Source: Fulvivirga marina
Lineage (GTDB): Bacteria > Bacteroidota > Bacteroidia > Cytophagales > Cyclobacteriaceae
DNA: 63,100 bases
Reading direction: 5' to 3'
Assembly (NCBI RefSeq): GCF_016775155.1
Contig: NZ_JAEUGD010000003.1
Span: 50,681-113,780, forward strand
Each line of letters opens with the position of its first letter. The first letter of the stretch is position 1. Positions 1-63,100 of the stretch are shown here, piece by piece. The translations under genes and the position numbers were made by a program. The notes beneath the pieces are model-generated. The model saw only the letters and a list, made by a program, of their open reading frames with translations, searched no databases and was not told the DNA's origin.

Positions 1-833
1 ACAATAAAGGTAAGCCCGTACAGGGCCGAGAACCTAAAGGTCAGGATAGCAGAATTGCAAAGTTTCAAGGAAATATTAAGCAATATATGCTTGAGAAAGG
101 TCCTGATGATGCTCAAAAATATAGAGGCAATGAATACAGGGCATATTTAAGGGAAAAAGGCCCTGATGATGCTCATAAATATCGTGGCAGTATACAGCAG
201 TTTCGCTTTAAGAGAAACCCCAACTCTGCAAAAGAGGCTTTGAAAAGAAAGCCTACGAATAAGGTTTATTATAAAAAGAAGCCGTATCAGGGGAATATCA
301 AAGTCACTTCAAAAAGAAAGCCGAATAAATCAGCTGCTGAGGAAGCACTACAAAAGAAATACCCTGATAAAAACTACTTCAAGGGAGGAGAGTACCAGGG
401 TAATATTAAAGCGAATTGGACTACTAAACGCAACCCTAGTAGTGCCGAAGATGCCTTGGAGGCCAGGCCTCCAGGTAAGGGAACTGCTAAAGGCATGGAA
501 TATCAGGGGCGTTTGAAAATGCCTACTTATAAAAAGAGACCAAATGCTGTTGAAGGGGCTCTAAAAGGAATTGGGCCGTCTAGCGCATCAATACAAGCCA
601 GTAACTATCAGGGAAATATTAAAATGCGGAAAAAGCGCATTGAGGATAGACATCCTGATTTTAAATACTTGAGAAGTAGAACGAATGGTAAAGCCGAGAA
701 GGATAAAGTTTTTAGCTTTAAACTATTGTGGTCAAAGATCTTTAAGAAAAATGAAAATCAACCGGATAACTTGAAACAAAAGGATAGAAAACCTCGATAT
801 GATAAGAAGGAGCAGGATATCTGGTATGATTAA
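1..833 (+). CDS. Basic repeat-containing protein, C-terminal part (5' truncated by window edge)
   Basis: The reading frame is open from base 3 with no stop, so the ATG at 87 is probably internal and the N-terminus lies outside the window. What is visible is about 276 residues, very rich in Lys and Arg and without Cys. It consists of degenerate repeats of roughly 35-42 residues built on F/YQGNIK followed by KR-x-P-N-x-A-x-x-AL; YQGNIK or YQGRLK occurs about six times. A shorter duplicated block, EKGPDDAxKYRG, occurs twice near the start. The last ~70 residues lose the repeat and end in KKEQDIWYD. I do not recognise the family and assign no function. It ends 57 bp before ytxJ on the same strand, so co-transcription is possible. 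Confidence 0.75.
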   Translation, partial: NKGKPVQGREPKGQDSRIAKFQGNIKQYMLEKGPDDAQKYRGNEYRAYLREKGPDDAHKYRGSIQQFRFKRNPNSAKEALKRKPTNKVYYKKKPYQGNIKVTSKRKPNKSAAEEALQKKYPDKNYFKGGEYQGNIKANWTTKRNPSSAEDALEARPPGKGTAKGMEYQGRLKMPTYKKRPNAVEGALKGIGPSSASIQASNYQGNIKMRKKRIEDRHPDFKYLRSRTNGKAEKDKVFSFKLLWSKIFKKNENQPDNLKQKDRKPRYDKKEQDIWYD

Positions 834-890
834 CAGTGAGACGGTATTTTAGACAATAATATAGCTTTAGAAGAAAATTGAATCAAATAT

Positions 891-1232
891 ATGAACTGGA
901 TACAATTAAATAGTAGTGAGGATTTGGAGAGAATTAAAGAAGAGTCTAGAGAAAGTCCTGTCGTTATATTTAAGCATAGTACTCGTTGCTCCATTAGTGA
1001 TATGGCATTGAACCGGTTGGAGCGGTCTTGGTCAGATCAGGACATGGTGAATGTAAAGCCTTACTACCTCGACCTAATCAGCAACCGTAATGTTTCCGAT
1101 GAAGTGGCCGAGGTTTTTAAGGTAAGACATGAATCGCCTCAGGTTTTGATCGTTAAGAACGGTGAAGTCATTCACAGTGACTCCCACATGGGCATTAACT
1201 ACAATACGATAAAAGATCTTGCTAAAAATTAA
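891..1232 (+). CDS. ytxJ: Bacillithiol system redox-active protein YtxJ
   Basis: This is a 113-residue thioredoxin-fold protein of the YtxJ (DUF2847) family, thought to act as a monothiol bacilliredoxin that removes bacillithiol from proteins after oxidative stress. Visible features are the N-terminal FKHSTRCSIS segment, whose single Cys replaces the usual CxxC, and the later SPQVLIV segment corresponding to the thioredoxin cis-Pro region. The length is normal for the family. It is cytosolic, with no signal peptide. Its 3' end overlaps the convergent OsmC gene by 11 bp. Two redox-defence genes therefore sit tail to tail. Confidence 0.85.
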   Translation: MNWIQLNSSEDLERIKEESRESPVVIFKHSTRCSISDMALNRLERSWSDQDMVNVKPYYLDLISNRNVSDEVAEVFKVRHESPQVLIVKNGEVIHSDSHMGINYNTIKDLAKN

Positions 1233-1638
1233 AAGTCACACTTTGCTTGATACTATCTGCCAGGCTTAGTGCGACCGGGCAAGTTAAGGCAGATCGTTTA
1301 AGTTTTTCTTTTTGAAGGTCTGTAGCGTTTAAATTATCTATGCTGAAATCAATCTTGATTTCAGCTATTTTCCTTGGGTTTGCACCCATTGTTTTGGTTA
1401 CATTGGCCTTTAATCCGGTAAGGTCAATGCCCTCTCTATTAGCTGTAATTCCCATTAGTGTCATCATGCAACTGCTTAAGGCAGAGCTAACCAAGTCAGT
1501 CGGTGAAAAGGCTTCCCCTTTTCCGTTATTGTCAACGGGGGCATCGGTGATGATTTTATTATTTGACGTTAAATGTATGGCAGTTGTTCGCAAGTCTCCC
1601 AGATATTCCGTGGTCATTGAGTGCATAATTGTGTTCAA
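1222..1638 (-). CDS. OsmC/Ohr family peroxiredoxin-like protein
   Basis: The 138-residue protein has the OsmC fold pattern: an N-terminal strand region, the FSPTDLVSSALSSCMM helix carrying the first conserved Cys, and the LTCPVALSLADS segment carrying the second. In the family these two cysteines reduce organic hydroperoxides. The first Met or the Met at residue 5 or 8 could be the start; I kept the longest. It is convergent with ytxJ and shares 11 bp with it. OsmC subfamilies differ in substrate, so hydroperoxide reduction is a family-level call only. Confidence 0.85.
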   Translation of the reverse strand: MNTIMHSMTTEYLGDLRTTAIHLTSNNKIITDAPVDNNGKGEAFSPTDLVSSALSSCMMTLMGITANREGIDLTGLKANVTKTMGANPRKIAEIKIDFSIDNLNATDLQKEKLKRSALTCPVALSLADSIKQSVTFNF

Positions 1639-1718
1639 TTTTAAACTATAATTTAGTAATTTGCGTTACAGCATATAATCGCTAAATTTAAGAATCTTTT
1701 ATTTCCAATTATTTTAAT

Positions 1719-2450
1719 ATGCGCAAAAAAGCGTACTTCATTTTACTCTTTTTGTTTCCTATGCTTAGCTTGGCACAGAATCAGGATGCCGAAAGTTATG
1801 ATAAGGAATTTGTATGGGGTATAAACAAGAATACGGCTGGAGGCTTGATAGGAGGCTTCATGCTAAGAAGCTCAAAGCGAATTGGAGATAAGCTGTATCA
1901 AAGCCTTGGAGTGGAAATCGTAAATGTGAAACACCCATTGGAGGTGCGGCGTAATTCAAATATTACGGGTAACCTTTTTATTTACGGCAAAACAAATTAC
2001 TTATATGCAATTAGGGCTCAGTATGGGAGGGAACTTATTCTGTTCAGAAAGGCTCCTCAGCAAGGGGTCGAGCTTAAGTTGATAACGGCGATTGGCCCAT
2101 CAATTGGGGTTGTGGCTCCTTACTATATTGATTATGATGCAGATGGACGCAATAACCCTTCCGTATCCTCGCGAAAAGAGCAATACGATCCTTATAAGCA
2201 CAATGCCGATTTTATTCTAGGTACAGGGCATATTCTTCAGGGTATCCAGGAATCTAAAATTCAGTTGGGAGCTAATGTTAAGGCGGCTTTGAGTTTCGAG
2301 CTAGGAACTTCAAAAACGAGTGTTACAGGGTTTGAAGCAGGATTTTTATTGGATGCCTATACAAAGGAAATTCCGCTCATAGAAACTGCTGATAACAAGG
2401 CTATATTCCCCACGGCATTTATTACCCTTTTCTACGGAAAGCGTAGATAA
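1719..2450 (+). CDS. Predicted outer-membrane beta-barrel protein
   Basis: The 243-residue product begins with a clear signal peptide (Met-Arg-Lys-Lys, hydrophobic run, then LSLAQ with probable cleavage near residue 20). The mature part alternates hydrophobic and polar residues, has many Gly and aromatic residues, and ends in ITLFYGKRR, as expected for a small beta-barrel exported across the inner membrane. I do not recognise a named family. It lies 63 bp upstream of lipA on the same strand, but lipA appears to have its own promoter in that gap. Confidence 0.6.
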   Translation: MRKKAYFILLFLFPMLSLAQNQDAESYDKEFVWGINKNTAGGLIGGFMLRSSKRIGDKLYQSLGVEIVNVKHPLEVRRNSNITGNLFIYGKTNYLYAIRAQYGRELILFRKAPQQGVELKLITAIGPSIGVVAPYYIDYDADGRNNPSVSSRKEQYDPYKHNADFILGTGHILQGIQESKIQLGANVKAALSFELGTSKTSVTGFEAGFLLDAYTKEIPLIETADNKAIFPTAFITLFYGKRR

Positions 2451-2460
2451 TCAGCATTAG

Positions 2461-2494
2461 TTTGTGGTAATGAAAGTGTTAATTCATAATTTTG
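2461..2494 (+). promoter_or_regulatory. Bacteroidota-type promoter for lipA
   Basis: TTTG at 2461-2464 and TAATTTTG at 2487-2494 match the -33 and -7 boxes used by the Bacteroidota primary sigma factor. The spacer is 22 nt, slightly long. Initiation would fall about 10-15 nt before the lipA ATG, giving a very short leader. Confidence 0.55.
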
Positions 2495-2513
2495 CAGCTT
2501 AAATACATACGCC

Positions 2514-3401
2514 ATGATAGAACTTCCGGTAATTTCAGAAGGAGAAGAAAAGAAAAAGCGTAAACCAGACTGGCTGAGGGTAAAATTACCTATCGGTAAG
2601 GAGTACGCTAAAGTTAGGAAACTGGTAGATAATCATAAGTTGCATACTATTTGCGAAAGTGGTAGTTGCCCCAATATGGGAGAATGTTGGGGGGCAGGTA
2701 CGGCAACATTTATGATATTGGGTAATGTTTGTACGCGTAGCTGCACATTTTGTGCAGTAGCTACTGGCCGCCCTCCTGAGTATGATGCTGAAGAACCGAA
2801 GCGAGTAGCAGAAGCCATAAAGCTTATGGAGGTAAAACATGCGGTTTTAACATCTGTTAATCGTGATGAACTGAAAGACCGAGGTGCCGAAATCTGGTAC
2901 CAGACCGTGGTCGAGACTAAGAAGCTAAGTCCAAGAACAACAATAGAGACACTTATTCCTGACGTCAAAGGTAATTGGGATGCACTTTATCGTATGATTG
3001 AAGGAGGGCAGGAGGTCGTGTCGCACAATGTAGAAACCGTAGAACGCTTATACCGTCGTGTGAGGCCTCAGGCAAAATATCAAAGAAGTCTTGATCAAAT
3101 AAAACGGACTAATGAGGCTGGTAAACGAACAAAGTCTGGTATAATGCTTGGTGTGGGAGAAACGATAGATGAAGTACACAAGGCTATGGACGATCTTGCA
3201 GAACATGGCTTACACATCTTAACGTTAGGACAGTATTTGCAGCCGACAAAAAGACATCTTGAGGTTGCTGAGTTTATACACCCAGATCAATTTGAGGCAT
3301 ATAGAGAAGAAGGATTGAAAAGAGGCTTAAAGTATGTTGAGTCAGGGCCATTAGTCAGGTCCTCTTATCATGCGGAACGTCACGTAAATGTTCCTATATA
3401 A
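2514..3401 (+). CDS. lipA: Lipoyl synthase
   Basis: This 295-residue radical-SAM enzyme inserts two sulfurs into protein-bound octanoyl chains to form the lipoyl cofactor used by 2-oxoacid dehydrogenases and the glycine cleavage H protein. The auxiliary cluster motif is seen as C47-x4-C52-x5-C58 ([12 protein letters not shown]), and the radical-SAM cluster as C73-x3-C77-x2-C80 (CTRSCTFC). The C-terminal RSSYHAE segment supplies the conserved Ser that ligates the auxiliary cluster. Length is normal. gcvP, whose pathway needs lipoylated GcvH, lies downstream beyond one divergent gene. The stop codon abuts a strong terminator. Confidence 0.97.
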
Positions 3402-3451
3402 AAGTAAGGTATTCTCAGTTCATGCTTCATGAACTGAGAATACCTTACTTT
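3401..3451. terminator. Bidirectional terminator, 24-bp perfect stem
   Basis: Bases 3401-3424 and 3428-3451 are exact reverse complements around a CTT loop, so they form a perfect 24-bp hairpin. It fills the whole gap between the convergent lipA and M28 peptidase stops. A-rich and T-rich ends on both arms suit termination in both directions, but no long separate U-tract follows. Confidence 0.75.
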
Positions 3452-3452
3452 C

Positions 3453-4979
3453 TTAATCTTTTTTCAGTCTTTGGTTCTGCAATTTATCTACAACAGGTCT
3501 CTCGCCCCTGTTTGCTAACACCCAAGCTGTATAGTAAACCAGCTTTGATCTTTTTGTTAGCATATCAAAGTTAATCTTATCGATTGTATCTGAAGGCTGG
3601 TGATAGTCTTCATGCACACCGTTGAAATAGAAAATAATAGGAACATTATTTTTAGCAAAATTCCAGTGGTCTGAGCGATAATAAATTCGATCAGGGTGGT
3701 TCTCGTCATTGTAAGTGTAATCCAGTTCGAACTGAGTATAAGTTTCATTAACCTTTTCACTGATCTCGTGGAGTTCAGTAGATAAGCGGTTGGATCCAAC
3801 GAGATACACGTAATTTGGGTTGTCCTTATGTTCCGGGTCTATACGACCTATCATGTCAATGTTTAAGTCTACAATGGTGTTTTCAAGTGGGAATACAGGG
3901 TGAGCAGCATAATAAGCAGAGCCCAAAAGCCCTTTTTCTTCTCCGGTCACTAGCATAAATAGCATGCTTCTTCTCGGGCCGTTGCCATCTGCCTTGGCTT
4001 TTACAAATGCCTCGGCCAGCTCCATTATTGCAGAAGTGCCAGATCCATCATCATCCGCACCATTGTTGATCTTGTCTCCCTGGCGCCCTATATGATCGTA
4101 GTGGGCAGTAATAACTACTAGCTCCTCTTTCTTATCAGAGCCTTCCAAATACCCTAATACATTTTCAGTATTAACCATTTTAGTTTTTTGCTCAGTTTTG
4201 AACACAACTTTTGAAGTCTTTACTTTTTTAAGTTTGTCAGGTGTCTCTGCGATTTCTTTAAGTTTTGATAAAGGGGTATTGAAAATGTCGTTTATGACAG
4301 AAGGGGCAACAAAAAACACCCCTGAACCCATGCCTTTTGTTTTTGGCTTTTCCAAGGTTAAATTTCCACCTGATAACCATCCCTTAAATTGGCTTGCCAG
4401 CCCCACAAATTCTTCGTCAGTAGTTGTGCTTGCTACAAAAACAGTTGTCGCTCCCTTTTTTGTCGCGGTTTCTATAGCACCTTGAGAGGCTTGTATATTA
4501 TTAACCAATACCAATACTGCTTTATCTTCTATCTCTACTTGTTCGTAGTCTGATGGTGTGCCATTACCAGCAAAAACAATTTCAGAACTGACTTCTTCTC
4601 CGGTATCTGCAGACCCATAGAATACTACCTTTTCATAGTTATCATATCTGTTGTTTTTTACTTTTAAATATATTTCTCCAGGAGTGTTTTTGTACAATTC
4701 AACAGGTTGGAAATAGCTCATTTTTTCACCGTCCTTAACGGGCGGGAGGAGGCCTATATCTTCAAAGTGGTTACTGATGAACGTTGCGGCCATTTTTTGG
4801 CCTCTTTCGCCTGTTTCGCGACCTTCAAGTGCGTCTGAAGCCAGTATAGAAAGATAATCGTAGAGATCTTCTTTTGTAATCGTCTCGGCATATTTCTGAG
4901 CTCTGGAGTCGGTCTGGGCATTGACACTCAGAAAAGCACAGCTCATCAATATGACTGATAAAAGCTTTTTCATAAGCAT
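3453..4979 (-). CDS. Secreted M28 family zinc aminopeptidase
   Basis: This 508-residue protein starts with a signal peptide (MKKLLSVILMSCAFLSVNAQ; the second Met at 4973 is the more natural start). A protease-associated (PA) region follows around residues 115-265. The M28 catalytic domain begins near residue 285 with VVITAHYDHIG, INNGADDDGSGTSAIMEL, TGEEKGLLGS and NIDMIGR, which carry the zinc ligands and catalytic Glu. The late HEDYHQPSDT supplies the last His. It probably removes N-terminal residues from peptides in the periplasm or outside the cell. It ends at the shared terminator with lipA, and its start lies about 220 bp from the divergent gcvP. Confidence 0.9.
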   Translation of the reverse strand: MLMKKLLSVILMSCAFLSVNAQTDSRAQKYAETITKEDLYDYLSILASDALEGRETGERGQKMAATFISNHFEDIGLLPPVKDGEKMSYFQPVELYKNTPGEIYLKVKNNRYDNYEKVVFYGSADTGEEVSSEIVFAGNGTPSDYEQVEIEDKAVLVLVNNIQASQGAIETATKKGATTVFVASTTTDEEFVGLASQFKGWLSGGNLTLEKPKTKGMGSGVFFVAPSVINDIFNTPLSKLKEIAETPDKLKKVKTSKVVFKTEQKTKMVNTENVLGYLEGSDKKEELVVITAHYDHIGRQGDKINNGADDDGSGTSAIMELAEAFVKAKADGNGPRRSMLFMLVTGEEKGLLGSAYYAAHPVFPLENTIVDLNIDMIGRIDPEHKDNPNYVYLVGSNRLSTELHEISEKVNETYTQFELDYTYNDENHPDRIYYRSDHWNFAKNNVPIIFYFNGVHEDYHQPSDTIDKINFDMLTKRSKLVYYTAWVLANRGERPVVDKLQNQRLKKD

Positions 4980-5137
4980 TTCAAAATTTATGTTTAAAAT
5001 CCCCCAAAAATAATCAAAATGTATACCGTAGGAGCTTTTGATTTCAAATTTGTTACAAGCGGTAAACTATCTTTATCAACGTTTGCGGTCAGTTGCTTTA
5101 ATTGTTTTCCACATCAGCTTTTGTCCTAAATATATCC

Positions 5138-5145
5138 TACATTTG
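5138..5145 (+). promoter_or_regulatory. Candidate -7 box upstream of gcvP
   Basis: TACATTTG at 5138-5145 matches the TAnnTTTG box exactly, and initiation here would give a leader of about 50 nt. No TTG lies at the proper distance upstream, so the assignment is weak. A small CCCCA/TGGGG hairpin follows at about 5149-5161. Confidence 0.35.
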
Positions 5146-5200
5146 TACCCCCAAACTGGGGCTGTTAGAATATACTATAAGGAACTTATTTTATCCATTT

Positions 5201-8101
5201 ATGAAACTAAATGTCAATAACTTGGAGCGGTTTGACACCCGGCACAACGGACCGGATGAACAGCAAATTCAGGAGATGTTAAAAGCAGTAAATGCAGGAT
5301 CTCTGGATGAGTTAATTGATCAAACTATTCCAAAGTCGATTCAGCTAAAAAAAGAGCTTAGTCTACCTGTTGCGAAAACAGAGTACAAGTTTCTTAATGA
5401 CTTCAAGAAACTGGCGCAAAAAAATAAGATCTTCAGGTCTTACATTGGCACAGGGTATTACAATTGCGTGGTTCCTGGTGTTATTCTGAGAAATATATTG
5501 GAAAACCCGGGATGGTATACAGCTTATACACCTTATCAGGCAGAGATTGCTCAAGGTAGGCTGGAGGCTTTGATCAATTTTCAAACCATGGTTATCGATC
5601 TGACTGGTATGGAGATAGCCAATGCTTCTTTGTTAGATGAAGGTACAGCAGCAGCAGAGGCAATGACTATGCTTGCTGGAGCAAGAAAGGGAGGAAAGAA
5701 GAGTGCTTCGAGGTTCTTTGTGGATCAAAATACGTTCCCTCAAACCATCGATGTGCTAAAGACACGTGCACTTCCGGTTGGTATTGAATTGGTGATAGGA
5801 GATGTTAAGGAAGTTGATCTTGCAGACCCGGAGCTTTACGGCATTTTGGTTCAAAACCCAAATAATGACGGCTCAATCATTGACTATTCTGAGTTTATCT
5901 CAAAAGCTAAGAAAAATGATGTTTCTGTTGCAGTAGCAGCGGATCTGATGAGCTTACTATTGATGAAATCCCCAGGAGAAATGGGGGCTGATGTAGTAGT
6001 TGGGACCAGTCAGCGTTTTGGTGTGCCTATGGGTTATGGGGGGCCCCACGCTGGATTCTTTGCAACGAAAGATACATTTAAAAGACAGATACCTGGACGA
6101 ATTATTGGAGCTTCATTAGATGCGCAGGGAAACAGTGGCTATCGCATGGCTTTACAAACACGGGAGCAACATATCCGGAGAGAAAAGGCGACTTCCAACA
6201 TTTGTACAGCTCAGGTGCTTTTGGCGGTTATGTCAGGTATGTTTGCTGTTTATCATGGACCTAAGGGCCTTAAAAATATAGCAAGCAGGATTCACGGATT
6301 AACCCAGTTACTGGATAATGGGATAAAGAGCCTAGGGTATGAACAAGTAAATGAAAACTATTTTGATACACTAAAGATCAATGTAGGCGAAACTTCTAAA
6401 CTTCAAGAGTTGGCTTTACAGAGAGAAATGAACTTCAGATATTTTGGAGATGGCTCTGTTGGCATATCACTTGATGAAACAACCCGAGTACCTGATATTG
6501 CAGAAATACTTGAAGTGTTTGCTGGGGCTGCGGCTAAAACATTGACTTTTGATTTAGATAAGGAATGTGAAAACCTGAAAGTGAAATGGCCATCTGATCT
6601 TCAAAGGCAATCGGAGTACCTTACCCACCCTATTTTCAATGTTCATCATTCTGAGCATGAAATGTTGAGGTATATTAAAAAACTGGAGAATAAGGACCTT
6701 TCTCTTGTGCATTCAATGATCTCCCTTGGGTCATGCACTATGAAACTGAATGCTACTACTGAAATGATCCCTGTCACATGGCCAGAATTTGGAAGCATTC
6801 ACCCGTTTGCGCCAGAAGATCAGGCAGAGGGATACCACGAGATGTTTAAAGATTTGGGTGATTGGCTGAGTGAGATTACAGGTTTTGCTGCAGTGTCGTT
6901 ACAACCCAATAGTGGTGCGCAAGGTGAGTATGCTGGTCTGATGGTAATTAGAGCATATCACGAAAGTAGAGGAGAGGCGCAGCGTAACATAACCCTAATA
7001 CCTTCTTCAGCACATGGTACTAACCCAGCCAGTGCTGTTATGGCCGGAATGAAAGTCGTAATTGTAAAATGCGATGAGAAGGGTAATATTGATGTTGATG
7101 ACCTAAGAGCTAAGGCCGAAACACACAAAGATAACCTTTCAGCACTCATGGTCACTTACCCATCTACTCACGGTGTGTTCGAAGAAAGTATCATAGAAAT
7201 ATGCGATATCATTCATGAAAATGGAGGGCAGGTGTATATGGATGGGGCAAATATGAATGCTCAGGTTGGTTTGACTAGCCCTGCTAACATAGGTGCAGAT
7301 GTTTGTCACTTGAATTTGCATAAAACCTTCTGTATACCCCATGGCGGAGGTGGTCCTGGTGTGGGGCCAATAGGCGTTGCTGAACAGTTGGTGCCGTTCC
7401 TCCCTGGTAATCCAGTCGTTAAAACGGGAGGAAATAACGCTATAACAGCTGTATCTGCAGCTCCTTGGGGAAGCGCAAGCATTCTGACCATATCATACGC
7501 TTATATTGCTATGATGGGAAGAAAGGGGCTTAAGTCTGCTACCCAGTTAGCTATACTCAATGCTAACTATATTAAAGAGCGATTGGCAGAGTATTATCCG
7601 GTACTGTACGTTGGTAAAAACGGGAGATGTGCTCACGAAATGATTGTGGATTGTCGTGAATTCAAAAAGGTTGGTGTTGAAGTTGAAGATATTGCCAAGC
7701 GCTTGATGGACTATGGCTTTCATGCTCCTACGGTATCATTTCCAGTGGCAGGTACTTTAATGATAGAGCCCACCGAAAGTGAAGCGAAAGAAGAGCTGGA
7801 TCGTTTTTGTGAAGCTATGATAGAGATCCGAAAGGAAATTAAAGAGATTGTAGATGGTGTTGCAGATAGAGAGAATAATGTTCTGAAAAACGCACCTCAT
7901 ACTGCCACTGTTATTACAAATGATCATTGGGATAGACCCTATAGCCGTGAAAAAGCAGCCTACCCATTGAGTTATATTAGAGAGAGTAAGTTTTGGCCTT
8001 CTGTAGGTAGAGTTGACAATGCTTACGGTGACAGAAACCTCGTTTGTAGTTGCCTTCCGTTGGAAGAATACGAAAGTGACACCGAAGCTGTTGAGGCTTA
8101 G
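5201..8101 (+). CDS. gcvP: Glycine dehydrogenase (decarboxylating), P-protein
   Basis: The product is the PLP-dependent P-protein of the glycine cleavage system. It decarboxylates glycine and passes the aminomethyl group to lipoylated GcvH. I start it at the ATG at 5201 because the family begins with a short tail followed by [10 protein letters not shown]; the 33 extra upstream codons look like leader sequence. The resulting 966 residues fit the fused alpha2 form. Visible hallmarks are the N-terminal half with [10 protein letters not shown], the glycine-rich [21 protein letters not shown] at the start of the second half, and the PLP-binding Lys708 in [16 protein letters not shown]. gcvH and gcvT are not in the window. 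Confidence 0.96.
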
Positions 8102-8130
8102 AAGTAAAAAGGAATATCCATATCAGACAA

Positions 8131-8162
8131 AGAGGCTCTCAAAACGGGAGCCTCTTTTTTTG
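8131..8162 (+). terminator. Intrinsic terminator after gcvP
   Basis: AGAGGCTC (8131-8138) and GAGCCTCT (8148-8155) pair around a short loop and are followed by a T run, 30 bp after the gcvP stop. This is a standard Rho-independent terminator. Confidence 0.85.
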
Positions 8163-8332
8163 TCTTGCAACAACAATGTACTTTATATATTGTATAAGCC
8201 TATAAAAAAAATTCTAGTTTGATGTACTAAATATCTCGTATGCCAAACTAATCTGTACTCAGTGTTAAATGAAGTACTTTATAACGCATTTAGGCAGGCC
8301 GTTCATTATGTAAGTTTTGCGACATAAATGAA

Positions 8333-8363
8333 TTGAAAAGCCAAATAATATTTGGGATATTTG
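8333..8363 (+). promoter_or_regulatory. Promoter and leader start of first M4 protease
   Basis: TTG at 8333-8335 and GATATTTG at 8356-8363 are 20 nt apart and resemble the Bacteroidota -33/-7 pair with one mismatch in the -7 box. The element lies in a block nearly identical to the one in front of the second protease (11582-11651). AGCCAAAT and ATTTGGCT flank it as an 8-bp inverted repeat. Confidence 0.5.
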
Positions 8364-8402
8364 GCTTGAAATAAAATTTTTCAACCTAAACCAATTTTAA
8401 TT

Positions 8403-11360
8403 ATGTTTAATAATTACCGCTGGCGGTACATGGTATCGCTATTCCTTATGGTTTCTGCATCCAGTGCATATGCACAGGATGGAAAGCCAGACAAACCGAT
8501 CAAAAAGGGGATTGACAAACAAGTCAGGTTTGAAGCAAATCAAGCCAGAATGACTGACGTTGATCAGCTTTTCAAAACACACCTTAATACCAGAGAGCAG
8601 GATGAGTTAAGGGTAAAGCGGGCCTTTGTTGACAAACTTGGCTTTGAGCATACCCGATATCAGCAGTTCTATAAAGGAATCAAAGTAGAGTTTGGTGCAT
8701 ATATCGTTCATTCAAAGGACGGTGTAGTGAGCTCGATGAATGGAGACTTCAAAGAGGTTAAGGAGGTAAATACTACTCCTTCACTTTCCAGCGAAGCTGC
8801 TTTTGGTAGTGCATTAAGTCATGTTGGGGCCAAGGAGTACTTGTGGCAGGATAGTCAGAATGCTCGGGTAATAAACTATGAAAAGCCTCAGGGAGAACTA
8901 GTGATTCTTGATAGCAGACTAGCTTACAAATTTGATGTATACGCTACTAAGCCATTATACAGAGCTGATGTTTATATTGATGCTCAGTCTGGGGAGTTCA
9001 TTATGGAAAACAAGAGAATCCATCATGCTAATACTCCTGCAACAGGTACCAGTCTTTACAATGGAACAGTTTCGTTTACAGCTGATAGTTATACTGGAGG
9101 GTACCGTTTGCGTCAGACAGCTGATGGAAATGGTATTGAGACCTATGATTTGAATAATGGAACAAATTATAACAATGCTTCCGATATAACCAGTAGTTCA
9201 ACTTCATTTACAGGAAATGCTACAGGGGTACAGGCTCACTACGGTGCGGAACAAACTTATAAGTATTTTTTCCAAGAACATGGAAGAAACTCTTATAATG
9301 GAAGTGGCGCTGTTATTCGGTCTTATGTTAGCTATTCAACAAACTATGTTAACGCATTTTGGGATGGTAGCAGAATGACATACGGTGATGGTGATGGAAC
9401 GAACTATGGTCCTTTAGTATCATTAGATATTTGCGGGCATGAAGTGACTCACGGAGTTACCGAGTATACCTCTAATCTTGTATACAGCTACGAATCAGGA
9501 GCAATGAACGAATCACTTTCCGATATTTTCGGCGAATCAATTGAGCAGTTTGCGACTGGAAGTAATGACTGGATAATGGGTGATGATATTGGTGCAGGTG
9601 GTAGTGGAGGAGCTATCCGCTCACTAAGCAACCCTAATGCATTCAGTGACCCTGATACTTACAAGGGTTCATTCTGGTACAGCGGTTCTGGTGACAATGG
9701 TGGAGTACACACGAATAGTGGTGTGATGAACCACTGGTTCTACATTTTGTCAGTAGGTAAGTCTGGTACAAATGATAATGGCGACGCTTATAGCGTAACA
9801 GGAATTGGCATTGCGAAGGCTCAGCAAATCGCGTATAGAATGAATGCTACCTATTTTACATCTAACTCGAACTATAACGATGCCAGGCAGTATGGAATAC
9901 AAGCTGCTATTGATTTATATGGAGCAGACTCTCCTGAGCATATAGCTACACAAAATGCATGGTATGCTGTAGGTCTAGGAAATGAGTATGGTAATAGCAC
10001 TCCTCCTACCTGCGCTACAGGTACTGTTACTTTGACTTTAGTTTTTGATAATTATCCTGAAGAAACCAGTTGGACTCTGACAAATAGCTCTGGTACTACT
10101 GTAGCTTCCGGAGGAACTTATGGTTCTGAACCAGATGGCTCAACTCTAACTGAGACCTTCAATTTAGCTGCAGGTGATTACACCTTTACTATCAATGATA
10201 GCTATGGAGACGGAATTTGCTGCTCTTATGGTAATGGGTCTTATACTTTGACTGATAATGGAAGTGGAGAGACTTTGGCCAGTGGAGGTAGTTTTGGATC
10301 TTCGGATCAGGCAAATATTTGCGTTGATGGTGGAGGAAGTGCTGATACAGAAGCTCCTACAGCTCCGGGCTCTTTGGTAGCGTCAGGTATTACCAGTTCA
10401 AGCGCAACATTGACCTGGAATGCATCCACTGACAATGTTGGTGTTACGGGCTATGATGTTTACTTAGGAGGATCATTAGTGAATTCTACTACAAGCACCT
10501 CTTATAACTTAACCGGTTTGGCGGCTACGACTTCTTATACTGCTTCAGTGCGAGCAAAGGATGCAGCCGGAAATACTTCGACTGCAAGTACTGTAACGTT
10601 TACAACTGATAGTGGTGGTACACCTGTTACGTATTGTGCATCTCAAGGCAACAATGTGACTGATGAATGGATAGACCTCGTTAGCTTAGGCTCTATCAAC
10701 AATGCTACAGGGGCAAATGGAGGTTATGGTGATTTTACTAGCCTTAGTACTGACCTTGCCAGGGGTAACAGCTATACTATAAACTTTAGTGCAGGTTTTG
10801 CAAGCACAAGCTACACTGAGTACTGGAGTGTATGGGTTGATTTTAATCAGGATGGTGACTTTAATGATTCAGGAGAACAAGTGGCTACTGGTTCATCAAG
10901 CAGCAGCGCTACATTATCAGGAACAGTAGCAGTTCCTGCTTCTGCAGCTCTCGGATCAACAAGAATGAGGGTTTCAATGAAGTATAACTCTGCACCATCA
11001 TCTTGTGGAAGCTTTACTTATGGAGAAGTTGAGGATTATACAGTTAACATTACTAACACTTTTGCCGGAGTGGCTACTCTTGGAGGTGATAGCAATGCAG
11101 AGCCTTTGGGTAATGAAGTCCCTAAGCCTTACTTTGTTGCTCACCCTAACCCTGCCAAAGAAGTAGTTGAAATAGCTATTTCTGAAGAGGCAAGAGGATA
11201 TGATCTGAAAATGATGACCCTGAATGGTGTTGTTGTTAAGGATATTAAATCTACTGATGCCAATGTGAGAATCAACATGGCTAACCTGCCTCAAGGTGTT
11301 TATATTCTTTCTATGAAAACAGCCAGAGAAGTAGTAAATACCAAGATCATTAAAGAGTAA
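8403..11360 (+). CDS. Secreted M4 (thermolysin-type) metalloprotease with T9SS sorting domain
   Basis: The 985-residue prepro-protease has this order: signal peptide to about residue 24 (SSAYAQ); an FTP-like and PepSY propeptide (about 40-205); an M4 catalytic domain (about 215-530) with HEVTH at 346-350 and Glu370 in GAMNESLSD completing the zinc site, plus a later HTNSGVMNHWFY with the catalytic His; a Gly/Ser-rich beta domain with paired Cys (GICCSYGNGS); a fibronectin type III domain; a GEVED domain (FTYGEVEDYTVNI); and a C-terminal type A sorting domain ending MKTAREVVNTKIIKE. It is therefore probably exported by Sec, passed through T9SS, and released or attached outside the cell. A close paralogue follows in tandem. 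The start shares the unusual N-terminus NNYRWRYMVSLFL with that paralogue. Confidence 0.95.
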   Translation: MFNNYRWRYMVSLFLMVSASSAYAQDGKPDKPIKKGIDKQVRFEANQARMTDVDQLFKTHLNTREQDELRVKRAFVDKLGFEHTRYQQFYKGIKVEFGAYIVHSKDGVVSSMNGDFKEVKEVNTTPSLSSEAAFGSALSHVGAKEYLWQDSQNARVINYEKPQGELVILDSRLAYKFDVYATKPLYRADVYIDAQSGEFIMENKRIHHANTPATGTSLYNGTVSFTADSYTGGYRLRQTADGNGIETYDLNNGTNYNNASDITSSSTSFTGNATGVQAHYGAEQTYKYFFQEHGRNSYNGSGAVIRSYVSYSTNYVNAFWDGSRMTYGDGDGTNYGPLVSLDICGHEVTHGVTEYTSNLVYSYESGAMNESLSDIFGESIEQFATGSNDWIMGDDIGAGGSGGAIRSLSNPNAFSDPDTYKGSFWYSGSGDNGGVHTNSGVMNHWFYILSVGKSGTNDNGDAYSVTGIGIAKAQQIAYRMNATYFTSNSNYNDARQYGIQAAIDLYGADSPEHIATQNAWYAVGLGNEYGNSTPPTCATGTVTLTLVFDNYPEETSWTLTNSSGTTVASGGTYGSEPDGSTLTETFNLAAGDYTFTINDSYGDGICCSYGNGSYTLTDNGSGETLASGGSFGSSDQANICVDGGGSADTEAPTAPGSLVASGITSSSATLTWNASTDNVGVTGYDVYLGGSLVNSTTSTSYNLTGLAATTSYTASVRAKDAAGNTSTASTVTFTTDSGGTPVTYCASQGNNVTDEWIDLVSLGSINNATGANGGYGDFTSLSTDLARGNSYTINFSAGFASTSYTEYWSVWVDFNQDGDFNDSGEQVATGSSSSSATLSGTVAVPASAALGSTRMRVSMKYNSAPSSCGSFTYGEVEDYTVNITNTFAGVATLGGDSNAEPLGNEVPKPYFVAHPNPAKEVVEIAISEEARGYDLKMMTLNGVVVKDIKSTDANVRINMANLPQGVYILSMKTAREVVNTKIIKE

Positions 11361-11380
11361 TTGGTTTTTATAATTAACGG

Positions 11381-11417
11381 AAAAAGGGGAGCGTTATTAA
11401 CGCTCCCCTTTTTTGTT
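11381..11417 (+). terminator. Terminator after first M4 protease
   Basis: Bases 11381-11395 and 11399-11413 form a perfect 15-bp stem around ATT, with G/C-rich middle and T-rich 3' arm. It lies 20 bp after the protease stop and separates the two paralogues transcriptionally. Confidence 0.9.
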
Positions 11418-11583
11418 AAGCCTCAATCTGTTAGCCAACGCAGCTAACTGTTGGAGGGATTCGAAAAAAAAATATATTTCTGATTTATTGTGAAATTCGT
11501 TGTTTCAGAGTCCTGTGAAGGGATGAACGACAATAAATCATTCATTTTCTGGTAGTTGTGAGAAGGTCGATTCTTTACTTTGA

Positions 11584-11614
11584 TTGAAAAGCCAAATAAT
11601 ATTTGGTATACTTG
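11584..11614 (+). promoter_or_regulatory. Promoter of second M4 protease
   Basis: TTG at 11584-11586, a 20-nt spacer and TATACTTG at 11607-11614 match the Bacteroidota promoter with one substitution. Initiation would leave about 30 nt of leader before the ATG at 11652. The flanking block GAAAAGCCAAATAATATTTG is shared with the first protease, so promoter and leader were duplicated together with the gene. Confidence 0.6.
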
Positions 11615-11651
11615 CGACAAAGTAAATTTTCAACCTAACCCAATTTGTAAT

Positions 11652-14630
11652 ATGTTACACAACTACCGCTGGCGGTATGTGGTATCGCTATTTTTAATTT
11701 TTTCCACCTGCGGAGTATATGCGCAGAAGCCAGGAAAGGATTCACCTTCTAAAGTCAAGAGCGCCTACCGACAAGTCAAATTTCAGGAAAATCAAATGAG
11801 ACGTATGTCTGAGGTTGGTCAGGTTTTTAAAGAGCACCTTAATACACGTACGCAGGACGAGCTAAGAGTGAAGAAGGCAATGACCGACAAACTTGGCTAT
11901 GAACATACCAGGTTTCAACAGTTTTATAAGGGAGTAAAAGTCGAGTTTGGTACGTATATCGTTCACTCCAAAGAAGGTGTTATTCACTCCATGAATGGAG
12001 ACTATAAGAAAGTCGAGGATATTAATGTTTCTCCATCATTATCTCAGGAGACTGCTTTAACAAAAGCCATGAGACACATTGGGGCCTCTAAATATTTGTG
12101 GGAAAATCGTCAGGAGGCTAAGATGATCAACTACGAAAAGCCGCAGGGCGAGTTGGTAATTCTTAATAATAAGCTTGCATATAAATTTGACATTTATGCT
12201 TTAAAGCCCATAAGTAGAGACTATGTTTATGTAGATGCTAATACCGGTAAAGTTTTGTTTAAGAACGCACTTATTCACCATGCTGATGCTGTAGGAACAG
12301 CCTCAACAAGGTATAGCGGTAGTAGATCGATACATACTGATAGCTATTCAGGAGGCTATAGGTTAAGAGATTACAGCAGGGGTCAAGGCATTGAGACTTA
12401 TGACATGAATATGGGGATTAATTATAACAGTGCTGCTGACTTTGCTGATAGTGACAACAACTGGACGTCTGGTGAGTGGAATAATAGTGCAAAAGATAAT
12501 GCTGCTTTGGATGCTCACTGGGGGGCTGAAATGACCTATGACTATTTTAATACAACGTTTAACAGAAACAGCTTTGATAATGCTGGCGCTAAAATTAAAA
12601 GCTATGTTCACTTTGACCTTGTAGAATACGGTTACCCTAGTAATGACAATGCTTTCTGGGATGGCAGTCGTATGACCTATGGAGATGGAACCAGTCTTGA
12701 TCCTTTGACGACCATTGACATTGCTGCGCATGAGATTGGTCACGCTGTATGTACATATTCTGCAGACTTAGTCTACTCTAATGAGTCAGGGGCAATGAAT
12801 GAAGGTTTTAGTGATATTTGGGCTGCTTGTGTGGAGTATTTTGCTGCTCCAGAGAAAAATACATGGGTGCTGGGAGAGGATCTTGGTACAACAGTGCGTT
12901 CTCTTGAAAACCCTAAAGCTGCGAATCAACCTGATACCTACAATGGAACGAACTGGTACACAGGGTCAGCTGATAATGGAGGAGTTCATACGAACAGCGG
13001 TGTTTTGAACCATTGGTTCTATATTTTGTCAGTAGGAAAATCTGCAACTAACGATAAGGGTGATAGCTATAATGTTTCGGGAGTGGGGATAGAGAAAGCA
13101 GCTGAAATTGCTTACCGTTTAGAGACAGTATATCTCTCTTCTAATTCTGACTATGCTGATGCACGTCAGTATGGTATCCAGGCTGCGGAGGATCTTTACG
13201 GAGCAGATTCTCCTGAGGCAATAGCAACTCAAAATGCATGGTATGCTGTAGGTATAGGTTCGGAGTATGCAGGCCCTCCCAGTTGTGCAACTGGCAACAT
13301 CACCTTGTCTTTGACGTTCGATAATTACCCTAAGGAAACAAGCTGGACGCTGATTAACAGTAGTGGTTCAACTGTGGCTTCCGGAGGAACATATGATTCA
13401 CAGCCTAAGGGCTCTACAATAATAGAAACCTTTAATCTGGTAGCCGGTGATTATACTTTTACAATCAATGATGCTTATGGTGATGGTATTTGCTGTTCTT
13501 ATGGTAATGGTTCTTATACCCTTACAGATAATGGTGCAGGTGCTACTATAGCCAGTGGAGGAAGTTTCGGCTCTTCGGAATCTGTTAATATATGTGTAGA
13601 AGGTGGAGCTGTTGATACACAGGCACCTACCGCTCCAGGTTCACTTGCAGCTTCAAATATTTCTGTTAGCGGTGCTACACTAAGTTGGAGTGCATCATCT
13701 GATAATGTAGGAGTTACTGAGTATGATGTTTACCTTGGAGGTACTTTGCAAGGCACTACTGTAGGTACTTCCTATAACCTGACAGGTTTGTTAGCAGCAA
13801 CCTCATACACTGCTTCAGTTCGCGCCAAAGATGCTGCTGGAAATATATCCTCAGCCAGCTCTGTATCATTTACGACAAGTGAAGACACTACGCCGGTAGA
13901 ATATTGTACCACTCAGGGTAATAATGTGAATTATGAGTGGATTGACCTTGTAAGCCTGGGTTCAATATCTAATTCTACAGCTGCAAATGGTGGATATGGG
14001 GATTTTACCAGCATGAGTACAAACGTTGCGAGAGGTGGTAGTTATACAATCAATTTCAGCGCAGGCTTTGCCGGCTCAAGCTATACTGAATACTGGAAGG
14101 TTTGGATAGACTTTAATCAAGATGGTGATTTTGTGGATTCAGGAGAAGAAGTGGTTTCGGGTTCATCGAGCAGTAGTGGTAGTTTGTCAGGTACAATCAA
14201 CGTTCCTTCCTCTGCATCTCTGGGTTCAACAAGAATGAGGGTTTCTATGAAGTATAATGCAGCACCTTCATCATGCGGTAGTTTCTCTTATGGGGAAGTT
14301 GAAGACTATACAGTAAACATTACTAATTCATTTGCTGGTGTGGCCACCCTTGGTGGGAATGGTAAAGCAGAGAAGCTTGGTGATGAGTCTCCTATGCAAT
14401 ACTTTGTTGCACGTCCTAATCCGGTTAAGGATATAGTCGAGGTAGCTATTGCTGAGCATGCAGAAGGGTATAGTTTGAAGATGATGACACTGAATGGTAT
14501 GCTTGTTAAAGAGATTGAATTTGCTGGCGCTAATGTGAGGATCGATATGACAGGTCTCCCGTCGGGGGTTTATATTATGTCTATGAAAACGCCGAGAGAG
14601 GTCGTGAATAAAAAGGTTATTAAAGAATAA
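11652..14630 (+). CDS. Secreted M4 metalloprotease with T9SS sorting domain (tandem paralogue)
   Basis: The start is placed at 11652 because MLHNYRWRYVVSLFL aligns with the first residues of the upstream paralogue; the 24 codons before it are the duplicated promoter and leader. The 992-residue product repeats the same architecture: signal peptide (CGVYAQ), FTP/PepSY propeptide, M4 domain with HEIGH at 360-364 and Glu384 in GAMNEGFSD, the GICCSYGNGS beta domain, FN3, GEVED and a type A C-terminal sorting domain. The catalytic half has diverged more than the C-terminal accessory domains, and it carries an insertion around SDNNWTSGEWNNSAKDN. This suggests different substrate preference, which is inference. 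Confidence 0.95.
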   Translation: MLHNYRWRYVVSLFLIFSTCGVYAQKPGKDSPSKVKSAYRQVKFQENQMRRMSEVGQVFKEHLNTRTQDELRVKKAMTDKLGYEHTRFQQFYKGVKVEFGTYIVHSKEGVIHSMNGDYKKVEDINVSPSLSQETALTKAMRHIGASKYLWENRQEAKMINYEKPQGELVILNNKLAYKFDIYALKPISRDYVYVDANTGKVLFKNALIHHADAVGTASTRYSGSRSIHTDSYSGGYRLRDYSRGQGIETYDMNMGINYNSAADFADSDNNWTSGEWNNSAKDNAALDAHWGAEMTYDYFNTTFNRNSFDNAGAKIKSYVHFDLVEYGYPSNDNAFWDGSRMTYGDGTSLDPLTTIDIAAHEIGHAVCTYSADLVYSNESGAMNEGFSDIWAACVEYFAAPEKNTWVLGEDLGTTVRSLENPKAANQPDTYNGTNWYTGSADNGGVHTNSGVLNHWFYILSVGKSATNDKGDSYNVSGVGIEKAAEIAYRLETVYLSSNSDYADARQYGIQAAEDLYGADSPEAIATQNAWYAVGIGSEYAGPPSCATGNITLSLTFDNYPKETSWTLINSSGSTVASGGTYDSQPKGSTIIETFNLVAGDYTFTINDAYGDGICCSYGNGSYTLTDNGAGATIASGGSFGSSESVNICVEGGAVDTQAPTAPGSLAASNISVSGATLSWSASSDNVGVTEYDVYLGGTLQGTTVGTSYNLTGLLAATSYTASVRAKDAAGNISSASSVSFTTSEDTTPVEYCTTQGNNVNYEWIDLVSLGSISNSTAANGGYGDFTSMSTNVARGGSYTINFSAGFAGSSYTEYWKVWIDFNQDGDFVDSGEEVVSGSSSSSGSLSGTINVPSSASLGSTRMRVSMKYNAAPSSCGSFSYGEVEDYTVNITNSFAGVATLGGNGKAEKLGDESPMQYFVARPNPVKDIVEVAIAEHAEGYSLKMMTLNGMLVKEIEFAGANVRIDMTGLPSGVYIMSMKTPREVVNKKVIKE

Positions 14631-14687
14631 TCGATTTTGACTTGTCCTTAATAAACATTACAGTTTTTATAAGGATAAATAATTATT

Positions 14688-14719
14688 TAGCATCGGGGCC
14701 TACCTCGATGCTATTTTTT
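14688..14719 (+). terminator. Terminator after second M4 protease
   Basis: TAGCATCG (14688-14695) pairs with CGATGCTA (14706-14713), followed by TTTTTT, about 58 bp after the stop. Confidence 0.8.
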
Positions 14720-14734
14720 GGTTTATAGGGTTTA

Positions 14735-15374
14735 ATTTGAATAGATTTGATATTGCCTTTTCAGGACAATCTGTAGATGATTGGCCTTCATGATAGCCAA
14801 TAACCCGTCTCTACCTACTCCAATTTCTTTAAGCTCATCGTATAGCAGATGATATAGTTTTCGGGTGCTGATCCGCGGCATTCTCATTCTTACTTTTTCA
14901 ATGATTTCTAAAGCCTGGCTGGCTATCTGTTGCTTGTGCTTTGTTCTTTTAACGGCTCGATAATAGACCTATCTATTTACCCCCAACAGCCTACAGGCAT
15001 AGGTTATTCCTTTTGTTTAATCTTGAATCGATCAACTGTTGAGGTAAGGACTTTTTTCTGATAGGCACTTTAAGCTGTTCTTCAGCGATATCAATCATCA
15101 TATCAAAGATGATAGCTTTCCGGTTCCTTCTCCAGAGAGTTTTTTTGTTTCTCTAGTAACCGGATTTTGCTTCCAACTCTAATAACTTTTGTTCAGGTGT
15201 TTTTTCCAAACTAAGGTGAGATTTGTTGTCCCAATCTAAGCTGCCATATTTTCTTTGAGCAGCATTCAGGCCTAATTCACCACTCTCGGCCTCTCGGACA
15301 ACCTGAATTTTAAAAGCATAGCTGTAATCTCGCTGAGTTCGCTTAACATACTGAGGGTCATTCTTCTTTTTCAT
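14735..15374 (-). pseudogene. Degenerate IS3-family insertion sequence (orfA/orfB remnant)
   Basis: The only open piece is the first 73 codons of an IS3 orfA (15153-15374; MKKKNDPQYVKRTQRDYSYA, a transposase_8 helix-turn-helix start). Reading on through other frames recovers the rest of orfA: RLLEKQKNSLEKE and, after another frame change, FDMMIDIAEEQLKVPIRKK. The 5' part of orfB follows: ACRLLGVNR, an in-frame stop, VYYRAVKRTKH, then the HTH_21-like RMPRISTRKLYHLLYDEL and VGRDGLLAIMKANH. It stops before any DDE integrase core. No terminal inverted repeats or target duplication are evident. It is therefore a truncated, frameshifted, immobile remnant inserted between the M4 protease and the glutaminyl cyclase gene. 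Confidence 0.85.
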
Positions 15375-15425
15375 AACGTCACTTTTTGTGTAACGCTATT
15401 TCAGGACGGGACAAAGGTCAAATTA

Positions 15426-15461
15426 AAAAGGGAGCCTGGTTCATCGGGCTCCCTTTTCTTT
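15426..15461. terminator. Terminator of glutaminyl cyclase-like gene
   Basis: AAAAGGGAGCC (15426-15436) and GGCTCCCTTTT (15447-15457) form an 11-bp stem just beyond the stop of the minus-strand gene. Reading on the minus strand, the hairpin ends in TTTT. It could work in both directions. Confidence 0.75.
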
Positions 15462-15475
15462 TTTAGATAACGTGT

Positions 15476-16489
15476 TTACTCATAGTAAATCACGGCCATG
15501 GTTGTTTGTCCCACTGCTTTCAACGTTTCTTTGCTAATGATCTCCATATCATCTTTGTGAGAATGATGGAAATCCCCAAAGTATCCATTTACTGGGTCGA
15601 AGTGAACAATGTCAACCATAGGAATTTTGGCATACTCATTCACAAAAACGTGATCATCAGTTATGCCGCCAGGCTGCTTTCTAATGAAGTAATTTGAGAA
15701 CCCGAGCTTTTCAGCTCTACTCCATACTTTTTCAACGATAGACCTAGCATAATACAGTGAGCTTTCTTCCATTGGGAACTGGGCGTATTTAGCTCCTACC
15801 ATGTCAAAAAGTATTCCGTAATATGCTGAATAGTTTTTGTCATGCTTGTTTTTTGACCAATATTGCGAACCAAGGCACCACCAACTGTCAAGGTTTGCTG
15901 GCGGCTCAATCTTTTGCCCATTGTTTAGCTCTCCCCAGTCTTCTCCATCAAATAAAATTATGTCTATGCCTACATCGGGGGCACTGTTTTTACTTAGTAC
16001 ACGACCAATTTCCAATAAAATGCCTACTCCGCTAGCGCCATCGTTAGCCCCGGCAATAGGCTCATTAGGGCGCTCAAGATCTTTGTCCGCGAATGGTCGC
16101 GAATCCCAGTGTGAAGCCAGTAGGATTCTTTTTCTTTTTTCAGGGTAAAATGAGGCAATAATATTTCTAAGGTTCAGGGACTGATTGTCAAATGTGGTAG
16201 CTTCAAAGTCCTGTGTTTGAACCTTGGCGCCGTATGCCTTAAATTTATTAATAAAATATTCACCTGCCTGCCTATGTGCTGGTGTATTGGGGACTCTTGG
16301 GCCAAACTCTACTTGTCTTTTAACGAACTGATAAGCTGAGTCAGCGTTGAAATTAGGAACTTGAACAGTTTTTTCTTCTATGGTGGTGTGAGTTTCTTTT
16401 TTCTTGTTGCTGTCGCAGGCTATAAGTATTAATAACGAGGAGGCAAATAATAAGCTTAGATAATGCTTGGGCTTGTTTTTTATAACCAT
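15476..16489 (-). CDS. Glutaminyl-peptide cyclotransferase-like M28 lipoprotein
   Basis: The 337-residue product has a lipoprotein signal with LILIAC, lipid attachment at the Cys near residue 25. The mature part matches the M28-fold glutaminyl cyclases: SHWDSRPFADKD, AGANDGASGVGILLEI, ILFDGEDWGE, WWCLGSQYW and DDHVFVN, which hold the zinc ligands and acidic catalytic residues. Such enzymes convert N-terminal Gln of exported proteins to pyroglutamate in the periplasm. An aminopeptidase activity cannot be excluded from sequence alone. It is transcribed divergently from rimP. Confidence 0.85.
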   Translation of the reverse strand: MVIKNKPKHYLSLLFASSLLILIACDSNKKKETHTTIEEKTVQVPNFNADSAYQFVKRQVEFGPRVPNTPAHRQAGEYFINKFKAYGAKVQTQDFEATTFDNQSLNLRNIIASFYPEKRKRILLASHWDSRPFADKDLERPNEPIAGANDGASGVGILLEIGRVLSKNSAPDVGIDIILFDGEDWGELNNGQKIEPPANLDSWWCLGSQYWSKNKHDKNYSAYYGILFDMVGAKYAQFPMEESSLYYARSIVEKVWSRAEKLGFSNYFIRKQPGGITDDHVFVNEYAKIPMVDIVHFDPVNGYFGDFHHSHKDDMEIISKETLKAVGQTTMAVIYYE

Positions 16490-16579
16490 TAATAAATCTA
16501 TTTAGATACAAAGGGCTAAAATAATGATATAATTTCTTAACAACGGAAAAGTTTTGTTATTAGTTTGTTTGAGAGATAG

Positions 16580-16610
16580 TTTGTAAAGCAAATAAATTGC
16601 TGTAAATTTG
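16580..16610 (+). promoter_or_regulatory. Consensus promoter of the rimP-nusA-infB operon
   Basis: TTTG at 16580-16583, a 19-nt spacer and TAAATTTG at 16603-16610 match the Bacteroidota promoter exactly. Initiation around 16616 would give a leader of about 60 nt before rimP. Confidence 0.8.
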
Positions 16611-16635
16611 CAATTGAAAATAGAAAATTAGTTCT

Positions 16636-16660
16636 GAGGGGACAAAAGTCCCCTCTTTTT
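16636..16660 (+). promoter_or_regulatory. Terminator-like hairpin in the rimP-nusA-infB leader (possible attenuator)
   Basis: GAGGGGAC (16636-16643), loop AAAA, GTCCCCTC (16648-16655) and a TTTTT run form a complete Rho-independent terminator shape. It lies between the promoter and the rimP ATG at 16677. No gene ends on the plus strand upstream, so it cannot serve as a gene terminator. Premature termination controlled by NusA or another factor is a plausible reading. Confidence 0.65.
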
Positions 16661-16676
16661 ATATTCTTTTTTCACT

Positions 16677-17144
16677 ATGAATTTACAGGAACAGGTAGCG
16701 AAAATTGCAGAAAATAATTTGTCTGACAAGAATCATTTTCTTGTGGATGTGGTTATTTCTTCTTCAAAGGGACCTAAAAAAGTGCTGGTTTTGTTAGATG
16801 GTGACCAGGGTGTTACAATTGATGATTGTGCAGATCTGAGCCGTGCCATCGGAAACGAGCTGGAAGAAAAAGGTTTGATCGAAGAAGCCTTTAGGTTAGA
16901 AGTTTCTTCTCCAGGAGTTGATTATCCCCTACAATCAATCAGGCAATACAAGAAAAACATTGATAGAAGTGTGAAGGTAATTCCAAAGGAGGGGAAAGAG
17001 GTTAAAGGTATTTTGAAATCTGCAGACGAAACCAAAATTGTAGTTGATCAAGAAGTGAAAAAGGGAAAAAAAACAGAGTATAAAGAGGTAGAAATACCTT
17101 TGTCAGAAATTAACAAAACTATAGTTCAGATTTCATTTAAATAA
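16677..17144 (+). CDS. rimP: Ribosome maturation factor RimP
   Basis: The 155-residue product assists maturation of the 30S ribosomal subunit. Family signs are the N-terminal LFLVDVVISSSKGPKKVLVLLDGDQGVTIDDCADLSR-type region (here with DGDQGVTIDDCADLSRAIG), the EVSSPGVDYPL motif and a C-terminal small SH3-like part. It is the first gene of the conserved rimP-nusA-infB cluster; nusA begins 7 bp after its stop. Confidence 0.95.
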   Translation: MNLQEQVAKIAENNLSDKNHFLVDVVISSSKGPKKVLVLLDGDQGVTIDDCADLSRAIGNELEEKGLIEEAFRLEVSSPGVDYPLQSIRQYKKNIDRSVKVIPKEGKEVKGILKSADETKIVVDQEVKKGKKTEYKEVEIPLSEINKTIVQISFK

Positions 17145-17151
17145 AAGAAAA

Positions 17152-18393
17152 ATGGATACCGCTGTATTAATTGAGTCGTTTGCAGACTTTGCAAAACAGA
17201 AAAACATAGATAGACCTACGATGATTCGTATCCTGGAAGATGTATTCAGGACTATGATAAGGAAGAAGTTTGAGACGGATGAGAACTTTGATATAATTAT
17301 TAATGCTGATAAGGGTGACCTGGAAATATGGCGATTTAGAGAAATTGTGGATGACGACTCTGAAGATATATGGGATCATGACAAGATAAGTTTGAGTGAA
17401 GCGCGAAAAATTGAGCCCGATTTTGAAATAGGAGAAGAAGTAGCGGAAGAAATTACATTAATTGATTTTGGACGAAGAGCAGTAATGACGGCTCGGCAAA
17501 CCTTAATCCAAAAGGTAAAGGATCTTGAGAAGGATATACTCTTTCAAAAGTATAAAGACCTTGTTGGGGAAATTATTTCTGGAGAGGTATACCAAATATT
17601 GAGTAGAGAGGTATTGTTGATAGATGCGGAGGGAAATGAAATTTCTATTCCTAAGAATGAACAAATACCAAAAGATAGATTTAGAAAAGGGGATCAGGTT
17701 CGTGCAATTGTAGATCGGGTGGAGATGATCAATGGAAATCCTAAAATTATCCTTTCAAGAACCAGTCCGGTATTTTTGGAAAGACTTTTCGAAAGTGAAG
17801 TTCCTGAGGTATACGATGGTCTGATTACCATTAAGAAGGTAGTAAGAGAACCAGGTGAGAGAGCAAAGGTTGCTGTAGAGTCTTATGATGACAGAATTGA
17901 TCCTGTTGGGGCATGTGTGGGTATGAAAGGGTCAAGAATTCATAGTATAGTGCGTGAACTGCAAAATGAGAACATTGACGTAATTAACTATACGGAGAAT
18001 CTTGATCTTTATATTACAAGAGCCTTAAGTCCGGCCAAGATTACAAGTATAAAAATAAATGAAGAGGAGAAACGTGTAGCTGTATATTTGAAGCCTGACC
18101 AAGTTTCTTTGGCAATAGGTAAAGGTGGTCAGAATATTAAGCTTGCAAGTAAACTTGTAGGCTTGGAAATAGATGTGTTCAGAGAGCTTGGAGACTTTGA
18201 AGAGGAGGATGTGGATCTGGATGAATTCGTAGATGAAATTGAAGATTGGGTTCTTGATGAACTTAAGCGTGTAGGGTTGGATACTGCAAAAAGTGTATTG
18301 GCATTAACCAACGAAGAACTTGGTAGAAGAACTGATTTAGAGGAAGAGACTATAGCGAATGTGAAGAAGGTTCTAAAGCAAGAGTTCGAATAA
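17152..18393 (+). CDS. nusA: Transcription termination/antitermination factor NusA
   Basis: The 413-residue protein modulates RNA polymerase pausing, termination and antitermination. Domain order is the N-terminal polymerase-binding domain (about 1-125), an S1 domain (about 130-200), and two KH domains with GACVGMKGSRI and VSLAIGKGGQNIKLA. A short acidic C-terminal stretch with a helix-hairpin-helix-like segment (VGLDTAKSVLALTNEEL) follows. Only one such C-terminal segment is present, as expected outside Proteobacteria. It could act on the hairpin in its own operon leader, which is inference. Confidence 0.96.
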   Translation: MDTAVLIESFADFAKQKNIDRPTMIRILEDVFRTMIRKKFETDENFDIIINADKGDLEIWRFREIVDDDSEDIWDHDKISLSEARKIEPDFEIGEEVAEEITLIDFGRRAVMTARQTLIQKVKDLEKDILFQKYKDLVGEIISGEVYQILSREVLLIDAEGNEISIPKNEQIPKDRFRKGDQVRAIVDRVEMINGNPKIILSRTSPVFLERLFESEVPEVYDGLITIKKVVREPGERAKVAVESYDDRIDPVGACVGMKGSRIHSIVRELQNENIDVINYTENLDLYITRALSPAKITSIKINEEEKRVAVYLKPDQVSLAIGKGGQNIKLASKLVGLEIDVFRELGDFEEEDVDLDEFVDEIEDWVLDELKRVGLDTAKSVLALTNEELGRRTDLEEETIANVKKVLKQEFE

Positions 18394-18432
18394 CAAATTT
18401 TTTATAATCACAAAAAAAAGGGATATTTGAGT

Positions 18433-21297
18433 ATGTCAGAAGAAAAAACCATGAGGCTTAGTCAAGTCGCTAGAAAGCTTAATGTAGGTAGGACTACAAT
18501 TATAGATTTTCTTGCAGACAAGGGCTTTGAAGTAGACACCAGCCCCAATTCTAAGGTAACAGGTGAACAGTTTGCTATGTTATCTAAGGAGTTTGCTGCG
18601 TCTGCTTCTGAGAAAGAGGAGGCTTCCGGGCTGACTATCGGGACTAAGCATAATGAGCATGTGGTTATTGACAGTGAAAGCGATACTCCGAAGAAGTCGG
18701 ATGACGAAGAAAATATACTTATAAAGAACCTTTCTGCTGGCAAAAATCCTGAAGCAAAAGCAGAGAAGAAAGAGGAACCCGCTGAAGAGAAAAAACCGGA
18801 AAAGGTTGAACATGAAAAGCCTAAGTTACAAGGCATTAAAGTGTTAGGGAAGATAGACTTGGGTAAGAAGAAAGAAGAGCCTAAAAAACCGGAAGTGAAG
18901 GAGGAGCCTAAAAAAGAGGAACCAAAAGCGGAAGAACCCAAGAAAGTAGAGCCTAAGGCGGAAGAGCCTAAGAAAGAAGAACCCAAGAAAGTAGAGCCTA
19001 AGGCGGAAGAGCCTAAGAAAGAAGAACCCAAAAAGGATGTGCATTCTAAGGCTCCACAGCCCGAAGCTGTAAAAGAAAAACAAGAACATAAAGAGAAGCC
19101 TAAGGAGGTTGAGAAAGAGCAACCAAAGGCTAAAGAAGTGAAAAAAGTAGAGCCTAAAGCTGAGCCTGAAAAATCACAAGTTATTGAGGCTAAGGCTGAC
19201 AAATTAAAAGGACTTAAAGTAGTGGGCAAGATCGAATTGCCTGTCGAAAAAGATAAAAAGAAAGATAAACCTGTAGCCTCTTCTGACGATAGAAAAGAGC
19301 AGAAAAAGAAAAAGAGGCCGAGAAAGAGGATCCCTAGGCAGGATACTCAAGATCGAGGTAAACCAAGAAGAGCGAGAGCTGAAAAGGAGGAACCATCCGA
19401 TAAGGAAATTCAAGATAAAATTAAAGCTACTCTTGCTAAGTTAAGCGGTACCAAAAAGAAAAGTTCAGGCTCCAAGTATAGAAGAGAAAAAAGATCTGCC
19501 ATAGCTGAGGCTAAGGAAGAGCAGATGCTACAAGAAGAGCAGGAGTCAAAAACACTAAAGGTTACCGAGTTTATCTCTGCTAACGATCTTGCTTCTTTGA
19601 TGAATGTATCCGTAAACGACGTTATCTCAACGTGTATGGGCTTAGGTATGTTCGTTTCTATTAATCAGCGACTTGATGCTGAATCTATAACAGTTATTGC
19701 TGATGAATTTGGCTTTAATGTAGAGTTTACTTCAACAGATGACGAAGTTGAGGTTGCTGTAGATGAGGATTCAGAGGAAGATTTGGAGCATAGAGCACCG
19801 ATTGTAACTATCATGGGACACGTTGACCATGGTAAGACATCATTGCTTGATTTTATCAGAAGCTCTAAGGTAACAGCAGGAGAGGCAGGGGGAATTACGC
19901 AGCACATCGGTGCCTATGATGTAATGACTTCCAGCGGACAAAAAATTGCATTCTTAGATACACCAGGTCACGAAGCATTTACAGCAATGCGTGCCCGTGG
20001 TGCTAAAGTAACAGATATAGTGATTATTGTTGTGGCTGCTGATGATGACGTGATGCCACAAACTAAAGAGGCTATTAATCATGCTCAAGTAGCTGGTGTG
20101 CCAATTGTAATTGCTATAAACAAAGTGGATAAGCCAAATGCTAATCCGGATAAAATCAAGGAAGCGCTTTCTAACATCAATATACTTGTTGAAGATTGGG
20201 GAGGTAAATACCAGTGTCAGGAAATTTCAGCAAAAACAGGACAAGGTGTCGATGAGTTATTAGAGAAAGTATTGCTTGAAGCTGAATTACTTGAGTTAAA
20301 AGCGAATCCCAACAAAAATGCAGTGGGTACTGTGATTGAAGCTTCACTGGATAAGGGACGTGGTTATGTTGCTACTTTGTTGGTACAAAGTGGTGTGATG
20401 AAGGTTGGTGATGTTATACTTGCCGGAGCTTATCATGGTAGAGTAAAGGCTATGTTTGATCACACTGGTAAGAAGATGGATCAGGCTGGGCCGTCCACAC
20501 CGGTACAGATGTTAGGTCTTGATGGTGCTCCTCAGGCTGGTGATAAATTTAACGTCATGGAAACTGACAGGGAGGCCAGAGAGATTGCCACGAAGCGAGA
20601 GCAGATACTTAGGGAGCAAAGTATAAGAACCAAGAAGCATATTACACTTGATGAAATCGGGCGAAGACTTGCGATTGGTTCATTTAAAGAACTAAATGTT
20701 ATTGTAAAAGGTGACGTAGATGGTTCTGTAGAAGCTCTTTCTGATTCACTGCTAAAATTAAGTACAGAGGAGATTCAGGTAAATATCATACATAAAGCAG
20801 TGGGGCAAATCTCAGAATCTGATGTATTGCTTGCCTCTGCCTCTGATGCGGTAATAGTTGGATTCCAGGTTAGACCATCTGCTTCAGCTCGAAGACTTGC
20901 TGAAAATGAAGAGATAGAGATCAGACTTTATTCTGTAATTTACGATGCTATCAATGATGTGAAAGATGCCATGGAGGGGATGCTTGATCCTGAAGTGGAG
21001 GAAGTTATTGTTGGTAACGTAGAAGTTAGAGATGTATTTAAAATATCCAAGGTTGGTACAGTAGCTGGCTGTATGGTTACTGAGGGTTACATCAAGCGCA
21101 ATAACCCTATCCGATTGATCCGTGACGGTATTGTTGTTTACTCTGGAGAAATGGGGCAATTAAAGCGCTTCAAAGACGATGTAAATGAAGTCAAAAATGG
21201 ATATGAATGTGGTATCAGTATAAAGAACTTCAATGATATCAAAGAGGGAGATGTCATTGAAAGTTACGAAGAACGTGAAACGAAAAGAACGCTATAA
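18433..21297 (+). CDS. infB: Translation initiation factor IF-2
   Basis: I start at the ATG at 18433; a TTG two codons earlier is also in frame. The 954-residue GTPase brings initiator tRNA to the ribosome. The N-terminal IF2_N helix-turn-helix ([20 protein letters not shown]) is followed by about 330 residues rich in Lys, Glu and Pro with tandem repeats. A second IF2_N-like segment lies near residue 375. The G domain starts near residue 460 with GHVDHGKT (from Gly462), then DTPGHEAF and NKVDKP. The beta-barrel and C1/C2 domains complete it. It closes the rimP-nusA-infB operon. Confidence 0.97.
18931..19020 (+). repeat. Two identical 45-bp tandem repeats inside infB
   Basis: 18931-18975 and 18976-19020 are identical over 45 bp, and the first 10 bp recur at 19021. 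Each unit encodes [15 protein letters not shown], in the flexible linker of IF-2. Identity at every third codon position implies recent duplication or slippage; flanking sequence holds more diverged copies. Confidence 0.95.
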
Positions 21298-21315
21298 TAT
21301 TTTATAAATGGCAAT

Positions 21316-21341
21316 AAAAAAGGGCCTGGCGCCCTTTTTTT
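21316..21341 (+). terminator. Terminator of rimP-nusA-infB operon
   Basis: AAAAAAGGGC (21316-21325) pairs with GCCCTTTTTT (from 21331) around a 5-nt loop, 18 bp after the infB stop. Confidence 0.9.
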
Positions 21342-21524
21342 ATTGTTGAAAGTTTTATTATTTAATAATAGCAGTAATTTTTTTTATTATAAAAGTATTT
21401 TTGTTCTTATAATTGAGGAGATATTTCAACACTCTCCCGTTACTGTGTATTATTTGTTCTTTTTTTTCTCAAAGAATATTAAAATTGGAGAGATATTTTT
21501 AAATTGTCCTTTAAATAAATTTTA

Positions 21525-21554
21525 TTTGTTTAACATAACCTTACAATACCTTTA
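21525..21554 (+). promoter_or_regulatory. Weak promoter candidate for membrane zinc-ribbon gene
   Basis: TTTG at 21525-21528 and TACCTTTA at 21547-21554 are 18 nt apart, with one mismatch in the -7 box. The rest of 21342-21524 is very AT-rich and shows no gene I can support. Confidence 0.35.
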
Positions 21555-21568
21555 AAAAATAATAGGCC

Positions 21569-22321
21569 ATGGAAGAAACCCCGATACAATCTTTTGATAC
21601 CTGGAATACGTGGGCGCAGTATCTTGCTTACGGTTTGACGGGCTTAGCAGTTCTTGTTTTATTAGGCCATCTTCTCAAACTAACGGCTACAAGTGATTCT
21701 AAAAGCAAGTACGATTATATTAACCGGAGTGAAATAAGCATTTTGTTGATAGGTAGCATATTGATTATTATCGCAGGAGGTCTTTATGCTAATTCATTTA
21801 TAGCTGAGTTAGGGGTATTGTGGCTGTTCGTGAGAGTATTTGTTACTATATCTATGGGTTTGATTATAGGTGTTATCATCCAAAATCTACTTAAGTTTTA
21901 CTACCCTTTCTATATTGAGAAGCGTCTGAAGAAGTTGAGGTACAAGCCAAGAATTTCCCCTAAAACAGGGAAGCCTATGAAGCTTTTGAGTGAGGAGGAA
22001 GAGGATGTTTATTTGGATGAGGGTATGCAGGCTGAAGAAGAAATCTACTCTGTTGATTATGATGTTTGGGTGGATGAAGAAACAGGGTATACTAAAATTG
22101 AAAAGTATGCTGGGCACCTGCATGCATTACAGTGTCCTGAGTGTAACTATCAGACATTCAGGGTTTCAAGAGAGGAGATTTTAAAGGCTCCATCTTCTAC
22201 AGAAGAGGGAGAGCTTCTGAAACATTTTGAATGTGGATACTGTGGGTATAAGGCTAAGAAGAATTTCAAAATTGGTATGTTGCATGACACAGCTCAGTCT
22301 GAGGAAACAGCAACGGCTTAA
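21569..22321 (+). CDS. Membrane protein with cytoplasmic C-terminal zinc ribbon
   Basis: The 250-residue protein has three hydrophobic segments (about residues 15-36, 51-71 and 74-98), then a basic and acidic soluble region. Near residues 185-240 two CxxC knuckles appear, CPEC and CGYC, about 40 residues apart, which should bind one zinc ion. I do not recognise a named family. It follows the infB operon with its own weak promoter and ends at a probable terminator. Confidence 0.7.
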   Translation: MEETPIQSFDTWNTWAQYLAYGLTGLAVLVLLGHLLKLTATSDSKSKYDYINRSEISILLIGSILIIIAGGLYANSFIAELGVLWLFVRVFVTISMGLIIGVIIQNLLKFYYPFYIEKRLKKLRYKPRISPKTGKPMKLLSEEEEDVYLDEGMQAEEEIYSVDYDVWVDEETGYTKIEKYAGHLHALQCPECNYQTFRVSREEILKAPSSTEEGELLKHFECGYCGYKAKKNFKIGMLHDTAQSEETATA

Positions 22322-22342
22322 CTTTACCAAAACAGATTATAG

Positions 22343-22370
22343 AAGGGCTGCCCATAAGGGTGGCCTTTTT
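22343..22370 (+). terminator. Probable terminator after membrane zinc-ribbon gene
   Basis: AAGGGCTGCCC (22343-22353) can pair with GGGTGGCCTT (22358-22367) with two G-U pairs and one bulge, followed by T residues, 22 bp after the stop. Confidence 0.6.
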
Positions 22371-22449
22371 GTTTTATATCAAAACTTCAGAGTGCACTTA
22401 ATGGTTGCGCAGTGCTTTTGTTATGGTGTGTAATATGGGAGTTGGGTTT

Positions 22450-22707
22450 TCAGTACATCAAATCCCCAGGAAGCTTAATTTGGTCAGAGTAGAATTTCAT
22501 CCGGGTATGATTTTTCTCTAAAGGTTGTACTTTTTCAATGAGATCATGTTTGTGGTTGTAGAAAACTTCAACATAAAAATTGTTGAGCAGGTATAGGTTT
22601 ATTTTATAGCCATAATACCGAATAGAGACAATAAAACTACCTTCTAAAAACAATGTTTTTAATTGGTCTTTTAGTTCAAGGGTAGTGAATTTATGGGAAG
22701 GCATCAT
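22450..22707 (-). CDS. Small hypothetical protein, 85 aa
   Basis: The frame is open for 85 codons. It encodes an aromatic-rich soluble protein (SIRYYGYKINLYLLNNFYVEVFYN) with regular alternation typical of beta strands and no signal peptide. The start could be either of the first two Met codons. The open frame and protein-like composition support a real gene, but I cannot name it. It lies alone between two terminators. Confidence 0.5.
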   Translation of the reverse strand: MMPSHKFTTLELKDQLKTLFLEGSFIVSIRYYGYKINLYLLNNFYVEVFYNHKHDLIEKVQPLEKNHTRMKFYSDQIKLPGDLMY

Positions 22708-22874
22708 CCTTCGAACATAGCCAATATATAAATAAGAAAAAAGACAATATTTCTAAATATATAACTTGAGGCTGAAATTGTAGGGGATTGGGCTATCAAG
22801 CAATATCTTAAAATCAATTGTGATAGTTAGGTTTAGGCTGCTCTATGATCTCTTGGTTCGTAGTGAGGGGTGTA

Positions 22875-22916
22875 AAAAACAAAAAGCCTTTCTTTTGAGA
22901 AAGACTTTTTGTTTTT
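22875..22916 (-). terminator. Terminator of tRNA-His
   Basis: Bases 22875-22893 and 22898-22916 form a 19-bp stem with one mismatch around TTTG. Read on the minus strand it ends in a T-rich run directly after the tRNA 3' end. Confidence 0.8.
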
Positions 22917-22918
22917 AG

Positions 22919-22993
22919 GGTGGAAGATGGGACTCGAACCCACGACCTCCTGAACCACAATCAGGCGTTCTAACCAACTGAACTACAACCACC
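22919..22993 (-). tRNA. tRNA-His (GTG)
   Basis: The minus strand folds as a cloverleaf: D arm GTTC/GAAC, anticodon stem CCTGA/TCAGG with loop TTGTGGT and anticodon GTG, T arm TGGG/CCCA with TTCGAGT. An extra G at -1 opposite C73 is the histidine identity element. The 3' CCA is not encoded. The acceptor stem as read (GTGGTTG with CTTCCAC) has two adjacent U-U mismatches at pairs 5-68 and 6-67, which is unusual. Confidence 0.9.
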
Positions 22994-23064
22994 ATTTTCC
23001 CTATTGGGAGTGCAAATGTAGATAGTTGTTGTGAATTTACAAATATTTATAGAAATAAAAATTT

Positions 23065-24402
23065 TTATCTTTCAAATAAAAGTCTTTTGCCTTTAATACT
23101 TTCATCAAATTGACCTTGTTCATATGCTAAGTGTCCGGATACAAACGTGTGTGTTATTGAGGATTTGAAAGTCTGTCCTTCAAAAGGTGACCAACCACAT
23201 TTTGCGAGAATATTTGATTTGTCGACAGTCCAGGGCTGGTTTGAGTCAACTATAGCAATGTCGGCATAATAACCTTCACGAAGAAACCCCCTTTTCTTTA
23301 TGTCGAATAGAATTGCTGGGTTGTGGCACATCTTCTCTACTATTTGTTCTAAAGTAATTTTACCTTCGTGATATAACTCTAGCATAGCCGGCAAGCTGTG
23401 TTGGATAAGTGGGCCGCCAGATGGCGCTTTGAAATAGGAATTGTTCTTTTCTTCAAAAGTGTGAGGAGCGTGGTCAGTAGCCACTACATCAATTCTGCCA
23501 TCAATTACAGCTTGAAGTATAGCTTCCTGATCAGCTTTTGTTTTTACTGCTGGGTTCCACTTGATCAGCGTACCTTTTTGCGCATAGTCTGCGTCATTAA
23601 ACCATAAGTGGTGTACACATGCTTCCGCAGTTATTTTCTTATCTTTAAGGGGGGTTGAATTATCAAAAAGACCTAGCTCCTTAGCTGTTGAAATGTGTAG
23701 AATGTGCAGTTGTGTGCCATATTTTTTAGCCAAGGCTACGGCCATTGAAGAAGATTTGTAGCAAGCTTCTTCGCTGCGGATTAATGGATGACATTGGATG
23801 GGGACATCTTCTCCATATTTTTCTTTATATATTTCTGTGTTCCTTCTTATTGTAGCTTCATCTTCACAGTGCGTTGCTATAAGCATATCCACTTTTGAGA
23901 ATATATTTTCAAGCGTTTTTTCATTATCAACTAACATATTGCCTGTTGATGATCCCATAAAGACTTTTATGCCGCAAACCCTATCAATAGGTGTTTTTAA
24001 GACTTCATCGATGTTATCATTACTGGCTCCCATAAAAAAAGAATAGTTGGAGAGAGAGGTGTTTTTTCCTATTTCATATTTCTCTTCAAGTAACTCCTGG
24101 GACAATGTATTAGGTACGGTATTAGGCATTTCCATAAATGAAGTTACTCCGCCAGCAACTGCTGCGCGCGACTCAGTATATATATTTGCCTTATGCGTCA
24201 GGCCCGGCTCTCTGAAATGGACCTGATCATCAATAACACCAGGTAATACAAATGCACCCTTTGCATCAATTACTTTATTTGCTTCGGAGGCATTGATCTC
24301 TCTGGCAATCTTGTGTATAAATTCACCTTTGATAAGAATATCAGAAGAAAAGGTCTTACCTTCATTAATTATTTGGGCATTTGTAATTAATATCGATTTC
24401 AT
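23065..24402 (-). CDS. pyrC: Dihydroorotase
   Basis: The 445-residue amidohydrolase closes carbamoyl-aspartate to dihydroorotate in pyrimidine synthesis. It has the metal-binding DQVHFREPG (HxxR type; most dihydroorotases have DxHxH or DxHxR), Lys in IKVFMGSSTGN for the carbamylated bridge, LHISTAKE and ATDHAPHTFEEK with the catalytic Asp. Length and motifs fit class I dihydroorotase. Allantoinase or dihydropyrimidinase relatives are less likely. It is transcribed alone, divergent from the DEAD-box helicase gene. Confidence 0.9.
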   Translation of the reverse strand: MKSILITNAQIINEGKTFSSDILIKGEFIHKIAREINASEANKVIDAKGAFVLPGVIDDQVHFREPGLTHKANIYTESRAAVAGGVTSFMEMPNTVPNTLSQELLEEKYEIGKNTSLSNYSFFMGASNDNIDEVLKTPIDRVCGIKVFMGSSTGNMLVDNEKTLENIFSKVDMLIATHCEDEATIRRNTEIYKEKYGEDVPIQCHPLIRSEEACYKSSSMAVALAKKYGTQLHILHISTAKELGLFDNSTPLKDKKITAEACVHHLWFNDADYAQKGTLIKWNPAVKTKADQEAILQAVIDGRIDVVATDHAPHTFEEKNNSYFKAPSGGPLIQHSLPAMLELYHEGKITLEQIVEKMCHNPAILFDIKKRGFLREGYYADIAIVDSNQPWTVDKSNILAKCGWSPFEGQTFKSSITHTFVSGHLAYEQGQFDESIKGKRLLFER

Positions 24403-24578
24403 GCGCGTCTAGTTGTTTTGAATGGAATACATGCCTGATGATGTAAGATGTTTAACAAGCAGGCTGTAAATACTTCCCAATTTATGCGAGATAATATTAT
24501 ATCCGATACATTGGCTCAGCGATATTAATTGCAAATTACAGGCATTCGCGATCAAGCAGCAAATAAACCTTGTGATTT

Positions 24579-25889
24579 ATGAGTAAGGAAATAGAGTCAT
24601 TTGAAGATTTTAAATTAAACAGGCAAATTATAAATGCAATTGAGGAACTCGGTTTTCAAGAGCCTACTCCAATTCAAAAAGAAGCAATACCTCTTGTACT
24701 CTCTGGACATGATGTTATGGGTATTGCGCAGACAGGTACTGGGAAAACAGCAGCATTTGTACTGCCTATACTAATGAAAATAAAGTATGCCCAGGGGAAT
24801 GATCCGCGAGCTTTAATATTAGCTCCCACCCGTGAGCTTATTTTACAGATAGAGGAGAATATTAACATGTTTTCCACTTATCTGGATATTCGTTATACCT
24901 CTTTGTATGGAGGAGTTGGGCCTAAAACTCAAATTGAGAGTATACAGAAGGGGGTCGATATTGTGCTGGCTACTCCTGGAAGATTCATGGATATTTACTT
25001 GAAAGGAGAGTTAAATACAAAGCTTATAAAAACGCTTGTGCTTGATGAAGCAGATAAAATGATGGATATGGGGTTCATGCCTCAAATTAGGAAGATATTG
25101 GAGGTAATTCCAGTTAAGCGTCAAAATTTGCTCTTTTCAGCTACTATGGCCGAAAGGGTTTTAAAACTTTCTGAGGAGTTTCTCGAATTTCCGGAGATTG
25201 TAGAGGTAGCTCCTCAAGCCACTACCACTGACACCATTGAACAGCAGCTGTATCAGGTGCCTAATATGAGAACTAAAATAAACTTTCTTGAATATCTGCT
25301 GAAGCAAGAGGAGTTTAACCGGGTTTTGGTTTTTACCAGAACCAAGTCAACGGCAGATAATGTATTTAAATACCTGGATAGAAAGGGACTCGGTCCTGTA
25401 CGTGTCATACACTCCAATAAGGGGCAAAATAGCAGGATCAATGCTATAAATGAGTTTAAAGAAGGGGAGTTGAAGGTCCTGGTTTCTACAGATGTTTCGG
25501 CGCGCGGCATTGATGTTAGCATGGTTTCCCATGTTATTAATTTTGATGTCCCAATCATTTATGAAGACTATGTGCATAGGATTGGAAGAACAGGAAGAGC
25601 TAAAAACGAAGGTGTAGCACTGACCTTTGCCAATAAGGCAGAAATGCTTCATATCGGTAAAATACAAGAGCTTATAAGAGCTGAAATACCACTGAAGGCT
25701 CTACCTGATGTTATTGAGATAACAGAAACACCCCGTCAGGAAAGGATTGATATTGAGATGGATATTGATGCTTTTAAGAGAAGGGAAAATCCTGATTTTA
25801 AAGGTGCCTTCCATGAGAAAAAAAAGCGTTTTGGTGATAAGTCAAAAAAGAAAACCAATGCAAGAAAAAGAAAAACGCGTAGGAAATAA
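24579..25889 (+). CDS. DEAD-box ATP-dependent RNA helicase
   Basis: The 436-residue protein contains the full helicase set: Q motif with PTPIQKEAIP, AQTGTGKT (Walker A), PTRELILQ, TPGRF, DEAD, SAT, ARGIDV and HRIGRTGRA. The C-terminal ~60 residues are strongly basic (KKKRFGDKSKKKTNARKRKTRRK, given here only as composition: Lys/Arg-rich), which favours RNA binding. It belongs with RhlE-type helicases involved in RNA decay or ribosome assembly. Start and length are normal. The M28 peptidase gene follows after 37 bp. Confidence 0.93.
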   Translation: MSKEIESFEDFKLNRQIINAIEELGFQEPTPIQKEAIPLVLSGHDVMGIAQTGTGKTAAFVLPILMKIKYAQGNDPRALILAPTRELILQIEENINMFSTYLDIRYTSLYGGVGPKTQIESIQKGVDIVLATPGRFMDIYLKGELNTKLIKTLVLDEADKMMDMGFMPQIRKILEVIPVKRQNLLFSATMAERVLKLSEEFLEFPEIVEVAPQATTTDTIEQQLYQVPNMRTKINFLEYLLKQEEFNRVLVFTRTKSTADNVFKYLDRKGLGPVRVIHSNKGQNSRINAINEFKEGELKVLVSTDVSARGIDVSMVSHVINFDVPIIYEDYVHRIGRTGRAKNEGVALTFANKAEMLHIGKIQELIRAEIPLKALPDVIEITETPRQERIDIEMDIDAFKRRENPDFKGAFHEKKKRFGDKSKKKTNARKRKTRRK

Positions 25890-25926
25890 GAACTATTGAG
25901 AGATTTAATAAAACCTAACCACATTG

Positions 25927-27318
25927 ATGAGAAGATTGTATTTGCTGCTCTTTCTTGGAGTAATAATTCTGTTCCCTTTTAAAGTATTCAGCCAGTCAGA
26001 TGGTGATATGCTGAAAAATATATTTGATGACGCACTGACCAATGGGCACTCGTATGAGATGTTAGATTATCTGAGTAATAAAATTGGAGGTCGTTTGAGT
26101 GGGTCTCCCGAAGCTGCCGCCGCTGTAGAGTGGAGCCGGCAAAAGATGACTCAATTGGGATTTGATACAGTGTTTTTACAGGAGGTAATGGTGCCTCACT
26201 GGGTAAGGGGAAAAAAAGAAGTTGTTAGAGTCATTAATTCCGAAAGATATGGTGCTTTTGAGCTTGCCGCTTGTGCACTTGGCAATTCAGTAGGTACCGG
26301 TGATCAGGGTATAGTTGCCAATATTCTAGAAGTTGATGGTATAGAGGCTCTTAAAAAACTTGGTAAGAAGAATGTAGAGGGAAAGGTCGTTTTTTTTAAC
26401 CGCCCCATGGATCCAACACATATAAGTACGTTTGAAGCCTATAGTGGTGCGGTCGATCAGAGAGTTTATGGAGCATCAGAAGCTGCAAGTCTGGGAGCAC
26501 TTGCGGTTGTAGTACGGTCCATGGCATCCAATGATGATGATATCCCACATACTGGAACCTTGATATATAAAGATGGAGTAAAACAAATTCCAGCATTTGC
26601 CATAAGTACTAATTCTGCTAATTTGCTAAGCAAGAGTATAAAATCTCAGGCTGGTTTAAAACTGTATATTGAGGCTCATTGCGAAATGTTGCCTGATGTG
26701 TTGTCATACAATGTTATTGGGGAAATACGAGGTTTGGAGAACCCTGATGAATATATTGTAGTGGGTGGACATTTGGACTCATGGGATCTTGGTGATGGAG
26801 CCCATGACGATGGTGCAGGGTGTGTTCAGGCCATTGAGACGCTGCGCATATTAAAAAATATTGGGTATAGGCCAAAACATTCTATACGGGCAGTGATGTT
26901 TATGAACGAAGAGAATGGTTTGAGAGGTGGTCTTAAATATGCGCAATGGGTCAAGGAAAACAATGAAAGGCATCATGCTGCCATTGAATCGGATAGGGGA
27001 GGCTTTACACCTAAAGGCTTTACTATGACGGGAAGTGAAGAAGCTTATAATCAACTTGTTGGTTGGAAGCCCTTGTTTGAACCCTATGGAATCTATGACT
27101 TTGGCCAGTCAGGAGGTGGTGCAGATATTGGACCTCTAGAGGAGCAAGGTACGGCGTTGTTTGGGTTTTTGCCCGATTCACAACGTTATTTTAATCTTCA
27201 TCATACTACTGCAGATACATTTGATAAAATAGATAAAAGAGAGCTTGAGCTAGGAGCTGCCAGTATGGCGGCTTTGGTTTATTTAATAGATAAATACGGA
27301 ATAAATGGAAAAAATTGA
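25927..27318 (+). CDS. Secreted M28 peptidase, PGCP (carboxypeptidase Q)-like
   Basis: The ATG at 25927 is preferred over an in-frame TTG one codon earlier. The product of 463 residues has a signal peptide (LLLFLGVIILFPFKVFSQ). A PA-like insert is present in the middle. The M28 domain shows VGGHLDSWDLGDGAHDDGAG, MFMNEENGLRGG, ESDRGG and the late HHTTADTFDKID, giving both zinc sites and the catalytic Glu. It probably cleaves dipeptides in the periplasm. Its last 14 bp overlap the start of the nitronate monooxygenase gene, so the two are translationally coupled. Confidence 0.9.
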   Translation: MRRLYLLLFLGVIILFPFKVFSQSDGDMLKNIFDDALTNGHSYEMLDYLSNKIGGRLSGSPEAAAAVEWSRQKMTQLGFDTVFLQEVMVPHWVRGKKEVVRVINSERYGAFELAACALGNSVGTGDQGIVANILEVDGIEALKKLGKKNVEGKVVFFNRPMDPTHISTFEAYSGAVDQRVYGASEAASLGALAVVVRSMASNDDDIPHTGTLIYKDGVKQIPAFAISTNSANLLSKSIKSQAGLKLYIEAHCEMLPDVLSYNVIGEIRGLENPDEYIVVGGHLDSWDLGDGAHDDGAGCVQAIETLRILKNIGYRPKHSIRAVMFMNEENGLRGGLKYAQWVKENNERHHAAIESDRGGFTPKGFTMTGSEEAYNQLVGWKPLFEPYGIYDFGQSGGGADIGPLEEQGTALFGFLPDSQRYFNLHHTTADTFDKIDKRELELGAASMAALVYLIDKYGINGKN

Positions 27319-28285
27319 TACGGAGTTGACCAGGATGCTAAATATTAAGTATCCTATTATTATGGCTCCCATGTTTTTGGTTTCTAATGCCGCGATGACC
27401 ATTGAAGCAGTTAAAGCAGGGATTACGGGAACTATTCCTGCACTTAATTATCGTACAGATAAAGAATTCAGGAAGGCACTTACAGAAATAAAGGAATCAG
27501 TAGGTGGGCCGTTTGGTATAAACCTAATTGTTAACAAGTCCAATTACCGTCTTGAAGAACAACTTAAGACATGCGTTGAATATGAAGTCGATTTTATTAT
27601 CACCTCATTGGGAAGTCCCCGCAAAGTGATAGAGGCTTGTCGTAAAAAGGGGATAAAGGTTTTTTGTGATGTAACAGAAGAAACATACGCTAAAAAGGTT
27701 GAGGACCTTGGGGCTGATGCTTTAATAGCTGTTAATTCCGGAGCAGGAGGTCATGCAGGTCCTATGCCTGCTGATGAGTTAATCCCTCTTTTGAAAGCAA
27801 CCTGTAATATTCCGGTGATTTCTGCTGGTGGTGTGGCCACTGGTCAGGAGTTGCTCAATGTACTTGCGCTTGACGCATGCGGAGTTTCTATGGGTAGCCC
27901 TTTTATAGCGTCAGAGGAAGCGGGTGTGTCGCAGGAGTATAAACAGGCTATAGTTGATTATGGAGCCAAAGATATAATAATGACAGATAGATTATCAGGA
28001 ACACCATGTACGGTAATCAATACTCCGTATGTTCAGGAAATTGGCACTAAGCAGAACTGGTTGGAATCGATATTAAACAAGAATAAAGGCCTAAAGAAGT
28101 ATGCCAAGATGTTAACCTTCTATAAAGGAATGAAATCCCTGGAAAAGGCAGCCTTTAGTGCTACATATAAGACGCTTTGGTGTGCGGGACCTTCTATTGA
28201 GCATGTTCATGCTATTCGTCCCGTGAGCGAGATTGTAAAGACTCTCATAGAGGAGTATAGAGCACTGTCTGAAGAGGTTTCCTGA
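27305..28285 (+). CDS. Nitronate monooxygenase / 2-nitropropane dioxygenase family
   Basis: The 326-residue TIM-barrel flavoprotein shows the family pattern: N-terminal YPIIMAPMFLVSNAAM, the phosphate-binding GAGGHAGP and ISAGGVATGQELLNVLALDACGVSMGSPFIAS. FMN-dependent oxidation of nitronates is the named activity, but many members have unknown substrates. It overlaps the peptidase gene upstream by 14 bp and is followed by a terminator. Confidence 0.88.
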   Translation: MEKIDTELTRMLNIKYPIIMAPMFLVSNAAMTIEAVKAGITGTIPALNYRTDKEFRKALTEIKESVGGPFGINLIVNKSNYRLEEQLKTCVEYEVDFIITSLGSPRKVIEACRKKGIKVFCDVTEETYAKKVEDLGADALIAVNSGAGGHAGPMPADELIPLLKATCNIPVISAGGVATGQELLNVLALDACGVSMGSPFIASEEAGVSQEYKQAIVDYGAKDIIMTDRLSGTPCTVINTPYVQEIGTKQNWLESILNKNKGLKKYAKMLTFYKGMKSLEKAAFSATYKTLWCAGPSIEHVHAIRPVSEIVKTLIEEYRALSEEVS

Positions 28286-28310
28286 AATATTAATTTTGGT
28301 AGGACAAACG

Positions 28311-28333
28311 AAAAGGGAGCATAGCTCCCTTTT
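28311..28333 (+). terminator. Terminator after nitronate monooxygenase gene
   Basis: AAAAGGGAGC (28311-28320) and GCTCCCTTTT (28324-28333) form a perfect 10-bp stem around ATA. Confidence 0.9.
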
Positions 28334-28951
28334 CTGGTTTACAGGTCAAGCATGATCATTTGATCAGTTGATCCTTGGGGTTTAGGTTGAAGAAGAATAT
28401 ACTACTTGTACTATTCTTTCAACTGCGCAATATCTAAAATTTAATTCTAAAAATAAAATGTTTTCCCTTACTAAACTTACTTTACAGTCTATAATACAAT
28501 ACATTATTTTAAGATGAATATAAGATTAATAAATGTGTTCAGACTTTTATGTTTTTCAGCTCTATATTTAAGGGAAGGTTAATAACCTGACAAAATATTA
28601 CCTTCTCCATTGAGGTAAGAATCATCAAGGATGATGGTTTATATATCAAAGTACTGATAGTGTGCTTTATTAGGTGCGCACTTGTCAGATGATTACAGAA
28701 AATATTCAATCAAAGGGGTGTTAGACTACACAGTTTTAATACTCAAATGTCTGTTTTTGCTGAAAATCTTACATGAAAATTTGATACTCTTTTTCGATTG
28801 CGCATATTATTTTTTTCTAATCTATGTTTCTCCATGGTTTTCTTACTGCAATAGTAGCGCGGCTCTTCTTAAAATAGGGCAATTTATTTGTGTTTGCATC
28901 TGTGGCATGAGAGCCCAGATATACGGCTTTAACATGAATAGTACTTCTCTC
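28334..28951. other. Non-coding stretch without recognised gene
   Basis: About 620 bp of AT-rich DNA. A 93-codon plus-strand frame with a TTG start (28682-28963) has a composition unlike the neighbours and overlaps the pseudogene end; I do not support it. GTTGAAGAAGAATA and TATTCTTTCAAC around 28385-28423 can form an imperfect hairpin. Confidence 0.6.
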
Positions 28952-29510
28952 TTAATCCTCTGAAAATAGGCTAATTGGAAAATCGTTGCCATGTACAAAA
29001 CCTGTTGGGTATTGAGCCTGTCCCCCGTATTGATCGTTTAATTCTGGAACTCGTTCTTCCATAAATATCTTTAGCTCATTTACAGTGATTTTGTTACCCC
29101 CCGAATCTGCCTTTCCATTAAGTGGCTGTGGATATCTGCTTGCCTGTTTCAAGGTCGATGATGAGTATGTAATTTTCATTTTCGCTATTGACAGGATACC
29201 CACTAACAGCCAGCATCTTTCCATCGGGAGAAATGGGCGAAGCATGGAACATGCCTTCCGGGCCATTGCCAATTTCACTTTCGAATTTATTGATTAACTG
29301 AGCAGTTTTGGAACTCCAAATCCTAATAGTTTTGTCTTCTGATACCGAAATTATTTTTTCACCATCAGGAGAAAATGAGAAATTACTTATTTCCCCGGAA
29401 TGACCCTTAGTATTGAGTGCTATTCATGGAGCTGTTTGCGCTATGGATTCTGATACGGATGAGATAATTAAAGCAGCCAGTAAGAATGTTTGTCTGATGA
29501 GTACACTCAT
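28952..29510 (-). pseudogene. Decayed WD40-repeat / caspase-like (C14) protein gene
   Basis: Reading from the ATG at 29510: a signal peptide (LIRQTFLLAALIISS...SIAQTAP), an in-frame TGA at 29424-29426, then a WD40 blade (GHSGEISNFSFSPDGEKIIS, SEDKTIRIW) and part of a second blade (ASPISPDGKMLAVSGYP, IIDLETGKQIS). Around 29125-29140 the frame breaks and the sequence jumps to a typical C-terminus of a C14 caspase domain (LNGKADSGGNKITVNELK, ERVPELNDQYGGQAQYPTGF). The middle of the protein, including any His/Cys dyad, is deleted. It is a relic of a secreted WD40-caspase protein of the type common in Cytophagales. Confidence 0.8.
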
Positions 29511-29615
29511 AAATGTGAAATTAAGATGTGGAGTTCGCTGAGCCTAACAAGTTAAAGTAGCTAAATTTTAGTACTTTAAAATGATGAATAATAACCTCTA
29601 AAATGCTTTCGAAGA

Positions 29616-30890
29616 ATGAAATCAGTGAAATCCAGATTACTTAGTATTTTATTTTGGTCCGTAATCTCAGCTGCTTTTATAGGTCCGGGTACACTAACTT
29701 CCGCTTCTTCTGCTGGGGCATCGTTTGGGTTCCAATTGGTCTGGGCACTTGTTTTTGCAACTGTTGCATGTATTGTGCTTCAGGAAATGGCAGCCAGGAT
29801 TACTATTGCTACTGGTAGTGAAATTGGCCAGACATTAAAGCAACTCAATGGTGGGGTGGCTAAGCTTGTGTACTTTATAACCTTCGGAGTTATTCTTGGC
29901 TGTGCTGCTTATGAGGCAGGGAATATTCTTGGAGCTATAGAAGGGATAAGGCTGTTGATAGATGTTGATAAGCAAGTTTTAACTTTAGTAATAGGCTTGA
30001 TCTGTGGTATGTTACTTTGGTGGGGTACTGTGAAAATATTGGCTAATATCTTAGGAATGGTTGTAGCAATCATGGGAATAGCGTTTATATATGTTGCCCT
30101 TGAAGTTGAAGTCGATAAGGCAGAAATAGTCCGGGGGCTGATACCAACTATCCCCGATGGCTCAGAATGGTTGGTTTTGGGATTAATTGGGACAACCATA
30201 GTGCCGTATAACCTCTTTTTGGGGTCAGGCCTTAGCAAAGGACAGGCTATTGGTACTATGCGGTTTGGGCTTAGTGTTTCGATTGTACTTGGAGGGTTGG
30301 TTTCAATAGCCATACTTGTTGCAGGTGCCCAGATCAATGGTGAGATGTCATTTTACAACCTTGCTTTGGTAATGGGGGAGAAGCTAGGCTCCTGGGCTAA
30401 GATGATGCTGGCATTTGGTCTTTTTGCAGCAGGTTTCACATCCTCTATTACCGCACCTTTAGCAGCCGGTATTTTGGCGAAAAGCGTTGTGCCGCATAAA
30501 GGTCGTGCTATTTATAAATGGGTATGGCTCGTTGTGCTGATTACGGGGTTAGGGTTTGGTATTGCTGAGGTAAAGCCTATTCCCATCATTATTGCAGCTC
30601 AAGCTATGAACGGTATGATTTTGCCAGTGGTGGCATTGCTTTTAATTGTTCAAGCTAATAATGCAAAACTCATGGGTAACTACATAAATAGCATGCCCTT
30701 AAATATTCTTGCTATATTTATTCTGGACTTCGTGCTGATCATTGGGGTGAACAACATCTTTAAGGCTGTTTATTCTGCACTGGGGCAGGAGTTAACCAAT
30801 GACCTGTCAAGGCTGACTGTTATGCAGTTGATTGCTATGCCTGTGATACTTTTTACAGTAATGAAGATTGTAAGATCACGACAGCGTTAA
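29616..30890 (+). CDS. Nramp-family transporter with altered metal-site motifs
   Basis: The 424-residue integral membrane protein has about 11 transmembrane segments and the Nramp signature segments SAGASFGFQLVWAL and the TM6 region. The canonical TM1 motif DPGN is replaced by GPGT (residues 23-26), and the TM6 motif MPHN by VPYN (196-199). The Asp, Asn, Met and His that bind Mn2+ or Fe2+ in known transporters are therefore all changed or absent. The substrate is accordingly unknown. Its stop overlaps the convergent lipoprotein gene by 4 bp. Confidence 0.85.
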   Translation: MKSVKSRLLSILFWSVISAAFIGPGTLTSASSAGASFGFQLVWALVFATVACIVLQEMAARITIATGSEIGQTLKQLNGGVAKLVYFITFGVILGCAAYEAGNILGAIEGIRLLIDVDKQVLTLVIGLICGMLLWWGTVKILANILGMVVAIMGIAFIYVALEVEVDKAEIVRGLIPTIPDGSEWLVLGLIGTTIVPYNLFLGSGLSKGQAIGTMRFGLSVSIVLGGLVSIAILVAGAQINGEMSFYNLALVMGEKLGSWAKMMLAFGLFAAGFTSSITAPLAAGILAKSVVPHKGRAIYKWVWLVVLITGLGFGIAEVKPIPIIIAAQAMNGMILPVVALLLIVQANNAKLMGNYINSMPLNILAIFILDFVLIIGVNNIFKAVYSALGQELTNDLSRLTVMQLIAMPVILFTVMKIVRSRQR

Positions 30891-31624
30891 AGTTTATTAA
30901 CCTTTATGTTTTCCAGTTCAATTCTTGACAATTCTTCAAGCTGACCCGCAGAGAACGCGTCATCAAGCTTTTCTAGGTCCAATTGTACATCTGGTTTTGG
31001 TCGGTAATTAATGTAATCTGCAAAACTGATGCCTTCGACAGTCCTTTTATTGAAAGCTTCCCTGAAGCGGAACCCTCCCCCATCCGTGTAATATTGGTAA
31101 GCAAGGTAGTCTACTTTATAATTTTCCTTATCAACCCAATAGATAAATTGATCTTCAAAATCCTTTCCACCACCGTTTTTATTAAAAGTAACCTTGATTT
31201 TATGGTACTCTTTTTCTTTGATTTTATGAGAGCCTAAGTATGTTTTGTTTACTGCTGGATCATTTAGTCCTTTTGGAAGTAGGGCAAAGTATATGACTGA
31301 ATTGACGGAGTTTGAATATTTGACAGCCATGGAATCTGGGATGTCAGCTTTTTTGCCATTTGTTTCCCTGTAGAAGCCATTGTTGTTAAGTACATCCCTG
31401 TATAGATTTGCCGAGTCTTTAAATAGGCGGACATACTCATAGTTACCATCATTTATTTTTGCTCCGTATTCTCTTCCTCTGAATGTAAATTCTATTTCGA
31501 CATTATTATAATTGTTTCCTCCTGCCAATTCAATGGTTTTATTGACAATAAGGTTAGGATCTTCAGTTTTTGGGGAACAATTGAATAGTAGTAGGCCAGA
31601 GGCCAAAAGGATTAGGTTTTTCAT
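30887..31624 (-). CDS. Hypothetical lipoprotein (DUF6503-like)
   Basis: The 245-residue product begins with a lipoprotein signal (LLLFNC, lipidated Cys near residue 16). The mature part opens with IVNKTIELAGGNNYNNVEIEFTFRG, as in outer-membrane lipoprotein carrier-like (LolA/LolB-fold) Bacteroidota proteins such as DUF6503; later strands are rich in Tyr and Lys. It could bind a hydrophobic ligand, but this rests on fold resemblance only. It follows the arginase-like gene after 12 bp on the same strand, so the two probably form an operon. Confidence 0.65.
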   Translation of the reverse strand: MKNLILLASGLLLFNCSPKTEDPNLIVNKTIELAGGNNYNNVEIEFTFRGREYGAKINDGNYEYVRLFKDSANLYRDVLNNNGFYRETNGKKADIPDSMAVKYSNSVNSVIYFALLPKGLNDPAVNKTYLGSHKIKEKEYHKIKVTFNKNGGGKDFEDQFIYWVDKENYKVDYLAYQYYTDGGGFRFREAFNKRTVEGISFADYINYRPKPDVQLDLEKLDDAFSAGQLEELSRIELENIKVNKL

Positions 31625-31636
31625 AATACAAGCGTC

Positions 31637-32797
31637 TTATATCAGTTTAGCATGGGTATTGATATATCTTTCAGGTAGTTCACCTTTGGTGGCTTCCTGA
31701 TAATCTGAATACGAGCATGGGATGATACAGTTGCGTGCATACTTTTCTTTTCCATGAGGGTAGGGCACTTCCATCCACCACTTTTCACTTAACTTACTTT
31801 TGTAAAAACATAGTGTTTCAGGATCAGAAGGCATAGAAACCACAAATTTGAGATAATCATTGTTTTTAAAGTTCTGATCATTTTTACGGTGATAGTATCC
31901 TTCTATAAAATACCAGATCATGGTAGCTACTACAGAGGCTGTTTTTTTAAGATCATCATCATGCTCTGGGTTGTACTCATAAAAGCCTGCGGAGCTTAGC
32001 TTTTCATTTAATCCTGCATACCAGCAAATTTGACAGGCCTCTTCACCTGTAAGGCCAAAGGGCTGAGCATTAGCTGTGCCGGGAGCATCACTTGACTTGA
32101 TAGAAGTCACATCAAAAGATAGCATATCAGCATTACGTATAATTGGCTCCATCTCCTTAATGTTGGATCTTAAATGGCCAATGCGGTATGCTTCGAAGTA
32201 TAGCTTTTCAAGAATATTGATAGCATTTTGGTCAATGAGATAGCTTTGATAGGCCAAGTGGCTATAGTTAAATAGATAGTTAGGTTCATGTAGCAGGATT
32301 TTGTGAATGTGCTGCAAGTGGGGTGGCTGGCTTACGCCTTCTTCCATATCCAAAAAAGCATCCACATTAAGCAGACTTATTAACTTATCCATTCCTTCGT
32401 AAGCCTGAAACTGGCCATAATCGAGGTCATGTGATCCTCCGATTAGTAATGGAAGTACATTATTTTCTATTAAAATCTGACAGACCTCTTTGATGCGGCC
32501 ATAAGTTTCTTCCAGGTCAACACCATTACGAAGTGTACCCATATCAACTATCTTATAGGGGCCATATCCTTTTTTAAGGTTGTAAAGTTTTTTCCTTATT
32601 TCCAGAGCTGCTGATGCTGTACCTTTGTTGATCACCGTTCCACGCTCTTCATTGATGCCTACAATGGCTATGTCGGCATCTCGATAATCGGGCATACGTT
32701 CGGTATTGACCTTGATGTTTTTGTAAAAGCTATTGGAGTGTCTGATATGTAAAAAGTGCTCTTCATCCAAAGGAGAGAAAAATATTTTAAGGTCCAT
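31637..32797 (-). CDS. Arginase/formimidoylglutamase-family protein with altered metal ligands
   Basis: The 386-residue protein keeps the ureohydrolase fold landmarks: GTVINKGTASAALEIRKKL, GGSHD (120-124, normally GGDHS), LNVDAFLD (normally DAHxD; Phe148 replaces the His ligand) and SFDVTSIKSSDAPG (normally SxDxD; Thr231 replaces an Asp ligand). With two to three manganese ligands changed, either another metal site is used or catalysis is lost. Such proteins are usually labelled formimidoylglutamase in Bacteroidota, but no other histidine-degradation gene is nearby. Confidence 0.75.
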   Translation of the reverse strand: MDLKIFFSPLDEEHFLHIRHSNSFYKNIKVNTERMPDYRDADIAIVGINEERGTVINKGTASAALEIRKKLYNLKKGYGPYKIVDMGTLRNGVDLEETYGRIKEVCQILIENNVLPLLIGGSHDLDYGQFQAYEGMDKLISLLNVDAFLDMEEGVSQPPHLQHIHKILLHEPNYLFNYSHLAYQSYLIDQNAINILEKLYFEAYRIGHLRSNIKEMEPIIRNADMLSFDVTSIKSSDAPGTANAQPFGLTGEEACQICWYAGLNEKLSSAGFYEYNPEHDDDLKKTASVVATMIWYFIEGYYHRKNDQNFKNNDYLKFVVSMPSDPETLCFYKSKLSEKWWMEVPYPHGKEKYARNCIIPCSYSDYQEATKGELPERYINTHAKLI

Positions 32798-32920
32798 AGA
32801 GTCAGTATATTTTAAATAAAAATACGCTTTTGCTGCTATAATAAAAAAGCAGGATAGAGATTTTGAAATTATGCTTTGTTACATGGCTGAAAGAGCGATG
32901 CTATACAAACTTGTGTATAA

Positions 32921-32951
32921 AAAAAGCCCTAAAGGGTTTCTTTAGGGCTTT
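32921..32951 (-). terminator. Terminator of nqrF
   Basis: AAAGCCCTAAA (32923-32933) and TTTAGGGCTTT (32941-32951) form an 11-bp perfect stem. Read on the minus strand it runs into a T-rich tract just after the nqrF stop. Confidence 0.9.
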
Positions 32952-32963
32952 ATATGTTTCGGT

Positions 32964-34268
32964 TTAGCCTCCGAAGTCGTCAAATCTGATGTTTTCAGGA
33001 GGGATACCCATTTCGTCTAACATCTTCAGTACTGCAGCGTTCATCAATGGAGGTCCGCATAGGTAGTACTCTACTTCTTCCGGCTCCGGGTGATCTTTCA
33101 GATAGTTATCGTAGAGTGCCTGGTGAATAAACCCAAGATATCCATCGCCTTCTTTATCATCCAGGCTTTTCTTTACTTTCCAGTTGTCAGTATCTAAAGG
33201 TTCAGAAAGTGCTATGTTAAACTGGAAGTTTGGGAACTCGTCTTCAATTTTTCTGAAGTGATTAGTGTAGAAAAGTTCTTTTTTAGAGCGTCCACCATAC
33301 CAGTATGATACTTTTCTATCTGTTTTTAAGGTATGGAAAAGGTGGAAGACTTGGGCTCTCAAAGGAGCCATACCTGCACCACCACCGATGTATATCATTT
33401 CTCTATCAGTATAGTTTATGGCAAACTCACCATATGGACCTGAAATAGTAACTTTATCTCCGGGCTTTCTTGAGAATACATAAGAAGAGCAGATGCCAGG
33501 ATTTACATCCATGAACTTACCTGCATCTCTATCCCAAGGAGGAGTCGCAATTCTGATGTTAAGCATCACAATGTTTCCTTCCGCCGGGTGGTTGGCCATA
33601 GAATAAGCTCTGAAGATCTCTTCATCATTTTTCATCACCAGATCCCACATTTTGAAGTTATCCCAGTCCTTTTGAAATACATCATCAGGGTGTCCAAGCT
33701 CCGGTTTAGGAGTTATGTCCATGTCAGCAAATTTCACTTCGATAACAGGTACGTCGATCTGTACATAACCACCTGCTTCAAACTCCAAAGTTTCTCCTTC
33801 TGGCAGTTTCATAACGAATTCCTTAATGAAGGTAGAAACGTTGTAGTTGGATACCACTTCACAATCCCACTTCTTAATACCGAAGATTTCTTCCGGTATT
33901 CTAATCTGCATATCTTGCTTTACTTTTACCTGACAAGACAGCCTTACGTTTTCTTTCTGCTCAGTTCTGCTCAGGTGACCAACTTCTGTCGGTAATACGT
34001 CTCCTCCACCATCTTCAACTACGCATTTGCACATGGCGCAAGTACCACCACCACCACAGGCAGAAGGTAAGAATATCTTCTGAGCAGATAAGGTAGAAAG
34101 TAACGTTGAACCGGCAGTAGTTACAATAGGGTTGCCCGAATCACCATTTATAGTAATTTTAACAGGTCCCGATTGCACCAACTTTGACTGTGCAAAGAGC
34201 AATATGAAAACCAGTATGAGGATGATTATTGTAAATGCTACAATAGATGTTATGATAACTGTACTCAT
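32964..34268 (-). CDS. nqrF: Na+-translocating NADH:quinone reductase subunit F
   Basis: The 434-residue subunit accepts electrons from NADH. It has one N-terminal transmembrane helix (about 5-26), a 2Fe-2S ferredoxin domain with C71, C77, C80 and C112, an FAD domain ([10 protein letters not shown] region) and an NADH domain with [15 protein letters not shown] and YYLCGPPLM. Length slightly exceeds the Vibrio protein. The remaining Nqr subunits normally precede nqrF in an operon, but the 670 bp upstream hold no gene and the next gene is hom. It is therefore a solitary copy, either the working subunit at a separate locus or an NqrF-like reductase. Confidence 0.92.
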
Positions 34269-34938
34269 TGAAATTGAATAGTTTCTTCAATAAAATTTTG
34301 ACCCTTGAAAAAGGACTACAAATATATTTAGGAAATGTTTAAAACTATAATCTATGGTACTAAATTTTGGTTCAATTTAACGTTGACCCAAATAACTTAT
34401 CATTAAGTAAATACTTCAATTTAGACTTGTTAATGAAGCTTTTGAAGCCAGCAGTAAGCATAGTGTGGGTTTATACTACAATTCTTAGTGATACTTTTTT
34501 CCAAAGAAGTCAAAATGACCAAGTTCTTTTGTTACCGTAAGAGGTCTTTATGTGATAGAAGCAAACTTTTCTTTTAATTCTGCATTGTCTCTAAATACTC
34601 TTAAGGAGAGAGTCCCACATTGTCATCATTCTTTGGCTACTTTGGTAAGTATATTTTGCTTCTCACCCTAAAAGGGGTATTATAATGCAGAGGGACCCGT
34701 GCTGTTAGTGCTATAATGAGCACTGATGGGCCTGTTGATCTATTGAAATTTGTCAGGAACAACAGGTGGCCATCCGCAGCATCAATATGAAAAGTCAGTT
34801 TGTTTAAATTGGTCTCAGTGACCATATATATTCTTCAGTCTTGTTAAGAGCTGATTTGGGGAAATCGTAACATAGTTGCTCAATGCTAGAATCTCTTTTA
34901 TTAAGTACACCTATTTTGCCAAAACAAAAAGAGATAAA
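34269..34938. other. Non-coding stretch between nqrF and hom
   Basis: About 670 bp. CAAATATA at 34319-34326 reads TATATTTG on the minus strand and could be the nqrF -7 box, though no matching -33 box lies at the usual distance. A 62-codon minus-strand frame (34637-34825) has no recognisable similarity and I do not call it. I see no terminator or RNA gene. Confidence 0.5.
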
Positions 34939-36143
34939 TCAATTGGCATATGAATAAGTCATGTTTGGTATTTCAATCTCTGTCTGATTGCCGGATGTAA
35001 ATATTGCATTTACTCTATCAGAGCCGTTTAAAAGTTGCTGAAGCGTACCCAGGTTAATTTTTCCTATAATATACCCATGATCAGACCCTGTATAGCTCTC
35101 TGAGATACTTCTAAAGGCATTTTTGTCTATATCATCAATACCATTAAAACTTAAATATACCTCTGCTGTCTGGGAATCTCCTGAAGTAAAATCAGTTGAC
35201 TTGTAGCGATAGGTATAATCTTGTGTTAGTGCAATTACGTCCGATAGTACCGCAAGGCCGGTGGGTAAACTCCCTGCACCTTTTCCTATCATGGTTTGGT
35301 TATTGGCGTATTTTCCATTGATCAACACACAGTTAAATTCATTTTCAACATGATACAAAGGGTTATGCTCATCGATAAAGTGTGGTGCTACTAGAGTTGA
35401 GAGTACTTTGCCATCGAAATTGGCCTTAGCCAGCAGTTTAATTTTCAGGTTTCGCTCTTTAGCAAAAGCTATGTCTCTTTCTGTAATGTTTTGGATGCCC
35501 CAGTTAAATATCTTTTCTGGATGCTGGCGAAGCCCAAAGGCATGCTGAAGTATAATGCTCAGTTTAAATTTGGGATCAAAGCCGCCTACATCAAGAGTTG
35601 GGTCAGTTTCAGCAAAACCATTGACCTGAGCTTCATGAAGTGCTTCTTCATATGATTTTCCTTCCTGAAAGAGCTTGGTTAGTATGTAGTTTGAGGATCC
35701 ATTAAAAATGCCTTTGATCTCTTCAATATGCTCAGAAGAGTAGTAATCCTCCAGGTTTCGAATAATGGGAATGCTACCACACACTGCCCCTTCATAAAGC
35801 AGTGGAGTATTGTGTTGTTTTTGTAATTCAATAAGCTCGTCGAGGTTTTCGGCCACCATCTTTTTGTTTGCAGAAACTACTGCTTTACCTTTTTTTAAAG
35901 CGGCTCTTACAATTTCGAGGGCTGCCGTGGCATCGTCAATTAGCTCTACAATGATGTTTATATTTTCATTATTGAGAATCTCAGTGGCATCATAAGTGAT
36001 TTTATCGGTGTCAATGCTTCTTTCCTTTTCTTTTCTTTTAACACATACTTTGACTATTTCAGCATCTGTATCATTTTCTGAAAGAGTTTTATATAGCCCT
36101 TGGCCAACACACCCGAAACCAAAAAGCCCTATTTTATATTTAC

Positions 36144-36147
<4 letters not shown>
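34939..36147 (-). CDS. hom: Homoserine dehydrogenase
   Basis: The 402-residue enzyme reduces aspartate semialdehyde to homoserine. It shows the Rossmann start IGLFGFGCVGQGLYKTL, SANKKMVAENL, LYEGAVCGSIPIIRNL and the catalytic GSSNYILTKL, then ETDPTLDVGGFDPKFKLSI with the conserved Asp and Lys. The last ~80 residues could be a divergent ACT-like region. It is the third gene of metY-metX-hom; its start overlaps the metX stop by 4 bp. Homoserine made here is acetylated by MetX, so the three form a methionine module under the metY leader. Confidence 0.95.
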
Positions 36148-38518
<2,371 letters not shown>

Positions 38519-38653
38519 TAATCTTTTAGAACTTGAGAAAATTTTTGGGGTAAGTTGCTCTGAGTATAAATTACGCCTTTGTCAAAGTTGATCTGGCCTG
38601 GTAAATGAATCGAATGTATATGAGATTCCTATCCCAGCTTATTTCAGGGCAGG

Positions 38654-38661
38654 TGTTGTTT
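38654..38661 (-). promoter_or_regulatory. AAACAACA element after leader ORF (copy 1)
   Basis: The same 8-mer as the one upstream of metY, about 20 nt after the leader ORF stop. It could pair with the Cys-codon tract as an alternative to the upstream hairpin. Confidence 0.3.
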
Positions 38662-38680
38662 CGTTAAAGGCGGGAAAAGC

Positions 38681-38710
38681 CTAATAACAACAACAGCAAC
38701 AACAACACAT
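38681..38710 (-). CDS. Putative polycysteine leader peptide (Met-Cys7-Tyr) upstream of metY
   Basis: A ten-codon frame on the sense strand reads ATG, three TGT, one TGC, three TGT, TAT, TAG, that is Met, seven consecutive Cys, Tyr, stop. It lies inside the metY leader, 108 nt after the SAM-I aptamer and 175 nt before metY. Bases 38720-38710 and 38704-38694 form an 11-bp hairpin with one G-U pair; the ATG opens into its 5-nt loop, and Cys codons form the 3' arm. Established knowledge: attenuation leader peptides carry runs of the codon for the regulated amino acid, and polycysteine leaders are known in mycobacteria. Inference: ribosomes stall here when Cys-tRNA is scarce and change the leader fold. 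Alternative: a chance TGT microsatellite. No Shine-Dalgarno is present, as usual in this phylum. Confidence 0.5.
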   Translation of the reverse strand: MCCCCCCCY

Positions 38711-38720
38711 GTCGTTGCTG
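38694..38720 (-). promoter_or_regulatory. Hairpin enclosing the leader ORF start
   Basis: The arms CAGCAACGACA and UGUUGUUGCUG (sense strand) pair over 11 bp with one G-U. The 3' arm consists of Cys codons. A separate 7-bp helix can form between 38666-38672 and 38574-38580. No hairpin followed by a clear U tract is seen, so control may be translational or by Rho rather than by intrinsic termination. Confidence 0.5.
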
Positions 38721-38818
38721 AATAAAGAAATGATATAATCAGTCAGCGATTCAATTGATCGTTGAAAAATCGCTAGAAGACCTGTTTGATGTTGGATTGA
38801 TCTTTTCATTTTTCATCA

Positions 38819-38940
38819 ATTTATATTCTCCCGTATTCGTCACCTGACGAGCATTCCTGGGATCAGGATGTAGCACCTTGGCTTGGTTACCAGGTTGCTA
38901 GCGTTTCTCAGAGCCTGTCTCTCCACGCTTCTCTATAAAT
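38819..38940 (-). promoter_or_regulatory. SAM-I (S-box) riboswitch upstream of metY-metX-hom
   Basis: The minus strand contains the S-box core: P1 ATTTATA (38934-38940) pairing with TATAAAT (38819-38825); AGAGAAGCG and GGAGAGACAGGC with GAAACGC for P2 and its kink-turn; CTAGCAACC; and CCAAGGTGCTACATCCTG for the P3/J3-4 region. These are the conserved SAM-binding features. High SAM should reduce expression of the methionine genes. About 310 nt lie between aptamer and metY, far more than a simple expression platform needs, and the polycysteine ORF lies in that space. Confidence 0.9.
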
Positions 38941-38974
38941 CGATTTCTCAAAAGAGAGCATCGAATTGATCTTA

Positions 38975-39006
38975 CAAACGTAGTGAGCGTTTGCAATGTT
39001 TCCAAA
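38975..39006 (-). promoter_or_regulatory. Consensus promoter of metY-metX-hom
   Basis: On the minus strand TTTG (39003-39006), a 20-nt spacer and TACGTTTG (38975-38982) match the Bacteroidota promoter exactly. Initiation near 38968 would give a leader of about 460 nt that begins some 28 nt before the SAM-I aptamer. Confidence 0.8.
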
Positions 39007-39046
39007 TCATTTTGTGAAATTTTTATCTAAAACGGTTACTTTCAGG

Positions 39047-40006
39047 CTATTTTGACCCATAATGATGTTCAAAAGTTTCTTTGGCAAGCATTTGAACCTC
39101 TTCTTTCAGCGTGTCAGGACTAATTATTGATACCTCTGAGCCAAACATGAGTAGCCAGCGAGCCAGCCCTTTGAAACTTGATGTCATAAAGGTGAGCTCT
39201 ACACCTTCGTTTACATCCTTTTCCTCAGTAAGTCCGAAATAATACTTCTGTTCTCCAAGATATCGGGATATCCTCTTCGATACAATTATCCGGGACTCCT
39301 GCATGTCCGTTCCCTGCATAAATGTCTTGAGGTGCTCTTGGTAAGATTGATGTTTTTCAGGGTCATAAAGCTCATCCAGTACACGAAGTTTTATGATCCT
39401 GTCGGTACGGAAATCCCTGAGGTCCTGTCTCATTCTGCAAAAGCCAATCATATGCCAATGGGATCCATAGTAACATAAACCTAATGGCTCTACCTGTCGG
39501 GTGGTGTATTGACCATTATAATTTGAAAAATACTCGAAGGAGAGTACTTTTTTAAGAGCTAATGATGATTGTATATCGGCTAAAAAGTGATCTGGGAATT
39601 GCTCTGCAGCAATGTTCGGTCGTTGTAAGACTTCAATATTCTGCTCAAGGTTTTCAAGGTAATCCTTTTCCTGCATTTTCAGAACAGCTTTGATTTTGAA
39701 CATTGCTTCTTCAAAGTGTAGCTGTATGGATTTGTCAGTATGCTTTTCAGCTAACTTGGAAGCCATCAGGATTGCTCCAGCTTCTTCTTTGGTAAAACTA
39801 ACAGGAGGCAAGTTGTACCCTTCCATAAGGAAATAGCCTTTTCCCGCTTCGGCGCCTATAGGAACCCCAGCTTCTTCTAGAGCTCGAATGTCACGGTATA
39901 CTGTTCTGAGGCTGATTTCAAACCGGTCAGCAATATGCTGGGCTGTAACCACTTTTTTGCTTTGCAATTGAATGAGAATAGCCGATAACCTGTCAATACG
40001 ATTCAT
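39047..40006 (-). CDS. YafY-like transcriptional regulator (HTH_11 and WYL domains)
   Basis: The 319-residue protein has an N-terminal winged helix (RLSAILIQLQSKKVVTAQHIADRFEISLRTVYRDIRALEEAG; quoted in part: FEISLRTVYRDIRALEEAGV) and a WYL domain with GLCYYGSHWHMIGFCR and RTDRI. WYL regulators bind small ligands or nucleic acid and are often repressors. Its start overlaps the SRPBCC gene stop by 4 bp, making it the last gene of lnb-SRPBCC-WYL. Its target is unknown. Confidence 0.9.
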   Translation of the reverse strand: MNRIDRLSAILIQLQSKKVVTAQHIADRFEISLRTVYRDIRALEEAGVPIGAEAGKGYFLMEGYNLPPVSFTKEEAGAILMASKLAEKHTDKSIQLHFEEAMFKIKAVLKMQEKDYLENLEQNIEVLQRPNIAAEQFPDHFLADIQSSLALKKVLSFEYFSNYNGQYTTRQVEPLGLCYYGSHWHMIGFCRMRQDLRDFRTDRIIKLRVLDELYDPEKHQSYQEHLKTFMQGTDMQESRIIVSKRISRYLGEQKYYFGLTEEKDVNEGVELTFMTSSFKGLARWLLMFGSEVSIISPDTLKEEVQMLAKETFEHHYGSK

Positions 40007-40434
40007 TTTTCAGCAAGGTCTTTTATCTTGGCATTCATTGCCTTAAATCCTGCCCGCGTTTTTGTATCCAAACTCTTCCATAGTAGAGGTACAAGTAAAC
40101 CACTAAATTCTTCCCGTTGTATGAGAATACATTTATTATTGCCCAGTTCCTCTATTTCAAAAACATGATGTCCATCAAAAATACCTCGCATAAATAGACT
40201 CCCCAGCCATCCAAATTGTTTGTTTCTTTTAAATAGTGTAACCTGAGGTTTGAATACCATCGGTTTAGAGCCAGGAGGCTGTATGGAAACTCTTAAACGC
40301 TCTCTGACTTTGGGTTTGCCTATTATACTAATAATAAAAGGGTTCCACTCTGGGTAGGCTTTGAAGTCCATTAAAACATTCCAAATCTTTTCAGGAGAAG
40401 AGGCTATTTCTATGGATGTTTTAAGCTGTTTCAT
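40003..40434 (-). CDS. SRPBCC domain protein (polyketide cyclase/START-like)
   Basis: The 143-residue protein fits the SRPBCC ligand-binding fold: IASSPEKIWNVLMDFKAYPEWNPFI at the start (core PEKIWNVLMDFKAYPEWNPF) and GHHVFEIEELGNNKCILIQREEFSGL later. Such proteins bind lipids or other hydrophobic molecules. It is overlapped by 14 bp with the DUF4105 gene upstream and by 4 bp with the WYL gene downstream, so it is translated as part of one operon. Confidence 0.85.
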   Translation of the reverse strand: MKQLKTSIEIASSPEKIWNVLMDFKAYPEWNPFIISIIGKPKVRERLRVSIQPPGSKPMVFKPQVTLFKRNKQFGWLGSLFMRGIFDGHHVFEIEELGNNKCILIQREEFSGLLVPLLWKSLDTKTRAGFKAMNAKIKDLAEK

Positions 40435-41602
40435 TTTCGGAGAGGTGTCTTTGTATATAAAATGCTCTTAGCCCAAGCAAGACAGCCAAAGGGACAAGTG
40501 CATAATTTATTTGCTGAGGTAAGAATGCCCAACTTAATAACGATAAAAGGCATATTATGCTTATGGCACCGAAATACTTTTTTAAGAATGTAGGTTTTTT
40601 TCGCATAAAGAGTAAAAGTGCTATTGGGAAGTGAAAAGGCACAGCCCATAATAGGTTAAGATTGCGTGCTGCTGCGTTATGGTCGGTGGCCAACCATAAT
40701 AAAAGTAGTAGCCACCCTATCAAGCCAGTTGAAGAAAACAACAACACATCGAAACCGACATACAGTTTATTCTTCTTATATCCGAAATAGGTGATGATTA
40801 CCCCTATTATCAGCAGTATAGCCATTATTATGAATGGAGTAATAGTTGAGGCCTGGTCCTGCTCAGGGGTAGAGTCATAGGTTACTATTGTCTTTTTTAC
40901 AAGAGGAAGTTTTTTTCCATTGCGTGTGATTGTAGCATGGTTAAACCCACTTTCTATGTAGTCAGGTAGAAACATATATTCATAAGGGGTAGCTACTTTA
41001 TCCATAGGTAAGCCAAGACAAACATCTATACCAATATCGCCCCAGGGTTGCTGTTTCAAATAAAGGTCGGTAAGTTCTCTGATTGAATAATTGGTGCCAA
41101 TATATGAGCCATCAAACTGTATACTATCTTCAAAAGTTTTGACTAATGCGTCCCTAACCCTGGTAGCACAGTTGTCATAGAAGTAGTCATAAAGGTAATA
41201 TTGGTTTTCAGGCAAAGCATTCCATTGAAGAAAGTCAAAAAGCTTCTGTTTTTGTTTGTGAGAAAGGTTTAATACCTGCTCGTGAATGTAACGGTTATAG
41301 TAAATGTAGTAATCTCTGAATCTGCGGTATTCGGTTACACCGAGTTTGTAATTCAAATGGCCACGGGCAAAGTTGAGGTAGAAATTTGGCTGATCGAAAT
41401 CAAAAACTCCGTAATTGTATAAGATGTCGTATCCATTTGTGTGATCTTTTACTCTGATGGCGCTATGCCCAAAAGCAGAGTAAAGTTCGCCCTGATATGG
41501 ACCGCAGGTAAGGATATGAATATCTGCATCCTTCGAAAGCTTAAGATTTTGGGAATTGCTGATTAATGGTAAGAGTATAAATAATAACCAGATATTTTTC
41601 AT
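40421..41602 (-). CDS. DUF4105 / Lnb-type lipoprotein N-acyltransferase
   Basis: The 393-residue protein has a signal peptide (LLFILLPLISNSQ), a periplasmic DUF4105 domain and four to five C-terminal transmembrane helices (about 255-385). DUF4105 contains the probable catalytic His46 (AFGHSAIR) and Cys145 (DNCATR), as in NlpC/P60-like thiol enzymes. Established knowledge: in Bacteroides a protein of this domain family (Lnb) adds the third acyl chain to lipoproteins. Whether this copy is the main Lnb is inference. The many lipoproteins in the window need such an enzyme. Confidence 0.85.
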   Translation of the reverse strand: MKNIWLLFILLPLISNSQNLKLSKDADIHILTCGPYQGELYSAFGHSAIRVKDHTNGYDILYNYGVFDFDQPNFYLNFARGHLNYKLGVTEYRRFRDYYIYYNRYIHEQVLNLSHKQKQKLFDFLQWNALPENQYYLYDYFYDNCATRVRDALVKTFEDSIQFDGSYIGTNYSIRELTDLYLKQQPWGDIGIDVCLGLPMDKVATPYEYMFLPDYIESGFNHATITRNGKKLPLVKKTIVTYDSTPEQDQASTITPFIIMAILLIIGVIITYFGYKKNKLYVGFDVLLFSSTGLIGWLLLLLWLATDHNAAARNLNLLWAVPFHFPIALLLFMRKKPTFLKKYFGAISIICLLSLLSWAFLPQQINYALVPLAVLLGLRAFYIQRHLSENETA

Positions 41603-41811
41603 GTGCTGTTTATGTCAATCAATTAACATATTAGTTCGATGCTAAATTAATCTCGAGACTCATTTTAGTTTTGTGAATATACTACGAAAGAAATAAGAGA
41701 GGGTTAAGGATATGTATATTTATTGATTTAATGAAATACCGGAAATAATTCTAATGAAATTGATACATATGCAAAATTCTATTGGTTTACTTTTTGTCTA
41801 TCTTTAAACAC

Positions 41812-42834
41812 ATGAACAGGAATGTTGCTGACGGGTTGAATTTTGTATCAAAGCTTACGGTGAATAGGGCGTGGAATGCTAGCCGTGTAGTATTTAGCTA
41901 TATATATTCCAGGCTTACCGGAAATCCGAAAATAGTCGGATTGCCCATAAGTATTTCATTTGAACCTACTACTTCTTGTAATCTACGTTGCCCCGAATGT
42001 CCTAGCGGACTTAGGTCTTTCAGTCGACCTACTGGTATGCTTCAGGAAAGGCTTTTTAAAGAAATAATAGATGAACTGGAAGATACTCTCATGTATTTAC
42101 TTTTTTATTTTCAGGGTGAGCCTTTCTTACATACAAAATTTCTTGACATGGTTCAGTATGCCTCTGAGAAGAATATTTATACAGCAACTTCAACCAATGC
42201 TCATTATCTAACTGATGATGTAGCCAGGAAAACAGTTGAGTCTGGTCTCGATAGGTTGATTGTGTCTATTGATGGTACTACTCAGGAAACCTACCAGTCT
42301 TACAGGGTGGGAGGCAAGCTGGATAAGGTTATTGAAGGCACTAAAAATATTATTAAATGGAAGAAAGCTCTGAAATCACGAACACCTCATGTGGTTTTTC
42401 AGTTTTTGGTGGTTAAACCCAATGAACATCAGATCGAGGAGGTAAAGGCATTGGCAAAACGCTTGGAAGTTGATGAGGTGGGGTTGAAAACGGCTCAGAT
42501 ATATGAGTATGAGCATGGTTCCAAGCTTATTCCAACAATAGATAAGTATTCGAGATATAGAAAGAAAGCTGATGGCACTTATGCAATTAAGAGCAAGCTT
42601 TTAAATCATTGCTGGAAGATGTGGCATTCATGTGTCATTACCTGGGATGGTAAAGTGGTACCTTGCTGTTTTGATAAAGATGCACATCATGAAATGGGAC
42701 AGCTACAAGAGACAAGCTTTACAGAGTTATGGAATAGCCCTACTTATAATAGCTTCAGGAAGGCTTTGGTTAAATCCAGAAGTAAAATTGAAATGTGTCG
42801 AAATTGTACTGAAGGAACAAAAGTGTGGGCTTAG
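41812..42834 (+). CDS. Radical SAM/SPASM domain protein
   Basis: The start is put at the ATG at 41812; the ten codons before it begin with TTG and look like leader. The 340-residue protein has the radical-SAM CxxxCxxC motif in TTSCNLRCPECPSG and a C-terminal SPASM domain with several Cys (CWKMWHSC, VPCCFDKD, MCRNCTEG) for auxiliary clusters. Family members act in peptide modification, cofactor synthesis or anaerobic sulfatase maturation. No precursor peptide or sulfatase is adjacent, so the substrate is unknown. Its stop overlaps the convergent 50-aa gene by 4 bp. Confidence 0.9.
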   Translation: MNRNVADGLNFVSKLTVNRAWNASRVVFSYIYSRLTGNPKIVGLPISISFEPTTSCNLRCPECPSGLRSFSRPTGMLQERLFKEIIDELEDTLMYLLFYFQGEPFLHTKFLDMVQYASEKNIYTATSTNAHYLTDDVARKTVESGLDRLIVSIDGTTQETYQSYRVGGKLDKVIEGTKNIIKWKKALKSRTPHVVFQFLVVKPNEHQIEEVKALAKRLEVDEVGLKTAQIYEYEHGSKLIPTIDKYSRYRKKADGTYAIKSKLLNHCWKMWHSCVITWDGKVVPCCFDKDAHHEMGQLQETSFTELWNSPTYNSFRKALVKSRSKIEMCRNCTEGTKVWA

Positions 42835-42983
42835 TGCTCTTTGGCTTTCTTTAGGTGGCTAACGGGTGAGTCACATCCACAATTTTTGGAGCACCCGGAA
42901 TCAGACTTGGTTTGCTTGTACAGCATATTACCTAAATAGCCCAGGGCTCCCAAAAACAATATGATTATAATGGTTTCTTGCAT
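42831..42983 (-). CDS. FeoB-associated Cys-rich membrane protein (50 aa)
   Basis: The small gene encodes 50 residues: one N-terminal transmembrane helix (TIIIILFLGALGYLGNMLY) followed by a short tail with GCSKNCGCDS (three clustered Cys). This is the pattern of the small Cys-rich membrane proteins usually encoded beside feoB. No feoA or feoB is within the window, so it appears as an orphan. Role in iron uptake is inferred from the family only. It is convergent with, and overlaps by 4 bp, the radical SAM gene. Confidence 0.8.
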   Translation of the reverse strand: MQETIIIILFLGALGYLGNMLYKQTKSDSGCSKNCGCDSPVSHLKKAKEH

Positions 42984-43043
42984 ACTATTATGGTTAACGA
43001 AAAGTTACGAATTTCGTTTTGCCAATTTAGAATAAAGGAATTG

Positions 43044-43841
43044 TTAATGTTCATGCCAGTGATTAGCTATTACCTTGAGCATTTCCTGATGAGTATATCC
43101 TGAAGCAACAATTTCTCCTCCAAAAAGAAAGTTCTCTCCACCTTTAAAATCAGTAACTTTTCCTCCGGCTTCCTGTACTATAAGGGTGCCGGCAGCAACA
43201 TCCCAGGGTTTGAGATTGTATTCAAAGAAACCTTCAAAGCGACCACATGCAGTATAGGCAAGGTCTACTGCGGCACTCCCAAGCCGTCTGAGGCCGTGTG
43301 TTTTCTGCATGAAATTATTCAGGATATCCAAATATTGTGACATCAGGCCAAAATCATAGTAGGGAAAGCCTGTGGCTATAAGACTTTGCCCCAGTTCTTT
43401 TACTTCAGAAATACTGATTTGCTCTTCGTTGCAGTATGCTTTGCCTCCTTTTATGGCGTAAAAGCATTCGTCTTTATTGATTTCATAAATAATGCCTAAT
43501 ACAATTTTGTCATGTTGCATCAGGGCCAGACTAATAGCGAATACGGGAAGCCCATGGGTGAAATTAGTTGTTCCGTCCAAAGGGTCAATGATCCAGTTGT
43601 ACTCGTCTTTTCTGGTTGAAGCAGTGCCTTCCTCTGTTATAAAACCTGCTTCAGGAAGTATCTGACTACAACCAGCGACAAGCTTTTCTTCCGCCTGTTT
43701 ATCGACATAAGATACAAGGTCATTGAAGCCTTTATGCTCAATGTCTGTCTTCTTAAAGTTTTTGCTTTCTTCCCTTATAAACTGCCCTACTTCAAGGGTT
43801 AACTTTTTGGTAGACTCAAGTACTTGCTTCAGGTCACTCAT
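43044..43841 (-). CDS. Inositol monophosphatase family protein
   Basis: The 265-residue protein carries the metal-binding sets of the Li+-sensitive phosphatase family: FITEEGTA, WIIDPLDGTTNFTHGLP and WDVAAGTLIVQEAGG. Substrates may be inositol phosphate, PAP (CysQ-like) or other sugar phosphates; SuhB/IMPase is the closest by motif. It overlaps the upstream membrane protein by 4 bp and ends the rsmI-membrane protein-IMPase operon. Confidence 0.9.
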   Translation of the reverse strand: MSDLKQVLESTKKLTLEVGQFIREESKNFKKTDIEHKGFNDLVSYVDKQAEEKLVAGCSQILPEAGFITEEGTASTRKDEYNWIIDPLDGTTNFTHGLPVFAISLALMQHDKIVLGIIYEINKDECFYAIKGGKAYCNEEQISISEVKELGQSLIATGFPYYDFGLMSQYLDILNNFMQKTHGLRRLGSAAVDLAYTACGRFEGFFEYNLKPWDVAAGTLIVQEAGGKVTDFKGGENFLFGGEIVASGYTHQEMLKVIANHWHEH

Positions 43842-44614
43842 TTGTTTACTTCCTTTTTAACAAAACTATATAATATCAGTAGTATTGAAACCCAAACCGC
43901 CGTTTTTCCTATGTATTCACCATCTCCGGATATTTGTTTTGCGGAAAGGAACTTATCATTTAAAAGGTCGGCTTGAGTTATGGCGGCAGTGTCTGGGCTT
44001 AAGAGTGTTGGAATAACGATAATGGCTATCACAAAGGCTAATGTTGGCCAACTGATATTCCCTCGAAGAGGAGATCTGTCCTTCAGCGTGCCGTTGAACA
44101 AGGTAATGTTACTTAACAATACCCAAAGGCTGACCCCCATGAAGCCCGTGTGTATATCCCAGGAGATGAATGCCTGGTGATTATTAAACACTGACCCCAA
44201 CATGAATCTTGAGAATTGAGGGTGTGCCCGATATAATAAGAACTCTATTGCTAACCAATATATAGATATAGTGAAAAAACCCAGTCTGTTCTTAGCGTGT
44301 TTGTTAGTAAAGCTGAAAATAATAAATGCGCCAGTAATGGCCATAGCATATGCAATGGGAAGAAGCCACTGGATAAGGTGTGTATTGGAAGAGGAGCCAT
44401 TCCAAATTAAAAATGTAGTTAGCAGGATAACAAATACCTTAAGTAGTAGTAGCTCCTTAGGGGAGGCCTCTTTTTGTTGATTAAAGAGCAATGCATAAAG
44501 TGGTACTAGCCCAATGAAGATCAGGAATGAGAATGCAGGGGTTATTTTGGCCAGCCCAAGCAAGGTCACTGCAGAAATGATAATGAGAGAGTCTCTTAGT
44601 TTATTTTTTTCCAT
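43838..44614 (-). CDS. Polytopic membrane protein of unknown function
   Basis: The 258-residue protein is almost entirely hydrophobic, with about eight predicted transmembrane helices and short polar loops. It has no motif I can tie to a transporter or enzyme. It overlaps rsmI by 14 bp upstream and the phosphatase gene by 4 bp downstream, so it is coupled to both. Confidence 0.7.
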   Translation of the reverse strand: MEKNKLRDSLIIISAVTLLGLAKITPAFSFLIFIGLVPLYALLFNQQKEASPKELLLLKVFVILLTTFLIWNGSSSNTHLIQWLLPIAYAMAITGAFIIFSFTNKHAKNRLGFFTISIYWLAIEFLLYRAHPQFSRFMLGSVFNNHQAFISWDIHTGFMGVSLWVLLSNITLFNGTLKDRSPLRGNISWPTLAFVIAIIVIPTLLSPDTAAITQADLLNDKFLSAKQISGDGEYIGKTAVWVSILLILYSFVKKEVNK

Positions 44615-45281
44615 CTATGACAATAACAATTTCACCTTTCACAGTACCTTTTCCGAAATGTTCCTTTAGCTCCACTAGTGAACCATTAACTGTTTCTTCA
44701 TGAAGTTTTGTTAGTTCCCTGGATACCGAGGCTTGCCTGTCTTTGCCAAGGTGTTCTGCAAGCTGTTCCAGAGCTTTTACCAAACGGTGGGGTGATTCAT
44801 ATAAGATTATTGTCCGCTCTTCAGTGGATAGTATTTCAAGGCGGGTTTTCCTACCCTTTTTGTGAGGGAGAAACCCTTCAAATACAAACTTGTCTGAAGG
44901 GAGGCCTGATTTTACCAAGGCAGGTACAAATGCAGTTGCTCCTGGGAGACATTCAAGTTTTATGCCTGCTTTAAGGCACTCTCTTACCAGTAAAAAACCC
45001 GGGTCAGAAATTGAGGGAGTTCCTGCATCAGTTATGAGAGCCATTCGCTCTCCCTTGTTTAATCTGTCAACCAGCTGAGACACGGTTTTATGCTCGTTAA
45101 AAATATGGTAACTCTGAAGCGGACGGGATATCTCATACTTTTTAAGCAGCTTACTAGAGGTGCGGGTATCCTCCGCAAGTATAACATCAGCTGCTTTGAG
45201 TACATTGATAGCCCTGATGGTGATATCTTCAAGGTTGCCTATTGGGGTGGGTACCAGATATAGTTGTGTTTCTTGTTCCAA
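44601..45281 (-). CDS. rsmI: 16S rRNA (cytidine(1402)-2'-O)-methyltransferase
   Basis: The 226-residue enzyme methylates the ribose of C1402 in the decoding centre. Motifs: LYLVPTPIGNLEDITIRAI, ILAEDTRTSSKLL, MALITDAGTPSISDPG, SGLPSDKFVFEGFLP and YESPHRL. It lacks the longer C-terminal part of the E. coli protein, as is common in this phylum. It heads the three-gene operon with the membrane protein and the phosphatase. Confidence 0.94.
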   Translation of the reverse strand: MEQETQLYLVPTPIGNLEDITIRAINVLKAADVILAEDTRTSSKLLKKYEISRPLQSYHIFNEHKTVSQLVDRLNKGERMALITDAGTPSISDPGFLLVRECLKAGIKLECLPGATAFVPALVKSGLPSDKFVFEGFLPHKKGRKTRLEILSTEERTIILYESPHRLVKALEQLAEHLGKDRQASVSRELTKLHEETVNGSLVELKEHFGKGTVKGEIVIVIDGKK

Positions 45282-45310
45282 CGTAAGATAAAATTTACCT
45301 TATTTAAATT

Positions 45311-45541
45311 TTAGGCTAATTTATCAATTTCCTTTGCCAATTGATGATCTTTTTCTGTCACTTTATCGCCAGCATCGTGGGTGTTGAGTTCAAAGCTGAC
45401 TTTGTTATATACATTTGACCAGTTGGGGTGGTGGTTCATTTTTTCTGCAACGATGGCTACTTTGGTCATGAAGCCGAATGCTTCTTTAAAATCTTTGAAC
45501 TCGAAGGTTTTCTTTAATGCATTATTCTCTTCTTTCCACAT
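45311..45541 (-). CDS. 4a-hydroxytetrahydrobiopterin dehydratase
   Basis: The 76-residue protein matches the PCD/DCoH family, with the active-site pattern [13 protein letters not shown] and a later His and Asp in [14 protein letters not shown]. It recycles oxidised tetrahydrobiopterin for aromatic amino acid hydroxylases, but none is in the window. The length is at the short end of the family. A GCGGACA/TGTCCGC hairpin (45576-45593) lies in its leader; no U tract follows it. Confidence 0.9.
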
Positions 45542-45639
45542 AGCAATTAGTTTCTTTCGTTTTAAATTGGAGTTGGCGGACAGTTATGTCCGCATCAAGT
45601 TAACTCTTATTTTACAGATGTGCTTTAGAAAGTTAGAGA

Positions 45640-46362
45640 TCAGATTCTTTTAGCTGAAATTATATATTGAAACTCCAGACTGGTATTGTCTATTTCAATT
45701 GATTTAAAGCCTGCCTTTTGTAGCTCTTCAGAGACCTTCTGACTTGTGATTTTTATATTTTCAGGTGGACCTACCGGCATTTGTCCAAGTTTATAGTCTA
45801 CAATAATTAACCTGGAGTTGTTTTTCAGTCCTCGCTTGATTTTTTGTAGATATTTAACTCTATCGGATAGAAAGTGATAAGTATTAACGAGTATGGCAAT
45901 GTGTACTTCATCTTTATTTAGTAAGGGGTCGTCTTCCAGAGATAGTCGTGTTTCTATTCGTTCCTCAGGAATGATGTGTTGCAATTCAGGTTTTCTGTCT
46001 TCAATATAGTTTAGAAACCTCTCATCAATATCAATAGCAATGACATGGGCACCTTTTCCGGCCAGCCTGAAGGTGAAATAACCTGTACCTGCACCAATGT
46101 CGGCAATTACTTTGTCATTAACATCTCCAAGCTTGTCTATAATGAGTGAAGGGTTTTGCCATTCACTTCTTTCTGGGTCTTCGTAATCCTTAACTAAGTT
46201 TTGAAAACTGTTCATATCAAAAGTGTCCCTCTCACTGCCACTTTGCGTGTTAGCTGATAAAGTGTCTTTCAAAACTTCTGCTTTGATATTATTTTCAATG
46301 CGTTTCTCGGGCTTGCATGAAAAAAGAGCAAAAAGCAGGGCAAAAAGGGTTAAGCTTCTCAA
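45640..46362 (-). CDS. Class I SAM-dependent methyltransferase with lipoprotein signal
   Basis: The 240-residue protein begins with a lipoprotein signal (LFALLFALFSC, Cys16). The mature part is a class I methyltransferase: VIADIGAGTGYFTFRLA (SAM-binding motif I), VIAIDIDERF, and LVNTYHFLSDRV. Predicted location outside the inner membrane conflicts with use of cytosolic SAM, so either export signal or activity needs proof. Same type occurs widely in Bacteroidota. Confidence 0.8.
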   Translation of the reverse strand: MRSLTLFALLFALFSCKPEKRIENNIKAEVLKDTLSANTQSGSERDTFDMNSFQNLVKDYEDPERSEWQNPSLIIDKLGDVNDKVIADIGAGTGYFTFRLAGKGAHVIAIDIDERFLNYIEDRKPELQHIIPEERIETRLSLEDDPLLNKDEVHIAILVNTYHFLSDRVKYLQKIKRGLKNNSRLIIVDYKLGQMPVGPPENIKITSQKVSEELQKAGFKSIEIDNTSLEFQYIISAKRI

Positions 46363-46398
46363 TGTGAAAAAGACGGTTTGGGATACTTTTTACTAAAT

Positions 46399-46683
46399 TT
46401 ACAGGGCTATTATGCCCTCAACTTTATTAGCCTCAATATAATATTCAATAACCTTATCGCTGGACTGTACCATAACCTCAGCAGTAACGCTAATGTAGTT
46501 TCCATTACTTGAGGCCCTTTCCTTGGTAGTATGGTTACTAAATAGATTCTTGACCTCATCTACCTTGCCTTTAGGTACAATGAACTTGAAAGTGTAAAGG
46601 GCTGGCCAGTTATACTCCTTATCCAGCTTTTCCTTAAATGAGTTGATAGAGCTATCTTCCATAATTCCGTTAGGCTTAGTCAA
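46399..46683 (-). CDS. DUF493 family protein (YbeD-like)
   Basis: The 94-residue protein has the DUF493 pattern YNWPALYTFKFIVP and SNGNYISVTAEVMVQS, giving a small alpha/beta ACT-like fold. The Met at residue 8 is an equally good start. Function in this phylum is unknown; E. coli YbeD links to lipoate metabolism only by gene neighbourhood. Confidence 0.8.
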   Translation of the reverse strand: MTKPNGIMEDSSINSFKEKLDKEYNWPALYTFKFIVPKGKVDEVKNLFSNHTTKERASSNGNYISVTAEVMVQSSDKVIEYYIEANKVEGIIAL

Positions 46684-46723
46684 ACTAAGCTTTTGGTAGT
46701 GTTTCCTACATGCTTTAAAATAA

Positions 46724-46754
46724 CAAAAGCGGAGATGAAAGTTCCCCGCTTTTG
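46724..46754 (-). terminator. Terminator of ppiD cluster
   Basis: CAAAAGCGG (46724-46732) and CCGCTTTTG (46746-46754) pair; read on the minus strand the hairpin ends T-rich. A second perfect palindrome, TAATCTCTT/AAGAGATTA near 46758-46777, lies directly at the ppiD stop. Confidence 0.7.
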
Positions 46755-46774
46755 AAGTAATCTCTTAAAAGAGA

Positions 46775-48862
46775 TTAATAAAATTTATATCGCTGATCTT
46801 CTATTTCAGCATATTCTTTAATAGCCTCGGTAATTCCAAAGCTGGTTCTATTTTTAGCGTTTTGCTGTAGTTGATTCTTGTATGCAGAGTAATCAGCAAC
46901 TTCAGGAGCATTTGTTATGTTCTGCATTTCAATGATCAATACACCATTTTCAGATGCGAAAGGTTCTGTCTTCTGTCCTTTTTCCAATGAGAATGCTCTT
47001 CCTACGGCCTGAGGGTCATAGCCTACATTTGGTAAAGAATTTACATTCAGTTTCAGGTCACTTGAAGAGTATACGTTAGCATCTGAACCATATTCAGAAG
47101 CCATTTGCTCTAATGACCCTGAAAGTCCTTTTAGCTTAGTAATGATTTGCTCTCCTTTTAACTCATTTTTAACGCGTGCAGTAACTTCTGTTTTAACCTC
47201 TTCAAGTGGTTGGTGCCCTTTTTCTGTCTCATCAGTCATTACAGCAACAGCATACTGATCATCTAGTTCGAATACTTCAGAAATATCTCCTTTAGAAGCA
47301 TCTCTGAATAACCACTGAATAATCTGACGAGCCTCACCTAAGACGCCGATTCTTCTATCATTTTTCTTAAGCTTATCAGCAGTCATTACGTTTAGTGTAT
47401 CTTCTTTTGCTAATTGAATGAAAGACTCCAGATTGCTGCTGTTTGAAGAGAAGAGGTCAGCCTTTCTGAAGGCCTCATTTCTTGTTTCGTCTCCAGCAAT
47501 AATGTTTCTTTCTATAGAAGCCACTTTGTAAGCTGTATTTGTTTTGGGCTCATCAACCCTGATAATGTGGTATCCGAATTCAGTTTTTACCAAATTGTTA
47601 ACCAAACCGGCTTCGGTAGCGTTGAATACAGCATTTTCAAACTCTTCAACCATTCTTCCTGTTTGGAACCACCCAAGATCACCACCTCTGGAAGCTGTAG
47701 CGTCAGTTCCATGCTCTCTGGCCATAGCCTCAAAGCTAGCACCACCTTTAATTTCATTTAGTATTCCCTGAGCTTCTTCTCGGGCTTCATCATTATCACC
47801 TTTGATCAAAATGTGACTTGCTTTAGCGTAAGAGATTGTGTCCTGGAAAATTTCAGATATTTTGTATATCACATAACCGTTTGAAGTCAGGTATGGGCCA
47901 CGAATATCTCCCTTGCTTAAGTTTCCTGCATTAGCTTTTAGTTGAGCAGGAAGTGTTCCTATATGATACTTGTTGAAGAATGAAGTAGCATCAGTATTGG
48001 CACCAGCATAAACAGAGTCTCTCTCTGTAGTTGAAAATTCCTTTTTGAGTTCTGCCATCTCTTCTTTCACATAAGATGTATCAGCCTTTGACGGTGTGAT
48101 TGGGAAAGCTACATATTTCAGGCTTCTTGTGTGCTCTACCTTATACTCTTCTTTGTGCTCATTGTAGTAGTCTTTTAGTTGACTTTCTGTTACTGAAACA
48201 GCTGAATCCCCTATAGCATAATATGGCACATATAGGTATTTAACCTCAGCTACATTAGTTTGAGCTCCGTACTCTCTTTGAGCTTCGGCTGAAGTAACAT
48301 AGCCTGTGCTAAGCAATAAGTTTTCATACTTCAATCGCTCTCTGGCTGGTTTTAGATTACTTTTGATCATGAACCAGTAATTTTGATATACAGGAGCCTG
48401 ATTTTCGTAGTTATTCAGGAAGTTAAGGAATAGCTGCCTGTCAAACTCACCAGTTTCAGGGTTGGTGAAGAACCCCTTCACACTTGCGTCCTGGTTTTTA
48501 CCCTGCATCATATCCCATACTTCATCACCAGTTACCTCAACACCTACTTCATCATACTGTTTGTTGAAAGCATACTTAGTTATTAATAGCTCCCATGCTT
48601 GCTGCCTGATAGTTGGTCTTTCACTTTCGGAAGGTTGCCTGTTATACTGAAGCTGGTAAAAGCCTTCGCGCTCCTTCACAAAATTCTGGAATTCCTGCAA
48701 AGAAATATCCTCTCCTGCGATTTCCCCTACCTGATTATCATTGTTAAAAAGTCCTGATCCGCTTCCGAGAAGATCAGCCAGAATGAAGGCGAATATGGCT
48801 ACGGCTACGAAAGCCACCACAACCTTGCCCATCTTATTTCTTAGAGTGTTGATTAATGCCAT
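46775..48862 (-). CDS. PpiD-like peptidylprolyl isomerase/chaperone
   Basis: The 695-residue protein is anchored by one N-terminal helix (about 12-34, VVVAFVAVAIFAFILADLL). A SurA_N-like chaperone region follows (about 40-160), with a parvulin-type rotamase domain near 345-450 (ASHILIKGDNDEAREEAQGI, GGDLGWFQTGRMVEEFE) and a further SurA-like C-terminal region. It assists folding of secreted and outer-membrane proteins in the periplasm. It is the last gene of the coaX-OMP-TPR-lptC-CNNM-ppiD run; 90 bp separate it from the CNNM gene. Confidence 0.92.
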   Translation of the reverse strand: MALINTLRNKMGKVVVAFVAVAIFAFILADLLGSGSGLFNNDNQVGEIAGEDISLQEFQNFVKEREGFYQLQYNRQPSESERPTIRQQAWELLITKYAFNKQYDEVGVEVTGDEVWDMMQGKNQDASVKGFFTNPETGEFDRQLFLNFLNNYENQAPVYQNYWFMIKSNLKPARERLKYENLLLSTGYVTSAEAQREYGAQTNVAEVKYLYVPYYAIGDSAVSVTESQLKDYYNEHKEEYKVEHTRSLKYVAFPITPSKADTSYVKEEMAELKKEFSTTERDSVYAGANTDATSFFNKYHIGTLPAQLKANAGNLSKGDIRGPYLTSNGYVIYKISEIFQDTISYAKASHILIKGDNDEAREEAQGILNEIKGGASFEAMAREHGTDATASRGGDLGWFQTGRMVEEFENAVFNATEAGLVNNLVKTEFGYHIIRVDEPKTNTAYKVASIERNIIAGDETRNEAFRKADLFSSNSSNLESFIQLAKEDTLNVMTADKLKKNDRRIGVLGEARQIIQWLFRDASKGDISEVFELDDQYAVAVMTDETEKGHQPLEEVKTEVTARVKNELKGEQIITKLKGLSGSLEQMASEYGSDANVYSSSDLKLNVNSLPNVGYDPQAVGRAFSLEKGQKTEPFASENGVLIIEMQNITNAPEVADYSAYKNQLQQNAKNRTSFGITEAIKEYAEIEDQRYKFY

Positions 48863-48952
48863 GTCTTATATATACTCAAATTGCTTAGGTTCAAAGAGGC
48901 GCAAATTTAAACAGTATCCGACTAAAAACAAATTACCTGTCAAATTGCCGCT

Positions 48953-50236
48953 TTATTTATTTTCTTTAGTGTTGTTTTTTAGCGTAAGTTTTACAATGTC
49001 AATGCGAATATCGTGCGTTGATTGGATGGTAAACGAGAAAGGAGGTAACGAAACAGTGTCTCCCGGCTCAGGTAAATCTTCTGTTATCGACAGAATGAGC
49101 CCTCCCAATGTTTCATAATCTCCGGTGGGTAGGTCCCATTCATATTTATCGTTTAGATAATCTATTTCATGTCGGGCACTGAGAAGGTAATTGTTATCGT
49201 CCAGCTTTTGTTCCACCCAGTCTTCCACATCATGCTCATCCTGAATTTCACCAAATATTTCTTCTATAATGTCTTCAATACTTACAATACCTGATGTTCC
49301 TCCATATTCATCCACAACTAGTGCCAGGCTTTTTCTTTCACTGATGAACTGTATCATGAGTTCATTGGCAAGCATAGTTTCTGGTACAATTATTATTGGT
49401 GTAAGAATATCGGAGATTTTTTTTGGTTTTTTAAAGAGTTCCAGTGAATGGCAATAGCCAATTACATCATCTATTGACTCTTTGTATACAATAATTTTTG
49501 AATGACCACTTTCAATAAAAGCTTGTTTCAGGTCTTCTATTTTATCCTCAATATCAACGGCTACTATCTCAGTCCGAGGAATCATGCATTCCCGGATTCG
49601 AATGGTTTTAAATTCAAGTGCATTGTTAAATATTTTGGTATCAACTTCCACATTGGTCTCTTCATCAGACATCAAAGTGTTTTTGATATAATTGTTTAGG
49701 TCTGTTAGACCAAAGGCCGGTCGGTCTTCAGAGTATTGGTAGCCTATAACTTTAGTGATGATTAGTTTAGACGCAGATACTACTGCCCACACCAATGGTC
49801 CCATTATTTTATAGATCAAAAACATGGGGATTGCTAAAATAGAAAGCATCCAGTTAGGGTTGATAAGGAAGATGCTTTTTGGTAAAAACTCAGCGGTCAA
49901 CAGCACTACTAGTGTGGAAAGAATAGTTTGAATGATCAATACCGAAACTTCATTATAAAGAGCTATCGGTAAAGACTCTCTAATCATTGGGTCTAAAAGC
50001 TTGGCCATAAATACACCATAGATCACCAATGCAATGGTGTTGCCAATCAGGGTAGTAGCTATAAACCTCGAGGGGTTATTGATGAAGGAGGCCAAAATAT
50101 TGCCTGTACGATACCCTTTTTTCTTTTGTAGCTCTATGTGTAGCCGATCAGCGGAAACAAAGGCGATCTCAATTCCGGAAAAGAATGCCGAAAAAAGCAA
50201 AGTAAGCAAAATCGTAGGAAGTAGAGTCGGATCCAT
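48953..50236 (-). CDS. CNNM/CorC-family (hemolysin-type) membrane protein, GldE-like
   Basis: I use the ATG at 50236. The product of 427 residues has a DUF21 membrane domain of four helices (about 1-170), two CBS domains (from RECMIPRTEIVAVDIED to SIEDIIEEIFGEI) and a C-terminal CorC/HlyC domain. Family members transport Mg2+ or Na+; the closely related GldE of gliding bacteria interacts with GldD. Its ATG shares its A with the stop of the small membrane protein upstream (TGATG arrangement), giving tight coupling. Confidence 0.9.
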   Translation of the reverse strand: MDPTLLPTILLTLLFSAFFSGIEIAFVSADRLHIELQKKKGYRTGNILASFINNPSRFIATTLIGNTIALVIYGVFMAKLLDPMIRESLPIALYNEVSVLIIQTILSTLVVLLTAEFLPKSIFLINPNWMLSILAIPMFLIYKIMGPLVWAVVSASKLIITKVIGYQYSEDRPAFGLTDLNNYIKNTLMSDEETNVEVDTKIFNNALEFKTIRIRECMIPRTEIVAVDIEDKIEDLKQAFIESGHSKIIVYKESIDDVIGYCHSLELFKKPKKISDILTPIIIVPETMLANELMIQFISERKSLALVVDEYGGTSGIVSIEDIIEEIFGEIQDEHDVEDWVEQKLDDNNYLLSARHEIDYLNDKYEWDLPTGDYETLGGLILSITEDLPEPGDTVSLPPFSFTIQSTHDIRIDIVKLTLKNNTKENK

Positions 50237-50409
50237 CAATTGGAAGGTTTTTCTTTATCCTTCATTATTTTATATAAAAATAGGAGACTTATGCATAACA
50301 TAAAAATCCAATATGAATAAGCCAGGCCTACAGTCATTAGCTGATGAATGCCAATGACAAATAATCCTATGCAAGCCGAAAAAATTAGTGTTGGAATTAA
50401 TTTACTCAT
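50236..50409 (-). CDS. Small two-helix membrane protein (57 aa)
   Basis: The start is the ATG at 50409 (MSKLIPTLIF); six upstream codons overlap lptC. The 57-residue product has two transmembrane helices (about 4-22 and 27-46) and a Lys-rich tail. It overlaps lptC by 8 bp and the CNNM gene by 1 bp. The position is conserved in this gene cluster in related bacteria, from memory; function unknown. Confidence 0.7.
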   Translation of the reverse strand: MSKLIPTLIFSACIGLFVIGIHQLMTVGLAYSYWIFMLCISLLFLYKIMKDKEKPSN

Positions 50410-50932
50410 CTTCAAGATAAAAGACACCTTCAGGTTTGGTTATTTCGTAGGAAGAGAAGTCCTGTTTAGCTACAAGACCATGGCCATACAAAACCTGATC
50501 GGGCAAAGTGATTGTGACAAATTCATCCGTGTACATTTGCTCTTTGTCTGGCTTCCAGAATAGCTCTTCTGTTTTTAGTTCCTGATTGTTTTCAATACTT
50601 TTGATTATTACATTTCCACGTCCGCGGTATTTATCCTCTTCTTTAAAATAGTATGCTTCATTGGCCTTAAGTGTTGAGGTTTTTTTACCGGTCTCATCAT
50701 AAAATTCCATATAAAGACCCTCGGGGAACTCCATATCTCCACTGGCATACTCCCATAGTTTTTTGGTTTCCAGCTTTACCTTAACCGTTGCAGATTCGCT
50801 ATAATAAAGGTCTAAGTTTTCGGCTTCCTGAAGGGGACCAGTATATGGCTCAGACACAGCAGACTTGTCCTCCGAATTATCGCAGGAGATAAAAAGAAGT
50901 AACGGTAGAAATAGTAGATACAGTTTTGTCAT
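50402..50932 (-). CDS. lptC: LPS export periplasmic protein LptC, lipoprotein form
   Basis: The 176-residue protein has a lipoprotein signal (LLLFISC, Cys17) and an LptC/OstA-like beta fold in the rest: MEFPEGLYMEFYDETGK, TLKANEAYYFKEEDKY, GNVIIKS, TEELFWKPDKEQMYTDEFV, and GLVAKQDFSSYEI. LptC passes lipopolysaccharide from LptB2FG to LptA. A lipid anchor instead of a transmembrane helix is usual in Bacteroidota. Co-transcribed with the small membrane protein and CNNM gene. Confidence 0.88.
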   Translation of the reverse strand: MTKLYLLFLPLLLFISCDNSEDKSAVSEPYTGPLQEAENLDLYYSESATVKVKLETKKLWEYASGDMEFPEGLYMEFYDETGKKTSTLKANEAYYFKEEDKYRGRGNVIIKSIENNQELKTEELFWKPDKEQMYTDEFVTITLPDQVLYGHGLVAKQDFSSYEITKPEGVFYLEDE

Positions 50933-50937
50933 TAACC

Positions 50938-50967
50938 AAAAAAGGCCACAGGGATTACCCTATGGCC
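50938..50967 (-). terminator. Terminator between TPR gene and lptC
   Basis: On the minus strand GGCCATAGGG, loop TAAT, CCCTGTGGCC (one mismatch) are followed by TTTTTT. It lies between the TPR protein stop and the lptC start, so lptC expression may depend on read-through or an internal promoter. Confidence 0.75.
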
Positions 50968-50989
50968 CTTGTTTATTTAATAGTACTTC

Positions 50990-52291
50990 TTAGTCTCGGC
51001 TTCTGATTGTAGTCGTTTCATTGATCCAACAATCTACAGTTATTTGATTACCTTTTGTATAATTATAGGTAAATATTTCTTCAGTTGAAGGGAACTGTTC
51101 TTTTGCAGACTGCATTGCTCTAGTATTTCCAGCTTTTTGGAACATATCATAAGCTATTAAGAAAACAGCTCTGTCTTTTACAATATCCTTTTCACCTTTG
51201 CAAGTATTGAAGCTGTTGAAGTACAGGTTACCGATCGCGGTGTATGCATCCTTACTAGTAGGGTCTACTGAAAGGGCTTTTCTATACATTGCACGGGCAC
51301 CAGCTCCACCTTTTACAGCTCCCATTTGAATATACATCTCAGCTTTTTGACTTGGGTCTTCAGTTAATCCTAAGGCCATTTCAAAGTAGCTAACAGCTTT
51401 TTGGTTATCACCACTGGCTTTGAATTTAAGACCAAGGTTTTTAGCAAGTCCATAGCTAGGTTCTTTTTCCTGAATCACTCTTCCTGCTTCTAACCAAAGA
51501 GGGTCGTCAGTACATTTGCCATTAAGCATGAAAGCAAAGATCTTTTTGGCTAATTTAAGGTCATCAGGACTTTCTTTGAATTTTGGAGCAAGGTTTTCTC
51601 TTACAAAATCGCAATCTACGTCGATTACACTTACCAATAACCCATCAATTTTACCTCTGTAGTCTGTAAGTTTATCTACGTATTTTCCTCCCTTTTGGAT
51701 TTGGTTGTCAACAGTCTCCATGATTTTGTCATACCTGTTTAGAATCTCAATATCGGACAAGTTATCAAGATACTTTTTGTTGTAAACCACAACGCTCATA
51801 TAGGGTACGTGCATGTAGTAATCCACGTTTTCACCACCCAATTCATAAGCTTGATCGAAAAGCTCAAGCACATTTGCCAATTCGCCTTTCTTTTTTACAT
51901 TATAGCGATAAGCAGAATAAGCCTTTCTGGCCATAACATCTGCCTTTTCATTACAATGCTGCATTCTCATGTCATAGATCAACATAAGAGAGTCAATATA
52001 GATATCTTTTTGAGCCTGATCTTTAGTTTCATCAATCAAGCCCTTATATATCTTTTCTCCGTTGATGTAGATAGAGGTGTTTAAGTTAGGAGCGTTTTTT
52101 AGTAACCATTGGTGAGGTGCCTTTGCCGCTTTAAAGTTATCGTTTCTTAATGCATCTGTATATAGTACATTTTTTTCCTCGGCCTTAGCCCTGTCTTCGG
52201 GCCAGTTCCAACCTTCGCATTGCGCCTGAGCGAAGTAAGGTAGTATAATTGCCGCTAACAATAAGATGCGCTTCATCATTTTACTTTTCAT
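50990..52291 (-). CDS. Secreted tetratricopeptide-repeat protein
   Basis: The 433-residue protein has a signal peptide (MKRILLLAAIILPYFAQAQ; the Met at residue 5 or 6 is likely the start) and an all-helical mature part. Clear TPRs lie near 285-370 (GLAKNLGLKFKASGDNQKAV, ALGLTEDPSQKAEMYIQMG, ALSVDPTSKDAYTAIGNLYF). TPRs mediate protein contact. It is the second or third gene of the coaX cluster, downstream of the OMP by 15 bp, so a joint role in envelope assembly is likely by context. Confidence 0.85.
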   Translation of the reverse strand: MKSKMMKRILLLAAIILPYFAQAQCEGWNWPEDRAKAEEKNVLYTDALRNDNFKAAKAPHQWLLKNAPNLNTSIYINGEKIYKGLIDETKDQAQKDIYIDSLMLIYDMRMQHCNEKADVMARKAYSAYRYNVKKKGELANVLELFDQAYELGGENVDYYMHVPYMSVVVYNKKYLDNLSDIEILNRYDKIMETVDNQIQKGGKYVDKLTDYRGKIDGLLVSVIDVDCDFVRENLAPKFKESPDDLKLAKKIFAFMLNGKCTDDPLWLEAGRVIQEKEPSYGLAKNLGLKFKASGDNQKAVSYFEMALGLTEDPSQKAEMYIQMGAVKGGAGARAMYRKALSVDPTSKDAYTAIGNLYFNSFNTCKGEKDIVKDRAVFLIAYDMFQKAGNTRAMQSAKEQFPSTEEIFTYNYTKGNQITVDCWINETTTIRSRD

Positions 52292-52306
52292 AACTTATTT
52301 AATTAC

Positions 52307-53575
52307 TTAATCATATTTTCTTTTAATAAACCACTGGTCGTTGAAGTTGAAACCCAGGTAAACCTTAAAGTAATCTTCACTGATTAGGTTATCCTGTACA
52401 TCTCCTCGTTGCCCGTATTTAAAAGCCATATCAAGACTAGAGAATCGACCAACTGGTAAAGACCAGCCAAAATTGATGCCAAAGTCTTTAACTTGGTTGC
52501 CGTTAATAGTATATGGAGTCTCTTCATAATCAAGTCCGAGTCGATAAGTCACTCTTTTTAGATATGAAGTTACTGAGCCATAGTCGGGAGTGAATTCCCC
52601 TCCTAAGGTTATTTTTAGTGAGTTTTGAAGGTTGTCGCTATTATCGCCCGAGAAGTCTTTATAGTCAGACCACTGCTGTATTTTAACGTCAACCCCTGCC
52701 AGCCATTTAAATCCGTTACTGAAAGATATTCCAGCCCCAATGGCCTGTGGTATAGTTATATTTCCACGGATGGTATCATTTTTAGCATTTAAGATAGGTC
52801 TGTCTACTTGCTCGAGTCCAAAGCTCTGTGAGCTTTTTGCTTTTACATCCGCATTAAAGTCGTATGTTAAACCTGCTTTAAATTTTATTTTATTGCTGAA
52901 GATGGAGTCCTGATTGAATGCCAACCCTGCTGAGAACAAAAAATCAGAAACAGAGAATAATTCTTTGTCTACCGCTGAGTATGCTGCAAGGTTTTCATCT
53001 AACAATATATCGGAATATTTTGTCTCTATAGAGCTGAAGAGGTAAGTGGCTCTGAGACCAACAAAAAAGTTTTTGTTTATAGCTACACCGTTAGACCAGT
53101 AGAATTGATTGAGTCCACCAGATCCTTCTTCTGTAAATTGGACTTCTGTGTTAGTACCTGGAACCACATCAGTATAGCTGAATTCGTAATCGACATTGCT
53201 GTATGGCATAAGGCCCAGTGATGTAGTCCATATTCCTGGCTTCACAGGGAATGCCATAGCCAGAAAGTTTAAATTTCCTCCTGAGTTGGTTTCAGAGGTT
53301 GTGCTGTTTTCAATGGTTCTTCTTTCTCCAATAAAGCCCGCTGTAAAAATAGTTAGTGAATTATAGGGAAGAAGAGCAGGGTTGATATTGTTCAGGTGCC
53401 AGTAACTTCCATTGCTTATGCCTAGCCCCCCCATTCCCTGATTATGCACAAGGCTCATATCATATATATCTCCCAGCCCTCTTGAGGTAAATGGTGATTT
53501 GGCTGCCTGCCCCCACACATTGACAGTTATAACGGTCAATGCTACTCCTAACAAAACACTTTTAATTTTATGCAT
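52307..53575 (-). CDS. Outer-membrane beta-barrel protein (OmpP1/FadL-like)
   Basis: The 422-residue protein has a signal peptide (VLLGVALTVITVNVWGQ). The mature part begins with SPFTSRGLGDIYDMSLVHNQGMGGLGIS and HLNNINPALLP (core GMGGLGIS, NNINPALL), typical of OmpP1/FadL/TodX barrels in Bacteroidota, and continues as repeated amphipathic strands. Long-chain lipid uptake is the classic family role but the cluster suggests a structural or export task. It overlaps coaX by 8 bp. Confidence 0.8.
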   Translation of the reverse strand: MHKIKSVLLGVALTVITVNVWGQAAKSPFTSRGLGDIYDMSLVHNQGMGGLGISNGSYWHLNNINPALLPYNSLTIFTAGFIGERRTIENSTTSETNSGGNLNFLAMAFPVKPGIWTTSLGLMPYSNVDYEFSYTDVVPGTNTEVQFTEEGSGGLNQFYWSNGVAINKNFFVGLRATYLFSSIETKYSDILLDENLAAYSAVDKELFSVSDFLFSAGLAFNQDSIFSNKIKFKAGLTYDFNADVKAKSSQSFGLEQVDRPILNAKNDTIRGNITIPQAIGAGISFSNGFKWLAGVDVKIQQWSDYKDFSGDNSDNLQNSLKITLGGEFTPDYGSVTSYLKRVTYRLGLDYEETPYTINGNQVKDFGINFGWSLPVGRFSSLDMAFKYGQRGDVQDNLISEDYFKVYLGFNFNDQWFIKRKYD

Positions 53576-54278
53576 TATAAAGTAAAATCCTGTTTAAGCC
53601 CCTGAGAACCAATTCCGGGGCTACAAATATGCTAGCTTTCAGTTTGTTTTCAAAAAATTCGGCGTCTCCACCGCAGATAATAATCTGCAAATGTCCGAAT
53701 TTGTCACTATACATCCGAATAATTTCTCGTATTTCAGCAATAGCGCCATTAATTACACCACTTTGTATAGACTCTTTAGTCGATTGTCCAACAAGGGGCA
53801 CGTCTTTTTCAAACTCTATCAACGGCAGATTGGCGGTAAAATTATGCAAGGCTTTAAATCGCAATGAGATTCCTGGAGAAATACACCCTCCATGGTAGGT
53901 AGCTTGACGGTCAATGAAGTCATAAGTGAAGCAAGTTCCTGCATCTATAACCAGGCAGTTAGATTCGGGGAAAGCTCCTTGCGCACCAGCTACGGCGGCA
54001 ATTCTGTCCAGTCCTAAAGTTTGTGGCGTTTTGTAACCAATTTTAAAAGGTAAAGGAAGGTCTGGCCTTAGTATGGTAGTAGGTATACCATTCAGTTTTT
54101 GCTGTATATCTTCAATGCTTTTACTGACGGAGCTAACAATAACATGTTCGGGGTGAAAATCAGCAATTACTTTATCAATCTCGGAGAGTTCCATGACTTT
54201 AATGACTTCGATCAGTTCATCTCCTTTAAATAATCCTGCTTTGGTAAACGTATTACCAAAATCGAGTGCTAAGTTCAT
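53568..54278 (-). CDS. coaX: Type III pantothenate kinase
   Basis: The 236-residue enzyme phosphorylates pantothenate, the first step of coenzyme A synthesis. Signs are the phosphate loop DFGNTFTKAGLF, LGLDRIAAVAGA, VIDAGTCFTYDFID and GGCISPGISLRFKAL. Cytosolic. It is the first gene of the envelope cluster and overlaps the OMP gene by 8 bp, an odd but common pairing in this phylum. It is divergent from anmK. Confidence 0.95.
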   Translation of the reverse strand: MNLALDFGNTFTKAGLFKGDELIEVIKVMELSEIDKVIADFHPEHVIVSSVSKSIEDIQQKLNGIPTTILRPDLPLPFKIGYKTPQTLGLDRIAAVAGAQGAFPESNCLVIDAGTCFTYDFIDRQATYHGGCISPGISLRFKALHNFTANLPLIEFEKDVPLVGQSTKESIQSGVINGAIAEIREIIRMYSDKFGHLQIIICGGDAEFFENKLKASIFVAPELVLRGLNRILLYNA

Positions 54279-54358
54279 TTTTAATTTCGAAAGTGATAAA
54301 ATTCTTAAGAGATTAGCTGCTTTCTAAAAAGTGGTGAATAAGGTTGAGTACCAAAAAT

Positions 54359-55444
54359 ATGAAAAATAAGGAGAAGTATAAAGTGATCGGCCTAATGTCG
54401 GGAACGTCATTAGACGGTTTGGATATGGCTTATTGTGAGTTTGAACTTCAGGCTGGTGTATGGCATTATAAAATTAAAGCAGCGGAAACCCGCGGTTACC
54501 CTGAAGAGCTGTACAATGGTTTGCAGGCGGGTGTTAAGCTTTCAGGCTATGAATTGACGAGACTGGATGTACATTTGGGGCGATGGTTTGGAGAAGCCGT
54601 AGCATCATTTATTGATAATCATAGGCTTGCCGTTGACTTTGTTGCTTCTCATGGACATACGATTTTTCATCAGCCAGAACTTGGGATAACCAAACAGATT
54701 GGTAATGGTAATATTATAGCCGCAATAAGTCAGTTGCCAGTAGTGTCTGATTTTCGTACACTTGACGTTGCGCTTGGAGGACAAGGTGCGCCGCTGGTAC
54801 CTATAGGGGATGCCTTGCTTTTTCATGAGTATGACTTCTGTTTGAATCTTGGGGGAATAGCCAACATCTCGTTTGATAACCAAGGAAAGCGTCTGGCCTA
54901 TGATATATGCCCTTGTAACATGGTTTTGAATTACGTTGCCAGCAAAGAAGGATGTAGCTATGACGAAGGGGGAGCAATAGCCAGGGAAGGTACTGTTATT
55001 CCTGAGTTGCTTACCGTGTTAAATAATTTGGACTTTTATAATCAACCTTATCCAAAGTCATTAGGTTATGAATGGGTGAAAGATAATGTGATAAGCAAGA
55101 TCAGTAATTATGACATATCTTCTTTTGACTTGATGAGGACATTGGTTGAACACATAACAAATCAAATAAGTCGAGCCATAACGGGGGCAGGGAAAAGTCA
55201 AAGGTTATTGGTTACCGGAGGTGGTGCCTTTAATAAGTTTCTAATACAGCGGATTGAACAGAGTTTAAAGAGTGAGGCTGAAGTTTGTGTGCCTGATGAT
55301 ACTACCGTAAATTATAAAGAGGCTTTGATCTTTGGTTTTTTGGGAGTGTTGAGATCATGTGGAGAAGTGAATACTTTAAGTAGTGTTACAGGGGCTTCAA
55401 GGGACAGTTGCACCGGAGGTATTGTAAATCCCTTTCTTCATTAG
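54359..55444 (+). CDS. anmK: Anhydro-N-acetylmuramic acid kinase
   Basis: The ATG at 54359 is chosen over an in-frame TTG five codons upstream. The 361-residue enzyme phosphorylates and hydrates anhydro-MurNAc released by lytic transglycosylases, so it recycles cell-wall sugar. Motifs: IGLMSGTSLDGLDMAYC, ASHGHTIFHQP, DFRTLDVALGGQGAPLVPIGD, NLGGIANIS and VTGGGAFN. It is divergent from coaX with about 80 bp between starts. Confidence 0.95.
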   Translation: MKNKEKYKVIGLMSGTSLDGLDMAYCEFELQAGVWHYKIKAAETRGYPEELYNGLQAGVKLSGYELTRLDVHLGRWFGEAVASFIDNHRLAVDFVASHGHTIFHQPELGITKQIGNGNIIAAISQLPVVSDFRTLDVALGGQGAPLVPIGDALLFHEYDFCLNLGGIANISFDNQGKRLAYDICPCNMVLNYVASKEGCSYDEGGAIAREGTVIPELLTVLNNLDFYNQPYPKSLGYEWVKDNVISKISNYDISSFDLMRTLVEHITNQISRAITGAGKSQRLLVTGGGAFNKFLIQRIEQSLKSEAEVCVPDDTTVNYKEALIFGFLGVLRSCGEVNTLSSVTGASRDSCTGGIVNPFLH

Positions 55445-55977
55445 TACATTATGTAGTAATATAGTGTAAATTAATACTTTGCCAAATGGATTTAAAGAAC
55501 AACTCGCCGGAAGCTCCTTTATGGCGCAATAAAATCAAAAGAAGATCTTCAGGCTGACCCGGTCTACTGATGAGCGGCTGTTGGGTGGTGACTTTATTAC
55601 CAACCTGATTCGAACAGGCTATTGCCTGAAAATTCATTATAAGGGGGAGCTTTATGGCATATCTCTGAAGTGTTGAAAAAGCCAAACCTACCAAATTAAG
55701 GAGATTTCCCTACTGGTTTTGAGCATAGTTATTTGGTTTGGCTTCCATCAGAAGCAGCTATGTTTTCTGAAAAGTAAAACCTGGAAATACAGTTTAATTT
55801 CAGACTTATTATGAGACAATTAGAATAACCGTTCGTAAATTTTAACTTCTTATTAACCGTCGGAGATATTAGAAATTGATTGATATTCTATACCTTTGAG
55901 CGCGGAGAAGAGGTTGAGAGTGATAAAATTACCGCAATAAACCTTATTGGAATTAGTTTTTATATAAAATAAAAGTC
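55445..55977. other. Non-coding stretch with an unrecognised gene fragment
   Basis: 533 bp without a supported gene. On the plus strand around 55543-55677 a 44-codon piece reads protein-like (ERLLGGDFITNLIRTGYCLK, then HYKGELYGISLKC-stop), but there is no start and I cannot identify it; it may be a decayed gene. TACCTTTG at 55891-55898 matches a -7 box for the NhaD gene, without a good -33 box. Confidence 0.45.
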
Positions 55978-57492
55978 TTGGTGAGAAAAGCGCTTTACAA
56001 CATTTTACTAATCTTCATATTTTCGTTTACTATTTCCCCATTACTTGGCGCTTCAAGCATAACTCTGTCAACCGAAAGTGTTGAAGTAAAGGAAGTTGTG
56101 GATCAGGAAAATCAACAGCATGGAGATTCAGATCAGACTCATGACCAGGAAGAAGCTCATCATGCACCTCCGGGATGGACTGTTATTCCTTTTGTGATGT
56201 TACTACTGATGATCGCGACTGGACCTCTTTTTTATGAGCACTTCTGGCATAAGAATTACCCTAAGGTAGCCATTGCCCTGGCTGCAATTGTTGTATTTTA
56301 TTATTTGTTTGTTCTTCATAATACGCATGGTCCAGTTCATGCGTTAGCTGAATATGTTCAGTTTATTGCCCTTCTGGCTTCGCTATATATAGCCTCAGGG
56401 GGTATTATGATTGATATTGATAAAAAGTCAACTCCATTGGCCAATGTCATATTACTCTTAGTTGGGGCCATAATTTCTAATTTGGTAGGAACTACAGGAG
56501 CATCAATGCTTTTAGTTAGGCCATTTATTAGGTTGAATAAAACCAGGATAAAGGCCTACCATATTATTTTCTTCATTTTTATAGTTAGTAATGTTGGCGG
56601 TTCACTAACCCCAATTGGTGACCCTCCACTATTTCTTGGTTTCTTGAAAGGAGTTCCGTTTTTCTGGACACTGGAACATAACCTTCTGCCGTGGGCGTTT
56701 GCGCTAGCGCTCCTGTTAACTACCTTTTATGTGTTTGATAAGAGAAACAAGTCTAATTATGGTTTGTCAGATGAAGAGATCACATATACTAATAAAATTA
56801 AACTGATAGGACTTAGAAATTTTTTCTGGCTTGCTGTAGTTATTGGTTCTGTTTTTCTTGACCCTAATGTACTTGACTGGGTGCCTGCTATTGAATATGA
56901 CGGTCAGAAATTTTCTTTTGTAAGAGAGATTATCATGTTTTCAGTGGCATTTTTCTCTTTCAGGTTTGCTAATAAAAATGCGATTACTGGAAATGAGTTT
57001 AGCTTCGAACCTATTCGTGAAGTCGCCTTTATCTTCATAGGTATTTTCGGAACCATGATGCCGGCATTGGAGCTAGTTGGTGGCTTTGCTGCTTCACCTG
57101 AAGGTTCAAAGCTGATAAGCCATAACACACTTTACTGGGGTACTGGTATGCTTTCAGGCTTTTTGGATAATGCTCCTACATATATAAACTTCCTCACCGC
57201 TGCGTTAGCGTCACAGGGGGCTAGTATCAATAATATTTCAGAAGTAGTGGCCTTTGCTGAAGGTGGTACTTTCTTCGATAGTGTTCTTGATCTAAAGGCA
57301 ATATCAGTGGCAGCAGTTTTCTTCGGTGCTTTGACCTATATCGGTAATGGACCTAATTTTATGGTAAAATCAATTGCTGAACAAATTGGTATAAAGATGC
57401 CTTCTTTCTTCGGTTACATTATCCGATTCTCTATTCCATTCTTACTTCCACTTCTGCTTTTAGTATGGTTGGTGTTTTTCGCGTTTGTCTAA
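55978..57492 (+). CDS. nhaD: NhaD-type sodium:proton antiporter
   Basis: The frame opens with TTG then GTG (55981) and no ATG precedes the signal-like helix, so a non-ATG start is needed; GTG at 55981 is my preference. The 504-residue protein has an N-terminal hydrophobic segment, then an acidic and His-rich loop (about 40-62: HGDSDQTHDQEEAHHAP), and about 12 transmembrane helices of the ion transporter superfamily with GTTGASMLLVRPF, SNVGGSLTPIGDPPLFLGF and TYIGNGPNFMVKSI. Na+/H+ exchange is the usual NhaD role. The His-rich loop should face the periplasm and might bind metal or sense pH. Confidence 0.88.
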   Translation: MVRKALYNILLIFIFSFTISPLLGASSITLSTESVEVKEVVDQENQQHGDSDQTHDQEEAHHAPPGWTVIPFVMLLLMIATGPLFYEHFWHKNYPKVAIALAAIVVFYYLFVLHNTHGPVHALAEYVQFIALLASLYIASGGIMIDIDKKSTPLANVILLLVGAIISNLVGTTGASMLLVRPFIRLNKTRIKAYHIIFFIFIVSNVGGSLTPIGDPPLFLGFLKGVPFFWTLEHNLLPWAFALALLLTTFYVFDKRNKSNYGLSDEEITYTNKIKLIGLRNFFWLAVVIGSVFLDPNVLDWVPAIEYDGQKFSFVREIIMFSVAFFSFRFANKNAITGNEFSFEPIREVAFIFIGIFGTMMPALELVGGFAASPEGSKLISHNTLYWGTGMLSGFLDNAPTYINFLTAALASQGASINNISEVVAFAEGGTFFDSVLDLKAISVAAVFFGALTYIGNGPNFMVKSIAEQIGIKMPSFFGYIIRFSIPFLLPLLLLVWLVFFAFV

Positions 57493-57502
57493 AACGGGAG
57501 CT

Positions 57503-57826
57503 ATGATCAATTACAATAAGCCTGAAATTCAGATCTGTGACTAATGGTGAGGGAGGTAGTGAAATGATTTTTCACTATAAAAAGTGAGAAAATATTGTGA
57601 CGTGCAGGTATTCAGGGGCTGATATAAATGGCGGGCATTTTATAGGACTCGTCGATGGACAAGGTGCACTCGACATGAGATGCCATCAGGTAAACACTAA
57701 GATCGTAACTGGAATATGCAAGCCTACACCTGAAATATTGTCAAATGGAAAGATAAGGTTCCATGAAAATTGGCAGTGGACTTTAGGGATTTGAGTAAAG
57801 GCTCATCACTTCTGGAAGAAACGTGA
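57503..57826 (+). pseudogene. Decayed small gene of the 'N-acetylglutamate synthase-like' Bacteroidota family
   Basis: Pieces in several frames fit one small protein: MINYNKPEI, frame change, then TNGEGGSEMIFHYKK, TGA at 57585-57587, ENIVTCRYSGADINGGHFIG, LVDGQGALDMRCHQVNTK, IVTGICKPTPEILSNGKIRF, HENWQWTLG, frame change, SKGSSLLEET-stop. Intact relatives of about 110-115 residues are, from memory, labelled n-acetylglutamate synthase in many genomes, without proof of function. At least two frame changes and one stop make this copy inactive. It lies directly after nhaD. Confidence 0.7.
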
Positions 57827-57840
57827 GCGCATACTCTGGT

Positions 57841-58224
57841 TTACTGATATTTCTTTTTGTGCCTATCGTAGTATTTCTGGGGCCTGTCTCCACTATAATT
57901 CAGGTCAATTTTGGCCGCCGCTTTTAAGTCAATCCCCTTTAATATAGAAGGTAACTTAGCAGACACCTCCCAACCTTTCCCGGAAACAGAGATATAAACA
58001 CCTTTTTCGTTGTCATAATAAACGTCATGGTCTTTGAAAAATACGTACCTTGTTTTGGCTCTGTAACCATGTGCCGGAGCCCAAGGAGGAGGACCAACAC
58101 TTTCCTTAGCTTTGTATTTCTTGTTTTTATTCTTTCCGCTCTTTCCTTGACTGAAAGAGTCAGTACCAGATGCCCAAACTATAAACAGTGTAAGTAGTAA
58201 TATCTTTACGATTGTTCTGTTCAT
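57841..58224 (-). CDS. Secreted hypothetical protein with PPPWAPAHG motif
   Basis: I place the start at 58224 (MNRTIVKILLLTLFIVWASG), which gives a clean signal peptide; the longer frame adds 17 unlikely residues. The 127-residue product continues with a Lys-rich linker, the motif VGPPPWAPAHGYRAKTRYVF and VYYDNEKGVYIS. This arrangement recurs in secreted proteins of Bacteroidota but has no known role. It stands alone on the minus strand. Confidence 0.75.
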   Translation of the reverse strand: MNRTIVKILLLTLFIVWASGTDSFSQGKSGKNKNKKYKAKESVGPPPWAPAHGYRAKTRYVFFKDHDVYYDNEKGVYISVSGKGWEVSAKLPSILKGIDLKAAAKIDLNYSGDRPQKYYDRHKKKYQ

Positions 58225-58375
58225 GATATAATATATTGTAAAGGTAAATACCATTCCTCGCCTTTGCGTAACCAAATATCTGGACTTAAATCTCAGTTTT
58301 ATTTATTTGGTAGGGAATAAAGACACGTTTTAATTAATTATGCGACTCTTCATAAAGTAGACTTTGTCGGGATCT

Positions 58376-59008
58376 ATGAATATTATTAGTTTAAAAGACA
58401 TTGATTTGAAGTTTGGTTCAAAGCATGTTTTCAAAAGCTTTGGACTGGACATCCAAAAAGGTGAAAAAGTTAGAATTAAAGGTAAGTCCGGAGTAGGAAA
58501 AACGACTTTGTTTCGATTGATTTTGGGTTTTCTGAAACCGGAAAAAGGGAATATACTGTATGATGGACTTAAGCTTGATAGTAATTCCGTATGGGATGTG
58601 AGAAGGTCTATAGCATATGTGAGTCAGGATATGAGTATTGGAGAGGGACTTGTTAAAGATTTTCTGGAAGAAATATTTTCTTATGAGGCAAATAAACACC
58701 TGAATGTTGACCTGGAAAATATACTGACATTATTCCGTCAGTTTGATCTGAGTGGGGAGCTATATAGAGGTAGAATCTCAGACCTTTCAGGGGGAGAAAA
58801 GCAACGGGTAGGCATTGTTGCATCAATACTCTTGGATAGGTCTACCTATTTGCTTGACGAGATCACATCAGCTCTTGATGAAGCGTTGAAAGAAAAGGTT
58901 GCAAGGTGTTTTTTAGGGCTTAATGAGAAAACGATACTTATAATTTCACATGATCAGGTTTGGGAAGCAGAAAATGTTAAATTGATAGATTTGGATAGTT
59001 TGAATTGA
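58376..59008 (+). CDS. ABC transporter ATP-binding protein (FetA/YbbL-like)
   Basis: The ATG at 58376 is preferred over TTG at 58364. The 210-residue ATPase has Walker A GKSGVGKTTL, the Q-loop region AYVSQDMSIG, the signature LSGGEKQRVGI, Walker B TYLLDEITSALD and the H-loop IISHD. It pairs with the FetB-like permease that begins 2 bp after its stop. In E. coli FetAB exports iron and protects from peroxide; the same role here is inference. Confidence 0.88.
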   Translation: MNIISLKDIDLKFGSKHVFKSFGLDIQKGEKVRIKGKSGVGKTTLFRLILGFLKPEKGNILYDGLKLDSNSVWDVRRSIAYVSQDMSIGEGLVKDFLEEIFSYEANKHLNVDLENILTLFRQFDLSGELYRGRISDLSGGEKQRVGIVASILLDRSTYLLDEITSALDEALKEKVARCFLGLNEKTILIISHDQVWEAENVKLIDLDSLN

Positions 59009-59009
59009 T

Positions 59010-59809
59010 ATGAATGGCTCTCAAGACATCTCAACCGTAGCATTGGCTCTGGCCTACTTGCTTCTTTTAATCCCCCTAATACTGGCATATTATTTTAACA
59101 TACGTATTGTAAAAAGGCTTATTATCTCAGTCATAAGGATGACTGGTCAACTGTTTGTGGTAGGCATTGCCCTAATTTATTTTTTTAAGCTGGATAATAA
59201 TTGGCTCAATGCGGCCTGGGTTATTGGAATGATTATTTTTGCAGCAGTTTCAACGGCCAATAACAGTGAATTAAATTATAGGATATTTCTGTTCCCAATT
59301 TTTTTGGCATTTCTGGTGTCGACAGGCCTGATTTTATGGTTTTTTAATGCAGTGTTGGTGGACCTAAATAATGTATTTGATGCCAGGTACTTGATTGTGA
59401 TTGGGGGTATGCTTTTAGGAAATTCCCTGAAAGGGGATATTATTGGCATTTCTAAATTTTATGAAGATCTTAAGAAAGATGAAAAGCGATATCTGTACCA
59501 TTTGGCGGCGGGAGCGAATCAAAAGGAAGCTATTGTTCCATTTTTTAGAGATAGCATGACAGCAGCTCTGAAGCCATTTATCGCTAGTATGGCTACTATG
59601 GGGGTGGTATTTTTCCAGGTATGATGACAGGACAAATTATTGGTGGAGAAGAGCCTGAGACTGCTATTAAATATCAGATTGCCATTATGCTGGCAGTTTT
59701 TGTTGCCACTACTCTGAGTGTATCATTGACTATTTTTATTACTTATCGGCAGGGTTTTGACAGCTACGGCGTTTTGAAAAAAGATATTTTCCGAAAAAGC
59801 AGAGGCTAA
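59010..59809 (+). pseudogene. FetB-like (UPF0014) ABC permease, frame-broken at a T5 run
   Basis: The first 204 codons (59010-59624) encode most of a FetB-family permease: six helices and the conserved GGMLLGNSLKGD and AAGANQKEA region. At GTA-TTT-TTC-CAG the frame ends two codons later at TGA, whereas the -1 frame continues as PGMMTGQIIGGEEPETAIKY and 50 more residues to 59809, exactly the missing C-terminus. One extra T in the run at 59610-59614 would restore a normal ~266-residue protein. The second frame also has an ATG overlapping the stop (ATGA at 59621). It may be a true mutation, a sequencing error, a -1 programmed shift at A-TTT-TTC, or a split protein. Confidence 0.75.
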
Positions 59810-60041
59810 CCTTTAATAGTGCTTCTGAAAGAGGATCTTAACCCTTAGAAAGTTTGCAAGTGTTCAAACTTCATATTGAAGTGAACCGTGCGTAGACTCG
59901 AGGGTATTTGTAGTCTTTCTTAATGTGTGGTATCTACTCTTGCTGATACAGTTTTAGTCATGACCTTAGTAAGGCATACTATTAATTAAGCAACAGAAAT
60001 TCTTAAGACTAGGGTAAAGTTGATTATGTAATATGACCTTG

Positions 60042-60073
60042 GTCTCAGAGGGTTGCCGAAAACCCTCTGAGAC
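60042..60073. repeat. Perfect 13-bp inverted repeat between fetB and aspartate kinase
   Basis: GTCTCAGAGGGTT (60042-60054) and AACCCTCTGAGAC (60061-60073) form a perfect hairpin with loop GCCGAA. No T run follows on either strand, so it is only a weak terminator candidate for the two convergent genes. The rest of 59810-60091 shows nothing else. Confidence 0.8.
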
Positions 60074-60091
60074 TGCTCCTAATATTAGGTC

Positions 60092-61408
60092 TTATTCGAA
60101 AAGACCTTTATTGAGTGCTTTTAACATTTCAGAGGTGTAACCTGAATCTATAAGCAACGAAATATTATTTTTACTTCCGCCGTAAGAAACCATTCTTACT
60201 GGGATATCTGAGATTGAAGTAAATATCTTTTTCAGTACCCCCTTTTTAGCGGAAACCATGCTACCTACTATGCAGATGATAGTCTGGTTTTTGTCTATCT
60301 CTACTACCCCAAAGTGGTTCAACTCTTCTACAATTTGATCCAGGTGCCTGGACTGGTCAATAGTTACGGATACAGCCACCTCGGAAGTAGTGATCATATC
60401 AATAGAAGTCTTATACTTCTCGAAAATTTCAAATATCCTCCTCAAAAAACCATGGGCCAATAGCATTCTGGTCGATTTTATTTTTATGGCAGTAATCCCC
60501 CCTTTGGCGGCAATGGCTTTTACATCAACGTCACCACTTGTATTACTAATGACCGTGCCTGGGGCATCATGGTCGATGGTACTTTTTAGTCTTACAGGGA
60601 TACCATATTTCTGAGCAGGTAATATAGAGGATGGATGAAGTATTTTAGCTCCAAAATAAGCTAACTCTGCAGCCTCATCAAATGTTAATTCTCGGATAGG
60701 AAAGGTGTTTTCAACTACCCTTGGATCGTTATTGTGCATGCCATCAATATCAGTCCAGATCTGAACCTCTTCAGCTTGAATCGCAGCACCTATAATGGAA
60801 GCCGTATAATCACTACCTCCTCGTTGTAGATTATCTGTTTTACCTTCATGGTTTCTGCAAATAAAACCCTGAGTTACGTAAAGTTCGCAGGGATTATCTG
60901 CTATTAATTTTTTTAGTTTTTTAGAAATCTCTTCAATTTCAGGCTCTCCATCCTGATCAATTGTCATGAAATCAAGAGCAGGAAGCAATATATTGGAAAT
61001 ACCTGACTCCAACAGGTACTGATGGAATAAATTAGTTGACAGGATTTCACCATAAGCCAATATAGTTTTGTTATTACCTTGATTGAAATCAGGAATAAGG
61101 GTCAATGCGTTTATTTCGGTGAAGTATCTTTCAATAATCTCTTTCCCCTTTCCTTTGCCATCGACAGTGCTTAACAGGCCTTCAATAAAATCTTTATAAT
61201 GCTTCTTAAGGCTTGCTACCTTTGATTTGGCCTCGTCCTGTTTTCGCGATAATAATAATTCTCCGATCTCTACCAGCGAGTTGGTAGTTCCGGAAACCGC
61301 AGATAATACAACGATTTTCGACTCCTTATCAGACATGATAAGGTCGGACACTTTGTGCATGCGTTCGGGCATGCCTACCGAGGTCCCTCCAAATTTGTAA
61401 ACAAACAT
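60092..61408 (-). CDS. Aspartate kinase
   Basis: The start is set to the ATG at 61408 (MFVYKFGGTSVG), as the family begins with KFGGTSV; 16 upstream codons are leader. The 438-residue enzyme phosphorylates aspartate at the entry to Lys, Met and Thr synthesis. Visible: KFGGTSVG, TQGFICRNHEG, RGGSDYTASIIGAA, WTDIDGMHNNDPR and two C-terminal ACT domains (IDMITTSEVAVSVTI; VRMVSYGGSKNNISLLI) for feedback control. It is monofunctional. The homoserine dehydrogenase it feeds lies 25 kb upstream in the methionine operon. Confidence 0.94.
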   Translation of the reverse strand: MFVYKFGGTSVGMPERMHKVSDLIMSDKESKIVVLSAVSGTTNSLVEIGELLLSRKQDEAKSKVASLKKHYKDFIEGLLSTVDGKGKGKEIIERYFTEINALTLIPDFNQGNNKTILAYGEILSTNLFHQYLLESGISNILLPALDFMTIDQDGEPEIEEISKKLKKLIADNPCELYVTQGFICRNHEGKTDNLQRGGSDYTASIIGAAIQAEEVQIWTDIDGMHNNDPRVVENTFPIRELTFDEAAELAYFGAKILHPSSILPAQKYGIPVRLKSTIDHDAPGTVISNTSGDVDVKAIAAKGGITAIKIKSTRMLLAHGFLRRIFEIFEKYKTSIDMITTSEVAVSVTIDQSRHLDQIVEELNHFGVVEIDKNQTIICIVGSMVSAKKGVLKKIFTSISDIPVRMVSYGGSKNNISLLIDSGYTSEMLKALNKGLFE

Positions 61409-61451
61409 TATAATATAGATTTTAAGATTTGTGGTAAATTTAAAACTGATA

Positions 61452-61489
61452 GTCAATAAAAAAGCCCCGTCTGGGGCTTTTTTATTGAC
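61452..61489. terminator. Terminator after DUF4382 gene, 17-bp perfect stem
   Basis: Bases 61452-61468 and 61473-61489 are exact reverse complements around GTCT, with GCCCC/GGGGC core and T6 on both strands. On the minus strand it terminates the DUF4382 gene just before the aspartate kinase gene. Confidence 0.92.
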
Positions 61490-61514
61490 TTTTCAAAAAT
61501 TGGACTTCTTAATG

Positions 61515-62423
61515 CTAATTTAGCAAATTAAGCTCCAGATCGAGCTCCAATTTAGTACCTGCTTCAAGCGTGACATCCTGATATGAACCTATAAGCTCTA
61601 CATACCCACCGTTTTCATCATAAGAGGCAAAATAGAGATCATATGTTCCTGATTTCATAAATGCCAGCGTAAAATCTCCACCTATAATTACACTGCTGGT
61701 TACTGCATTGGGAAACCTTATTTCACCTTCAGCAGGTTCATTTGTTTCAGACTCTGTAAAAGTGTCATTTTCATAAGCAAAAGCTACTACTTTATTGTAG
61801 CCGGCGCTATCCAGATTGTCCGGTTCAAAGTGTCCGTTGATCATGGCGGCATCTTGGTTGGCAATGAGTCTTATAGTAGGTTTAAGGATAAAGTTACCGC
61901 TGTTTCCGGCTTTAACCACTGCCTTGCGTACATCAAAATCTAATGTAACACCCACTACACCACCAACAGGGATAGTAAATTCTCCCTTGGCTTTATATCC
62001 TGATTGACCACCACTTGGTACAAAAAGAGGTTCTTTACTGCCATCAAGGTATTCAATGTAAGACCCTTCATTTTGTATTTGGTCATTTACCTTCTCCTGA
62101 ATATTTAAAATAAGACGCACTTCACTATAAGTACCTGCATCCATTTCATTTTCTGTTAGCAAGAAAGCCTCTCCATTTTGGTAGCTAAGTAGATCAATAT
62201 CAACTGGTTCTTCAAACTCATCAATCGTTTCCCAACCTTCGGGGCCATTAGCTTCTACGCTGTTTACAGATATTATAACTGCCGCTACATTGTCGTCATC
62301 AATAGGGGCATCTGTAATGTAGATGCTTGCCTTTCCCTTTCCATTTGTGGTATTATCATCGTTACATGCAGTAAATATCATTGCTGATAAAAACACCACA
62401 CTTAACATTTTAAGCATTTTCAT
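61515..62423 (-). CDS. DUF4382 domain lipoprotein
   Basis: The 302-residue protein has a lipoprotein signal (SAMIFTAC, Cys20). DUF4382 follows at once (KASIYITDAPIDDDNVAAVI, GWETIDEF, LLSYQNGEAFLLTENEMDAG, SEVRLIL). A second beta domain from about residue 195 resembles a carboxypeptidase regulatory-like fold. Its surface role is unknown. It stands alone with its own terminator; about 600 bp upstream hold no gene. Confidence 0.88.
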   Translation of the reverse strand: MKMLKMLSVVFLSAMIFTACNDDNTTNGKGKASIYITDAPIDDDNVAAVIISVNSVEANGPEGWETIDEFEEPVDIDLLSYQNGEAFLLTENEMDAGTYSEVRLILNIQEKVNDQIQNEGSYIEYLDGSKEPLFVPSGGQSGYKAKGEFTIPVGGVVGVTLDFDVRKAVVKAGNSGNFILKPTIRLIANQDAAMINGHFEPDNLDSAGYNKVVAFAYENDTFTESETNEPAEGEIRFPNAVTSSVIIGGDFTLAFMKSGTYDLYFASYDENGGYVELIGSYQDVTLEAGTKLELDLELNLLN

Positions 62424-63019
62424 AGTTTTATGTTTTGTTAAACTTAGGTTAGTTTCAAAATAAACGTTTAAACAGGTAAATTGATTTCTGAAAACTACAA
62501 ACGAGTTAAGTGTTCGGATGAATGGGTATATATATCGGTGGAATGTAATTGTTAGATCTATAGATGATTAAAGGTGATATTTCTCCAAAAAAACTTCAAA
62601 AATGCTTAAACCTATGCTTAATCATAAAGTGAGTTAACAAAAAGGCTATTCAAAACCTTTATGTTTGGTTAAGATATGTTTGAGTGAATTCCTGATTTTG
62701 ATCTACCACACTGCTTGAACGTAGCATTGGCAAACCGGACATCACCTTGGGGCGGAGTATCTATTTCATTTTATTCAAAACGCTTATTTTGATAAACAAA
62801 GGCTAATGGTTATTTACCTGTCTCTCATCGTTTTCATTACATGTAGCGAATATTGCGAAAGACAATAGCAATGCAATGCATTTGGTACTTTATAGCTTCT
62901 GATTAGCCTTAGATGTTTCTTAAAAAAGAATTCTACCAGAAAACGAGTGAATGAGGGGAATATTTATGGGGAGAATAGTGAAGCTGGATATTGTCAGGTG
63001 AAATGCTTTACAGGGTGTT
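62424..63019. other. Non-coding stretch upstream of DUF4382 gene
   Basis: About 600 bp AT-rich. I see no open frame with protein-like composition, no RNA gene and no convincing promoter pair. It probably carries the DUF4382 promoter. Confidence 0.5.
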
Positions 63020-63067
63020 GAGTGTCTTAAATAAAAAAAAGAGGCTGTCTCAAAAGTCTCTCAAAAG

Positions 63068-63100
63068 AAAGGCTGGCGAAAATTCTATCGCCAGCCTTTT
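63068..63100. terminator. Terminator at window end
   Basis: AAAGGCTGGCGA (63068-63079) and TCGCCAGCCTTT (63088-63099) form a 12-bp perfect stem, T-rich at the end. It likely serves a minus-strand gene outside the window or both directions. Confidence 0.8.

Follow-up and report, generated by a model that had tools for sequence, protein, structure and literature searches.

Polycysteine leaderless short ORFs (sORFs) of mycobacteria were reportedly described by Canestrari et al. in 2020. Polycysteine ORFs are known there as cysteine-responsive attenuators (PMC9094748, PMC9031893, PMC13236596), and ilvB1 of M. tuberculosis is presented as a classical amino-acid attenuator (PMC13236596). In the same species, riboswitches are described as acting on the translation of upstream ORFs (uORFs), namely a B12 riboswitch on uPPE2 (PMC11260477) and the Mbox on uORF2 (PMC12810186); translation of uPPE2 is reported to be required for the downstream gene (PMC11260477), and Rho-dependent termination is reported for the Mbox-uORF2 leader (PMC12810186).

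Here, the leader of the metY-metX-hom operon of Fulvivirga marina was analysed within a window of 63,100 nucleotides, the whole stretch of DNA under study. In the open-access journal literature searched, no report was found of a polycysteine leader, or of a SAM riboswitch together with a leader peptide, in Bacteroidota. The combination of a SAM-I aptamer with a Cys-codon leader thus appears new, each component having known precedents.

The metY leader and its riboswitch

The features of the locus are collected in Table 1. metY is the first gene after the leader; the metX ORF shares 44 nt with the end of metY (37174-37217) and 4 nt with the start of hom (36144-36147), and translational coupling inside the operon is therefore suggested. 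The upstream neighbour, encoded in the same direction (39047-40006, minus strand), is a 319-aa protein with a helix-turn-helix-like look at its N-terminus, and its ORF ends 40 nt ahead of the promoter-like element.

Table 1 Features of the metY leader region and operon, in positions of the window
Feature	Position	Strand	Details
Promoter-like element, Bacteroidota type, TTTG-N20-TACGTTTG	38975..39006	(-)	Pattern match
Anti-P1 hairpin, TCGAT...ATCGA	38940..38964	(-)	3' arm overlaps P1 5' strand
SAM-I (S-box) riboswitch aptamer	38815..38944	(-)	P1 strands 38934-38944 and 38815-38825
Leader ORF, MKRSIQHQTGLLAIFQRSIESLTDYIISLFSNDMCCCCCCCY	38681..38809	(-)	42 codons and stop; dN/dS 0.111 in the genus
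Hairpin, first Cys codons with the codons that precede the run	38694..38720	(-)	11 pairs (10 in another fold)
Seven Cys codons, proposed sensor tract	38687..38707	(-)	4-8 consecutive Cys codons in 14 genus loci
Hairpin, last Cys codons and stop with downstream AACGAAACAACA	38654..38695	(-)	No U-tract
Untranslated interval, leader stop to metY	38506..38680	(-)	175 nt; intrinsic terminator not found
metY, O-acetylhomoserine aminocarboxypropyltransferase/cysteine synthase	37174..38505	(-)	TIGR01326, 665 bits, cut-off 495
Putative metX (name from the initial annotation)	36144..37217	(-)	ORF call; 44-nt overlap with metY
Putative hom (name from the initial annotation)	34939..36147	(-)	ORF call

On re-reading, 38710..38681 of the minus strand was found to be ATG (TGT/TGC)x7 TAT TAG, as the initial annotation had described it. 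The nine-residue ORF initiating at 38710 that had been drawn from these letters was given up: the frame is open upstream to an ATG at 38809, which gives 42 codons, the leader ORF running MKRSIQHQTGLLAIF...NDM-C7-Y with the cysteine run as its tail, and Met directly precedes the run in only 7 of 14 genus loci. These 14 loci make up the genus set, a fifteenth genus genome (G008) being without a close metY. The leader ORF is present in all of them and always starts with MKR; a run of 4-8 consecutive Cys codons, read as Cys in the leader frame in every locus, ends at the stop in 10 and falls 1, 1, 2 and 7 residues short of it in the other four. Over codons 2-17 of the 14 loci, dN/dS is 0.111, pN/pS in the shifted frames is 0.89 and 1.68, and differences at codon positions 1, 2 and 3 number 290, 177 and 574, a pattern which argues that the 42-codon ORF is a translated unit under protein-level selection within the genus. 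Of the parts of an attenuator, the run of codons for a pathway amino acid is present (seven Cys here), and leader translation is indicated indirectly by the in-frame dN/dS. In the alignment of metY leaders that had been proposed earlier, the Cys run was always in frame, while its length and the Met before it varied; no genus locus lacked the ORF or carried the repeat in another frame, either of which had been named as speaking against a leader ORF. Outside the genus the N-terminus is divergent and a Cys(/Met)-rich tail is kept. Profile searches with the leader peptide gave no NCBIfam and no Pfam match.

An 11-pair hairpin with the Cys codons in its 3' arm, likewise claimed before, is present at 38720..38694, yet it does not emerge as an essential element, since pairing with upstream sequence goes beyond shuffles (z<-1.5) in only 13 of 61 leaders and lies at z>1.5 in 2. 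As a general element the hairpin was rejected on the same count, together with the pairing to downstream sequence, which is not beyond shuffles (mean z -0.14, 61 leaders), and to the gene-start region (mean z -0.24). L001 was added by hand to this pairing analysis; it had been missed by rule because its Rfam match ends early. For the hairpin that pairs the last Cys codons and the stop (38654..38695, Table 1), a complement like AACGAAACAACA is visible by eye in the nearest relatives.

An intrinsic terminator was not found at this metY leader, and the pair of terminator and antiterminator that marks an attenuator is absent here; a terminator and an antiterminator-like part occur at another Cys-rich leader of this genome (L342). 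As a feature of metY leaders the intrinsic terminator was discarded, the scan having found one in just 6 of 113 leader regions (shuffles 0.2%): three sulfite-reductase-like ones (L178, L192, L195), L164, which is probably spurious because the site sits inside the downstream ORF, and two metY leaders without riboswitch match (L326, L331). The base composition of the untranslated interval (on average C 0.219 and G 0.138, 58 leaders) does not discriminate either, because the leader body has the same composition.

Missing from the initial annotation was a SAM-I riboswitch that adjoins the leader ORF upstream. The RF00162 match (38941..38834, minus strand) scores 49.9 bits against a gathering threshold of 44.4 (E 1.8e-8, covariance model), which places the aptamer in the family. 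Its eight-pair P1 ends at 38818, leaving 8 nt to the leader ATG at 38809. In 32 aligned relatives, picked partly for clear arms so that pair counts lean toward structure, P1 pairs in 98.4% of cells with no two-sided changes, and the anti-P1 hairpin pairs in 86.3%, one of its pairs swapping from A-U to G-C in 9 sequences, six of which are of the own genus. In the energy model without ligand, this leader is more stable in the anti-P1 than in the P1 state, by 6.2 kcal/mol; the 23 nt up to and including the leader ATG are 21% unpaired in the P1 state and 52% in the anti-P1 state. With the anti-P1 state favoured in the absence of ligand and the start more open in it, the model predicts that SAM binding should close the leader start; both by the position of the ATG past P1 and by the model, the aptamer helix would be able to hide the start of the uORF. 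From the end of the promoter-like element it is 165 nt to the leader ATG, with the aptamer in between, and the pattern of this element is one which we take to be the consensus of a Bacteroidota-type promoter. Among aptamers of the types defined below, 36 of 96 of type b and 13 of 112 of type a have a like pattern at most 110 nt ahead of them (shuffles 0.4%).

Cysteine-tailed leaders in other loci and genomes

A survey of 209 SAM riboswitch loci was assembled from the 30 best metY matches of relatives, the 30 best of the phylum, 40 loci taken by hand from own, family, order and class rows, and 110 family matches (30 automatic and 80 in list order), with one duplicate removed. Type b was set by the P1 sequence GATTTATA...TATAAATT, a definition made after examples had been viewed, and the rest were assigned to type a; the P1 strands of the window are those of type b. 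An ATG ORF of 18-110 aa lies at most 30 nt from P1 in 82 of 91 type-b loci (shuffles 19.5%) and near P1 in 28 of 118 type-a loci (shuffles 18%). At least three Cys among the last 12 residues were found in 55 of the 91 type-b loci (shuffles 0.2%) and at least four in 48 (shuffles 0/4550); the four Cys tails among the 118 type-a loci are all type-b-like by eye. By rule the tail is missing in 36 of 91 type-b loci, including 19 of the 59 that precede metY and 13 of the 16 that precede metZ, the rule having missed L011 and L180, in which a Cys run is present. Sorted by first downstream gene, type-b loci bear the tail before metY in 40/59, an OsmC-like gene followed by metY in 4/5, ferredoxin followed by metZ in 2/2, a sulfite-reductase-like gene in 3/3, cysH in 1/1, other genes in 2/2, metZ alone in 3/16 and metX in 0/3. 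Among the best phylum-level riboswitch loci (L031-L060), type b and the Cys tail are both 0/30. Anti-P1 stems of at least 8 pairs occur in 28 of 90 type-b loci (shuffles 7.8%) versus 1 of 98 type-a loci (shuffles 2.5%), and stems of at least 6 pairs in 50 of 90 type-b loci versus 42% in shuffles, a small excess; an anti-P1 excess in type b would therefore seem clear only for long stems.

Sixty peptides were selected for having a Cys tail, 59 of them by rule and L011 by hand. Given that choice, Cys makes up 63-82% at each of the last six positions versus 1.1% in the body, Met makes up 7.5% of the last 14 residues versus 1.2% in the body, and the longest Cys run reaches at least 4 in 40 of the 60.

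The metZ of this genome is metZ-like, scoring just below the O-succinylhomoserine sulfhydrylase cut-offs. Type-b riboswitches before metZ (L167-L169, L175, L182, L187, L188, L193, L203-L205) often have the same spacing from P1 to ATG and no Cys tail; some of the tail-less ORFs before metZ in family relatives reach 80-144 codons and form a natural contrast to the Cys-tailed leaders. In six relatives (L008, L010, L011, L012, L017, L155) an OsmC-like gene, recognised by eye, stands between the SAM/Cys leader and metY. Two Cys-tailed type-b leaders of genome G257, L164 and L184, precede an NhaC-family transporter and a RimK-like ATP-grasp protein and are possible further members of the Cys-leader set.

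For a scan of public metY loci, 80 were fetched and 77 used, L301, L303 and L329 being left out because too little upstream sequence was available. An ORF with at least 4 Cys in its last 12 residues was found at most 450 nt upstream of metY in 47 of the 77 (antisense control 0/77, downstream control 0/77), or in 44 of 70 without the seven loci that repeat survey loci. Under a looser rule (three Cys), the ORF lies behind the SAM core motif in 41 of the 52 public loci having the motif, among them Pedobacter, Mucilaginibacter, Hymenobacter, Pontibacter, Thermonema, Haliscomenobacter, Lewinella and Crocinitomicaceae loci; five of the 11 loci without a Cys-tailed ORF are from Algoriphagus or Cyclobacterium.

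The pattern TGYx6 is found twice in the genome (6.78 Mb), each time behind a SAM riboswitch (reversed-pattern control 0); the second site, on contig C37, is followed by a ferredoxin-like gene and by metZ. Scanning the whole class for TGYx5 with a stop after it was abandoned as a detector, giving mostly noise among the 30 loci read. Cys-run ORFs also stand at L211 (G039:C1:544311-544328), before a gene that is TonB-receptor-like by eye and without Rfam riboswitch match, and at L377 (G078:C27:259567-259584), before a gene of unclear function and without SAM core motif.

In this genome metZ is followed by a gene of the nitrite/sulfite-reductase family, which reaches the Pfam NIR_SIR domains, stays below the cut-offs of the NCBIfam models and adjoins cysH in a relative's copy; on the Pfam domains and the cysH neighbour, it is called sulfite-reductase-like here. 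The 30 best loci of 76 matching genomes (98 searched) were examined in the family. A Cys-rich ORF precedes the gene in 22 of these 30 best loci (antisense 2/30), and in a separate scan an intrinsic terminator was found in 22 and both together in 20; these terminator counts miss long loops (L347, by eye). In the 20, the stretch running from the last Cys codon to the terminator complements the terminator 5' half more than in shuffles (mean z -2.1, p 1.7e-6), with z below -1.5 in 15 and above 1.5 in none. The genome's own leader of this kind (L342) consists of MRQVLNNVIFCMCCTCCKHMKE, followed 28 nt later by a terminator of -20.1 kcal/mol. In four genomes (L178; L192/L334; L195/L340; L335, with a SAM riboswitch by core motif only) the gene is preceded by a SAM riboswitch and a terminator together with two Cys-bearing ORFs. 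The leaders of sulfite-reductase-like genes look like classical cysteine transcription attenuators and give the best mechanistic evidence in this analysis, and with this anatomy the case for Cys-codon sensing does not depend on the metY leader alone. Cys-rich ORFs were found in 0 of 53 SAM-riboswitch leaders of metH. Attenuation of cysteine synthase by Cys codons was rejected as a general feature, with just 2 of 30 loci (L394, L396), both terminator-like by eye.

Proposed regulation and alternative explanations

The sequences compared support the riboswitch, the competing hairpin, the fixed leader ATG, coding selection and the conserved Cys tract, as well as the recurrence before other sulfur genes and the terminator-antiterminator partners before sulfite-reductase-like genes. 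The metY leader is in our judgement probably a two-input RNA, in which SAM gates leader translation and charged tRNA-Cys decides on stalling at the leader end. With SAM bound, P1 (GATTTATA/TATAAATT) would form and hide the AU-rich stretch right before the leader ATG; without SAM, the upstream hairpin would take the P1 5' strand and the leader start would be open. If charged tRNA-Cys is scarce, the ribosome would stall on the Cys codons near the stop and metY-metX-hom expression would be allowed; if cysteine is plentiful, it would finish and leave, and the operon would be attenuated. At high SAM the leader would stay untranslated and the operon off. The ligand response, the stalling and the sign of the cysteine effect are what we infer from the arrangement. 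The same holds for the last step from Cys codons to metY, given that neither an intrinsic terminator nor downstream Cys-codon pairing beyond chance was found there, so that the attenuator anatomy of sulfite-reductase-like genes is not directly transferable. The favoured final step is Rho-dependent termination in the 175-nt untranslated interval, which the stalled ribosome would block; a stalled ribosome blocking Rho-dependent termination is known from E. coli tnaC. Against a pure codon sensor, the N-terminus is conserved in the genus more than such a sensor needs.

The strongest competitor, which we nevertheless hold to be unlikely, is that riboswitch and ORF are independent, the riboswitch controlling transcription and the ORF being a separate Cys attenuator that happens to follow. 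Such separation is seen at L286, L320, L323 and L294, which have a terminator-like sequence (by eye) after the aptamer and a Cys-rich ORF starting 310-383 nt past it, and at L295, L300, L312, L326 and L331, which carry Cys-bearing or Cys-rich ORFs before metY without riboswitch match. The type-b leader ATG, however, lies a few nt past P1, and a terminator-like site between leader end and gene occurs in only 4 of 61 leaders.

We give distinctly less credit to a small protein with a Cys tail working in trans (for example in metal or sulfur binding) and merely sharing the riboswitch of the operon. Purifying selection on the N-terminus within the genus would fit a functional product of this kind, but the N-termini of different genera, like those of the genome's two riboswitch leaders, look unrelated by eye, with only the Cys tail recurring, no candidate homologue was found in a collection of 5.8 billion proteins, and the Cys-rich ORFs before sulfite-reductase-like genes directly precede terminators with antiterminator-like complements. 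Marginally less probable again is a nascent Cys-rich chain that is itself a metal or redox sensor, with Rho-dependent termination downstream, as described for CruR, whose nascent uORF product can govern Rho termination through a CXXC motif (PMC9426467). The lack of an intrinsic terminator at the metY leader agrees with such a sensor; against it, the tail is mostly a run rather than a spaced CXXC (at least 4 in the 40 of 60 peptides), and the downstream genes are mostly sulfur and methionine genes, with ferredoxin, an NhaC-family transporter and an ATP-grasp protein besides. The caution of the initial annotation that a TGT microsatellite may lie in the right frame by chance can practically be dismissed: TGY repeats are not confined to such leaders (across 38 genomes, merged by hand with Rfam results, 23 of 43 TGYx6 sites lie just downstream of a SAM riboswitch and 20 do not), but shuffles come nowhere near the conservation of frame, position and context (in-frame Cys in 14/14 genus loci, a tail of at least 4 Cys in 0/4550 shuffle trials, and 47/77 public loci versus 0/77 antisense).

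Of the initial interpretation, a Cys-sensing leader ORF in Bacteroidota is thus well supported, by in-frame conservation, by recurrence before metY, ferredoxin-metZ, cysH and sulfite-reductase-like genes, and by the terminators that accompany the Cys-rich ORFs of the last group; the start at 38710, the nine-residue peptide and the essential hairpin were not retained. On a wider scale, we lean towards the view that several Bacteroidota orders use Cys(/Met)-codon attenuators on metY, ferredoxin-metZ, sulfite-reductase-like genes and cysH, and that in a large subset a SAM-I riboswitch, itself preceded by an anti-P1 hairpin, would act first and directly on the leader peptide, the gate opening only if SAM and charged tRNA-Cys are both low. 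If true, this would suggest how such Bacteroidota balance methionine against cysteine, would provide a case of a riboswitch acting through the translation of a codon-sensing peptide, and would give many sulfur operons additional, so far unannotated ORFs that can be tested; the Cys-tailed leaders before metY in Pedobacter, Mucilaginibacter, Hymenobacter and Pontibacter species make the idea directly testable.

Comparison with described systems

With SAM-I (S-box) riboswitches the aptamer shares a score that passes the Rfam cut-off; it differs in that competition comes from a hairpin on its upstream side and in that the closest start codon belongs to a leader ORF. Classical attenuator anatomy, consisting of regulatory codons, terminator and antiterminator, is found in most of the 20 of 30 sulfite-reductase-like loci with both parts, this genome's included, whereas the metY leader differs in having no intrinsic terminator; a Cys attenuator of sulfite reductase was not found described in the open-access journal literature searched. 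CruR is similar in that a uORF heading an operon encodes a Cys-bearing product and in Rho termination, which is the step favoured here, and differs in that spaced CXXC and copper are described there (PMC9426467), in place of the Cys runs and mostly sulfur genes seen here. uPPE2 (PMC11260477) and Mbox-uORF2 (PMC12810186) are, as far as these accounts describe them, not amino-acid sensors, whereas the gated ORF of Fulvivirga would bear a codon-based sensor for a second metabolite.

A close likeness also exists to the mycobacterial polycysteine sORFs, in which contiguous Cys codons also precede cysteine genes and for which ribosome speed is described as depending on Cys supply; in their descriptions these sORFs are leaderless and appear without riboswitch (PMC9031893, PMC9094748, PMC13236596). 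The Fulvivirga ORF is not leaderless, that is, its ATG does not coincide with the presumed transcript start, which is placed by the promoter-like element 165 nt upstream. Unlike the mycobacterial sORFs, it would start about 160 nt into the transcript, right behind a SAM-I aptamer, and it belongs to a set from another phylum, in which Met is often mixed into the tract and which is joined to intrinsic terminators before sulfite-reductase-like genes.
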